Assembly (NCBI RefSeq): GCF_021155765.1
Contig: NC_060115.1
Span: forward strand, 8,164,493-8,228,492
Direction: 5' to 3'
From: Diprion similis
Lineage: Eukaryota > Arthropoda > Insecta > Hymenoptera > Diprionidae
Length of the DNA: 64,000 bases
Shown here: piece by piece, positions 1-64,000 of the stretch
Layout of the letters: the number at the start of each line of letters is the position of its first letter
Numbering within the stretch: the first letter of the stretch is position 1
Position numbers and translations under genes: made by a program
The notes under the pieces: generated by a model
Seen by the model: the letters and a program-made list of their open reading frames with translations, nothing else
Database searches by the model: none
What the model was told of the DNA's origin: nothing

Positions 1-3000
1 GCAGCGTATTGGGACTGCGTTTAATCGATTTCTCTCGCAAAATTACGTCGAAATAGTGCCCTACAGAATTAATTGCAGCACTTTTCAAAGTCGTCGAAAT
101 TTTCACCAAAAATGCAAAGGGGTTAGCCTTGGATTTTTTTTGGCCGAAAAATCTTTTGTCTGGGAATCGATTCGTATGACGTTTTCTAGACTAATTCGAC
201 GCCCAGGAACTCAGAAAACACATCAAAAATAGCGTAGGACCAGCAGCAGAGAAATGACGACGAAAATCATGAGTTTTTCGGCTGTAACTTTACAGGTGTT
301 GCTCGCAGCGTATTGGGACTGCGTTTAATCGATTTCTCTCGCAAAATTACGTCGGAATAGTGCCCTACAGAATTAATTGCAGCACTTTTCAAAGTCGTCG
401 AAATTTTCACCAAAAATGCAAAGGGGTTAGCCTTGGATTTTTTTTGGCCGAAAAATCTTTTGTCCGGGAATCGATTCGTATGACGTTTTCTAGACTAATT
501 CGACGCCCAGGAACTCAGAAAACACATCAAAAATAGCGTAGGACCAGCAGCAGAGAAATGACGACGAAAATCATGAGTTTTTCGGCTGTAACTTTACAGG
601 TGTTGCTCGCAGCGTATTGGGACTGCGTTTAATCGATTTCTCTCGCAAAATTACGTCGGAATAGTGCCCTACAGAATTAATTGCAGCACTTTTCAAAGTC
701 GTCGAAATTTTCACCAAAAATGCAAAGGGGTTAGCCTTGGATTTTTTTTGGCCGAAAAATCTTTTGTCTGGGAATCGATTCGTATGACGTTTTCTAGACT
801 AATTCGACGCCCAGGAACTCAGAAAACACATCAAAAATAGCGTAGGACCAGCAGCAGAGAAATGACGACGAAAATCATGAGTTTTTCGGCTGTAACTTTA
901 CAGGTGTTGCTCGCAGCGTATTGGGACTGCGTTTAATCGATTTCTCTCGCAAAATTACGTCGGAATAGTGCCCTACAGAATTAATTGCAGCACTTTTCAA
1001 AGTCGTCGAAATTTTCACCAAAAATGCAAAGGGGTTAGCCTTGGATTTTTTATGGCCGAAAAATCTTTTGTCTGGGAATCTATTCGTATGACGTTTTCTA
1101 GACTAATTCGACGCCCAGGAACTCAGAAAACACATCAAAAATAGCGTAGGACCAGCAGCAGAGAAATGACGACGAAAATCATGAGTTTTTCGGCTGTAAC
1201 TTCACAGGTGTTGCCCGCAGCGTATTGGGACTGCGTTTAATCGATTTCTCTCGCAAAATTACGTCGGAATAGTGCCTGAAATAATTAATTGCAGCACTTT
1301 TCAAAGTCGTCGAAATTTTCACCAAAAATGCAAAGGGGTTAGCCTTGGATTTTTTTTGGCCGAAAAATCTTTTGTCTGGAAATCGATTCGTATGACGTTT
1401 CCCAGACTAATTCGACGCCCAGGAACTCAGAAAACACATCAAAAATAGCGTAGGACCAGCAGCAGAGAAATGACGACGAAAATCATGAGTTTTTCGGCTG
1501 TAACTTTACAGGTGTTGCTCGCAGCGTATTGGGACTGCGTTTAATCGATTTCTCTCGCAAAATTACGTCGGAATAGTGCCCTACAGAATTAATTGCAGCA
1601 CTTTTCAAAGTCGTCGAAATTTTCACCAAAAATGCAAAGGGGTTAGCCTTGGATTTTTTTTGGCCGAAAAATCTCTTGTCTTGGAATCGATTTGTATGAC
1701 CCTTTCCGGAGTAAATCGACCCCCAGGAACTCAAAAAACACACGAAAAAGAGCGTAGGACCAACAGCAGAGAAATGAGGACGAAAATAAGCAGTTTTTCG
1801 CCTGTAACTTTCGATCCGTTGCTCGCAGCGTATTGGGACTGCGCTTAATCGATTCCTCTTGCAAAATTACGTCGGAATAGTGCCTGAAAGAATTAATTGC
1901 AGCACTTTTCAAAGTCGTCGAAATTTTTACCAAAAATGCAAAGGGGTTAGCCTTGGATTTTTTTTGGCCGAAAAATCTTTTGTCTTGGAATCGATTTGTA
2001 TGACCCTTTCCGGAGTAAATCGACCCCCAGGAACTCAAAAAACACACGAAAAAGAGCGTAGGACCAACAGCAGAGAAATGAGGACGAAAATAAGCAGTTT
2101 TTCGCCTGTAACTTTTGATCCGTTGCTCGCAGCGTATTGGGACTGCGCTTAATCGATTCCTCTCGCAAAATTACGTCGGAATAGTGCCTGAAATAATTAA
2201 TTGCAGCACTTTTCAAAGTCGTCAAAATTTTCACCAAAAATGCAAAGGGGTTAGCCTTGGATTTTTTTTGGCCGAAAAATCTTTTGTCTGGGAATCGATT
2301 CGTATGACGTTTCCCAGACTAATTCGACGCCCAGGAACTCAGAAAACACATCAAAAATAGCGTAGGACCAGCAGCAGAGAAATGACGACGAAAATCATGA
2401 GTTTTTCGGCTGTAACTTTACAGGTGTTGCTCGCAGCGTATTGGGACTGCGTTTAATCGATTTCTCTCGCAAAATTACGTCGGAATAGTGCCCTACAGAA
2501 TTAATTGCAGCACTTTTCAAAGTCGTCGAAATTTTCACCAAAAATGCAAAGGGGTTAGCCTTGGATTTTTTTTGGCCGAAAAATCTTTTGTCTGGGAATC
2601 GATTCGTATGACGTTTTCTAGACTAATTCGACGCCCAGGAACTCAGAAAACACATCAAAAATAGCGTAGGACCAGCAGCAGAGAAATGACGACGAAAATC
2701 ATGAGTTTTTCGGCTGTAACTTTACAGGTGTTGCTCGCAGCGTATTGGGACTGCGTTTAATCGATTTCTCTCGCAAAATTACGTCGGAATAGTGCCCTAC
2801 AGAATTAATTGCAGCACTTTTCAAAGTCGTCGAAATTTTCACCAAAAATGCAAAGGGGTTAGCCTTGGATTTTTTTTGGCCGAAAAATCTTTTGTCTTGG
2901 AATCGATTTGTATGACCCTTTTCGGAGTAAATCGACCCCCAGGAACTCAAAAAACACACGAAAAAGAGCGTAGGACCAACAGCAGAGAAATGAGGACGAA

Positions 3001-6000
3001 AATAAGCAGTTTTTCGCCTGTAACTTTTGATCCGTTGCTCGCAGCGTATTGGGACTGCGCTTAATCGATTCCTCTTGCAAAATTACGTCGGAATAGTGCC
3101 TGAAAGAATTAATTGCAGCACTTTTTAAAGTCGTCGAAATTTTTACCAAAAATGCAAAGGGGTTAGCCTTGGATTTTTTTTGCCCGAAAAATCTTTTGTC
3201 TTGGAATCGATTCGTATGACCTTTTCCGGAGTGAATCGACCCCCAGGAACTCAAAGAACACACGAAAAAGAGCGTAGGACCAACAGCAGAGAAATGAGGA
3301 CGAAAATAAGCAGTTTTTCGCCTGTAACTTTTAATCCGTTGCTCGCAGCGTATTAAGACTGCGCTTAATCGATTCCTCTCGCGAAATTACGTCGGAATAG
3401 TGCCTGAAAGAATTAATTGCAGCACTTTTCAAAGTCGTCGAAATTTTTACCAAAAATGCAAAGGGGTTAGCCTTGGATTTTTTTTGGCCGAAAAATCTTT
3501 TGTCTTGGAATCGATTTGTATGACCCTTTCCGGAGTAAATCGACCCCCAGGAACTCAAAAAACACACGAAAAAGAGCGTAGGACCAACAGCAGAGAAATG
3601 AGGACGAAAATAAGCAGTTTTTCGCCTGTAACTTTTGATCCGTTGCTCGCAGCGTATTGGGACTGCGCTTAATCGATTCCTCTCGCAAAATTACGTCGAA
3701 ATAGTGCCTGAAAGAATTAATTGCAGCACTTTTCAAAGTCGTCGAAATTTTCACCAAAAATGCAAAGGGGTTAGCCTTGGATTTTTTTTGGCCGAAAAAT
3801 CTTTTGTCTTGGAATCGATTTGTATGACCCTTTCCGGAGTAAATCGACCCCCAGGAACTCGAAAAACACACGAAAAAGAGCGTAGGTCCAACAGCAGAGA
3901 AATGAGGACGAAAATAAGCAGTTTTTCGCCTTTAACTTTTGATCCGTTGCTCGCAGCGTATTGGGACTGCGTTTAATCGATTTCTCTCGCAAAATTACGT
4001 CGGAATAGTGCCCTACAGAATTAATTGCAGCACTTTTCAAAGTCGTCGAAATTTTCACCAAAAATGCAAAGGGGTTAGCCTTGGATTTTTTTTGGCCGAA
4101 AAATCTTTTGTCTGGGAATCGATTCGTATGACGTTTTCTAGACTAATTCGACGCCCAGGAACTCAGAAAACACATCAAAAATAGCGTAGGACCAGCAGCA
4201 GAGAAATGACGACGAAAATCATGAGTTTTTCGGCTGTAACTTTACAGGTGTTGCTCGCAGCGTATTGGGACTGCGTTTAATCGATTTCTCTCGCAAAATT
4301 ACGTCGGAATAGTGCCCTACAGAATTAATTGCAGCACTTTTCAAAGTCGTCGAAATTTTCACCAAAAATGCAAAGGGGTTAGCCTTGGATTTTTTTTGGC
4401 CGAAAAATCTTTTGTCTTGGAATCGATTTGTATGACCCTTTCCGGAGTGAATCGACCCCCAGGAACTCAAAAAACACACGAAAAAGAGCGTAGGACCAAC
4501 AGCAGAGAAATGAGGACGAAAATAAGCAGTTTTTCGCCTGTAACTTTTGATCCGTTGCTCGCAGCGTATTGGGACTGCGCTTAATCGATTCCTCTCGCAA
4601 AATTACGTCGGAATAGTGCCTGAAATAATTAATTGCAGCACTTTTCAAAGTCGTCAAAATTTTCACCAAAAATGCAAAGGGGTTAGCCTTGGATTTTTTT
4701 TGGCCGAAAAATCTTTTGTCTGGGAATCGATTCGTATGACGTTTCCCAGACTAATTCGACGCCCAGGAACTCAGAAAACACATCAAAAATAGCGTAGGAC
4801 CAGCAGCAGAGAAATGACGACGAAAATCATGAGTTTTTCGGCTGTAACTTTACAGGTGTTGCTCGCAGCGTATTGGGACTGCGTTTAATCGATTTCTCTC
4901 GCAAAATTACGTCGGAATAGTGCCCTACAGAATTAATTGCAGCACTTTTCAAAGTCGTCGAAATTTTCACCAAAAATGCAAAGGGGTTAGCCTTGGATTT
5001 TTTTTGGCCGAAAAATCTTTTGTCTGGGAATCGATTCGTATGACGTTTTCTAGACTAATTCGACGCCCAGGAACTCAGAAAACACATCAAAAATAGCGTA
5101 GGACCAGCAGCAGAGAAATGACGACGAAAATCATGAGTTTTTCGGCTGTAACTTTACAGGTGTTGCTCGCAGCGTATTGGGACTGCGTTTAATCGATTTC
5201 TCTCGCAAAATTACGTCGGAATAGTGCCCTACAGAATTAATTGCAGCACTTTTCAAAGTCGTCGAAATTTTCACCAAAAATGCAAAGGGGTTAGCCTTGG
5301 ATTTTTTTTGGCCGAAAAATCTTTTGTCTGGGAATCGATTCGTATGACGTTTTCTAGACTAATTCGACGCCCAGGAACTCAGAAAACACATCAAAAATAG
5401 CGTAGGACCAGCAGCAGAGAAATGACGACGAAAATCATGAGTTTTTCGGCTGTAACTTTACAGGTGTTGCTCGCAGCGTATTGGGACTGCGTTTAATCGA
5501 TTTCTCTCGCAAAATTACGTCGGAATAGTGCCCTACAGAATTAATTGCAGCACTTTTCAAAGTCGTCGAAATTTTCACCAAAAATGCAAAGGGGTTAGCC
5601 TTGGATTTTTTTTGGCCGAAAAATCTTTTGTCTTGGAATCGATTTGTATGACCCTTTCCGGAGTAAATCGACCCCCAGGAACTCGAAAAACACACGAAAA
5701 AGAGCGTAGGTCCAACAGCAGAGAAATGAGGACGAAAATAAGCAGTTTTTCGCCTTTAACTTTTGATCCGTTGCTCGCAGCGTATTGGGACTGCGTTTAA
5801 TCGATTTCTCTCGCAAAATTACGTCGGAATAGTGCCCTACAGAATTAATTGCAGCACTTTTCAAAGTCGTCGAAATTTTCACCAAAAATGCAAAGGGGTT
5901 AGCCTTGGATTTTTTTTGGCCGAAAAATCTTTTGTCTGGGAATCGATTCGTATGACGTTTTCTAGACTAATTCGACGCCCAGGAACTCAGAAAACACATC

Positions 6001-9000
6001 AAAAATAGCGTAGGACCAGCAGCAGAGAAATGACGACGAAAATCATGAGTTTTTCGGCTGTAACTTTACAGGTGTTGCTCGCAGCGTATTGGGACTGCGT
6101 TTAATCGATTTCTCTCGCAAAATTACGTCGGAATAGTGCCCTACAGAATTAATTGCAGCACTTTTCAAAGTCGTCGAAATTTTCACCAAAAATGCAAAGG
6201 GGTTAGCCTTGGATTTTTTTTGGCCGAAAAATCTTTTGTCTTGGAATCGATTTGTATGACCCTTTCCGGAGTGAATCGACCCCCAGGAACTCAAAAAACA
6301 CACGAAAAAGAGCGTAGGACCAACAGCAGAGAAATGAGGACGAAAATAAGCAGTTTTTCGCCTGTAACTTTTGATCCGTTGCTCGCAGCGTATTGGGACT
6401 GCGCTTAATCGATTCCTCTCGCAAAATTACGTCGGAATAGTGCCTGAAATAATTAATTGCAGCACTTTTCAAAGTCGTCAAAATTTTCACCAAAAATGCA
6501 AAGGGGTTAGCCTTGGATTTTTTTTGGCCGAAAAATCTTTTGTCTGGGAATCGATTCGTATGACGTTTCCCAGACTAATTCGACGCCCAGGAACTCAGAA
6601 AACACATCAAAAATAGCGTAGGACCAGCAGCAGAGAAATGACGACGAAAATCATGAGTTTTTCGGCTGTAACTTTACAGGTGTTGCTCGCAGCGTATTGG
6701 GACTGCGTTTAATCGATTTCTCTCGCAAAATTACGTCGGAATAGTGCCCTACAGAATTAATTGCGGCACTTTTCAAAGTCGTCGAAATTTTCACCAAAAA
6801 TGCAAAGGGGTTAGCCTTGGATTTTTTTTGGCCGAAAAATCTTTTGTCTTGGAATCGATTTGTATGACCCTTTCCGGAGTAAATCGACCCCCAGGAACTC
6901 AAAAAACACACGAAAAAGAGCGTAGGACCAACAGCAGAGAAATGAGGACGAAAATAAGCAGTTTTTCGCCTGTAACTTTTGATCCGTTGCTCGCAGCGTA
7001 TTGGGACTGCGCTTAATCGATTCCTCTTGCAAAATTACGTCGGAATAGTGCCTGAAAGAATTAATTGCAGCACTTTTTAAAGTCGTCGAAATTTTTACCA
7101 AAAATGCAAAGGGGTTAGCCTTGGATTTTTTTTGCCCGAAAAATCTTTTGTCTTGGAATCGATTCGTATGACCTTTTCCGGAGTGAATCGACCCCCAGGA
7201 ACTCAAAGAACACACGAAAAAGAGCGTAGGACCAACAGCAGAGAAATGAGGACGAAAATAAGCAGTTTTTCGCCTGTAACTTTTAATCCGTTGCTCGCAG
7301 CGTATTAAGACTGCGCTTAATCGATTCCTCTCGCGAAATTACGTCGGAATAGTGCCTGAAAGAATTAATTGCAGCACTTTTCAAAGTCGTCGAAATTTTT
7401 ACCAAAAATGCAAAGGGGTTAGCCTTGGATTTTTTTTGGCCGAAAAATCTTTTGTCTTGGAATCGATTTGTATGACCCTTTCCGGAGTAAATCGACCCCC
7501 AGGAACTCAAAAAACACACGAAAAAGAGCGTAGGACCAACAGCAGAGAAATGAGGACGAAAATAAGCAGTTTTTCGCCTGTAACTTTTGATCCGTTGCTC
7601 GCAGCGTATTGGGACTGCGCTTAATCGATTCCTCTCGCAAAATTACGTCGAAATAGTGCCTGAAAGAATTAATTGCAGCACTTTTCAAAGTCGTCGAAAT
7701 TTTCACCAAAAATGCAAAGGGGTTAGCCTTGGATTTTTTTTGGCCGAAAAATCTTTTGTCTTGGAATCGATTTGTATGACCCTTTCCGGAGTAAATCGAC
7801 CCCCAGGAACTCGAAAAACACACGAAAAAGAGCGTAGGTCCAACAGCAGAGAAATGAGGACGAAAATAAGCAGTTTTTCGCCTTTAACTTTTGATCCGTT
7901 GCTCGCAGCGTATTGGGACTGCGTTTAATCGATTTCTCTCGCAAAATTACGTCGGAATAGTGCCCTACAGAATTAATTGCAGCACTTTTCAAAGTCGTCG
8001 AAATTTTCACCAAAAATGCAAAGGGGTTAGCCTTGGATTTTTTTTGGCCGAAAAATCTTTTGTCTGGGAATCGATTCGTATGACGTTTTCTAGACTAATT
8101 CGACGCCCAGGAACTCAGAAAACACATCAAAAATAGCGTAGGACCAGCAGCAGAGAAATGACGACGAAAATCATGAGTTTTTCGGCTGTAACTTTACAGG
8201 TGTTGCTCGCAGCGTATTGGGACTGCGTTTAATCGATTTCTCTCGCAAAATTACGTCGGAATAGTGCCCTACAGAATTAATTGCAGCACTTTTCAAAGTC
8301 GTCGAAATTTTCACCAAAAATGCAAAGGGGTTAGCCTTGGATTTTTTTTGGCCGAAAAATCTTTTGTCTTGGAATCGATTTGTATGACCCTTTCCGGAGT
8401 GAATCGACCCCCAGGAACTCAAAAAACACACGAAAAAGAGCGTAGGACCAACAGCAGAGAAATGAGGACGAAAATAAGCAGTTTTTCGCCTGTAACTTTT
8501 GATCCGTTGCTCGCAGCGTATTGGGACTGCGCTTAATCGATTCCTCTTGCAAAATTACGTCGGAATAGTGCCTGAAAGAATTAATTGCAGCACTTTTTAA
8601 AGTCGTCGAAATTTTTACCAAAAATGCAAAGGGGTTAGCCTTGGATTTTTTTTGCCCGAAAAATCTTTTGTCTTGGAATCGATTCGTATGACCTTTTCCG
8701 GAGTGAATCGACCCCCAGGAACTCAAAGAACACACGAAAAAGAGCGTAGGACCAACAGCAGAGAAATGAGGACGAAAATAAGCAGTTTTTCGCCTGTAAC
8801 TTTTAATCCGTTGCTCGCAGCGTATTAAGACTGCGCTTAATCGATTCCTCTCGCGAAATTACGTCGGAATAGTGCCTGAAAGAATTAATTGCAGCACTTT
8901 TCAAAGTCGTCGAAATTTTTACCAAAAATGCAAAGGGGTTAGCCTTGGATTTTTTTTGGCCGAAAAATCTTTTGTCTTGGAATCGATTTGTATGACCCTT

Positions 9001-12000
9001 TCCGGAGTAAATCGACCCCCAGGAACTCAAAAAACACACGAAAAAGAGCGTAGGACCAACAGCAGAGAAATGAGGACGAAAATAAGCAGTTTTTCGTCTG
9101 TAACTTTTGATCCGTTGCTCGCAGCGTATTGGGACTGCGCTTAATCGATTCCTCTTGCAAAATTACGTCGGAATAGTGCCTGAAAGATTTAATTGCAGCA
9201 CTTTTCAAAGTCGTCGAAATTTTCACCAAAAATGCAAAGGGGTTAGCCTTGGATTTTTTTTGGCCGAAAAATCTTTTGTCTGGGAATCGATTCGTATGAC
9301 GTTTTCTAGACTAATTCGACGCCCAGGAACTCAGAAAACACATCAAAAATAGCGTAGGACCAGCAGCAGAGAAATGACGACGAAAATCATGAGTTTTTCG
9401 GCTGTAACTTTACAGGTGTTGCTCGCAGCGTATTGGGACTGCGTTTAATCGATTTCTCTCGCAAAATTACGTCGGAATAGTGCCCTACAGAATTAATTGC
9501 AGCACTTTTCAAAGTCGTCGAAATTTTCACCAAAAATGCAAAGGGGTTAGCCTTGGATTTTTTTTGGCCGAAAAATCTTTTGTCTGGGAATCGATTCGTA
9601 TGAAGTTTTCTAGACTAATTCGACGCCCAGGAACTCAGAAAACACATCAAAAATAGCGTAGGACCAGCAGCAGAGAAATGACGACGAAAATCATGAGTTT
9701 TTCGGCTGTAACTTTACAGGTGTTGCTCGCAGCGTATTGGGACTGCGTTTAATCGATTTCTCTCGCAAAATTACGTCGAAATAGTGCCCTACAGAATTAA
9801 TTGCAGCACTTTTCAAAGTCGTCGAAATTTTCACCAAAAATGCAAAGGGGTTAGCCTTGGATTTTTTTTGGCCGAAAAATCTTTTGTCTGGGAATCGATT
9901 CGTATGACGTTTTCTAGACTAATTCGACGCCCAGGAACTCAGAAAACACATCAAAAATAGCGTAGGACCAGCAGCAGAGAAATGACGACGAAAATCATGA
10001 GTTTTTCGGCTGTAACTTTACAGGTGTTGCTCGCAGCGTATTGGGACTGCGTTTAATCGATTTCTCTCGCAAAATTACGTCGGAATAGTGCCCTACAGAA
10101 TTAATTGCAGCACTTTTCAAAGTCGTCGAAATTTTCACCAAAAATGCAAAGGGGTTAGCCTTGGATTTTTTTTGGCCGAAAAATCTTTTGTCTGGGAATC
10201 TATTCGTATGACGTTTTCTAGACTAATTCGACGCCCAGGAACTCAGAAAACACATCAAAAATAGCGTAGGACCAGCAGCAGAGAAATGACGACGAAAATC
10301 ATGAGTTTTTCGGCTGTAACTTTACAGGTGTTGCCCGCAGCGTATTGGGACTGCGTTTAATCGATTTCTCTCGCAAAATTACGTCGGAATAGTGCCTGAA
10401 ATAATTAATTGCAGCACTTTTCAAAGTCGTCGAAATTTTCACCAAAAATGCAAAGGGGTTAGCCTTGGATTTTTTTTGGCCGAAAAATCTTTTGTCTGGA
10501 AATCGATTCGTATGACGTTTCCCAGACTAATTCGACGCCCAGGAACTCAGAAAACACATCAAAAATAGCGTAGGACCAGCAGCAGAGAAATGACGACGAA
10601 AATCATGAGTTTTTCGGCTGTAACTTTACAGGTGTTGCTCGCAGCGTATTGGGACTGCGTTTAATCGATTTCTCTCGCAAAATTACGTCGGAATAGTGCC
10701 CTACAGAATTAATTGCAGCACTTTTCAAAGTCGTCGAAATTTTCACCAAAAATGCAAAGGGGTTAGCCTTGGATTTTTTTTGGCCGAAAAATCTTTTGTC
10801 TTGGAATCGATTTGTATGACCCTTTCCGGAGTAAATCGACCCCCAGGAACTCAAAAAACACACGAAAAAGAGCGTAGGACCAACAGCAGAGAAATGAGGA
10901 CGAAAATAAGCAGTTTTTCGCCTGTAACTTTTGATCCGTTGCTCGCAGCGTATTGGGACTGCGCTTAATCGATTCCTCTTGCAAAATTACGTCGGAATAG
11001 TGCCTGAAAGAATCAATTGCAGCACTTTTCAAAGTCGTCGAAATTTTTACCAAAAATGCAAAGGGGTTAGCCTTGGATTTTTTTTGGCCGAAAAATCTTT
11101 TGTCTTGGAATCGATTTGTATGACCCTTTCCGGAGTAAATCGACCCCCAGGAACTCAAAAAACACACGAAAAAGAGCGTAGGACCAACAGCAGAGAAATG
11201 AGGACGAAAATAAGCAGTTTTTCGCCTGTAACTTTTGATCCGTTGCTCGCAGCGTATTGGGACTGCGCTTAATCGATTCCTCTCGCAAAATTACGTCGGA
11301 ATAGTGCCTGAAATAATTAATTGCAGCACTTTTCAAAGTCGTCAAAATTTTCACCAAAAATGCAAAGGGGTTAGCCTTGGATTTTTTTTGGCCGAAAAAT
11401 CTTTTGTCTGGGAATCGATTCGTATGACGTTTCCCAGACTAATTCGACGCCCAGGAACTCAGAAAACACATCAAAAATAGCGTAGGACCAGCAGCAGAGA
11501 AATGACGACGAAAATCATGAGTTTTTCGGCTGTAACTTTACAGGTGTTGCTCGCAGCGTATTGGGACTGCGTTTAATCGATTTCTCTCGCAAAATTACGT
11601 CGGAATAGTGCCCTACAGAATTAATTGCAGCACTTTTCAAAGTCGTCGAAATTTTCACCAAAAATGCAAAGGGGTTAGCCTTGGATTTTTTTTGGCCGAA
11701 AAATCTTTTGTCTGGGAATCGATTCGTATGACGTTTTCTAGACTAATTCGACGCCCAGGAACTCAGAAAACACATCAAAAATAGCGTAGGACCAGCAGCA
11801 GAGAAATGACGACGAAAATCATGAGTTTTTCGGCTGTAACTTTACAGGTGTTGCTCGCAGCGTATTGGGACTGCGTTTAATCGATTTCTCTCGCAAAATT
11901 ACGTCGGAATAGTGCCCTACAGAATTAATTGCAGCACTTTTCAAAGTCGTCGAAATTTTCACCAAAAATGCAAAGGGGTTAGCCTTGGATTTTTTTTGGC

Positions 12001-12160
12001 CGAAAAATCTTTTGTCTTGGAATCGATTTGTATGACCCTTTCCGGAGTGAATCGACCCCCAGGAACTCAAAAAACACACGAAAAAGAGCGTAGGACCAAC
12101 AGCAGAGAAATGAGGACGAAAATAAGCAGTTTTTCGCCTGTAACTTTTGATCCGTTGCTC
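1..12160. repeat. Mosaic A/B satellite block with segmental duplications
   Basis: Monomers of types A, B, A-to-B hybrids and an A-prime variant (gtgcctgaaat with gtttcccagac) alternate irregularly. Multi-monomer segments recur at exact multiples of 304 bp. About 2.4 kb around 0.6-3.0 kb matches 9.7-12.2 kb at an offset of 9,120 bp (30 units), sharing private changes such as tctattcg at 1,079/10,199 and ttgcccgc at about 1,211/10,331. About 1.2 kb around 2.9-4.1 kb matches 6.8-8.0 kb at 3,952 bp (13 units). About 1 kb around 3.8-4.9 kb matches 5.6-6.7 kb at 1,824 bp (6 units). This is not a regular higher-order repeat but a patchwork of block duplications. Confidence 0.85.
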
Positions 12161-15100
12161 GCAGCGTATTGGGACTGCGCTTAATCGATTCCTCTTGCAA
12201 AATTACGTCGGAATAGTGCCTGAAAGAATTAATTGCAGCACTTTTTAAAGTCGTCGAAATTTTTACCAAAAATGCAAAGGGGTTAGCCTTGGATTTTTTT
12301 TGCCCGAAAAATCTTTTGTCTTGGAATCGATTCGTATGACCTTTTCCGGAGTGAATCGACCCCCAGGAACTCAAAGAACACACGAAAAAGAGCGTAGGAC
12401 CAACAGCAGAGAAATGAGGACGAAAATAAGCAGTTTTTCGCCTGTAACTTTTAATCCGTTGCTCGCAGCGTATTAAGACTGCGCTTAATCGATTCCTCTC
12501 GCGAAATTACGTCGGAATAGTGCCTGAAAGAATTAATTGCAGCACTTTTCAAAGTCGTCGAAATTTTTACCAAAAATGCAAAGGGGTTAGCCTTGGATTT
12601 TTTTTGGCCGAAAAATCTTTTGTCTTGGAATCGATTTGTATGACCCTTTCCGGAGTAAATCGACCCCCAGGAACTCAAAAAACACACGAAAAAGAGCGTA
12701 GGACCAACAGCAGAGAAATGAGGACGAAAATAAGCAGTTTTTCGCCTGTAACTTTTGATCCGTTGCTCGCAGCGTATTGGGACTGCGCTTAATCGATTCC
12801 TCTCGCAAAATTACGTCGAAATAGTGCCTGAAAGAATTAATTGCAGCACTTTTCAAAGTCGTCGAAATTTTCACCAAAAATGCAAAGGGGTTAGCCTTGG
12901 ATTTTTTTTGGCCGAAAAATCTTTTGTCTTGGAATCGATTTGTATGACCCTTTCCGGAGTAAATCGACCCCCAGGAACTCAAAAAACACACGAAAAAGAG
13001 CGTAGGTCCAACAGCAGAGAAATGAGGACGAAAATAAGCAGTTTTTCGCCTGTAACTTTTGATCCGTTGCTCGCAGCGTATTGGGACTGCGCTTAATCGA
13101 TTCCTCTCGCAAAATTACGTCGAAATAGTGCCTGAAAGAATTAATTGCAGCACTTTTCAAAGTCGTCGAAATTTTCACCAAAAATGCAAAGGGGTTAGCC
13201 TTGGATTTTTTTTGGCCGAAAAATCTTTTGTCTTGGAATCGATTTGTATGACCCTTTCCGGAGTAAATCGACCCCCGGGAACTCGAAAAACACACGAAAA
13301 AGAGCGTAGGTCCAACAGCAGAGAAATGAGGACGAAAATAAGCAGTTTTTCGCCTTTAACTTTTGATCCGTTGCTCGCAGCGTATTGGGACTGCGCTTAA
13401 TCGATTCCTCTCGCAAAATTACGTCGGAATAGTGCCTGAAAGAATTAATTGCAGCACTTTTCAAAGTCGTCGAAATTTTTACCAAAAATGCAAAGGGGTT
13501 AGCCTTGGATTTTTTTTGGCCGAAAAATCTTTTGTCTTGGAATCGATTTGTATGACCCTTTCCGGAGTAAATCGACCCCCAGGAACTCATAAAACACACG
13601 AAAAAGAGCGTAGGACCAACAGCAGAGAAATGAGGACGAAAATAAGCAGTTTTTCGCCTGTAACTTTTGATCCGTTGCTCGCAGCGTATTGGGACTGCGC
13701 TTAATCGATTCCTCTCGCAAAATTACGTCGGAATAGTGCCTGAAAGAATTAATTGCAGCACTTTTCAAAGTCGTCGAAATTTTTACCAAAAATGCAAAGG
13801 GGTTAGCCTTGGATTTTTTTTGCCCGAAAAATCTTTTGTCTTGGAATCGATTTGTATGACCCTTTCCGGAGTAAATCGACACCCAGGAACTCAAAAAACA
13901 CACGAAAAAGAGCGTAGGTCCAACAGCAGAGATATGAGGACGAAAATAAGCAGTTTTTCGCCTGTAACTTTTGATCCGTTGCTCGCAGCGTATTGGGACT
14001 GCGCTTAATCGATTCCTCTCGCAAAATTACGTCGGAATAGTGCCTGAAAGAATTAATTGCAGCACTTTTCAAAGTCGTCGAAATTTTTACCAAAAATGCA
14101 AAGGGGTTAGCCTTGGTTTTTTTTTGGCCGAAAAATCTTTTGTCTTGGAATCGATTTGTATGACCCTTTTCGAAGTAAATCGACCCCCAGGAACTCAAAG
14201 AACACACGAAAAAGAGCGTAGGACCAACAGCAGAGAAATGAGGACAAAAATAAGCAGTTTTTCGCCTGTAACTTTTGATCTGTTGCTCGCAGCGTATTGG
14301 GACTGCGCTTAATCGATTCCTCTCGCAAAATTACGTCGAAATAGTGCCTGAAAGAATTAATTGCAGCACTTTTCAAAGTCGTCGTAATTTTCACCAAAAA
14401 TGCAAAGGGGTTAGCCTTGGATTTTTCTTGGCCGAAAAATCTTTTGTCTTGGAATCGATTTGTATGACCCTTTCCGGAGTAAATCGACCCCCAGGAACTC
14501 AAAAAACACACGAAAAAGAGCGTAGGACCAACAGCAGAGAAATGAGGACGAAAATAAGCAGTTTTTCGCCTGTAACTTTTGATCCGTTGCTCGCAGCGTA
14601 TTGGGACTGCGCTTAATCGATTCCTCTCGCAAAATTACGTCGAAATAGTGCCTGAAAGAATTAATTGCAGCACTTTTCAAAGTCGTCGAAATTTTCACCA
14701 AAAATGCAAAGGGGTTAGCCTTGGATTTTTTTTGGCCGAAAAATCTTTTGTCTTGGAATCGATTTGTATGACCCTTTCCGGAGTAAATCGACCCCCAGGA
14801 ACTCGAAAAACACACGAAAAAGAGCGTAGGTCCAACAGCAGAGAAATGAGGACGAAAATAAGCAGTTTTTCGCCTTTAACTTTTGATCCGTTGCTCGCAG
14901 CGTATTGGGACTGCGCTTAATCGATTCCTCTCGCAAAATTACGTCGGAATAGTACCTGAAAGAATTAATTGCAGCACTTTTCAAAGTCGTCGAAATTTTT
15001 ACCAAAAATGCAAAGGGGTTAGCCTTGGATTTTTTTTGGCCGAAAAATCTTTTGTCTTGGAATCGATTTGTATGACCCTTTCCGGAGTAAATCGACCCCC

Positions 15101-16560
15101 AGGAACTCAAAAAACACACGAAAAAGAGCGTAGGACCAACAGCAGAGAAATGAGGACGAAAATAAGCAGTTTTTCGCCTGTAACTTTTGATCCGTTGCTC
15201 GCAGCGTATTGGGACTGCGCTTAATCGATTCCTCTCGCAAAATTACGTCGGAATAGTGCCTGAAAGAATCAATTGCAGCACTTTTCAAAGTCGTCGAAAT
15301 TTTTACCAAAAATGCAAAGGGGTTAGCCTTGGATTTTTTTTGCCCGAAAAATCTTTTGTCTTGGAATCGATTTGTATGACCCTTTCCGAAGTGAATCGAC
15401 CCCCAGGAACTCAAAAAACACACGAAAAAGAGCGTAGGACCGAAAGCAGAGAAATGAGGACGAAAATAAGCAGTTTTTCGCCTGTAACTTTTGATCCGTT
15501 GCTCGCAGCGTATTGAGACTGCGCTTAATCGATTCCTCTCGCAATATTACGTCGGAATAGTGCCTGAAATAATTAATTGCAGCACTTTTCAAAGTCGTCG
15601 AAATTTTTACTCAAAATGCAAAGGGGTTAGCGTTGGTTTTTTTTTGGCCGAAAAATCTTTTGTCTTGGAATCGATTTGTATGACCCTTTTCGAAGTAAAT
15701 CGACCCCCAGGAACTCGAAGAACACACGAAAAAGAGCGTAGGACCAACAGCAGAGAAATGAGGACGAAAATGAGCAGTTTTTCGCCTGTAACTTTTGATC
15801 CGTTGCTCGCAGCGTATTGGGACTGCGCTTAATCGATTCCTCTCGCAAAATTACGTCGAAATAGTGCCTGAAAGAATTAATTGCAGCACTTTTCAAAGTC
15901 GTCGAAATTTTCACCAAAAATGCAAAGGGGTTAGCCTTGGATTTTTTTTTGGCGAAAAATCTTTTGTCTTGGAATCGATTTGTATGACCCTTTTCGGAGT
16001 AAATCGACCCCCAGGAACTCAAAAAACACACGAAAAAGAGCGTAGGACCAACAGCAGAGAAATGAGGACGAAAATAAGCAGTTTTTCGCCTGTAACTTTT
16101 GATCCGTTGCTCGCAGCGTATTGGGACTGCGCTTAATCGATTCCTCTCGCAAAATTACGTCGAAATAGTGCCTGAAAGAATTAATTGCAGCACTTTTCAA
16201 AGTCGTCGAAATTTTCACCAAAAATGCAAAGGGGTTAGCCTTGGATTTTTTTTGGCCGAAAAATCTTTTGTCTTGGAATCGATTTGTATGACCCTTTCCG
16301 GAGTAAATCGACCCCCAGGAACTCAAAAAACACACGAAAAAGAGCGTAGGACCAACAGCAGAGAAATAAGGACGAAAATAAGCAGTTTTTCGCCTGTAAC
16401 TTTTGATCCGTTGCTCGCAGCGTATTGGGACTGCGCTTAATCGATTCCTCTCGCAAAATTACGTCGAAATAGTGCCTGAAAGAATTATTTGCAGCACTTT
16501 TCAAAGTCGTCGAAATTTTCACCAAAAATGCAAAGGGGTTAGCCTTGGATTTTTTTTGCC
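12161..16560. repeat. B-type satellite block
   Basis: Consecutive monomers here are almost all family B (tcttggaatcgatttg, acttttgatccg). They carry more private substitutions than the A block: ttggttttttttt at 14,116 and 15,635, cgaagtaaat at about 14,170 and 15,690, tattgagac at 15,513. This higher divergence suggests an older or less recently homogenised segment. It begins after the hybrid monomer at 11,857 and ends within the monomer starting at 16,417, where family A features (tctgggaatc) return. Confidence 0.8.
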
Positions 16561-19500
16561 CGAAAAATCTTTTGTCTGGGAATCGATTCGTATGACGTTT
16601 TCTAGACTAATTCGACGCCCAGGAACTCAGAAAACACATCAAAAATAGCGTAGGACCAGCAGCAGAGAAATGACGACGAAAATCATGAGTTTTTCGGCTG
16701 TAACTTTACAGGTGTTGCTCGCAGCGTATTGGGACTGCGTTTAATCGATTTCTCTCGCAAAATTACGTCGGAATAGTGCCCTACAGAATTAATTGCAGCA
16801 CTTTTCAAAGTCGTCGAAATTTTCACCAAAAATGCAAAGGGGTTAGCCTTGGATTTTTTTTGGCCGAAAAATCTTTTGTCTGGAAATCGATTCGTATGAC
16901 GTTTCCCAGACTAATTCGACGCCCAGGAACTCAGAAAACACATCAAAAATAGCGTAGGACCAGCAGCAGAGAAATGACGACGAAAATCATGAGTTTTTCG
17001 GCTGTAACTTTACAGGTGTTGCTCGCAGCGTATTGGGACTGCGTTTAATCGATTTCTCTCGCAAAATTACGTCGGAATAGTGCCCTACAGAATTAATTGC
17101 AGCACTTTTCAAAGTCGTCGAAATTTTCACCAAAAATGCAAAGGGGTTAGCCTTGGATTTTTTTTGGCCGAAAAATCTTTTGTCTGGGAATCGATTCGTA
17201 TGACGTTTTCTAGACTAATTCGACGCCCAGGAACTCAGAAAACACATCAAAAATAGCGTAGGACCAGCAGCAGAGAAATGACGACGAAAATCATGAGTTT
17301 TTCGGCTGTAACTTTACAGGTGTTGCTCGCAGCGTATTGGGACTGCGTTTAATCGATTTCTCTCGCAAAATTACGTCGGAATAGTGCCCTACAGAATTAA
17401 TTGCAGCACTTTTCAAAGTCGTCGAAATTTTCACCAAAAATGCAAAGGGGTTAGCCTTGGATTTTTTTTGGCCGAAAAATCTTTTGTCTGGGAATCGATT
17501 CGTATGACGTTTTCTAGACTAATTCGACGCCCAGGAACTCAGAAAACACATCAAAAATAGCGTAGGACCAGCAGCAGAGAAATGACGACGAAAATCATGA
17601 GTTTTTCGGCTGTAACTTTACAGGTGTTGCTCGCAGCGTATTGGGACTGCGTTTAATCGATTTCTCTCGCAAAATTACGTCGGAATAGTGCCCTACAGAA
17701 TTAATTGCAGCACTTTTCAAAGTCGTCGAAATTTTCACCAAAAATGCAAAGGGGTTAGCCTTGGATTTTTTTTGGCCGAAAAATCTTTTGTCTGGGAATC
17801 GATTCGTATGACGTTTTCTAGACTAATTCGACGCCCAGGAACTCAGAAAACACATCAAAAATAGCGTAGGACCAGCAGCAGAGAAATGACGACGAAAATC
17901 ATGAGTTTTTCGGCTGTAACTTTACAGGTGTTGCTCGCAGCGTATTGGGACTGCGTTTAATCGATTTCTCTCGCAAAATTACGTCGGAATAGTGCCCTAC
18001 AGAATTAATTGCAGCACTTTTCAAAGTCGTCGAAATTTTCACCAAAAATGCAAAGGGGTTAGCCTTGGATTTTTTTTGGCCGAAAAATCTTTTGTCTGGG
18101 AATCGATTCGTATGACGTTTTCTAGACTAATTCGACGCCCAGGAACTCAGAAAACACATCAAAAATAGCGTAGGACCAGCAGCAGAGAAATGACGACGAA
18201 AATCATGAGTTTTTCGGCTGTAACTTTACAGGTGTTGCTCGCAGCGTATTGGGACTGCGTTTAATCGATTTCTCTCGCAAAATTACGTTGGAATGGTGCC
18301 CTACAGAATTAATTGCAGCACTTTTCAAAGTCGTCGAAATTTTCACCAAAAATGCAAAGGGGTTAGCCTTGGATTTTTTTTGGCCGAAAAATCTTTTGTC
18401 TGGGAATCGATTCGTATGACGTTTTCTAGACTAATTCGACGCCCAGGAACTCAGAAAACACATCAAAAATAGCGTAGGACCAGCAGCAGAGAAATGACGA
18501 CGAAAATCATGAGTTTTTCGGCTGTAACTTTACAGGTGTTGCTCGCAGCGTATTGGGACTGCGTTTAATCGATTTCTCTCGCAAAATTACGTCGGAATAG
18601 TGCCCTACAGAATTAATTGCAGCACTTTTCAAAGTCGTCGAAATTTTCACCAAAAATGCAAAGGGGTTAGCCTTGGATTTTTATTGGCCGAAAAATCTTT
18701 TGTCTGGGAATCGATTCGTATGACGTTTTCTAGACTAATTCGACGCCCAGGAACTCAGAAAACACATCAAAAATAGCGTAGGACCAGCAGCAGAGAAATG
18801 ACGACGAAAATCATGAATTTTTCGGCTGTAACTTTACAGGTGTTGCTCGCAGCGTATTGGGACTGCGTTTAATCGATTTCTCTCGCAAAATTACGTCGGA
18901 ATAGTGCCCTACAGAAATAATTGCAGCACTTTTCAAAGTCGTCGAAATTTTCACCAAAAATGCAAAGGGGTTAGCCTTGGATTTTTTTTGGCCGAAAAAT
19001 CTTTTGTCTGGGAATCGATTCGTATGACGTTTTCTAGACTAATTCGACGCCCAGGAACTCAGAAAACACATCAAAAATAGCCTAGGACCAGCAGCAGAGA
19101 AATGACGACGAAAATCATGAGTTTTTCGGCTGTAACTTTACAGGTGTTGCTCGCAGCGTATTGGTACTGCGTTCAATCGATTTCTCTCGCAAAATTACGT
19201 CGGAATAGTGCCCTACAGAATTAATTGCAGCACTTTTCAAAGTCGTCGAAATTTTCACCAAAAATGCAAAGGGGTTAGCCTTGGATTTTTTTTGGCCGAA
19301 AAATCTTTTGTCTGGGAATCGATTCGTATGACGTTTTCTAGACTAATTTGACGCCCAGGAACTCAGAAAACACATCAAAAATAGCGTAGGACCAGCAGCA
19401 GAGAAATGACGACGAAAATCATGAGTTTTTCGGCTGTAACTTTACAGGTGTTGCTCGCAGCGTATTGGGACTGCGTTTAATCGATTTCTCTCGCAAAATT

Positions 19501-22500
19501 ACGTCGGAATAGTGCCCTACAGAATTAATTGCAGCACTTTTCAAAGTCGTCGAAATTTTCACCAAAAATGCAAAGGGGTTAGCCTTGGATTTTTTTTGGC
19601 CGAAAAATCTTTTGTCTGGGAATCGATTCGTATGACGTTTTCTAGACTAATTCGACGCCCAGGAACTCAGAAAACACATCAAAAATAGCGTAGGACCAGC
19701 AGCAGAGAAATGACGACGAAAATCATGAGTTTTTCGGCTGTAACTTTACAGGTGTTGCTCGCAGCGTATTGGGACTGCGTTTAATCGATTTCTCTCGCAA
19801 AATTACGTCGGAATAGTGCCCTACAGAATTAATTGCAGCACTTTTCAAAGTCGTCGAAATTTTCACCAAAAATGCAAAGGGGTTAGCCTTGGATTTTTTT
19901 TGGCCGAAAAATCTTTTGTCTGGGAATCGATTCGTATGACGTTTTCTAGACTAATTCGACGCCCAGGAACTCAGAAAACACATCAAAAATAGCGTAGGAC
20001 CAGCAGCAGAGAAATGACGACGAAAATCATGAGTTTTTCGGCTGTAACTTTACAGGTGTTGCTCGCAGCGTATTGGGACTGCGTTTAATCGATTTCTCTC
20101 GCAAAATTACGTCGGAATAGTGCCCTACAGAATTAATTGCAGCACTTTTCAAAGTCGTCGAAATTTTCACCAAAAATGCAAAGGGGTTAGCCTTGGATTT
20201 TTTTTGGCCGAAAAATCTTTTGTCTGGGAATCGATTCGTATGACGTTTTCTAGACTAATTCGACGCCCAGGAACTCAGAAAACACATCAAAAATAGCGTA
20301 GGACCAGCAGCAGAGAAATGACGACGAAAATCATGAGTTTTTCGGCTGTAACTTTACAGGTGTTGCTCGCAGCGTATTGGGACTGCGTTTAATCGATTTC
20401 TCTCGCAAAATTACGTCGGAATAGTGCCCTACAGAATTAATTGCAGCACTTTTCAAAGTCGTCGAAATTTTCACCAAAAATGCAAAGGGGTTAGCCTTGG
20501 ATTTTTTTTGGCCGAAAAATCTTTTGTCTGGGAATCGATTCGTATGACGTTTTCTAGACTAATTCGACGCCCAGGAACTCAGAAAACACATCAAAAATAG
20601 CGTAGGACCAGCAGCAGAGAAATGACGACGAAAATCATGAGTTTTTCGGCTGTAACTTTACAGGTGTTGCTCGCAGCGTATTGGGACTGCGTTTAATCGA
20701 TTTCTCTCGCAAAATTACGTCGGAATAGTGCCCTACAGAATCAATTGCAGCACTTTTCAAAGTCGTCGAAATTTTCACCAAAAATGCAAAGGGGTTAGCC
20801 TTGGATTTTTTTTGGCCGAAAAATCTTTTGTCTGGGAATCGATTCGTATGACGTTTTCTAGACTAATTCGACGCCCAGGAACTCAGAAAACACATCAAAA
20901 ATAGCGTAGGACCAGCAGCAGAGAAATGACGACGAAAATCATGAGTTTTTCGGCTGTAACTTTACAGGTGTTGCTCGCAGCGTATTGGGACTGCGTTTAA
21001 TCGATTTCTCTCGCAAAATTACGTCGGAATAGTGCCCTACAGAATCAATTGCAGCACTTTTCAAAGTCGTCGAAATTTTCACCAAAAATGCAAAGGGGTT
21101 AGCCTTGGATTTTTTTTGGACGAAAAATCTTTTGTCTGGGAATCGATTCGTATGACGTTTTCTAGACTAATTCGACGCCCAGGAACTCAGAAAACACATC
21201 AAAAATAGCGTAGGACCAGCAGCAGAGAAATGACGACGAAAATCATGAGTTTTTCGGCTGTAACTTTACAGGTGTTGCTCGCAGCGTATTGGGACTGCGT
21301 TTAATCGATTTCTCTCGCAAAATTACGTCGGAATAGTGCCCTACAGAATTAATTGCAGCACTTTTCAAAGTCGTCGAAATTTTCACCAAAAATGCAAAGG
21401 GGTTAGCCTTGGATTTTTTTTGGCCGAAAAATCTTTTGTCTGGGAATCGATTCGTATGACGTTTTCTAGACTAATTCGACGCCCAGGAACTCAGAAAACA
21501 CATCAAAAATAGCGTAGGACCAGCAGCAGAGAAATGACGACGAAAATCATGAGTTTTTCGGCTGTAACTTTACAGGTGTTGCTCGCAGCGTATTGGGACT
21601 GCGTTTAATCGATTTCTCTCGCAAAATTACGTCGGAATAGTGCCCTACAGAATTAATTGCAGCACTTTTCAAAGTCGTCGAAATTTTCACCAAAAATGCA
21701 AAGGGGTTAGCCTTGGATTTTTTTTGGCCGAAAAATCTTTTGTCTGGGAATCGATTCGTATGACGTTTTCTAGACTAATTCGACGCCCAGGAACTCAGAA
21801 AACACATCAAAAATAGCGTAGGACCAGCAGCAGAGAAATGACGACGAAAATCATGAGTTTTTCGGCTGTAACTTTACAGGTGTTGCTCGCAGCGTATTGG
21901 GACTGCGTTTAATCGATTTCTCTCGCAAAATTACGTCGGAATAGTGCCCTACAGAATTAATTGCAGCACTTTTCAAAGTCGTCGAAATTTTCACCAAAAA
22001 TGCAAAGGGGTTAGCCTTGGATTTTTTTTGGCCGAAAAATCTTTTGTCTGGGAATCGATTCGTATGACGTTTTCTAGACTAATTCGACGCCCAGGAACTC
22101 AGAAAACACATCAAAAATAGCGTAGGACCAGCAGCAGAGAAATGACGACGAAAATCATGAGTTTTTCGGCTGTAACTTTACAGGTGTTGCTCGCAGCGTA
22201 TTGGGACTGCGTTTAATCGATTTCTCTCGCAAAATTACGTCGGAATAGTGCCCTACAGAATTAATTGCAGCACTTTTCAAAGTCGTCGAAATTTTCACCA
22301 AAAATGCAAAGGGGTTAGCCTTGGATTTTTTTTGGCCGAAAAATCTTTTGTCTGGGAATCGATTCGTATGACGTTTTCTAGACTAATTCGACGCCCAGGA
22401 ACTCAGAAAACACATCAAAAATAGCGTAGGACCAGCAGCAGAGAAATGACGACGAAAATCATGAGTTTTTCGGCTGTAACTTTACAGGTGTTGCTCGCAG

Positions 22501-23513
22501 CGTATTGGGACTGCGTTTAATCGATTTCTCTCGCAAAATTACGTCGGAATAGTGCCCTACAGAATTAATTGCAGCACTTTTCAAAGTCGTCGAAATTTTC
22601 ACCAAAAATGCAAAGGGGTTAGCCTTGGATTTTTTTTGGCCGAAAAATCTTTTGTCTGGGAATCGATTCGTATGACGTTTTCTAGACTAATTCGACGCCC
22701 AGGAACTCAGAAAACACATCAAAAATAGCGTAGGACCAGCAGCAGAGAAATGACGACGAAAATCATGAGTTTTTCGGCTGTAACTTTACAGGTGTTGCTC
22801 GCAGCGTATTGGGACTGCGTTTAATCGATTTCTCTCGCAAAATTACGTCGGAATAGTGCCCTACAGAATTAATTGCAGCACTTTTCAAAGTCGTCGAAAT
22901 TTTCACCAAAAATGCAAAGGGGTTAGCCTTGGATTTTTTTTGGCCGAAAAATCTTTCGTCTGGGAATCGATTCGTATGACGTTTTCTAGACTAATTCGAC
23001 GCCCAGGAACTCAGAAAACACATCAAAAATAGCGTAGGACCAGCAGCAGAGAAATGACGACGAAAATCATGAGTTTTTCGGCTGTAACTTTACAGGTGTT
23101 GCTCGCAGCGTATTGGGACTGCGTTTAATCGATTTCTCTCGCAAAATTACGTCGGAATAGTGCCCTACAGAATTAATTGCAGCACTTTTCAAAGTCGTCG
23201 AAATTTTCACCAAAAATGCAAAGGGGTTAGCCTTGGATTTTTTTTGGCCGAAAAATCTTTCGTCTGGGAATCGATTCGTATGACGTTTTCTAGACTAATT
23301 CGACGCCCAGGAACTCAGAAAACACATCAAAAATAGCGTAGGACCAGCAGCAGAGAAATGACGACGAAAATCATGAATTTTTCGGCTGTAACTTTACAGG
23401 TGTTGCTCGCAGCGTATTGGGACTGCGTTTAATCGATTTCTCTCGCAAAATTACGTCGGAATAGTGCCCTACAGAATTAATTGCAGCACTTTTCAAAGTC
23501 GTCGAAATTTTCG
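16561..23513. repeat. Homogeneous A-type satellite block
   Basis: About 22 consecutive family A monomers are nearly identical. The few variants are often shared by adjacent copies: aatcaattgc at about 20,740 and 21,044, and tctttcgtc at about 22,954 and 23,258. This is the pattern left by local unequal crossing-over. The first full unit (16,721) carries the A-prime gtttcccagac variant. Isolated changes include tttattgg near 18,682, cctagg near 19,081 and ggacga near 21,119. Confidence 0.85.
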
Positions 23514-23815
23514 CCAAAAATCCAAAGGGGTTAGCGTTACTTTTTTCGCGATTTTTGGAGTAGAGAATTTTCCGTTTCAGATTTGATCCGTATGACCCTT
23601 TTTCGACTAATTGGACACTCAGCAACATAGAAATCACAGCAAAAGGAGCGTACGATAAACAGCACAGAAACCACGACGAAAAGACCGCTAGCAGAAAAAT
23701 GAGAAATCAGAGTATCACGTTAATCGGCTGAATCCCCCGATCCATTGCCTGCAGTATATATCGATGCGCGCAATCATTTCGTCTTGCAAAATTACTTCAA
23801 CGTGGAATTCAATTA
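23514..23815. repeat. Decayed edge monomer of the satellite array
   Basis: After 23,513 identity to the monomer drops sharply, but the order of landmarks persists: aaaggggttagcgtta, gatccgtatgaccct, ctaattggacactcagcaac, gaaatcacagcaaaaggagcgta, ggctgaatcccc, tgcctgcagtata and cgtcttgcaaaattac. All align to successive parts of the 304-bp unit. A single highly diverged terminal copy is the usual state at a satellite border, where homogenisation no longer reaches. Confidence 0.8.
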
Positions 23816-24363
23816 ATTCTAATCCTACATTACATAAAATCTTCCAAACATCTGCATATATAGACGTTATCGAACGATTCGTCTGTTGTCTCTTTCTAAC
23901 ACATTGCAAGAGGAGATCAATCTCATAGTCAAGTACGTCAATTGGTGCAATGTATGGCGACAAGAGGTGCCTTGAGTTCCACATTTGGCTCTATACAGAA
24001 TTGCTTTTTTGCAGTACTCGAAAGAAGCTCATTATATTTCAGTTGAATCGCGTTAAATTAATACATACAAAGTATGAAATACAATGCAATTAATGAGTTT
24101 ATTTCTCCACTTCTCGTCATTCAAGTGATATTTGTCCGTGTTTTCCCCTTTCGTACCTTGACCGACTTGCCTACTACTTCTTCGGACCATTCAAAATTGA
24201 CAGCGAACGCCCGCCCTCTGTTGTCGATACCTCGTTTGGTTTGGCCAGGTTTCTCGCTCCTGATGCATAAATATTTCCGAAATTCGAAGCACAACGAAGA
24301 GTGAGGTTAGATTCCCATTGAGATAATTGCGTAATAGATTTAATTCGCGAACGGATTATTACG
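23816..24363. other. Satellite-to-gene transition and presumed Cmc2 promoter
   Basis: This is unique sequence between the last decayed monomer and the first Cmc2 codon, about 0.55 kb. It includes a small open frame from 24,074 to 24,304 (76 codons) that matches no family I recognise and is probably chance. There is no clear TATA box, so the promoter of the housekeeping gene must lie within this short interval or inside the satellite. Confidence 0.5.
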
Positions 24364-24747
24364 ATGCCGCGTGAATTAGCCCCTCACAATGCTGCGTGTA
24401 ATGATATATTCGCTGAGTATCAAGAATGTCAAGCTGAGGTATTGTTAGAACCATATCAATTTAGAAACGAAACATAACCTATACGTCTGTTTATCACCGC
24501 AGCACCCGGTCGGCAAATTTTTTGGCTACTGCACAAATCTTAACAACGCTTTGAGGAAATGCTTGAAATCTCAGGTAAAACGCTAATGTATTCCTTCGAT
24601 TTGTAACCGGTTTTATTAAAAATAAAATCTGTAAGCCTATGATCTTTCTTACAGAGGCGCATCAAGCAGGCTGAAAATTTAAAACGATCTGAAGAATTGC
24701 ACGCCAGGATTCAAGCAAGGATACGCGAACAAGAAGACGAAATATAA
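24364..24747 (+). CDS. Cmc2: CMC2, COX assembly mitochondrial protein 2 homologue
   Basis: Three coding exons, 24,364-24,438, 24,503-24,574 and 24,655-24,747, all phase 0 with GT-AG introns of 64 and 80 bp, encode 79 residues. The product carries the twin CX9C signature of intermembrane-space proteins imported by Mia40: C12/C22 and C35/C45 are each separated by exactly nine residues, followed by a charged helical tail (RIKQAENLKRSEELHARIQ). The start MPRELAPHNAACN resembles family members, which begin M-x-P-x-L-x-P-H; the KFFGYC and RKCLK motifs also match. Length fits the family (about 80 aa). CMC2 supports cytochrome c oxidase biogenesis. Its TAA stop (24,745-24,747) overlaps the ATG of the next reading frame by one base, and no polyadenylation signal lies between them, so the two are probably one transcript. 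Confidence 0.9.
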
Positions 24748-25442
24748 TGAATCAGGAACATCCCACACCTAGCCTGGAACCTGAAGTTAAAAGGCGAAAG
24801 GTATTCGAAGTGAACAACGGTCAACCATTAGAACATATAGTGAGAGAAACCGAGGAAAAACGATTGATTCCTATTGAAGATTCAAAAACGACAGAGAATA
24901 GAAAAGAGTTGCATATTTTGAAGAGTTTTAAGCCGACAACTGCATTTCCCAATGTTACAGAGCGTTATTTGACCCCATATTATCATGTGAATGAAGAATC
25001 AGCAGGTGACGATACCTGTATATGGGTTCACAGTAATCGCATTTGTTTGATTAGTTTAGCATCAAGTCATGATATTATTAAAATGCAAAAGAAGATCAAG
25101 TGTATCAATTTTAAAGTAACTGAAAAGTTGGATCGGGCGTCGAATAAGGTGTCAGGTAAAAGTAAACATGGTGCACAACCTCTGCAACCATCTTCTACCA
25201 TCTGCTCAATAGAGTGTGAGGATGGTGGAAAGTATTCTGTCAAATGTAACATGACTGGAAAATTAATGGAGGTCAACGACGCCCTACTAAAAAAACCAGA
25301 GCTTTTGTTTGAGCCGCCGCACAAAGGAGGGTATCTTGCAATTGCTTTACCCAATATTAATCGATTTGAAACATTAACGACAGAGTTACTAACTCAAGAA
25401 AGTTACAATGCCAGGATAGCCATAAGACAAACAGTTACGTGA
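24747..25442 (+). CDS. Abitram: ABITRAM / FAM206A (Simiate) homologue
   Basis: A single-exon frame of 231 codons. Residues from about 67 on align with vertebrate ABITRAM by memory: ERYLTPYY, WVHSNRICLISLASSH, NKVSGKSKHGAQ, CSIECEDGGKYSV, GKLMEVND, GYLAIALP and LLTQESYNAR. In vertebrates the protein is an actin-binding, nuclear-speckle-associated transcription modulator; its function in insects is not established to my knowledge. The first 65 or so residues are an extra charged segment (KRRKVFEV, RETEEKRL) not present in the 181-aa human protein. No in-frame ATG exists between the first codon and the conserved domain, and the same frame is closed by a TGA near 24,675. Initiation at 24,747, overlapping the Cmc2 stop, is therefore the simplest reading. 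Confidence 0.88.
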   Translation: MNQEHPTPSLEPEVKRRKVFEVNNGQPLEHIVRETEEKRLIPIEDSKTTENRKELHILKSFKPTTAFPNVTERYLTPYYHVNEESAGDDTCIWVHSNRICLISLASSHDIIKMQKKIKCINFKVTEKLDRASNKVSGKSKHGAQPLQPSSTICSIECEDGGKYSVKCNMTGKLMEVNDALLKKPELLFEPPHKGGYLAIALPNINRFETLTTELLTQESYNARIAIRQTVT

Positions 25443-25448
25443 TGAAAA

Positions 25449-25454
25449 AATAAA
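25449..25454 (+). terminator. Polyadenylation signal AATAAA for the Cmc2-Abitram transcript
   Basis: AATAAA lies seven bases after the Abitram stop codon, giving a very short 3'UTR. It is the first canonical signal downstream of the Cmc2 start, which supports a single shared 3' end. Confidence 0.6.
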
Positions 25455-26367
25455 ACTCCTTGTACATAAATCTATTTCCTTTCCTTCAAACCGCACAGCG
25501 TTAGGTAATTCTCAAAACTCAAATTTCAGATAACAAATTAATATAAATATATATGAATGCATTAGAAATTTTTGCAAAATTCATGCGTAGCTGTTACATT
25601 TATTGAGTTCAATGACTTACTGGTCTAAAAAAATGTCTTGACAAAATTCAGTTCCTGTTATTAACATTGTTTGTTTAGCTGTGTTTGCTATCTTGTGAAT
25701 TGTGAATACACAAATAAGCTCCTTTATTCATTGTTGAACATGTTTGACGGTAGAGTCATTTTACCTCTACTGAAGGGTCAGTGTTCAGCGATTAATAAGT
25801 GACACTGTAGACTTGGACAGATTGTTGGTACTTGAGCATTACTTGTTAGGAAAATTGTGGTTTATAATTTTCTATTTATATGATTTATCGTGTCGTATAA
25901 TGGTAGGCAAGAGTCGATTTCCTTTATTATCTGTTTCCAATCATAAAATCCACACATTCATACACTCCATACTATAAACCAATTGTTCTATAATAAATAG
26001 ATCGGAATATTTCCATGTGTATTGTTTTGCTTTTTGTTTTACATTGTATCATATATAACGTTATGTCTACCCTAAGTTATCATCTTTGGATTCACTATTT
26101 ACATTCGTACGTGCAACAGAATCACAGATTATGTTAGCCAGAAAAAATACTCTGCAACAATGCAAAGAATAATGTGACAATAAATCCTCCCACTGAATAG
26201 TATATGATTTCGAAATACATGGCTAAGTTGAAATAAAACTAGTCACTTATCTCATGCAAGCCTTACTCTGTTTTGGAATACCATTTTATAAACTACAATG
26301 GCACATAGTATAAATTAACCGTTGATCAGAGAGTTAGACTGAGACTGATAGAGATTACATTCTGACA
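25455..26367. other. Convergent 3' region between Abitram and Coq2
   Basis: About 0.9 kb of AT-rich sequence separates two genes that converge. A TTTATT at 25,923-25,928 (AATAAA on the minus strand) could end the Coq2 transcript about 440 bases past its stop. I see no open frame with a recognisable family here. Confidence 0.5.
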
Positions 26368-28242
26368 TTATATACTTTCTTTTATCGCATATTGAGTTTT
26401 GTTTTGACTCTTTTCTGTTTCTTTCTTTTTACTTCTCAATAAATTACCTAATACTATACCAGTGAATAGTATAAGTCCGACTCTGTGATTGGATACAAAC
26501 TTGTTTGCACAGTCTGTAGGGTTGTCGATGTTTAAGGTGTAGATCTGAAAATACAAACATTGAATCCATAAACAATTTCCGTTCGGTAACTATTAGCATT
26601 TTCAATAATGAATGATTACTGTTAATATACTTTGTATCGCATGAAATTATGGTTAGAGGGAATTCACTGACTGATCATAAAAAAAAAAATATCGTGATTA
26701 ATTTTACCTGATTGGCAAGATGGCTACCGATGACTCCAACAGCTACATAATATGGCCACGTTTGGTCAACCATAATTCCAGATGTGAGTAAGCTGCTGAT
26801 CATAGATGTTCCAAAGCAAGATAGCCAGACCTTTGTATTATCTCCAAACTTCAATGCTGTTGACTTTATTCCCAGTAAAATGTCGTCAACTTTGTCCTGA
26901 TTAAAAAGAAAAAATTACACTGATACGTAATAACATTTGTGCATTTGAAATTGGTATGAAAGATAAGCTACTAGCGTTTCTATAAATTTTTTGTCCACTT
27001 AAACGAATTATCTGTGAATTATATGTAATCACTCAACATACCTGATGTGCATAAATTGTGTCATATAAAATTGTCCAACAAACACCTGCTACGTAAAGGG
27101 GTAGACAAACTGACCAGTCGCAGCTACCTTGTACAGCAGACCATCCCAATAATGCTCCCCAGTTAAAGGTCATGCCCAAAATAAGTTGAGGCCAATGAGT
27201 TATTCTTTTCATTAACGGGTAAATTACAACAAGACCTGTAACGTAGTTTGAAAATCAAGTACAAAGTTTTAGAACTGAAACTAATAAAAAGAATAAATGA
27301 AAAACAATGCAGAAAGAATGAATCAACTGTGAGGTGTAATGGGACATACCCAATGAACTGGCACCGAGAAGAATGCTATACCAATTCAGTTGCAAAAGAA
27401 CTGAAAGACCCAAACCGAGCTGACCAGAGAGAAAAACTAGTGCTTCCAACTGAGTTACTTCTCCGCTAACCAAGGGCCTGTCTTTTGTTCTGGCGACCTG
27501 AAAGTAAAGACAATTGATTAGATGCGAATAGCACTGTTAGGTATGGTCGTTCTAACTCTCTTCGTTTAATAATTTCTTATGTAATTCGAGGGAAGTCCTA
27601 ATTTAATTCAAACTTACTCTTTTGTCTATATCTCTATCCCACATGTCATTTATTGTACAGCCTGCTCCACGCATGATAAATGCTCCAAGTCCAAATAATG
27701 CCAGCATTTGTGGATCCGGAATCATACCAGGTGGTGCAGCCAGCGCTATGCTCCATCCACAAGGCCAGAATAGTAACCAAGATCCTGTTTCATGGATAAT
27801 TTTGTGATTAGATTAATACTCATAGTATGAAGAAAAATGCCATAAATATTTGCTAAATAAATATGAATGTTTATATAAAAAATTAATTACCTATTGGTTT
27901 GTCAATTCTCATAAGCCTTAAGTAGGGCTGTATCGAAACAGGAGATTTATTCACCAGCGTAGAAGCTAAGCTCACCCTTCTTTTCTGTTGTGAGATATCA
28001 TTATCACTAGGATTTAAACAGTCGGTTATATTTTGTACAGGTCTTACTCCTATCTGACCAACATTTTCTTTGTACAACTTTTTATACTCTTTTTTAATGT
28101 TCAAAAAGTATGATGTGTGTATCTGTTGGCAAGGACAGTAACTAACGGAGTGTAATTTGAACCAATTCTTGTGACTAGATCGGACAGAGCATCTCAAAAG
28201 GTGAGTTAGACTAGGTACAAAACACCTTCCAGGTACTAGCAT
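26368..28242 (-). CDS. Coq2: COQ2, 4-hydroxybenzoate polyprenyltransferase, mitochondrial
   Basis: Six coding exons read on the minus strand: 28,242-27,891, 27,784-27,618, 27,497-27,350, 27,235-27,042, 26,896-26,708 and 26,544-26,368. All have GT-AG borders and consistent phases; the total is 408 residues. This UbiA-family enzyme attaches the polyprenyl tail to 4-hydroxybenzoate in ubiquinone synthesis in the inner mitochondrial membrane. The first Asp-rich motif is [12 protein letters not shown] and the second is [13 protein letters not shown] followed by GIKST; several hydrophobic membrane segments surround them ([47 protein letters not shown]). The N-terminus ([23 protein letters not shown]) is Arg/Ser-rich without acids, as expected for mitochondrial import. 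A TTACAG acceptor 13 bases upstream of the ATG suggests a 5'UTR intron. Length agrees with the family. Confidence 0.95.
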
Positions 28243-28256
28243 TTCAAATCCGGATC

Positions 28257-28834
28257 TGTAACGTAAACAGCCTTAAGTAATCATTTATTTACTCAAAATC
28301 CATTTTGTCCAAACTCTAATTCCGGTATATAAACTCAAGTGGTCTATTATTGAATGACATAACCTCCAAACGATTGTAACGTCGACGATATGAGCAAAAT
28401 AACGTTATTAAGAAATGATTTACCTATCTGTATCGTACGATTGAAATGCAACGAAACGTCAACCTGTGCACCTTATTAGTTACATAATTAGTTATTTTTG
28501 TACAATAATTTCAAGGTTATCTCGGCACATTCTCCATAATTTCTGGCTACCCGTTGACGGCACTGCGAGTCGTGAATGTGATCGTCGTGATCTGAGAATA
28601 CTTTGACGCTCTCTCCCGGATATACGGCGAATCATAATTTTTCGAGTGTATCGAAGTAGATGAGAAGAAAACATCGTGTTATCGAATATCGAAGCTCAAA
28701 GTAAGCATATTCCAAAGCAATAACCGGCGGTCGTCCGACGGGGGGGACTTGAATTATGAATTAATTATGATTTGAAGGTATGTCAGCGGCTGTCACTTGT
28801 CCGAGGTGACAAACTTAATGCCGATTTGAGGAAT
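28257..28834. promoter_or_regulatory. Divergent promoter region between Coq2 and UMP-CMP kinase
   Basis: The two genes are transcribed away from each other, with 592 bp between the Coq2 ATG and the first in-frame ATG of the kinase gene. There is no TATA box, as expected for housekeeping bidirectional promoters. On the minus strand a TTACAG at about 28,256 looks like the acceptor of a Coq2 5'UTR intron. On the plus strand AAG/GTATGT at 28,775-28,783 is a good splice donor for a kinase 5'UTR exon. A 60-codon minus-strand frame at 28,492-28,674 does not splice in phase to Coq2. Confidence 0.45.
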
Positions 28835-29677
28835 ATGTCAAGCATGTATTTAAGGTTATTCGTACGAAGAGCGGTAAATACGCGATTCTATCTCGACGGA
28901 GTGGAGGACAGATGCGATATGGAACGAAGCGGCCCGCCAATACCTGTCGTATTATTCGATAGATTAGGCTCGTCGACATCATGTGGTAATCATTCCGGAA
29001 ATTGTGTATATCAGAAATCGTTGATAATTAAGTTTTCCATGCTCTGTCATCCGGGGCTGTTAATCAGTTTACGTAAGTTTGTCATGTCGACCGTATCGAA
29101 GCCCGAAGTTATTTTCGTCCTGGGTGGACCAGGAGCAGGAAAAGGCACCCAGTGTACGAACATAGTCAACAAATACGGTTATGTTCATCTCTCGGCCGGC
29201 GAGCTCCTCCGCGAGGAACAGCTCAAACCAGGATCTAAATACGGCGAGTTGATCCAAGGTCACATGGTAAATGGGACGATAGTGCCCGTCCAGATAACCT
29301 GCAGCCTGCTGGCTCAAGCGATGGAAAAATCAGCCTCCAACCGTTTCCTGATCGATGGATTTCCTCGCAACACCGACAACCTTGACGGGTGGAACGAGGC
29401 TATGTCTGATAAGGTCAACTTTCTTGGCGTACTGTTCTTCGATTGTTCCCAGCAAGCCTGCGTCGACCGCTGTCTTCGCAGAGGGGCATCTGGAAGCGGT
29501 CGCAGCGACGACAACGAAGAAACTCTGAAGAAACGGTTTCAGACTTATCAGAACTCAACTATTCCCATAATCAAGCACTACGAAGCTCAAGGACTCGTCT
29601 ATAAGATTGATGCCAACAAAGCTACGGATCAGGTATTCGAGGATGTTCAAAAAGTCTTGGCGAGGCTTCAACATTAA
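28835..29677 (+). CDS. Cmpk1: UMP-CMP kinase (CMPK1/Dak1 family), two possible starts
   Basis: An uninterrupted frame runs to the TAA at 29,675-29,677. From the ATG at 29,084 it gives 197 residues, the usual length of cytosolic UMP-CMP kinase. The P-loop is GGPGAGKGTQ (residues 14-23); it is followed by HLSAGELLR, the NMP-binding DGFPRNTDN and the LID segment RRGASGSGRSDDNEE. The enzyme transfers phosphate from ATP to UMP or CMP. The frame stays open upstream to an ATG at 28,835, which would add 83 residues beginning MSSMYLRLFVRRAVNTRFYL, a plausible mitochondrial presequence. A donor at 28,778 (GTATGT) and an acceptor ending at 29,068 (TTAATCAG) would remove the extension and leave the 29,084 start. 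The gene may therefore make both forms. An AATAAA at 30,138 fits its 3' end. Confidence 0.93.
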   Translation: MSSMYLRLFVRRAVNTRFYLDGVEDRCDMERSGPPIPVVLFDRLGSSTSCGNHSGNCVYQKSLIIKFSMLCHPGLLISLRKFVMSTVSKPEVIFVLGGPGAGKGTQCTNIVNKYGYVHLSAGELLREEQLKPGSKYGELIQGHMVNGTIVPVQITCSLLAQAMEKSASNRFLIDGFPRNTDNLDGWNEAMSDKVNFLGVLFFDCSQQACVDRCLRRGASGSGRSDDNEETLKKRFQTYQNSTIPIIKHYEAQGLVYKIDANKATDQVFEDVQKVLARLQH

Positions 29678-30150
29678 CCAGTCGCTAACCGATAACCCAT
29701 ATTGGTTCAATTTTAATCAACTATGATGATGCACATCTGTGTGCCCAAGTGCATTTAACTACGCATGAATATTGAGGTTTAGATTAATGAATTTATCCAA
29801 TCATTGTATTATTTAATATTATATATATATATATATACACACAGAGTTGTGCAGATCTAGTTAGCATTCCGCTATAAAATCTTAGGGAACGAACCATGCT
29901 GTATGATTTATGTACAATGCTAGAAGTAGAAAAAGTTTCATTGAATTTTGCAATTGGTTAGTAATGGTCATTGATGATTATATACAGAATACGTAATACA
30001 ATCTTCAAGTCAATTTCATTCAGAATGGAATTGAAACGCAACGAACTGCCAGCCTTGCATTATATGTGGTCTGCAGAAAGAATTTGCTCACTATTTGTGT
30101 TTGAACACATAATATGTATGACTAGCATTTCATCTATAATAAAGCTACTT
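29678..30150 (+). other. Probable 3'UTR of UMP-CMP kinase
   Basis: AT-rich sequence with a (TA)n run at 29,819-29,837 followed by ACACACA, ending near an AATAAA at 30,138-30,143. The small open frame at 29,971-30,168 is most likely part of the untranslated region. Confidence 0.5.
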
Positions 30151-33100
30151 GAACCGAAGAGTCGATAGATCTTTATTAATAGAAAGTCAGAACAATTCAT
30201 GAACTGATCATTGTTTTATTCATTTTTTATTTACCAAAGATATTTCTTATTGGGATTTTTTTATTACATAAAACTCTAGCTCTGAGGCACTTCATTTATA
30301 AAAATTATTATTTTTTTTTTTTATTGGATGGAGGTGAAAATTGTAAAAGAGGATTCTTTTATCTTATCTAAAACGGGGGGCTTTTCTGATGTCGCAATTT
30401 TTACAATCGTGTGTCGGTTCTACTGCGCCCTTGAAAACTGGATGCTGCCTCGCTGGCAAAGAGAGTAGCGTCACCTACTATTGGTTAGAGACACTAAGCG
30501 AATTCTTAATATTTTGTGATTCGAATAACACATCTTTTCCCCGCCGTTATCTTACACAGAATCTATTTAAGCATTTGATTGTAGTAATAATCGTTTTGCA
30601 CTCGACAGTTTTTCATTGTTTATCTCAGTATATGTATAGTATAATCATATAATGAAATAATTAATTAATTCTTTTATTTCATTTGGAACACAACAGGGTT
30701 TCATTTATTAATAAACAGAAAACAATTGGTTTTTATATATTTCCAATACCATTTATACTCATAAAATGGGATCTCGATGGTCAATGTGTAAAGTAACATA
30801 CTCTTAAGCGTAAATTCTTCTGTACCTTTAACCGGAATTTTGTTAAGTGCTAAAGTTTCATCAACTGTGATTGGTTCAACAAATAAATTTAATCGTAAAT
30901 CGAACACAATGTGTAAGTGAATTCTACATTAATGTAACTTGAACTTGCAGCAAAACATAGATTGCTGTTTTTTTCTTTTCGACAGAGTTTCGCGAATCGC
31001 ATTGATTTTCATATCTACAGCAAAGAGTTGTTGCTGTGTCACTCGAGTTGTTCACCTCAGCATATGAGACAAGGAAGAGATTGACCTCGTCAAGTCGGCG
31101 ATTATCCCGCAGTTCTCATCCGCAATAACAAGTAACATGCAAGAATTATATGACACTGAAAGCCAATTGACTGACTGAGTTCCATGTGTACTAATTCTGT
31201 CGACAGACATGATAATTTTTCTATCAATTTGCCGCTAGAAGGTTGGGGGATGAAACGAACGGAAATTTGCTTACATAGAGAATTTCAATTGGCGCCGCCT
31301 TCAGGACAGTGATATTGAGAGAACCGAGGAAGAAATTGACCTCCGAGCGAAGTCTGACCGATGAAAATTACGGAAGTCATAGCTTCCCAAACATTTTTTT
31401 GTCAGGCACAGCGTTAAGAAAATCGGAATTAAAAAAAAAAAGAAATTAAAAAGATTCTCAGCTAGGGAATTTAAAAAACAAAAAAAAATAACTTCCATTG
31501 AAATTATGGCTGCCCAAAGCTAAAATACTATCTGATGCAGATATTTTTAGAGTCATAGAATTATTGGTGGTATCGGTCGACGAACCTTCATAAGACAATT
31601 ATCGAAATAATAGAGTGTAAATTTCAGTCCCAGACGCGATTTTCCATGCCGATAATAAGTGTCAACTTAGAGAAAGTACAAAACCATCTCCGCGAAGACA
31701 AGTGTTCAACTTAACGAGGTGATTGACTTCACCGTCAATTATACAACTCTTTTGAAAAAAAAAATTTAGTATCACAAAGAGGGATCGGTTATCAACTGAT
31801 AATTGTGGTAACTGATCATCGCTAGTAATGGCGTAATCGGCCTAGATTCGGATTCGAAAATGAAATACACGTATATTTATTGTCACGCAAGTATCACCTG
31901 TCATTACCCAAAATCGAATGACAACAATGATTCTGTTACACAAAGAAATAGAAGTGAAATTAATTTCTCAAATTAGCTGATAGTTCCAAATGAACTACAA
32001 GTAGAACGTCGGCATATATAGATTATATTGATATGCATATATATATTTATATTTTTTGTATCGATAAAGTGAAATGAACAATTAAATTGAACCAGTTTTC
32101 CAACTCGAAACTCTTGTCGAGTAAGGTTCTTGCGTATAAGGTAAAAAAAGTGAGACGCGTGTCATGAAATGTCTCACGATCATATCGCAATAAATTCTCG
32201 TTGCTGAGTATTTTATTTCATTTACCTGTTATTTCGATGGTGGTGTTTCAATATGGAATGTGATTTTTCAGGATTGCAGATATCCAAAGTCCTCTGGTTC
32301 ACTGTACCTTTTTCACGTCGATGGTCTGCCTTCCAAGACTATAAGATATCTTTTATAGGTGCAGAAGTTGCAGGTATTCGAGACAATTTCGCGAATGCTG
32401 CGAAAACTTTTTATTGAACCTGTGAGATCCACAGATTGTTAAGACGGTGTTACCGATTATAAAGTATTGTTTTGAAACGCGTTATTTGAAAAATATTTCT
32501 GTTCTTTACATGGAAGATAAGTGGTTTAAGAGTCGGTGAGTCAGTGGACATGCAATGTTTACAGAAGCACGATATTTCTCAACAATAATTGTCCCACTAA
32601 AGGTTACCGTTCATAAAATTCAAGCCTGAATAAGCCGTGACTTTATAGAAAAAAGAAATATACCTAATCGTGAATAATTTGATTGCGTTTAGATCCGCAC
32701 TGCAACACGAGGGAAAAGTTAACTATACCTACTACAATAGCGTACAGTAAAGAAAAAACCAACGAAACCTTGTATAGCAAGCATATCTTATATGCCGGAA
32801 TATGGAAACGATAAAGAAAATGTTTCTCGTGCTTAATTATCCGCAGCTTCTGAAAACATTATTAATCATTTATTACACATATTTTTCTCGCATATACAGC
32901 TCCGAGTAAATCTGGTATTTTCTCAAACGATAAGAATTTTCTTTGGGAAAAAAATTCTTTCGCTTTTATCACTTTTCAGTATCCCTGTCACCTGTGTGAG
33001 CTGCAACTATTCTTTATCAATAAAATTGTAAACATTTTTAAGTCATCATAATAATATACTTGACGACTAAATATAGATATATTTATTGATCATACTGAAT

Positions 33101-34410
33101 TCCTACATCTTGGCGATATTCACACATTTTTACAATCGACAGAACGTATAATTAAGTTTATATGTCGAAAATTGAATATTATTATAAGAGTGTGATTAAG
33201 AAATATCGAATGTAAGAAACAATTATATCACCAAATATGTGAAAAATATGTCTGATTACATGTTGCTATATAAATCTAAATATATCATCCTTTGAAAGTA
33301 TCGGCTGTTAACGCAAGGTGAAGTGTCAACGGCTTATTATGGCATATGAATAGACATTCCAGAAGAATGCCAAAAATATTTTCTTTTTATTCGAACTTGA
33401 AGGCCGTCCACTTGAGGCAGATATTCTCATTTTTTCTTACAGTCAATATGATACATTACTCGTGCATTGACGCGGTTCGACACCCGTTTTTTTTTTCATC
33501 TCAAAATTAACGAACGTCATAAACACATACGTACAATGAGCAGATATTGGAGGTTCAACAAGTCGAATTCACAATGTATTGCAAATGTAATCTCAGCAAG
33601 ACGTCGTACCTTCGCTAAGGATGAAACTGACACATCGTTATCGGCGAATTTTACTCAGTTTTTCAATGACCCCTAGATAATTAAACACTCTAGAAACTGT
33701 ACAATTGTTCGATCAATTTGTCACTCTGAAAATTCGTTTAAACTCCACAGATATGCGTGATTATTAAATGTCTACAGATAAAATCTGTCGCAAAATTAAT
33801 CAAAGACTTCCGCTGTCTTGTAAGGATAACACAATCAGAGATTAGCCGAGAAAATTTTTCGAAAGAATAAAACGAGTCTTAAACAGAATAAATTACCTCA
33901 AAATATGACTTGTAAGTTTATTTCACACTGATCTATCACTGAGACGAGACAAAATACTTGATGCCAAACGTTAGTAATAGCTACTGTTAATTTTTCATAT
34001 ACTGTATCATACAAAAAATAAATAAATAATCGTAAATTGGTGAAGACTCGTTATGATGCTGCCAATAATGGAGATGAGATATTGACAATAAGGGGGGGTA
34101 ATGACCGATTAGTAAAGCCGATCGAAACACAGGCTTATAGTTTATCGACTTATCCATTATTGTGACAGAGTCGGAGGAATAAAAATCACACAAGTACAGT
34201 CGCATGCCGAATGTAACTGAGTGACGAGCTATTTGCGCAGGTAGAAAGCCGTGATCGTGGTCTTTGACGATGCCGGGAGCCCCGGGAAGTCGATCGGTGC
34301 AGATAAGCGTTCGCGTTTACCCAAGTCAGTCCGACTGGAAGGCTGGTGTCCAGTAACGTCGATGAACGTACGAATGGACAACCCCCGTCTGTGCAATCGC
34401 GGTCTGGCCA
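30151..34410. other. Intergenic region, no confident gene
   Basis: About 4.3 kb of AT-rich sequence with scattered stop codons in all frames. The only stretch that reads as possibly coding is on the minus strand at about 30,701-30,935 (listed separately). I see no tRNA, no terminal inverted repeats and no recognisable transposon domain. Confidence 0.5.
30701..30935 (-). other. Possible orphan last exon or gene fragment, unknown product
   Basis: On the minus strand, after a TTAATGTAG acceptor-like site, the frame reads IHLHIVFDLRLNLFVEP and continues through ALNKIPVKGTEEF to FYEYKWYWKYIKTN before a TGA. A minus-strand AATAAA follows at 30,674-30,679. The composition is protein-like (ordered charge and aromatic pattern), but there is no convincing upstream exon and I do not recognise the family. 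It may be a pseudogene fragment, an exon of an unseen gene, or chance. Confidence 0.2.
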
Positions 34411-34413
34411 CAA

Positions 34414-34420
34414 TATATAA
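34414..34420 (+). promoter_or_regulatory. TATA box of the NRF-6-like gene
   Basis: TATATAA sits about 225 bases before the first codon, predicting transcription from around 34,444. The stretch from there to 34,638 contains no ATG at all, so the ATG at 34,639 would be the first in the mRNA. The leader also contains a (CGAT)n run near 34,505-34,525. Confidence 0.6.
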
Positions 34421-34638
34421 GCAGTGCCGATTGTCCCGCGGAACAGTATAATAAGAACGTTCGGTTGGAAGTTCGTTAATATTTGGTGAACGCCGTGTGA
34501 AAAATCGATCGATCGATCGATCGCAATTCCCCAGGGTGAGAAGAGGCACGCGAACGGTGAGGAAAAGGGGTCGAAAATTGACGAAAGAGATCGACTCTTG
34601 GAATTTAAGTGAAAGGAAGATTATACCGAGGTTGAAAA

Positions 34639-37600
34639 ATGACCCGCCGATTAAACTCGATGACGATACTTCCTGCATTCGTGATAATTTTTATCTACCT
34701 GACGCAGTCCTGTGCAGGAACGGGAATTCGACCGGAAGTGACGCTCCTCGAAGTCCTGGCGCAACCTCTTGTTCCTACCGACGGGGCATCGGACGATTGC
34801 CTCAGGGACAGTGACGTTTACATTGCGTCATTGGGGAATTACACACCATGGGCTTTGCAGAGTGAGTTGGTTCGATGGTTTTTCCTTTTCGCTGGGTTTA
34901 TCTCGGCTTGCATCGAGCACTATGGCATTCGTTCCATTCGTCTATGACCGTGTCCTCGGTGTCCGATTTACGTTTTTTCGCATTTGCTGGTTTAAATCAT
35001 GTCGCGGGTAATTCCGGTTACGGATCAACAGCCGCGTGGCGCACCTCGAGATGTTGTGATACCGTTTCCACGTTATGACTGATGAAATGAAACCGTGCAG
35101 GTACAGACGCGATTTTACCAGGGCGGGAATAACTCCGAGGAGAAGAAACATGAAAAATAAAATAATAAACGGATCGCTGCACCGATATATTTCCTTGGTT
35201 CGGTTTGTGCACTGACGCGAATATAATGCCGAAGGTTTTAGAAGTCAGCCTTGGCGGCGTGTGTTTCCCAAAAAAAGAAATAACTCTTAGATTCATATAC
35301 TTTGTCGAAAATAATTGTCTGTTAAAATACAACGTCGCGATACAGAGCTATAATAATTTGTTACGTATACTCTGAACGGTGAGGATATTTCTGCAATTGT
35401 GTAACACCCAAGGCTGAAGACATTTTTAAAACTAGTATATATAATACCTATAGAATCACGGAGTGCTAGTCACGTGGCGATTTCTTATGATTAATTAATT
35501 ATTTATTGAGTATGGTTGAAAATTTGGAATAATTAGACTGGTCATAATAAAGTCACGTGATCTTGAATCAAGCGATTGATTTTATTGATTAAATACGTTA
35601 ACGTCAATTATAGTTTCACCCGAGATAATAACGTGACGGACTTTGCACTTTATGCCATTTTTCAAACTAAACCTGAGTACCGAGTGGTATTCTTAATTAA
35701 TTAAGTAACGCGATAGCAGCTCAAACCGGAAATGTATCTTTGCGGATATTTCATTCAATAGCAGATAATTTCACGAGTTGCATCGTTAAATTGCAGGATG
35801 CGATCCATTGGAGTGTTCATATAATAAGCTAGCTTTTCAATTGAGTTTTCAGTTGAAGTAAATGAAAAACTTAATTAATCGTAATAATGAATGATCGATG
35901 AGCGAAATGACGGCTGAACAGTCAGCTGCAGCAAGAGAGCGTATAAAAACACAAAGAATATTATAAACGAGCTTCCATTTATCGTCGGACGTGTAAGCTG
36001 AACGTGTTGCATTAAATTTGAATCGCGTGTGGTTATGCGTTAACGCAGATCTTGGCCTAGATTTCTTGGATTGTGTGTAAAAAATTTCTCTCGTCGTACG
36101 CCACAAAGTGACTGACCCTTTCCGTGAACCGGATAAATTGCATCTGTTGTATGCAATAATTTTTCGCCACCCCAAAGCTTATACGTTTCCATCGCATGAT
36201 CTTTGATCACGATATCGTTTATTAATATAATATAACCGCCACTCTGGATAGAAAAATTGGAAATTCCCGAAGCAAATGCGCAGTATTCTTGTAAATAGCC
36301 GTTGGAAGCAAGTTCACGATTTCCGTTCGACTCTGATTGAGCAAATATTGCTAAAAGTTGAATGTACAAATAAATTTCGCAATAAATTTCTAAAACATGT
36401 TAATGACTCGGCTATTGACGGGGTCGGCTAATGTCACGTGTTAAATAATTCTGCATATCCCTGAGTTACATTGGTTGTATTCTTGAAAAGATTAAGTTCA
36501 ATAACATTTTGCGGTCAAGACCGGTTTTTAATAGCTCTACCGGACAATAATTAATATACAACTTTCATATTCTAGTAGGTGGAATTTAATTTTTTACTTT
36601 TCCTACGTAGATATTTCTGCCACTGTAAGTCCGTCAATCACAGATATTCATGACGTCTCCATTCAACGTTGCATTATCAGAGCTGCGTGACTGACGTAAC
36701 TGCTGCAACTGTACATAATATCGTTGTATCGGAAACGTTTATCGAATAAAAGATCGCTATGAACATACCTATAAATCACATAGTGCAGATGCACCGAAGA
36801 CATATTATCTCACTTTGGGAAACGCGGAGAAGAATTACTCGTATTGTAGTATTTGTAATCCGATTTTTTTGTAACAGTTGATTTCACGATGCAATGCGTA
36901 GTAACACACATCTTTGACGATCCTTGACGTTGTTGCTTTGCTAGTGTCCCAAATCGAAGAACGATAATTTTAAGGGTAGATAATGAGCGATGAAGGAAAG
37001 TGAAGTTGAACCGTGAAATTTCGGCACCTAATAAAAAAGAACAAAGAAGGCAAATTTACTTTGGAATTTGTTTGATCGACATATGGAGAGACATATGTTC
37101 AAATCCGAAAGTTGATTTTATCTCTCATTCAACTGCCGATAGTGACAGAAATTTATTAATTTTTTAATTTGATATTTTTATTAATCCCATATGTTACCAT
37201 GAATAATTGGCTGTGTATATGCACCGAGAAAATCAACTGAGTGGCTTAGGCAGAAATCAAAACCAACTAATCGGGCAATTTTCTAATACAAAAATGAATA
37301 AAAATATACGCAGACTAAAGATAACATGCCGATGCGCTACGGAAATTTTTTTTTATCGCAGCTTATCGTTAGAATGCTTTTATCATTGATGGTGATTTTA
37401 TGTCGGGCTTAATCCCGATTGCAAATAGTTTTTAAACCCTAAATAAGCAGGATTTACACTTTTGAAATTCACTTGATTTTTTCGAGTGTAAAATTGTATT
37501 TCAATCTGAAATTAAAATCAAACTATGTACTTTCATAAATACCAGTTTTCGAAAAGGAAGAAAAGTCTTGTTGAATTTATCCATTCAATAATTATAGATT

Positions 37601-40600
37601 GTTGTAGTGTATATAATTCATTGAGATACAACATATATTGTATAAAAGTAAATAGCGCGCACCGTGATCTCTTTGGATAAAATATGTGACCCTTGGTTTG
37701 CAATGGTGTTATTATAATAACGAAATGGAAAAATATTCTTGGCTCAGCTTGTCAAGTTGACCATGCTTCAAAGGTCGGGCATATTTAGCAAATCTGTGCA
37801 TCTCGACCCAACTAAATAAGCTTAGCAAATACGAAGGCAATTACGATTGGATAAACGTTGCAAGTCTTATCGGTCAATGCACTCGCTCGTGGCGTATGGA
37901 TTAAAAATGCCTTGGAAGTAGATCGTAGTAATAATAAGAAAGAAAAAAAATTACATCAAAAGAAAGACGGGAAGTTACCGATTCCCTTATCTAATACCAT
38001 TAATTTTACTTCATTTTCTAGGTAATATCGTCAAGAAATTAACGATATCGAGGAAATTCAGTAGTAATAAATCTATTTTCGGGTACAGGATTTCGTAACT
38101 TTTGACATGTTTTTATCGTTTCGTTATAATTGCCTCTGTTTCCCCTTCAAATATCGATGTTATATATGCAACTTGACTTCCGTTAAACTCCTTGTTTTCA
38201 TCCTTAGTGTACGATGCCTCGGCTAAGATACCATCAGGATTGATTACCGGGAATTTGAAGCAATTAGGTAACTACGACGAGTGTCTTCGGGTCAAAAATC
38301 CCAATGGATTTGTCGGCCAGGCTTGCACAGCCGTGGTTAGCTTTGAAATTTGTAACGTCGACGTTGCCTCAAACGAAACTGACTTGGGGGACCTTCTGAT
38401 CAACGTCGCATTGGCATCGGTATGGTTATCCAATGCTCGAGATGAAGATCCAGGTAACCGTATTATTACAGTCACGTGTCGATTTTCAGGGGATGAAAGA
38501 CTGGGTCGGAGGTACTACGAATAAATACGAATGGACTTTGTGCGTTCCGTCGACCTGTACCTACAGAGAGATTCAAAGTAAGATCGTCACATCTCTCGAT
38601 CCTCTGAGGGTGGAGGGTAGAGTGCACGTGGACGTCAGTATGACAGAGAATTCTTGCCACACCGTTGAAACCGATGTGAAGAAATTGGATACAGCTGATT
38701 GGATTTACGTGTAAGTGAACACCTATACTGACGTACAATACGTTGTAATGATTTCTCAAAATTTCTATCATGCCACTGATAAAAACTGAGTGTAAAGAAG
38801 ACGAAAACGGAGTAGTAAGTAACTGGAGTTTAACCCTTAATGAGAACTTCCGGTTTGCAGTACTCTCCTGATATTATTCGCAGTGATTACAATCGTCAGC
38901 ACGGCCTTTGATCTGATCACGAGAAACAAGTACCAAGGAAAACGGAAAGGTGAAATATTACAGTAGTAAAAAAAGCACACCTTCCTATCGCACGTTTAAC
39001 TTTAAGCACTACATAATTCTCTGCACGGTATCAGATGTGAAACAGGTCGTTCTCACTTCCTTCTCGTTTTACACAAATGGCAAGGCTTTGCTGAACACCA
39101 AAAGAAACAGTGATTCAATTGGTTGCTTGGACGGATTAAGATTCCTCAGTATGTGCTGGATCATTTACGGTCACACGTATTACTTCACGATCATCGGTGT
39201 TCAATTGGATCTCAGCCACGTGCAGACGGTGAGTTAATTTTGCCGCGAATATTCTAGTAAGGCGATTTTCTTCGTTGTAAAGATTTTTTTCAAAATATAC
39301 TTTTGGCACGCCACGTTTACGCTGATGCTAGTGATCTTCGAAAGGGAAAGTGGATACCTCTAACTTTTGTGAAATGACCCTGCAGATGCACGAGGATTGG
39401 AGTACGCTCTTGTTGCTGAACGGTAACATCGTCACTGACACTTTCTTCCTTTTAAGTGGCCTGCTTTTAGCATACAGAAAATATTCTCAGAAGCAAAGAA
39501 ACCGCGGTTCCACCTTAAACCTGTTCGAGCTGTACGTTCGTCGCTACGTGAGGTAAACGATGAGCCGAAACCAGATCGGTGCCCTGGTTTTTGCAATTTT
39601 TTACTTTTTCCTTATCTTCGTTAGACTAACACCCGTTTACGCAATCGTGATTGGTTTTTACGCAACGATTTACAACAAGATTGGTTCTGGACCAGAATGG
39701 GACGTTGTGATCACCCCGAACAAAGAATATTGCCAGGCAAATTGGTGGACCAACTTGCTCTACGTCAACAATATGGTCAACATCGAAACGATGGTAGGTG
39801 AAATTGTCATCGAGTAACAAGATCACTTGCAGACTTCCGTTATCTCGCGAAAAAATACATCTTTCCATCTCACTCTACAGTGTATGACGCAGTCATGGTA
39901 CCTGGCGGTCGATATGCAGCTACTCTGGTTTTCACCAATATTCCTTTACCCGATGCTGAAGTTCAGTCGAGCCACCATTTTCTGGATTATTCTTGGGATC
40001 GGTATGGCCATGGCGATTGCTGTTCCTTTCGGCATAACTTACGCAATGGAACTCACGGGGACTATGCTGTACTACAAAGAGTAAGCAATCCCACTCAGCA
40101 ACTGTGTAAAACATTCCACACGAATTTGTTTCGTTAATGATTGTTGCTTTTATCAGCGCAACTGACCTGGCCAATGTCTTTTTGGAAATCTATACGAAAA
40201 CGTACGCCAGGGCTGGATCTTACTTGATTGGAATAGGGATCGGATACTTTCTCGCAAAATCAAAATCTCTATCCATCAAAATACCGAAGGTAAACTAGGA
40301 TTCGTTCATCAGCAATGTTCTACTTCTGTTTTGGAACGAAACCCGTCGTATCATTATCTGCAACGTAACCGTCGTTTCATTATTTCCCAGGCATACGCGA
40401 TAATCGGATGGATCATTACACTGGTGCTATTTGGGACGACGATATTCGGGCCACGAGGAATGTACTGTTTCGATCACGTTTACAACAGACTGGAGGCGAG
40501 TTTCTACGCAGGATTTCACAGGCCAGCTTTCGCACTGGCAGTATCCTGGATAATATTTGCGTGCGTACACGGAATAGCAGGTGGGATGTCAATACCGTTG

Positions 40601-41399
40601 AAGAAAATTCTGCAGATCATATGATTTTAAAGACAATACGTTTCATCCTAGGTCCGATTAACGGGTTCCTGGGATGGACCGGCTGGATGCCGTTGAGCAG
40701 ATTAACGTACAGCGCTTATCTGTCTCACTGCATAGTGCTACTGTACAATTCCGGAATCGCCCGAACACCCGGAAACCTGACGCCCTACACCGTGGTGAGT
40801 TGCTTTCTCCTTAACCTCGATTTTCAGACTCAACCGAAAGGCGACACTGACTGACCTCCCACGAATTAAAATCACAGGTTCACAACTTCATGGGTAACTT
40901 GGTCCTCGTCGTGGGATTATCGGCGGTGATCAGCTTGGTCTTCGAGATGCCGTTTATGACGCTGGACCGAATTTTGTGGAGGATCAAGGGTCGCCAGGCG
41001 GACCCAAAGTCGAATTTGCCGGGTCCCAGTCACCTGGAAAACGACGAAGAAATTTACAGATCGATCGATGGATCGCTATCATCGGTCTCGCAGATGTACA
41101 CGGACGTTGTTGGCATAGCAAAATCCGCAGGTGGATCCTACGTGACGAACTTCGACCCTAACAGCGGCTACTACGTTGACCAGGTGGACCGATCGACTAA
41201 GCCTGAGAACGTTTACACCTACATAGTCGGTTCGCAAATCGGCACTCCGCGGTCCGAAAGAAGGTACGACGTACCAACGAACCGGGCGACCAACTCTGCG
41301 GAAGGTCGTTTCGAGTCTACGGACGATATCGTCAACTTTGCCGAAAGCATGGACAGCCAGCAGTCGACGGGAGTTGACAACAAGGCGTATCAGGTCTGA
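34639..41399 (+). CDS. Nose-resistant-to-fluoxetine (NRF-6)-like acyltransferase
   Basis: Twelve coding exons: 34,639-34,861, 38,208-38,419, 38,490-38,710, 38,861-38,949, 39,035-39,228, 39,386-39,552, 39,625-39,793, 39,881-40,080, 40,157-40,289, 40,391-40,580, 40,652-40,794 and 40,878-41,399. They encode about 820 residues. Order: signal peptide (about 1-27), Cys-containing NRF domain (WALQMYDASAKIPSG, GNYDECL, CVPSTCT), a first membrane segment (TLLILFAVITIVSTAFDL, about 220-237), then the multi-pass acyltransferase-3 domain from about 275 (SIGCLDGLRFLS, YGHTYYFT, DTFFLLSGLLLAY, CMTQSWYLAVDMQ, LSRLTYSAYLSHC). It ends in a polar cytosolic tail of about 135 residues. C. elegans NRF-6 moves lipids and drugs across epithelia; substrates in insects are mostly unknown. 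One uncertainty: the strong donor at 38,454 is out of phase, so I used the in-phase donor at 38,420. A similar paralogue of this large family cannot be assigned. Confidence 0.92.
34862..38207 (+). other. First intron of the NRF-6-like gene (3.3 kb)
   Basis: GTGAGT follows the phase-1 end of exon 1 and CCTTAG precedes exon 2; joining them completes the codon ATG in the family motif ALQMYDASAK. The interior is AT-rich, with small unsupported open frames (for example 35,849-36,369 on the minus strand). No nested gene is recognised. Confidence 0.8.
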
Positions 41400-41973
41400 C
41401 GATAATCGGTCGGTCGACCGGATACAAAGAATTTCGAGCGAAGCTGACGCGCTTTGCAAGCTCAGCAATGATCGTGGTGCCGGGTCGAAACTTGCGGTCG
41501 TAAATGGAACAGGGAAATCGCCGACACCGTTGCAGAGGAATGGTACATAGTTTATATCGTAAAACTATGGTTAATTACTGCACGTGAAACCCCGTGGGTA
41601 GTTTTTTTTTTTTTTTTTTCTTATATGTATTTTCTTTTTTTCTCAGAGCTTTCGGTAATTCTCCACACAGAGAGTCAGAGATTTTATTTATGCTATACCG
41701 TACCTAGCGTTTTAATAACGCGAAAATTAACCAAGTATATACCGCACTGTGTGATCGATAAAATATGACTATTATACCTACGGTAGTTTAAAAGAGAAAT
41801 AGAAGTATTACCTAGTTGTAGCTATTTAGCGAGATATTTTCGGGTTAAATTCTAAATAGGCAGTTCATACTTTCTTACGTAAGTTGTTTTTTCTTCATCC
41901 TTATACGTACAATTATATCCAGCGTGTAGTTTTCACGTTAAGGCTGAGTATTTTTGTTTAATTGTCTTTATGT

Positions 41974-42006
<33 letters not shown>

Positions 42007-42035
42007 TATTTTTATATTACAAATAAATGAATAAA
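41400..42035 (+). other. 3'UTR and polyadenylation signals of the NRF-6-like gene
   Basis: After the TGA at 41,397-41,399 the sequence becomes AT-rich, with poly-T runs at 41,602-41,619 and 41,976-42,004. Two AATAAA signals at 42,022-42,027 and 42,030-42,035 mark the probable end of the transcript, giving a 3'UTR of about 0.65 kb. Confidence 0.6.
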
Positions 42036-45000
42036 CTGTTTTAATTTTCATTTACCGTCCATGTCATTTTTACACCCTCTCAATTACTTCCCAACTTGAC
42101 CCTTTTCAGTATGCAAAAATTCTACGAATGGTAAAAGTATTTTATGCATAATATACTCGCTGTCAAGGAAAACTGTCAAACTTTTCGTTCCTGTATGGTG
42201 AAATAAATTTCCCTCAAAAATGAGCAGAGGTAGTATCGGTTACTTCCACGTATGGGACAGAGTCCGCATTGTTACTCGATAGCAACTCTTCTTCCGAGCT
42301 AGCGTGAAGCGTTCCCTACTACAATTCATATCTGACACGTCAGCCAAAAGTGACAAAGAGGTGTTAAAATATCCCTTTGAAACCGAACCTGCATAAACAT
42401 GGTCCTGAACCAGCTTAAAAGAAACTGTACGATCAGTAAATTCCGAGTATATTTCTGGTCGTCTTTGTGTTTTTAAGCATTTTTCTCACCTTAGAAAAAA
42501 ACGAAAAGAAAAAAAGAAAACAATTCAGAAAAATATATACCCTTGATTTATAAGAAGGAATCACTCCGAATAAATCGTTAACTATAAGTTGACTGTCAAT
42601 GTGATTGAAAAATGAAAAAAACACCCGCAAAAATTACACTAATAGCTAATAATTGTAAGTGAAAAGCTTGCACACTTGCTGTGTAGCACGGTTAACGCTT
42701 AATGGAGCCGTTTAGCTTCGCTCAGGGAATCTCTGGGGCGAGAGGCGCGTGTTCTTACGACTCCTGAGGGACGGTTCTGACTGCGAACCGCAATTGCAAA
42801 GGCAATGGTGTTGAATAACTGCGTGGGAATTGGCGAAGTTCCAGGGTAGGTTTTGCAATCGTCGAAGTACCTTGCACTGGCGGTTCTGTGTTGTGTCGCA
42901 TCTTTCGAAGCGTGACGATTCGCAAGGGGTTGTCTGTTAGGTATGTTTATTATAGTGCGATTCTGTGTATGGTATATACATATATATATATAATTGTAAC
43001 GTAGCGGTATAAATCAAACCGATGCTTGTGTGTTTGAGAAGGTTCGAAGGATACGAAAAAAGGACTTCATTTCCTTTTCCTTGAAGCGAATGCGAAAAAT
43101 GTCGAGTTTCAAACATCCGCAGACACTCGAGTGTGATGCATGGGTTGTTTATACTATCTGGCAGCGAGAGAATAGCATGAAATAACTTTCCTAAGTCAAG
43201 GATTTCGATCTCAGATATTGTAAATATTTATACCTTGGTTCCTCATTTTCATATTTTACACAATGTCAAAGTTCACGGAAGAGCTTTTATAAATCAAACA
43301 CTTGTGCATATTCTCTTCATGGAGATGACACGAGTTTTCAGTGCTCACTTAGTCACTTTTGACATTGTCCTTTTGGTTTATCCGGGTTGTCGACCCTGTC
43401 AAATAGGGTGAAATGTGAACGTAGAAATGTTTAGGGCTTATTTCAAATATTCGTGAATATCTTGAAAATCATTTCTCCAAGCTCTTTAGCAAGTAAATTT
43501 CCATAATTCAATTTTGAAAAGAATTATGAACGAAAATGTGTAACGTCTAAAGTTAGCTGCACATTTTTTTTTTTTTTTTTTTTTTTATCTTTAATTACAA
43601 AATTTATCGTAATACTCGGTATCTTATATTTCTCATTTTTAAAAACAATTATAATTTCTAAGAATGTTGAACCCTACCGGCCGATGGAACATGGAAAAAT
43701 GATATTTCAAGAATATAAGGAGCCTCCATTTTTCCTGAACACTACATAATTATGTGATCGAAAGTAAATCAATTCCACATCCGGTACAAAAGATTCAGAG
43801 CAATTTTTGCTCAACGTATTTATTTTGGGTAGAAAAATCGGTAACAAAAAGCGGCAGAAGTGAATGAAATCACGTCCGGATTGATTTTTTTTTTCCTCTC
43901 TGTTACCATATTGCGAATGCGAAACACAGGATGCCTTTCGCTGTGTGTCCTACCGTCCGTACGATCTCCGGTTACAGTTTATTACGGTCGGGAGGAGTGC
44001 CGAGGACTCGGTAACATTCGAAAAATCGGGTATCCCTGCACGCGTCTGCATAGCCACCCTCGAATACTTGGTGACAATAGTTAAGCCCGGATGGGATGTA
44101 TCCTAGGGAGGTCGGCGCCAAGGAAACCTCGTCGAACGTACCGTAAGATGTCGTCCTACCTTTGACCCTGCGAAAGGCTGCACCAGGCAAGAAAAGCAAC
44201 TGGACAACAATATTTCGAAAGGCATATGCCGATCCGGAGCAGCGTTGGCAAAGACGAATGCCGCCGGTTTCAGACCCCGACCTCCGACTCTGCCCTTCAT
44301 TTCCCATTCTTTTGAATATTGTTGCGTTATGACTTTGAGGGGTCTCGGATGGCGGGTGACTAAACGGGGTGTCGCACATGTCGGTCGAACCTCGAAGGTC
44401 CCACCCGTAAATACAATCCATGCGTTTGTCTGGCGCGACGGGGTGTCGAGGCATGTGCGGTCCAAACCAGAGAGCAACCCTTAATTTGCGCAATGAGGGA
44501 GGCAATCGAATAATGGAGACTGGATTTGTATTTAGGGAAATTGAATCCTCGCTTTCACCGCAACTCCACTCGCGCCCGTGTGCACCTGATGATACGCGAC
44601 TCCGGAAACGGAAAACACATTTGCTTAATTACGCGTGCTCGCTCTGGCACTTCGAACCCTCGGATATTTATCTCTCCGATTGCATTCACCTTGGATGCAT
44701 AATAAACAGCGTTTGTTCGGGATTATTTTCTGTGACGATATCAGTTGGGATTGTGGGATACGACATGTGAGCGTGGCTGAGCAATATGGCGTTGAAAAAA
44801 GGAATCAATTATTATGATATATATTCTAGATTTTTAAGGGATAGGAGTTAGATAGATAGAAATTACGTTTAAATACAGAGGCACTGATTACAAGCATAGT
44901 TGCAAGCTCGAAATCGTGAAATTGAAAAAAAATTAAGTTTGGCTAAATGTGCTCGATTTGTTTGTCAAATTTATTCCGTCATTTGGGATAAACTGTGTAA

Positions 45001-45367
45001 TTCAGACCTGCGAACTGTAATCAGTGACTCCAAAGATCTAAGAACAGAACAAGAGTCTTTCTTCGAAATTTGTCGGCTTTAGAGGGCTGAAATCATATCG
45101 AAGCCTGATAATAATGAGAATAAAATTGCCGAAAGTAAAAGAATAAAAAAAAGCGTGGGTGACGTTGTTTGCGCAAAGTTTCTTCAACCTCGCCACCGTT
45201 GCATTATTGAGACTAACTTTTTGCAAGACAATGGCAGTCTGACAAACTGAGCCCGCCATGAAACGAGGTGATCGCGAGATGACAAGTAAAGAGATCGAGG
45301 GTGACGGGTAAGCGTGGAGCATGTAAGAAAGCGGTGTGAAAGACGATGAGAAGGGAGAGCGAGATGT

Positions 45368-46448
45368 TCAAGTGGTTGCACGTGATACGAGGGTCAAGTC
45401 GTGCGAGAGAGGGATGATCGTGTGTGTGTGTGTGTGTCGTGAGGCCGAGAGGAATCCACGAACGCGAGGATATCTTCGCATAAGAATAAGTCGTGAAAAG
45501 GTGGAGGGATGCTGCGGTAGGAAGTCTCGTAAATCGTTGTAAGCCTGGCGCCATGCAGCAAGAAATATCCTCGGAGAAAACCGAGGCCAACAAAGTTGCT
45601 CACGGATTGGGGATAAGCTAACAAAGTGAGAGCAGAGTCAAGTGTGCCAATGTTTCGGGACTCCCGAGTGTCTATCCCGAGAGGCAGGAGAGGCAGGACT
45701 CGTTTATCCCTGAAAAGTTCCGACTCTCGAACCAGAAACGAAGTCGAAGAGACCGACGCAGAAATATCTTGCTGACAGATTTATCCCACCCCGGGCACTT
45801 TCCTCTTTATTTATACTTTCGCGTTGTTCTTTCTCAATTCTTTGGGCTTCTTACTAATTGCGGAGTAAAATCATAAAATTGACTTGATTTAGGTAAGTAT
45901 GTATACCAGTTACTGACCCTGTCTCAATTATTGATCTTTTTGGGTTGCATCTGTTAGATCCTTAGTTATAAAGTTACCAAAAAATTAATTTCTAGTGTCT
46001 AACTCTCTAGTAGTTGGTTTCAGTAATCGAAAAATTCAAAATTTGTGCCTTCAATTTATAAGTTTGGAAAATAAAAGTACCTTAACATCGTAGATAATAA
46101 TCATGGGAGTAAATTAGATCAAGTACGTCTCATTAAAAATTGCAACTGACGTTAATGGTAATTATGTAATTGTCATTCGTTTGCTGATTGTAAAAATGTT
46201 TTATACTCGCACATTCCATTCCGTATGTAATCGCAATCAGTAGAAACTTTTCTCTTATCTTCTATAGGTAAATGAACACCGATATTGCACAAGCATTCAA
46301 CTCGAGTTTATTCGCGCAGCATGGCACGGAGAATGTGCAGCAGTGCAGCTACTCTACAACGGTCCTTGAAAGATTCTTATCTTTATCCTCGGGCCTGTTG
46401 AACGGATCAAGTGGTTGGTCCCGATCTAAACTCGAATCAGGCACTTGA
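45368..46448. promoter_or_regulatory. Candidate NK-2/Tinman plus GATA site cluster
   Basis: TCAAGTGG occurs at 45,368-45,375 and 46,407-46,414, both followed by TTG. TCAAGTG lies at 45,638-45,644 and the reverse form CACTTGA at 46,442-46,448. GATAAG-type sites are at about 45,612 and 46,377-46,387. In Drosophila, Hand is activated in heart by Tinman and GATA factors through such sites. The cluster lies 8.5-9.5 kb upstream of the first Hand gene. Two other exact octamers occur elsewhere in the window, so chance is not excluded. Confidence 0.25.
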
Positions 46449-49400
46449 ATTTTATGCCGCAAAATCAATCCGGAATTTTGCTTTGCGGACTTTCTTCGGC
46501 ATGTAACGAGCTACAAACGTGTATAATATATCTATACCGAAATGAAGAGCCGTGGCGGTTAACCAGTGTTAATGGGATCGTATTAAACGTGAGCTCTGCA
46601 AACAAAACACGAGATCGAATTACACTTGCGAGTAAAGAGATCTCCGTGACGTGGGTTCCGCCCCTCAGGGACTTGCTGGACCAAAACGAGGGCGGTTCGA
46701 GGACGTCGACCATCGCTTCCCGGCTTTCCGTTACATTTTATCCAACGTCTCTTCCTCCTTTTTTCATCACGAATTTAAATTCACGAATACATATCCAGTC
46801 CAAAAATGCCAAGGCAGACGAATTGGACGTTTGAAAATGGCACAAATGGAAGGAAAAAATGTTGCTGCAGAAATTTTCGCCTGTCGCCTGATGTCGTGAT
46901 ACGGATATATCTCCATGTGACGTGGGCTTGTGTCCTTGCGCCATTTGATACACGCACACATTTATTATGTTGGAAGTTTTTGCTAGCTGAGCTCAAGGTA
47001 CTTGACTGACTCGGGCGCTACCGTGGGAAAAGTCGAGATAAACCCACTTCAGAATCTAAGCTAATTTAGCTTGGAAGCAAATTGGATATGCATCCAGCAC
47101 TTTGTTTAAAATCAGAACCTTTCCCTGGGCACGGGAGCATATCAGTCGACGGGTTCATACCGCACGCGACAAGCAGCCTCATTTCCGGAATTTTTTATTT
47201 CGAGACGGAGCGTGTCGCGGTCGTTGATTAAAAGTCCTACTTTCATGAATAAAAATTCATTTGTATGTATATATATGCAGTTTTAAAATTAAGAAAAATA
47301 TTGTTTTTATCATATACTGTTTTCTACCGACGTGTGAAGCTCGGCGTATAGATACACTCGTCTCGGTTCATAGAGCAGGAATATATGACGTCTAAGCCCG
47401 TCGGCGCCTCGAGTGAAACCTAATACGTCTTAAATTTTATTAACCTAGATCAGGAATGATTTTTCAACAACGGCCCACTGTGTGGCTTGTGTGGAAAAGA
47501 CGAACCGCTCGAACAAAAAGGGTTAGTGTTTATTGTTCCGAGAGTGAAATACGACTTTCCCAAAGCTTCGAGGTATTCTTGTTGTTTTTTGCTTTCCTTC
47601 TTTACACCGTTTCCACAAATTCTCAAATCCCGCACGCGTTACCTCGTTACTTCTCCCGAACTCCTGCAACAACAAAATATCCAGAATTTATTCTCCTCGG
47701 AAATGTCAGTGTGTGCCTCTACGTAACAGGGGATCCGCAAGTTTTATTCTACGTACACCGTGAAAAAACAACCATCTTCCATACATGGGTAAAAATGATG
47801 ATAAAAATTTGTCCGAGTATGTGGAAACCATTTACTCCTGTTTAAAAAAAGCAGAAAACGGTGAATCTAATCATTAGGCGACTTGTTACGTAAAGCAATG
47901 AAAAGCTCCCAGGAAAAACGAAGCTGGACTTTTCCCAGCTCTAATTCTGTTCTCAAACGCAAGGTAGAAGGGTAATTTTTGGCACTTTACTCGGAAGCTG
48001 GTGCTGATGCAGGAGCATTTTGTAGAGTGGTAAACGGTGCAACGGCGTACGGATGTGTTGGGAGCAAATCGAGGGGGCCATGTGGCTCTCGGATGCGATA
48101 TCAAATCATATACCACGAAGAGCTAAGGCTGGATACGCGCAGGCGTGCAAACCCCGTGGTATATAAAAATAGTTTATTGCGTTACCAAGTATTAATGGAA
48201 CTCCGGATCCAGCGCGAGAGTCGAAAGTTACGGCTTGCGGCTCGTACCTACTCTGGATTCTACAAGTAAACAAGTTTCATTCTTTCACTCGAAGAACGAA
48301 ATGAAAAAGAAGATTATTGATGATTCTGGTTGCACTGGAAATTCGGATAAACTGCAATACCGCAGCTCGTTCGAATGATCGAATACACAGGCACAAAACC
48401 GGTCTTTTGACACCTTGAGATTCCAAGCGTTTTACTACCGTTTTTCTCTCAGCTCGGAAGATACTTCGAGTACCCGTCAACCTAGACGTGCTCAGAAACG
48501 CATAAACTGAATGACGAATCCGCAGTTGTAACACCCAATGACTATCCTCTTCCTCACCGAATTGCCTGCCACGAGGTGCTAATTGCGTTTAAGTGACAGT
48601 TGTGGGACAAGTTGTGTGAAAAATTTTCACTCAATTTATCGAGGTAGAATTTTAACCGGTTGAAGCTGCTGTCTTGTATAAATTGACATTGAAAATTATT
48701 ACCAGAAATTACAATTGTTGAGAAAAAAAAAAAAAATTACGTTCTCATTATTTCACATTCAATAAAAAATGTTGTAAATAATGATGATGACGTTTAAACT
48801 TGAATGAATTATACTTTCTTTCTGTTTCAACATTCCAATTGTCAGCGTTTTCAACTGTTCAGAAAAGTAGCGTAATGAAATTATTTTTTCAAGAACTCAA
48901 CCTGGCAAGATTATTCCCATTATAAAAATCACGAAGGAAGAAAAACGTTTACATTTAATCATTTCTTTTCTGAATGATTACAACATCTAAAGACTAAATA
49001 AGTAATCCTGTGAAGCTCGACTTGATCTTAATTTTGTTGAAAGCTTGTATGTTGCACCAAAATAATTCGTCACAAAGTGCTGAACTTTAATTATGTGACT
49101 ATATTCAATCGTGGGTGAAATAAGAAATCGAAATACGGTCCAAGTCCAGTTATCTATCCGTGTTTTACATCCATCCATACCTGCGGTTCGAGAACGAAAT
49201 GATAATCGCTTTGAACACACAGATCGTTAAACGCTAGTTAGAGTAATTGCCATTTTTTGTCTCGACTTCTCGTTCAACCCAGCATCGGCAACCTTTTGAA
49301 AAGTAGAGGAACGGGGAGGAGTATGAGGATGAAGGGGAGGATAAACGAACGACAGGAAGGAAGCATTTATGGCAGGTGCAGCGGTTGCCTGCGGGTGGCG

Positions 49401-52400
49401 TGGGTGGCGTGTGCTGGGCTTCTGTTCCTCGGTATATGAATGCACATACAGGATAGGTTTCAGGCTCGTTCACTTCTCGAGACACTAACGTAAACACCTT
49501 GTCTGGACACGTGTCCCCTCTATTTTATAAGCATCTTATATATACGCACGCGTATAGTGTATTTACACATCTCTCTATAGGTGGTGAGCACTATAGGTGC
49601 GTGTATTCATGTATATACACGTAACGCACATCACTAACACATTCACTATTCCTACTTAACAGCGTCGCGGGTTTCATTCATAAAATCATGAGAGCAAAAT
49701 TCCCGTTTCAATGAAACTAACCCGCAACAAGATGCCCTGAAATCTGGTTTAAGTACGTAAGAATAAATCGATTACGCCGAAATTTCATTCCAATGACTAC
49801 GATTATACTCGATCAATCGCGGAATTGAAAACTGCATAAATGCGAAAGTCATCTTCTTACACACGGAGTGATCGCGATTTATCATACGAAGCTCAGTGAT
49901 ATTTTCTCACCCTTTTAGGGTTGACGGTGGTAGATTTTTTTTTTTTGTTTTCTGTTTTTTGTTTTACGACTCTTTTTATGGAAAGTCAACAGGAAAGAGC
50001 TGCGATTTTACGAGCCCTCCACGACCCAATCTTTTCTGTTTCCGTTATCAGCAGAAATATAACATGTATGTTTGTAATAACGCGAGAAATTAGCTGCTAA
50101 ATAAAAATGAATCTACAAACAAGATTGAAAACAAGGAAGACCGCGATTCGGGATAGAAAGTCTAAGTACAGTTTGGTTAGATGAATGGCCTCGCGATGAA
50201 TCCGTGGCGAAGATTATGAATGAATTAGGAACATGGAACGACGTGTATCTACTCGACGGTTTATCGTCGGTCTGTTATACTTACTATGCAGGGGTTAAGG
50301 ACACAGGCTCTAGCTTTAGAGAGTGAAGAAAGTCACCGAGTAAAGAAAGTGTGTCGTCGTTTTGAGAAAATAAATAAATTTCCATAAAGCTTCTTCGGCG
50401 ATGGAGCTAGCCCAGATCACCGTGACAAAATTTTTGTTTACGTCCCCGCATGTGCAGAAGTGATGCCACTGCAGGAGCGGATAGAATATATTATACATAC
50501 ATTTTTTCTTCTTTTTATTGTTCAAAGAAAAATGAGCAAGAATCAAAATATCAGCTGTTCAAGCTAATTCCACCATGAAAATAATAATAATAATAATAAT
50601 AATAATCGACCGAGCGTCATCTTATCTGAGAAAATGGCCTCCGAATTTATCGAATTATATAACTTTTTCAAACATCTTAAAATTTCTATTTTATAAACAA
50701 TTGTTTACATTTTGTACCATTTATGACTATGTAAACCATAGACACACGTTATAGGATGAATATATGACTATAAAAATGGCGATAAACCGGTGCATCTAGT
50801 CTTCTAGCTATTGTACCAATTACAAGTCTCATTTACAAAACTTTCCGTCAAAATTTCAGCGAACGTGCGATAAATATTAGCTGACTGCAGGAAGAGAGAG
50901 TTTTCCGGATAAATAACGTGTACCGTCCAGATGCATTTAGGTGTGTACGTAAGTACGTAGGCACGGTGTTCTGGGTTGCGTCGCGGCGGCTTGCCGCGCA
51001 CTTCGATGAAGGCACCCTCTGCATCATCCCTTATACGTTATACCAAAGTTCCAGCAGGCCCCCTGGTTCACTTAGCTATCGCGATTATTTCATAATAGAT
51101 ATACCGGGCCCCCAGGGGACTCGAGATATAGTCGGCTGTTATCAAGCTTCCTCCCCCCCCCCCCCATCCCCATCGCCGTCCTCACGATGCCGAGACACCA
51201 GGACACCGCCACATTCCTCACCCTGGACCAGATCAGACACCGGGACCAGAACACCGGGCCCGTATCGAAACAGACCGCGACATTTTCACCCTGAGTAAAG
51301 CATTCAGTATAACGGGCAATTCTAGTGCTGCATGCCACTAAAAATAATACGTCACTCAAAATGCCCGACTTTTGTTTTCCGTTATTATTACTAGCGGTTT
51401 TCATGGGTGTAATTATTTCTATGGACACACGGTAGTTGAGATTTTATTTTCGCAGTCAAATCTCGACTGTAATCATACATCAGGAATTGTCGTAGAGTAG
51501 CGAATGGAATTGAGTGTTGATTCAACGGCTTAACGATTAATGAAATGCCTCGTTTCTCTCTCTCTCTATCTCTCTTTTGGAGAAGAGCCGGAGACACGCG
51601 AGACCACCAGCCTCCTAATCGGCGTTCTAATAATGTGAATTTAACCGCGCTTATAAGCCGCACCTTCGAGTCGACGGCGTGCAGGCGCAAAGATCAAAGA
51701 GTGAAAAAATTAGTCGGTGTAAGTGTGCTGTGCTCCTCGAAACGTCTTTATTGACGGAGCTAGGCGGCTTTCGTCTTTGATAAGAGATGAAGCGCGTCGC
51801 CTCCCACACCCCAGTTTCCACGTCTGCCTACTTTCTGCTCGAGAATATATATATATATCTAGCTTCTTCTCTACCTTTCTCCCTCGTCTGCGGGTCCCTC
51901 CACATAATCCATACCCACACAGGCACGAGAAGAGAAAAAGAGAGTGAGATAGAGAGATAGAGAGAAAGTGAGAGAGCTTTTCTTCGGGGTGTAGGTACCT
52001 GCCATCATGCGACCCCATATATGTACAGCCACTTCACTTTCGCTCGTATCTGCCGAAATGTCAAAGGAGAGAATGAAAGCTCCGAGAATCCCGGCTTTCA
52101 AGATCCTCTAGAACTCAAAACTTCCCACCGAATTTCCTCGTCTGCGGTAGAGAGATTTGGTAGATTTTTACTACCCCATTAAAATCGACTTAATTTCATC
52201 GAAAAAAATCTGCATTTAGGAAGGAAATTCGATTGCGAAATTTAAGGGATGGGTAATTTCTTCCTGGAGAACAAGGTGGACGGTTTTTTGTTCGCACTTA
52301 GAGTAGGCTTGGAGCTACACCTGCGAGTTTTAGACGCCATGAGCCAGCCTGCAAGAAACGGCGAGTGGAATTCGGATGGATGAGGCGCCAGTGGTGAGTT

Positions 52401-54456
52401 TTTATTTGTTACACCATGGGAAAAGGTCGTTAAAGAATTTTTCACGCCGACATTCTCGAGGACTTTGCGGTCCAATTATCTCTCCGCCTACTTCAACTTA
52501 CTTTACTTCTATTCCTACTTTATTTTCCAAGTTATCTGAAATTCTGTAATCTTCTTCCTTAAGCATATGAATTTACATTGTTACCAATGTACCGACTGTA
52601 CTCTTCTGCGGTTCTTAAGGACTCTTGATCCCAAAGCCTCACTTGTCACACAAAGTGACGCAAGTTGCGGAAAATGCAGAGGGACAATAGCCGAATCCAT
52701 AAATTGCAGAGGATGGCATCTGGCCTGGGCAACGTCCGATTCTAAATACCAGACGTTTCTACTTTCCTGGCTGATTACACGCCGGGCATGCATCACCGTG
52801 AATCTTATCGCTAATTGCAGTCTTTACATTCATCACTCCTGCACGTACGTTAATTGTAACCCTCTGACATTTTATGATGCCGTCGCATAATCTGATTTAT
52901 CATTTCGTCCCCTTATAAAACAGGCGGTGAAGTGGAAGGCCTCTTCTTGCGGTGGTTAGCTTTTTTCTGATTCTTCTTATATTCCACCCTGCGCAGTCTC
53001 GTCAAAACAGGTAAAAGGAAGTGAGGGGTCAACTTTGCTGCAAAAGGAGAGAAAGAAAAAAAAAAACGGACGCGCTTTTGGTTCTTGAAAGAAATTTATT
53101 TATGCGAACAGGTTCAAGACGGGGTATTTAATTCCCCGGGGGGATGAAACCGAGTTGTACCGCCTAGACGAGACACGCCGTTTTGTTTGTTGTTTGGCCT
53201 TTTTTTTCTCCCCGACTAATTTTATTCACGCTACCGTTTGCCGCGAGGCTTTGTCGGTCTCGAACTCTCACTTTTTACACGGGTTTTAACCCTCGGAGGA
53301 AACACGTGACTACTTACGGGACGCTAGATTCCCGTCCTCTTTTGGACCCTCGGTAATTCGAACAAATTTGTATAAATCCGCTCAAGCTTCATCCACTTTC
53401 AAGGATACCCGACTTAGCCTGTGCTTATAATGCTTCATGATCGTCATAATTTACTTTTTACGCGGAGACTCGATTTTTTTACGATCAATTAATTGATCGT
53501 GACAAAGGAAAAATATATTTATACCGTGCTTTGAAAGTATTATCTGTCACTTAATATCGCGCTCTTGAAAATGAAATTAGCGATGTAATTAATCAATGTT
53601 CAAATTTTGTGAAAATTAGAATTATGTGTGTGTGTATAATCAGCAATTGTTGAACCGAATGAATAACAAATTTTCCCAAAACTACTGAGCTTTGCGAAGT
53701 TTCAAAATTTCGTGGAACCCGCAGCTTCATTTATTTATTATATAATAAATCGGTTTAAGTTTGTTACTGTACTTTTTCGTAATGGATCTGATAACGTATC
53801 CGCCTCATAACGAATTACGTATGGTATGTACGTACGTGTGAGAGCGAGAGTAACGAGAGTTAGGATTAAGTACTTAAGTATATTTCACGAAAAGAGAAGA
53901 AAACCAAAGACAGAACGAACTTAAGCTAAACCGAGATTTTGCTGAATCGTTTCGTTTAAAAGTAAAATAGAGAAGATAAAGAATTACGAGAATCGAGTGT
54001 ATTAATTGAAGTGAATTGTTTATTATTAATTTTGTTGGCCATCAGTCCCCGGGTGACATTTTCTATCCTGTTTTCCTGAAACGTATGTTAATAAATGTTG
54101 AAAATTGTTGCCGGGATACTCAAGCTAAATCTTAATTCAACTTTCGTCTGTATATACTATCTCCCGATTGAAATTCCTTTAACAGGTTGAAAAGTGCATA
54201 ATATAAATGGTCAAAAAATATTTCTGTTTCAGTATTACAATAATAAATTATCGATGGCTCATTTCTGAAAACAATATGGCGAAGGCAAGCTCGTAAAGTA
54301 AAATACCTCTTGCATTACTCGGCTGTAAGCCGTCGTCGGGGCGCACAACAACTCTATACGTATATATGCTACATGCGATCCAATTTACTAATTGAATCGT
54401 TCAGCCGATACGTCGACGCCTGGGCGCCGGGACGCCGTTGCGTGGGAGTCGAAATC

Positions 54457-54472
54457 CCGCCTCCGCAGGCGG
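54457..54472. other. GC-rich hairpin upstream of Hand
   Basis: A perfect inverted repeat CCGCCT-CCGC-AGGCGG lies in a short GC-rich patch (about 54,410-54,545) within otherwise AT-rich sequence, about 450 bases before the first Hand codon. It may belong to the promoter or 5'UTR. It is not a tRNA: no matching acceptor stem is found. Confidence 0.35.
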
Positions 54473-54906
54473 AGCTTGTAAGGTATCCACCCCCGCCGCA
54501 AGCTCTTAGGGTCGGTAAAATCCCGGGCTGAGTCTGAGCAACGGAGAAGTTAATCCCCGATCCTAACGCCAGTATCATTCCAACCGTTTTCTCAGTCACG
54601 CCGCGCACGCGTCCTTCTAGTATAGAAAAATTCACCGAGATTAATAACGAATAATTCCGTTACGTCATCCTTCGTTCGACACGTGTGTGACGATACTTGT
54701 CCTCCACTTTTGTTGGTTTCCGTTTCTTATATTTTTATTTTTTTTTTCTTCTACAACTGTGCTTTCAAGGGCCGTAAGTTCCGCTGTAGAAATTTTCTAC
54801 GCATTCGGTAACCCGGGGAGGTTACAACCCCCGCAGAATTCGAACAGGATCATCTTCGGTCTGTCTGTTCTTTGAGCCACAGTGACGCGTGACTCGAAGA
54901 GTAAAA

Positions 54907-57900
54907 ATGTTGGGCGGCTACGAGGCTCAAGCAGAATACTACCCTCAATGGCATCAGCCTTACAATTACATGACCCAGCTACCCTACGGTGAGTTTTTCA
55001 CATTTCTGAATAAAAAATATATCACGTTTTTTGTTTTATTTTTAATCGAATCCCAAGTTCAGACAAAACCCCGTTAATTTCTCGTCTTTCGTCCGACTTT
55101 CAGGACCCGTCGGAGTTCCGGACCCGGTCGAAGTTCATTCGACGTATTGGCCGGCGGCGGACTCTGGAATATCCGGGGGCAGTTCGGGGGCCGGAAGTCC
55201 GGCGGCTTCGACGCCGCCGTTGATCGAAGAGATCGGGGTTCAGGAATCTTCGCACTATTCTCCCTCGTCGCATTCCTCTCACTACTCGACGACGATGACG
55301 ACGACGACGACGAACCACCACCACCATCACAATCACAATCACCACCATCATCATCATCAACAGTATAACGCCCATCAGATGACCAATGCCCCTGGGCACC
55401 AGTCTTACCCCGGATTGATGTACCAGGCTTGTCAGACTGACTCTGCGAATCGCCAGAGCGAATTCCTCGGTGGCTCGTTGCAGCCCTCCGACCACCTTCA
55501 ACGCCTCCACGACGTCAGGGAAGGGATGGTCGTCAGGCCGAAACGGAGGAATACCGCGAATAAAAAGGAGAGACGACGCACCCAGAGTATTAACAACGCC
55601 TTTGCCGATCTCAGGGACTGTATACCGAACGTACCGACCGACACGAAACTTTCCAAGATAAAAACTCTCAGGCTTGCAGCTTCCTACATTGGCTATTTAA
55701 TGGCGGTTCTCGACAGCGACGAGGGAGAGGAACCCCAAAGTTTTAAGGCAGAAATTTTGTCGAGTAGCAGGCGTAACAAGTCTCAACAAAACGCGGTGAG
55801 TCAATTTTATCCAACGTTGTTGTTACGGGGTTGGAAAATTTATCAATTGGGGGATGAAAAACAAGGGAGACACGATGCACGCTAAATTCACACGGAGAAA
55901 GGATTTTCTGCCAAATTTTATTCCGCCAGCTTTTGGGCTCGACGTATATCGCCACGATTTTAGGCACTGAACGTTAAAAGGATCAGAAAGGGATCTTTCC
56001 GCAGTTTTTTTTTTTTCGTTTTATTTTCTTTTTTAACAGCGTTAATGGGTTACCGCGTTGACAAGTAGAACATAAATTGTAGTCCTTGTATAAGATAAAG
56101 CGAGTAAAGTGGTTGACACGGATATGTATAACGTGAAAACAAAAATCCTAGGGAATATCCGAGATCTTAATCTGCCATTACTTATACGCAAATTAATAAT
56201 ATTGTTAAAAGAGATGTGGTGAAGTGATGATTTACGTGCAGGTGTGCGAAGAAAGCGCGTCACTCTTGTACTTTACAAAGTTTCGAAAAAGCTTAAGAGG
56301 CATAGTTTGAGGTCAGGGTTTGCTTACAAGTAAAGAGGAGATAAAATTTACGTTGTGGTATCGTTTCAAGACGATTCATTATTAAAGCTTGTCCCAGCTC
56401 GGCAGATTAGTATCAAAAAATGAAAACCACAAGAATATTGAGGAGCCGAGGATTGACGTCGGTGATCTTGTAATTCTAAATGCTCAAGCGTCAAAATGTT
56501 GAAACGTACTAAGAATCTACGTTTCTTTTTTTTTTACCCCTTCTTCTCTCAATCAAACCAGTTAAAAACTCATCGCCTCGACTCACTTGCTGCTCGGTAG
56601 CACGTCGGAATTTTTTCTCAGCTTAACACCGTACGGGATGAGAGTTCGGTAATGAATAAGTGACGAGACTTAGGTTTGAACGTAATTTCATAAACTTCGT
56701 TGGATAAAAAGGCAGGTCCTAGCTCTATGCAAGATCGTGATCTGAAAGCGGATTTAGAAAAAAATCCTAGGTTCACAACAAATGGCAAATGTCCGCAGTG
56801 TGAGGGTCTTTTTTTCGAACAGTAGTTCATACCGCAAAGCTTTCGTCACGCTACGTTGATCTTGTTTTTTTGTTCAAAACGAGTGTAAAAAAATGGCGCA
56901 AGTTTCCAGATAATTACGTTAAAATTCTTAAAAAACAAACCGGCGATCGCGATCGACTAAGATAAATACGTTGAAGGTGAAATATAACATAAATCACGTT
57001 TACGCTTAACGGTGTGATGTTTGATTGAAAAAAATAAAAAAAATAATACATGATCTGCGGATGATTATAGTCGGTAAAATTATATATTACAATGGCGATT
57101 ATATTTATTTATTCAGTCTAAACGCGTAGAACATCCACCCACCGCATTCCGACGGACGCGTGTTTTAATAAAAAAATTTTATCTTCATCTCAGGCATCGC
57201 GCTTGTCGCAGTAGACTGCGTTGATTGATTTGAGATGAAAATTGTCCCGAGATTCGACGAAAGGTTGGTTAGCACTTTGACCAACCAAATCTCGAGCTCG
57301 AGTAGTGTGACGCTCTTGCTTTTTTCACTGTTTATAACAACTTAATAAAGCTGCTAGCGTTCGCAGTACACTGGCCGAAAGTAAACACGAACCGCAGCCT
57401 GACTCAAGCGGTTTCATCCACTCTGCATTCGTCGATGAGAGCCACGGAAAACCTCGGTTACATATTCATAATTACAAACTGTGATTCGCTCGTCTCGTCG
57501 CTGCTTCGTCAGTCACACGTCTCACAAACGACGTTATCAGGATTTAAATTTCGGGAAATTGGTTCTCGGCTACTAATCGGAGTCGAAAATTTCAGCGTAA
57601 AGTTCAAGTCTAAAGTGTGTAAAAAAAAAAAAATTCTGAATGAATGAATAAATTTAAGAGAATATTCGATTTGACACGAAAGTATGAACGATTGTACGAA
57701 AATCTATACTATAAAAACTATATCTTACCGGTACTCAAGGCAATTTGTCTACTCGACCGCGATAAATCGACGATAAACGACCTTCTCTTTGTTTTTTATT
57801 TAATTTTTTTATTTGAATTATCCAACGTGAAGAGATGTGCAATTCAGTTTTCTAGCCAGTGAGAAAGAAAGGATGAAGATAATTTCACGGATTATATATC

Positions 57901-58440
57901 TGCAGCATCCTATTTCGGAAGTCGCGTCATCGCAAATTACGATCGCCTTGTGCGGTCGAGTGATTTGTCGGTAGAAGTAGGTATAACGCATCAGAAATTT
58001 GGACATCTTTTCTGGTAGCAGGGTTAGTTTCGCGACATGGGAGGTCTTCGGTGGCGATTAGCTTCCGTGTTTTTCACCTGACGGTCAGACCGCTTCCGTA
58101 ATAATTTTTCATCCTAGCTCGACAGATTAAGCCGGTTGAAGATTTTCGCGGTTTCTCTTTGTAATTTCCAACGATTTCTTCACCCACATTATAGGCACAC
58201 GGATTGTGGCGTGTCGAAGTCTTTTCGGCATGAAGATAATTAAAGTTCGATGTCGAACCGTGGATTGTTTCCGATTCGTAAGTGCTCTGAACTTTATGTA
58301 TTTTTGCAACTGTGTTACAGATCGAGACTTCCGGTCAGAGCACTTCCTTGGCACAAGAAGAAGGCCCTAAGGGTAAGGGTAGAACTGGATGGCCACAGCA
58401 TATGTGGGCCTTGGAACTGAAGCAAGAACCTCAGGCCTGA
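54907..58440 (+). CDS. Hand: Hand bHLH transcription factor, copy 1 (complete)
   Basis: Three coding exons, 54,907-54,988, 55,104-55,795 and 58,321-58,440, with introns of 115 bp (phase 1) and 2,525 bp (phase 0), give 297 residues. The bHLH lies at about 175-230: basic region [20 protein letters not shown], then [21 protein letters not shown] and [15 protein letters not shown]. The last exon carries the Hand-specific C-terminus [17 protein letters not shown], which identifies Hand rather than Twist or other class A factors. The N-terminal half holds a Tyr/Gln-rich start, [13 protein letters not shown], a Thr run and a His-rich stretch (about 99-112). Hand acts as a nuclear dimer binding E-boxes; in Drosophila it serves heart, circular visceral muscle and blood progenitors. 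A second Hand gene follows 3 kb downstream on the same strand. AATAAA at 58,802 and 58,808 fits the 3' end. Confidence 0.96.
55796..58320 (+). other. Second intron of Hand copy 1
   Basis: GTGAGT at 55,796 and TGTGTTACAG ending at 58,320 join two phase-0 exons. The 2.5-kb interior is AT-rich with no recognisable exon. In Drosophila a cardiac and haematopoietic enhancer of Hand lies in an intron, so this is a candidate location, but I found no decisive motif cluster. Confidence 0.8.
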
Positions 58441-58813
58441 CTGCAGGATGGCGCAGAGAAAAAGTCGAGGAGTTGATTGATCGGGAAGAAGAGAATTTTT
58501 ACGAACGTAACGAATTGTGTAAAACAAGAATCCTGAAAAGAAAAAAAAAAGAACGTAACCGTACCTGTAAATAATACCGATTGTATATTACTGCTCTCGT
58601 GTACATGTATGTATGTAAATAAGAAGTTAATTGGATCGATTTTTTTCATTCCGTGAATTTTTTTTTGTTTTTGTTTTTCTTCTCTGAATTATATTTTTAC
58701 CTACCAAAGAGTATTACTGTATAATATGATTCAACTATGTATAGAGTTAGGGGAGTATGATTTTCGAGAGATACATATTTGTAAAAATTTTGTATAAAAT
58801 GAATAAAAATAAA
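58441..58813 (+). other. 3'UTR of Hand copy 1
   Basis: AT-rich sequence following the TGA at 58,438-58,440 and ending at two overlapping-style signals, AATAAA at 58,802-58,807 and 58,808-58,813. Confidence 0.55.
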
Positions 58814-61397
58814 AGAAGAACAAAAATAAAATGAATACAAAGAAAAATACACATATTCAGTGAACACTAATATGAACGTGAGTAAGTCATTTAAAATAAT
58901 ATCTTTATCGACCATTTTCTTTCCCATAATAGTTTGTTATAAACCTTGCAGAAGAATCGTCGAAGAAACGTGAAACAGTTAGACTGGATTAATAGAAGTC
59001 TAAAAATGATTAACGCGATGTAAGTACAGTAAGCATGGTATAAAAGATCGACGTGCTTTCGAGGCTTGAATGTCACGGCAATAAATGGCTAATCACAGTA
59101 AGCTAGTTGTGTTTGAAAATTATATACGAATAAAAAGACGAAGTCTAGGCGTGAAATTAGAAAAATTTAATATTGCACTAAAGAGCAAGTTATTCATCGA
59201 CAAAGGAAAGGAACTGAAAGTATAGGTCAGAGGATGAGCGGGAGCATGTAGGCCAGGTTTTTCAGGACGCCTATTTCGTGTCCTGCTGTGGCGCATGGCC
59301 TGGCGCCAGAATTCTGACGTAACCCAAAACCAGCGGACGCAAAGGGACAATTGAGGGTATCAATTGCAGAAGGACGCCTGTCGAACTGTTGTTTCCTTTT
59401 AGACGTTGTCCAAGTGTGCGTACGCATTTTTTCTTCCCAAACTATAATCTATGAAACGTAAGTGTGTGTGCAGCTAGCTTTGAATTTTCAACAAATAGAA
59501 GAAGCTAAAAACCCCCAAAAAAAAAAAAAACACAGACATGCGAGGTATAAAGAAAAAGTCTATATCATTTGGAGATGGAATGTTGCGGATTAACTGCCGT
59601 TTAATCGCTCGACAACTCGATCTATTTAAATAAAATCACTCGTCATTTTAATGAATCCCGAACTGTTCGGAGAAGATCGCGTCTCGGTATACCGTCGACT
59701 GAAATGACCAATGTAGATGTAACGCAACGGCGCGACGGTGCCACTGGTTAAAAGAAAAAAGAACGTAAAAAGTTTTGGGGGCGACAAGAATTCGACCCTG
59801 CCAACATACAAAACTCGCACGATCAGAGGAGTGAGTAAATATTTGACGTAGAGCTTTCAGAGCGTCGTCGATAGCGGTCCTTACCAATCTAAACATTTCA
59901 AATCTCATCGCGTGTCTTGCCATATACATACGATAGAGTATAGAGCGTGTCGCAGAGTCGTTATGTATGTACTATACACGTAGGTATGTATGTATACTCG
60001 ACAAAGTGTACGACGGCATATAAACGATCCTCTATGAGACACAAAGTAATTAGAGAACCGCGTGAGCGCATTTGTCAGCCTCCAATTATAACGCCCATGC
60101 CAGAGTATAATGTCACGAATTTGTTTACGAATGATTTGATTCGGTCGCGACTTTCGGCTCATCTTCACCGTGCGAATGTTTAACCCTGGCACAAACAAGT
60201 GACCGAACTACCTGCATGCCTATATCCTCGATATTCTCTAAATCTAAATGGTTTCATCGAGGAACCCGATCGGCTTCGGATCGTCGCGTCGAGAAGGAGG
60301 CCGGAAAGTTTACATCGGCAATTACGAAGCTGACACTCCCGCCCGCAGGAGGGCAGCAGCCCGGAAAGAGTCCCTATTTGTCAACGACGAAGATGCACGC
60401 TCTTCCTTTGCCTCATCTCTCTCTTTCTCTCTTTCTCTCCTCTAGGTGTTCCGGGGCTGACCGGAACGGTCAGGGAACCACCCCTTGAGTATCGGACTCT
60501 TGACCAAGCAGAGGCTTCTCAAGACATTTGACACTAATGCGACAACTCCGCGTCGCCGAGCGGGATAAGTTATGTGACTTTTGGTGCCAACGAGCCGCAA
60601 GCTCGACTGCGAAACGTGCGCTTTTCGCCCCTCCGTTTGTCGGAAGCGTATGACGGTATGACGGTATGACGGTCGAGGTATCTTCATCATACACATGCAG
60701 GTGGTAGTATGCAGGGGTGGTATACAGTCGGAAGAGAGTTATGACCGATTATGGACCGCGTGACTGAAGACAAAGAGAGACTGTCAGGGTGAGAGAGAGA
60801 GAGAGAGAGAGAGATGGAATCGGGTGGCGGGAGAAAGAGGATACAGGGGAGAAGGTTAATCCTATAAATTGATGTTCGGAGAGGGGGCGAAAGCGGAGCG
60901 AGAGATATGGAGGAATAAAGGAAAAGGCGGAGCTTCCGAAGCGCACGCGGACGAGCCGGAGTTGAGGATGAGGATGAGGCCGCGTATAGCACCTCGCGGT
61001 GTGGGTGTCACAGGAAAGTCATCGCAGATGGTTGCGGCCGGAGGATATTCATTTGTCATTCCGGGCATCGGGCGTATGTGCACAGACGGTATAGTTGGAT
61101 CGTTAAAGTATCGTTAATTTTCCGTCCCCGTCGCTCGTCGAGCGGGCAAGTCGCCAAAGGCGCGAGTAGTGAGTGCACCGGTTAAAAGTGTCAAAATATG
61201 CGAATCCATTAGCCGGAGAAGACCAGCCGAAGATAAATTGGACTTTGCAGAAACGGATAAACTACCGCGTCAAGAGCCGTCGGTCAACTTTGACTGTCAA
61301 ATGTCAAATTTGCGGTGACTTTACAGTGTGGACTAGAGTTGGACCCGCTCGGTGCCGCCGGGTAATTGATCGATCTTGAACAAAGGCGTGTTCCATA
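58814..61397. other. Spacer between the two Hand genes
   Basis: About 2.6 kb. It holds (TATGACGG)3 at 60,649-60,672, a (GA)12 tract at 60,791-60,814 and a TATAAA at about 60,863 that could belong to the promoter of copy 2, about 535 bases before its ATG. A plus-strand open frame at 60,248-60,445 matches no family. This region must contain the promoter of copy 2 and possibly enhancers shared by both genes. Confidence 0.45.
60791..60814. repeat. (GA)12 microsatellite
   Basis: Twelve uninterrupted GA units near the putative promoter of Hand copy 2. GA tracts can bind GAGA factor in insects, so a regulatory role is possible but unproven. Confidence 0.9.
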
Positions 61398-63609
61398 ATG
61401 GCTGCCATGCTGGACGGATACGTTAATCAGCTTGATAATTATTACGCCCATAATCAGTGTTATCAACCGAACGCTTATCCCGCACCTGCACATCGCCAAG
61501 GTTAGTAAAACGCGTTGAATTGGATCGCGAACGTTTAGGTTTTTCTACAATCCCGGATTCTTTTATATCCGAAAACCAGATTTCACCTTTAACGAAAACT
61601 CGGGGATGATTTGGTTTCTCCTAAACTTGCATTTCGTTTCGGAAGAGATGACGGTAAAATACTTGAATCTGGGGGTTGCGGGTCTTCAGGGTAATTCGAA
61701 GAAAGTAGATCGCAATTTTCAGTGACTTACAGGGTAAAAGGAAGTAATTTGGTGCCAGGTTTTGTCAAAATTTCCAAAAGCAACCGTTAGACAATGATAT
61801 CAAATTATTCGTAGCAGCATCGGGCAAACTATTTGGAGAGATTTTTACCGTAATATGTGCGTAAAATCGTGTACACAACGTCATAACGATCGATTAACGA
61901 AGTCATCTGAAGATTGCGTTACACAGAAATTTCACGAGTGTGAATCTACTAACTTTATTAATTTTTTCGTAGTAAAGTACCGAGTCGATGCAAAGTATTT
62001 AGGTATATTATGACGAGCGTAAACATAAAAACGTCGCGTCAAATGCTGTTCTCAAAATTTTGTACAACGCGTGCCAAGAGCTGTATAAACTTTATTCGAA
62101 CGAACACTTTACTTTTGATACTCGAATTGCGAATTATAGAAAGAAGAAGGATGTCTATACAAAATTTTCATTTACGTAAAAGAAAATGTTTTGAACGCCC
62201 AAAACGTTAAGTAACTCATACTTCACACTTGAGATCGTTGAACGTGGACTCACGTCAGAACGAGATTTAACATTCAAAAGTATCGAAAAGTCCACACGGA
62301 GTTAAAAATTTTCGTTTACATTGAGGCGAAGCAGAAAAGTGTAATACATAAAGCCAAAAAAAAAGAAACTTTTAATAGAAATAAGAAACAGAGTGCTTAC
62401 AACTCGTTCTCCTTAGCCATACACCAGTAATTGAAGTAAGTACAGAATGAAGAAAAAATCGGTTCTCCGGGTATTGCGGGCACGCGTCACGAGCAACTCG
62501 AGGGTGTTAAGCAGCCGGAATACCTACCGTAGAATATCTAGCGGCGCGGTGAGCTTTGTAAACTCTCGGAGTGACGGAGGCCAGAACACCTATCGTTTCC
62601 TCGCTACACAGGGTAGTGGTATAAACACGCTAGATTTCCAGCACCTTCGTAGCGTTATTCTTAGGCCAGAAGTAGATACGGTTCCTCCTGTAAGTCGAGG
62701 CCTAACTAAACCTACCTACTCTAACCAATCTTCATCAGCTCGTTCATCCCGCATACATATACGAGTAGGTTACATACTTACTTTGCATGATAGCGCCGTT
62801 CGGCTCGCACATCACACGATCATCATCCCAGTCGGAGTTTAACCTCGGTAAGAGTTGCACGACACGACGCGTTGTAAATCGGCCATTCGTTGAAGCGCCA
62901 TTGAAATAGCGTAAAGATGCGAGGTCCGAGGGTAGCTTCTTCATCCCCTTTCGATTGGGCCCGATCCTTCCGATCCTTCGACTCGTAGAAAGACACTCTG
63001 GGCTGATCGGTTGCAGGTGGAAACGCCGGTGTCCCAGCCATGGACTGTCACGCTGTTCCCGATAGTTCTTACTGGAGTCCGATGGATGCGACGGGAATAT
63101 CCGGGGGCAGTTCCGGCTCCGGAAGTCCAGGCACTTCGAACACTCCGCCGTGCCTGGAGGAGCTCGGCATAGCCGATCCTCCCGCGGCGTTTCACATCCA
63201 CACTTACCACAACCAGAACCATGTCATATCCTCGCACAATCATTACGGGGCTGTCGGGTACCACGACCAGGTCGTCGACGGTCAAATTCGGGAGGACTAC
63301 GCGCCCTGCTCCACATCGGCGGGCCAGGGTTCGTCCTTCAACCTTGAGACCCCGGTGAGACCGGTGAAGAGGAGGAACACTGCAAACAAAAAGGAGAGAC
63401 GACGCACGCAGAGTATAAACAACGCTTTCGCTGACCTCAGAGATTGCATTCCCAACGTCCCAGCCGACACCAAACTCTCCAAAATCAAAACTCTGAGGCT
63501 CGCTTGCTCCTACATCGGATACCTCACCGCCGTCCTGGACAGCGACGAACCTCCGGCTACCTTCAGGGCGGAACTCGTACCCGGCAGCAGACGCTCCAAG
63601 CAATCCGGG
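61398..63609 (+). CDS. Hand: Hand bHLH transcription factor, copy 2 (3' end outside window)
   Basis: Two coding exons are visible, 61,398-61,500 and 63,017-63,609, separated by a 1.5-kb phase-1 intron; 232 residues are encoded so far. Exon 2 ends at GTGAGT in phase 0, as in copy 1, so an exon with the GRTGWPQ-type C-terminus is expected beyond 64,000; it is not present in 63,610-64,000. The bHLH (about 153-208) matches copy 1 except for three changes over some 60 residues: T to A in NVPxDTK, A to C in RLAxSY and M to T in YLxAVL. Shared outside the bHLH are MLxGY at the N-terminus, [10 protein letters not shown] and LDSDE. It lacks the Thr/His-rich run of copy 1. The first codon is taken at 61,398; a second in-frame ATG at 61,407 aligns better with the start of copy 1. 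Confidence 0.94.
61501..63016 (+). other. First intron of Hand copy 2
   Basis: GTTAGT at 61,501 and GGTTGCAG ending at 63,016 border a phase-1 intron matching the 115-bp intron of copy 1 in position but 13 times longer. An open frame at 62,447-62,842 (131 codons, Ser/Arg-rich) shows no family resemblance and is probably chance. Confidence 0.8.
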
Positions 63610-64000
63610 GTGAGTTGAACTGTTAACCATGAAATTGGACTTATTGTTAGTAGGAGTGACATTGCGGGACGAAATGATGCGAGGTAAGTGGAACCAGACT
63701 GACACAGCTAAAGTGCAGCTCACTCCGTGCGCTGACTATAGACTGCACAATTTATTCACTGCGTAGATCTTTCGATGGTGAATCGGAATTTTTCGTCGTG
63801 TTACTATTTAGACAAATAATGAATCTGAATAAAGCACAACTTGTTCTTTGAACCATTTCAAAACTACATAGGTACTCTCTGCAGTGCACCAATTACGATA
63901 GATAAACACTGAAACCGGATTCGGATTGGATCGAAATCATTGACCTAAATTTGAATTCGATGTTTAATTTCCGTATCACGTGACTCAAGCTTATACAGCT
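63610..64000 (+). other. Start of the second intron of Hand copy 2
   Basis: AT-rich sequence after the GTGAGT donor at 63,610. No acceptor leading to a GRTGWPQ-type exon is present before the window ends. Confidence 0.7.

Follow-up and report, generated by a model that had tools for sequence, protein, structure and literature searches.

Two adjacent Hand genes in an insect genome: an old tandem duplication and its possible division of roles

Layout and gene models of the Hand pair

The window, the whole 64,000-nucleotide stretch of DNA analysed here, corresponds to G000:C11:8164493-8228492 of a 269-Mb, 60-contig assembly. Sequence was also read 55 kb beyond the window end, and the overlapping parts were identical base for base. 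Two genes of the Hand family of bHLH proteins were modelled on the + strand, each with three exons: Hand-A at 54907-58440, encoding 297 residues, and Hand-B from 61398 to beyond the window end, encoding 274 residues (Table 1). The Hand-A stop codon, which ends at 58440, and the Hand-B ATG at 61398 are separated by 2,957 bp, bearing out the initial annotation of two Hand genes in the same orientation about 3 kb apart. All four introns are of the GT..AG type (115 and 2,525 bp in Hand-A, 1,516 and 2,998 bp in Hand-B), their phases are 1 and then 0 in both models, as originally reported, and neither reading frame contains an internal stop.

The third exon of Hand-B, for which a search past position 64,000 had been proposed, was present in the sequence beyond the window and was recovered also by the whole-genome search. 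It matches exon 3 of Hand-A, and the C-terminal block GRTGWPQH[M/V]WALELKQE is common to both. Its acceptor could be any of five in-frame AG sites; the one chosen follows GTCTCGTTGCAG. Use of the alternative acceptors at 66623, 66638 or 66650 would give a shorter exon start with the conserved block retained and use of 66584 a longer exon, the boundary being that of a predicted model only.

Several other features of the window and its flanks were recorded. On the minus strand, exon 2 of each gene is overlapped by long open frames, at 55074-55696 (146 and 198 codons) and 62744-63735 (159 and 264 codons), most likely a by-product of GC-rich coding sequence. A 304-bp tandem satellite (77.4 copies, 96% matches) fills positions 1-23535. 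On contigs C10 and C5, at least 40 scored places (388 candidates) match a 120-base part of its unit exactly, and repeats resembling it lie near the ultraspiracle gene on contig C4 (G000:C4:17884700-17904699), beginning about 10 kb from the ligand-domain exon; the satellite is present on several chromosomes. Four of the ten open frames scanned in the flanks matched Pfam families.

Table 1. Features of the Hand locus and its neighbours, numbered on the window scale
Feature	Position	Strand	Description
Hand-A exon 1	54907..54988	+	ATG start, GTGAGT donor, open frame, ends in phase 1
Hand-A exon 2	55104..55795	+	His/Thr-rich N-terminal half and bHLH; ends in phase 0; Pfam HLH E 7.6e-20
Hand-A exon 3	58321..58440	+	C-terminal GRTGWPQH[M/V]WALELKQE block, TGA stop
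Hand-A poly(A) signals, predicted	58802..58830	+	Three pattern positions, AATAAA/ATTAAA-type
Intergenic region, 2,957 bp	58441..61397	+	3' end of Hand-A and putative 5' regulatory region of Hand-B
Hand-B exon 1	61398..61500	+	ATG start, GTTAGT donor, ends in phase 1
Hand-B exon 2	63017..63609	+	Shorter N-terminal half and bHLH; ends in phase 0; Pfam HLH E 2.8e-20
Hand-B intron 2, first part	63610..64000	+	Continues beyond the window to exon 3
Hand-B exon 3	66608-66736 (G000:C11:8231100-8231228)	+	TAG stop; about 2.6 kb beyond the window
Adenylate-kinase-family gene	near 29 kb upstream		Pfam match
LARP1 (LARP1_HEAT), ABHD18, adaptin	downstream of the Hand pair		Pfam matches

Family membership, copy number and genome context

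The two copies scored 70.9 and 72.3 bits against the Pfam HLH model, for which the cut-off is 20.7. Their closest solved chains were Twist1 and TAL1, and no chain named HAND was among the nine structure matches listed per copy. Exon 3 of each gene encodes the block GRTGWPQxVWALELK, which we take to be a Hand signature, vertebrate proteins presumably carrying GRTGWPQ.VWALEL. In a whole-genome search with the exon 3 end as query, two places were found at E <= 0.001, and there was no third. Both copies also possess the helix 1 Thr and Ser (RRRTxS) that we assume to be the phosphorylation sites of vertebrate HAND. With provisional Drosophila letters, Hand-A and Hand-B matched the bHLH of Drosophila Hand at 49/61 and 48/61 positions, respectively; with human letters that are likewise provisional, each copy matched HAND2 at 48/61 and HAND1 at 44/61.

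A FastTree analysis of 61 columns, with the provisional human and fly letters, placed the five Hand rows together (0.78). Within this group Hand-A paired with Drosophila Hand (0.73), leaving Hand-B outside (0.20), with weak support. Taken literally, this topology would mean that the duplication predates the split of flies and the source insect. We set the pairing aside because of that weak support and because one shared Thr may underlie the grouping. IQ-TREE on 61 columns left 10 of 11 inner branches open and placed Hand-B beside the row L003 on a long branch (80/57). Assignment to another bHLH family was rejected on the HLH score, the C-terminal block and the helix 1 Thr/Ser, the bHLH tree itself being weak. 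Outside insects, an exon 2 alignment gave 421 pattern matches in viral contigs and 589 in prokaryote genome contigs, none of them a relative, and had no match among phage records.

Searching the genome with the Hand-B bHLH identified 18 places, of which the top two scored 124.4 and 115.9 bits and the other 16 at most 54.3 bits. Two Hand loci were thus found in the 269-Mb genome; each copy was recovered once, and both genes lie within a single 16.1-Mb contig.

Three further features describe the genome in which the pair resides. An Orco gene is present, and to our knowledge Orco is insect-specific. Its loop exon scored 127.6 bits to chain 6c70, 68.5 to 9vqs and 45.6 to 8z9a, and a neighbouring exon 183.0, 142.5 and 103.6 bits to the same three chains, which we take to be the Orco of the fig wasp Apocrypta bakeri, that of Drosophila and, under the label ApisOrco, that of an aphid. 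Chain 8v00, labelled Orco, tied with 6c70 for both exons and its printed letters were the same; no other hymenopteran chain was recognised among the 7 chains listed. The ligand domain of ultraspiracle is RXR-like, scoring 361.9 bits to 4ozt, 350.5 to 1xiu and 339.4 to 2nxx (presumably louse, mollusc and Tribolium) and about 330-335 bits to vertebrate RXRs, as against 214.7 and 206.9 bits to 1hg4 and 1r1k, which we take to be the Drosophila and Heliothis Ultraspiracles. These scores argue against a receptor of the fly or moth type but name no order by themselves. TTAGG arrays are abundant: a 40-base pattern had 9,880 overlapping matches in forward and 6,483 in reverse orientation, and its reversed control had 0; the first of the matches listed lies at base 5 of contig C1. 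PMC8977481 attributes TTAGG within the Hymenoptera to bees, ants and basal sawflies, not to ichneumonoids, hunting wasps or gall wasps, and gives chalcids longer telomere motifs. A sawfly, bee or ant is accordingly the most probable source of this insect genome, Orco being the main ground for placing it in the Hymenoptera.

Divergence, selection and age

Hand-A and Hand-B are identical at 142 of 253 aligned residues, and the identity is unevenly distributed. The bHLH agrees at 58 of 61 residues (differences T/A, A/C and M/T), which confirms the count of three differing positions made earlier. The DNA-contacting basic region is identical, and two of the changes, A to C and M to T from Hand-A to Hand-B, lie in helix 2. 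On the N-terminal side of the bHLH 54 of 132 aligned residues are identical, and on the C-terminal side 30 of 60. A His-rich N-terminal stretch occurs in both copies (about 55313-55363 and 63190-63270), dense in Hand-A, whose N-terminal half has a long His/Thr-rich stretch, and shorter and looser in Hand-B; vertebrate HAND1 carries a His-rich N-terminal stretch too.

At synonymous sites the NG86 pS was 0.80 for all 253 aligned codons together and 0.86 for the bHLH; the corresponding dN values were 0.39 and 0.04. The same codon was used in both copies at 57 of 138 conserved degenerate codons. Four-fold sites differed in 39 of 57 cases, giving an F81 distance of 1.96 with a bootstrap 2.5% bound of 1.06 and an infinite 97.5% bound. 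The synonymous sites of the pair are therefore near saturation and set only a minimum age, near one substitution per four-fold site. At typical insect rates, uncalibrated here, the duplication would lie tens to hundreds of millions of years back. Six codons (GISGGS) formed the longest stretch identical between the copies, a length matched in 305 of 5000 simulations; by this test of identical-codon runs there was no convincing sign of gene conversion between the copies.

Non-coding DNA on the A side (48001-59000) was compared with that on the B side (59001-75000), together with four control stretches. Two weak matches were obtained, with E values of 0.001 and 0.075; each was in opposite orientation and fell in the A+T-rich segment 58552-58851 at the 3' end of Hand-A. 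The controls gave 5, 8, 9 and 1 matches with best E values of 0.010, 0.004, 2e-4 and 0.18, so that the best A-B match was beaten by one of the four controls and was better than three. We rejected these matches as homology because they were at control level, though three of the four controls were weaker, and a faint common non-coding sequence could still exist between the two sides.

Near-saturated synonymous sites, diverged N-termini and control-level non-coding similarity together indicate an old duplication under purifying selection, not a haplotype copy, and in this the initial annotation, which had noted widely different silent sites and N-terminal halves, was upheld. That the pair is an assembly artefact or a haplotype copy has a negligible probability given this divergence, the placement of both genes in one contig and the single occurrence of each in the genome. 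It is also very improbable that Hand-B is not a working gene, whether silent or decaying. Its three exons, splice sites and frame are intact despite near-saturated synonymous sites, and an unselected gene of such age would be expected to be broken; on these grounds we rejected Hand-B as a pseudogene. From these data we conclude that the locus holds a real, complete and old tandem pair and that one insect has a new paralogue within the known Hand family.

Retention of both copies and comparison with known systems

The reading that we favour, with a probability of roughly one half, is that of an old tandem Hand pair whose proteins are nearly equivalent at DNA and whose expression has been divided. 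The ancestral event was an old tandem duplication of the whole three-exon gene in the same orientation, both copies since being maintained by purifying selection. As judged from the bHLH family, E-proteins would be the dimer partners of both proteins and E-box-type sites their common target, because the basic region is identical, the helices are nearly so and the helix 1 Thr/Ser is conserved. The two proteins would thus be largely interchangeable at DNA and would differ in the partner contacts of their N-terminal halves. Both copies would be transcribed and would act on the same binding sites. Their retention would most likely reflect a regulatory split of the domain in which the ancestral insect Hand was expressed, namely the heart tube, the pericardial cells and the lymph gland; visceral muscle also belongs to the insect Hand domain. 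Expression of Hand in cardial and pericardial cells is documented in PMC4902288. The diverged N-terminal halves and non-coding DNA would fit a divergence in both regulation and partners.

Ten stretches, including three controls, were scanned for 9 candidate regulatory motifs. Tinman-type sites were not enriched in any scanned stretch, z being at most 0.8. GATAAG was seen 5 times in Hand-B intron 2 against 1.3 expected, a z of 3.3 that is uncorrected for the number of tests, where a control reached 2.0. High z values for Mef2-type (2 sites) and Hox-type (1 site) motifs were obtained in Hand-A intron 1, which at 115 bp is too short to weigh. An excess of GAGA upstream of Hand-B was set aside as a run of GA repeats, a larger excess occurring in one control stretch. 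The scan gives divided enhancers no clear support, nor does it exclude regulatory divergence.

Two other explanations for the retention were weighed. Both copies may have been kept for dosage or redundancy under a common regulatory landscape, without divided roles. This is rather unlikely: the genes are adjacent, lie on the same strand and have near-identical bHLH regions, and one enhancer could serve both, but N-terminal halves identical at only 54 of 132 residues and non-coding DNA no more alike than the controls probably represent more divergence than pure redundancy would leave over a long time. We regard as improbable a neofunctionalisation in which one copy gained a function outside the ancestral Hand domain, for example through helix 2 or the N-terminus of Hand-B. 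The two helix 2 substitutions and the lack in Hand-B of the long His/Thr-rich stretch would be compatible with it, whereas an identical basic region and a conserved C-terminal block speak against it, and a derived copy can be assigned only with orthologues.

The pair would be of wider use. Hand is a core regulator of heart development, single-copy in the insect surveys consulted and present as two genes in higher vertebrates (PMC5126786, PMC3527142; PMC4529270). An independent, old and still adjacent insect pair would offer a natural test of dividing a cardiac transcription factor. It could reveal which ancestral roles uncouple among heart muscle, pericardial cells, the blood-forming lymph gland and visceral muscle. 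A single Hand probe or antibody may also miss part of the Hand activity in some insects.

According to PMC5126786 all examined insects have only one Hand, with a count of 1 in 13 of 13 table columns including Nasonia, Harpegnathos and Apis. The Hand count is 1 in 6 of 6 columns in PMC3527142, and the accessible text of PMC3127390 names AmHand and no second Hand. That Drosophila has a single hand gene and higher vertebrates two is stated in PMC4529270, in line with the earlier remark on Drosophila. The novelty here is that one insect has two Hand copies where these surveys give one per species. No report of an insect or arthropod Hand pair was found in the open-access literature, in which "hand" is poorly searchable, so one may exist, and the automatic annotation of public databases may already list both genes.

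The source insect and Drosophila or other insects share the same Hand bHLH family, as the provisional Drosophila identities above suggest, and differ in gene number. With vertebrates the source insect shares the possession of two Hand paralogues per genome and, presumably, a similar C-terminal block. Unlike HAND1 and HAND2, the insect copies are tandem neighbours, and they are nearer to each other (58/61) than to the human genes (44-48/61, provisional letters). Neither copy is nearer to a vertebrate paralogue than to its sister, again by the provisional human letters. This closeness and the tandem adjacency argue for a duplication separate from that of vertebrates, as had been supposed. A HAND1/HAND2-like system in Hymenoptera is possible, although we put it forward only tentatively: an ancient tandem pair, perhaps from the base of the order or earlier, would have shared out heart-muscle, pericardial/haematopoietic and visceral roles between its members, parallel to the vertebrate case, one copy having been lost in bees, ants and Nasonia.

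Another parallel is provided by PaTwi1 and PaTwi2 of the ant Harpegnathos saltator. These are Twist genes, not Hand genes, and the table that lists them gives one Hand for the species (PMC3527142). Like the Hand pair they represent a duplicated mesodermal bHLH gene in a hymenopteran, and their successive accessions, EFN77900 and EFN77901, suggest that they too are neighbours (PMC3527142).
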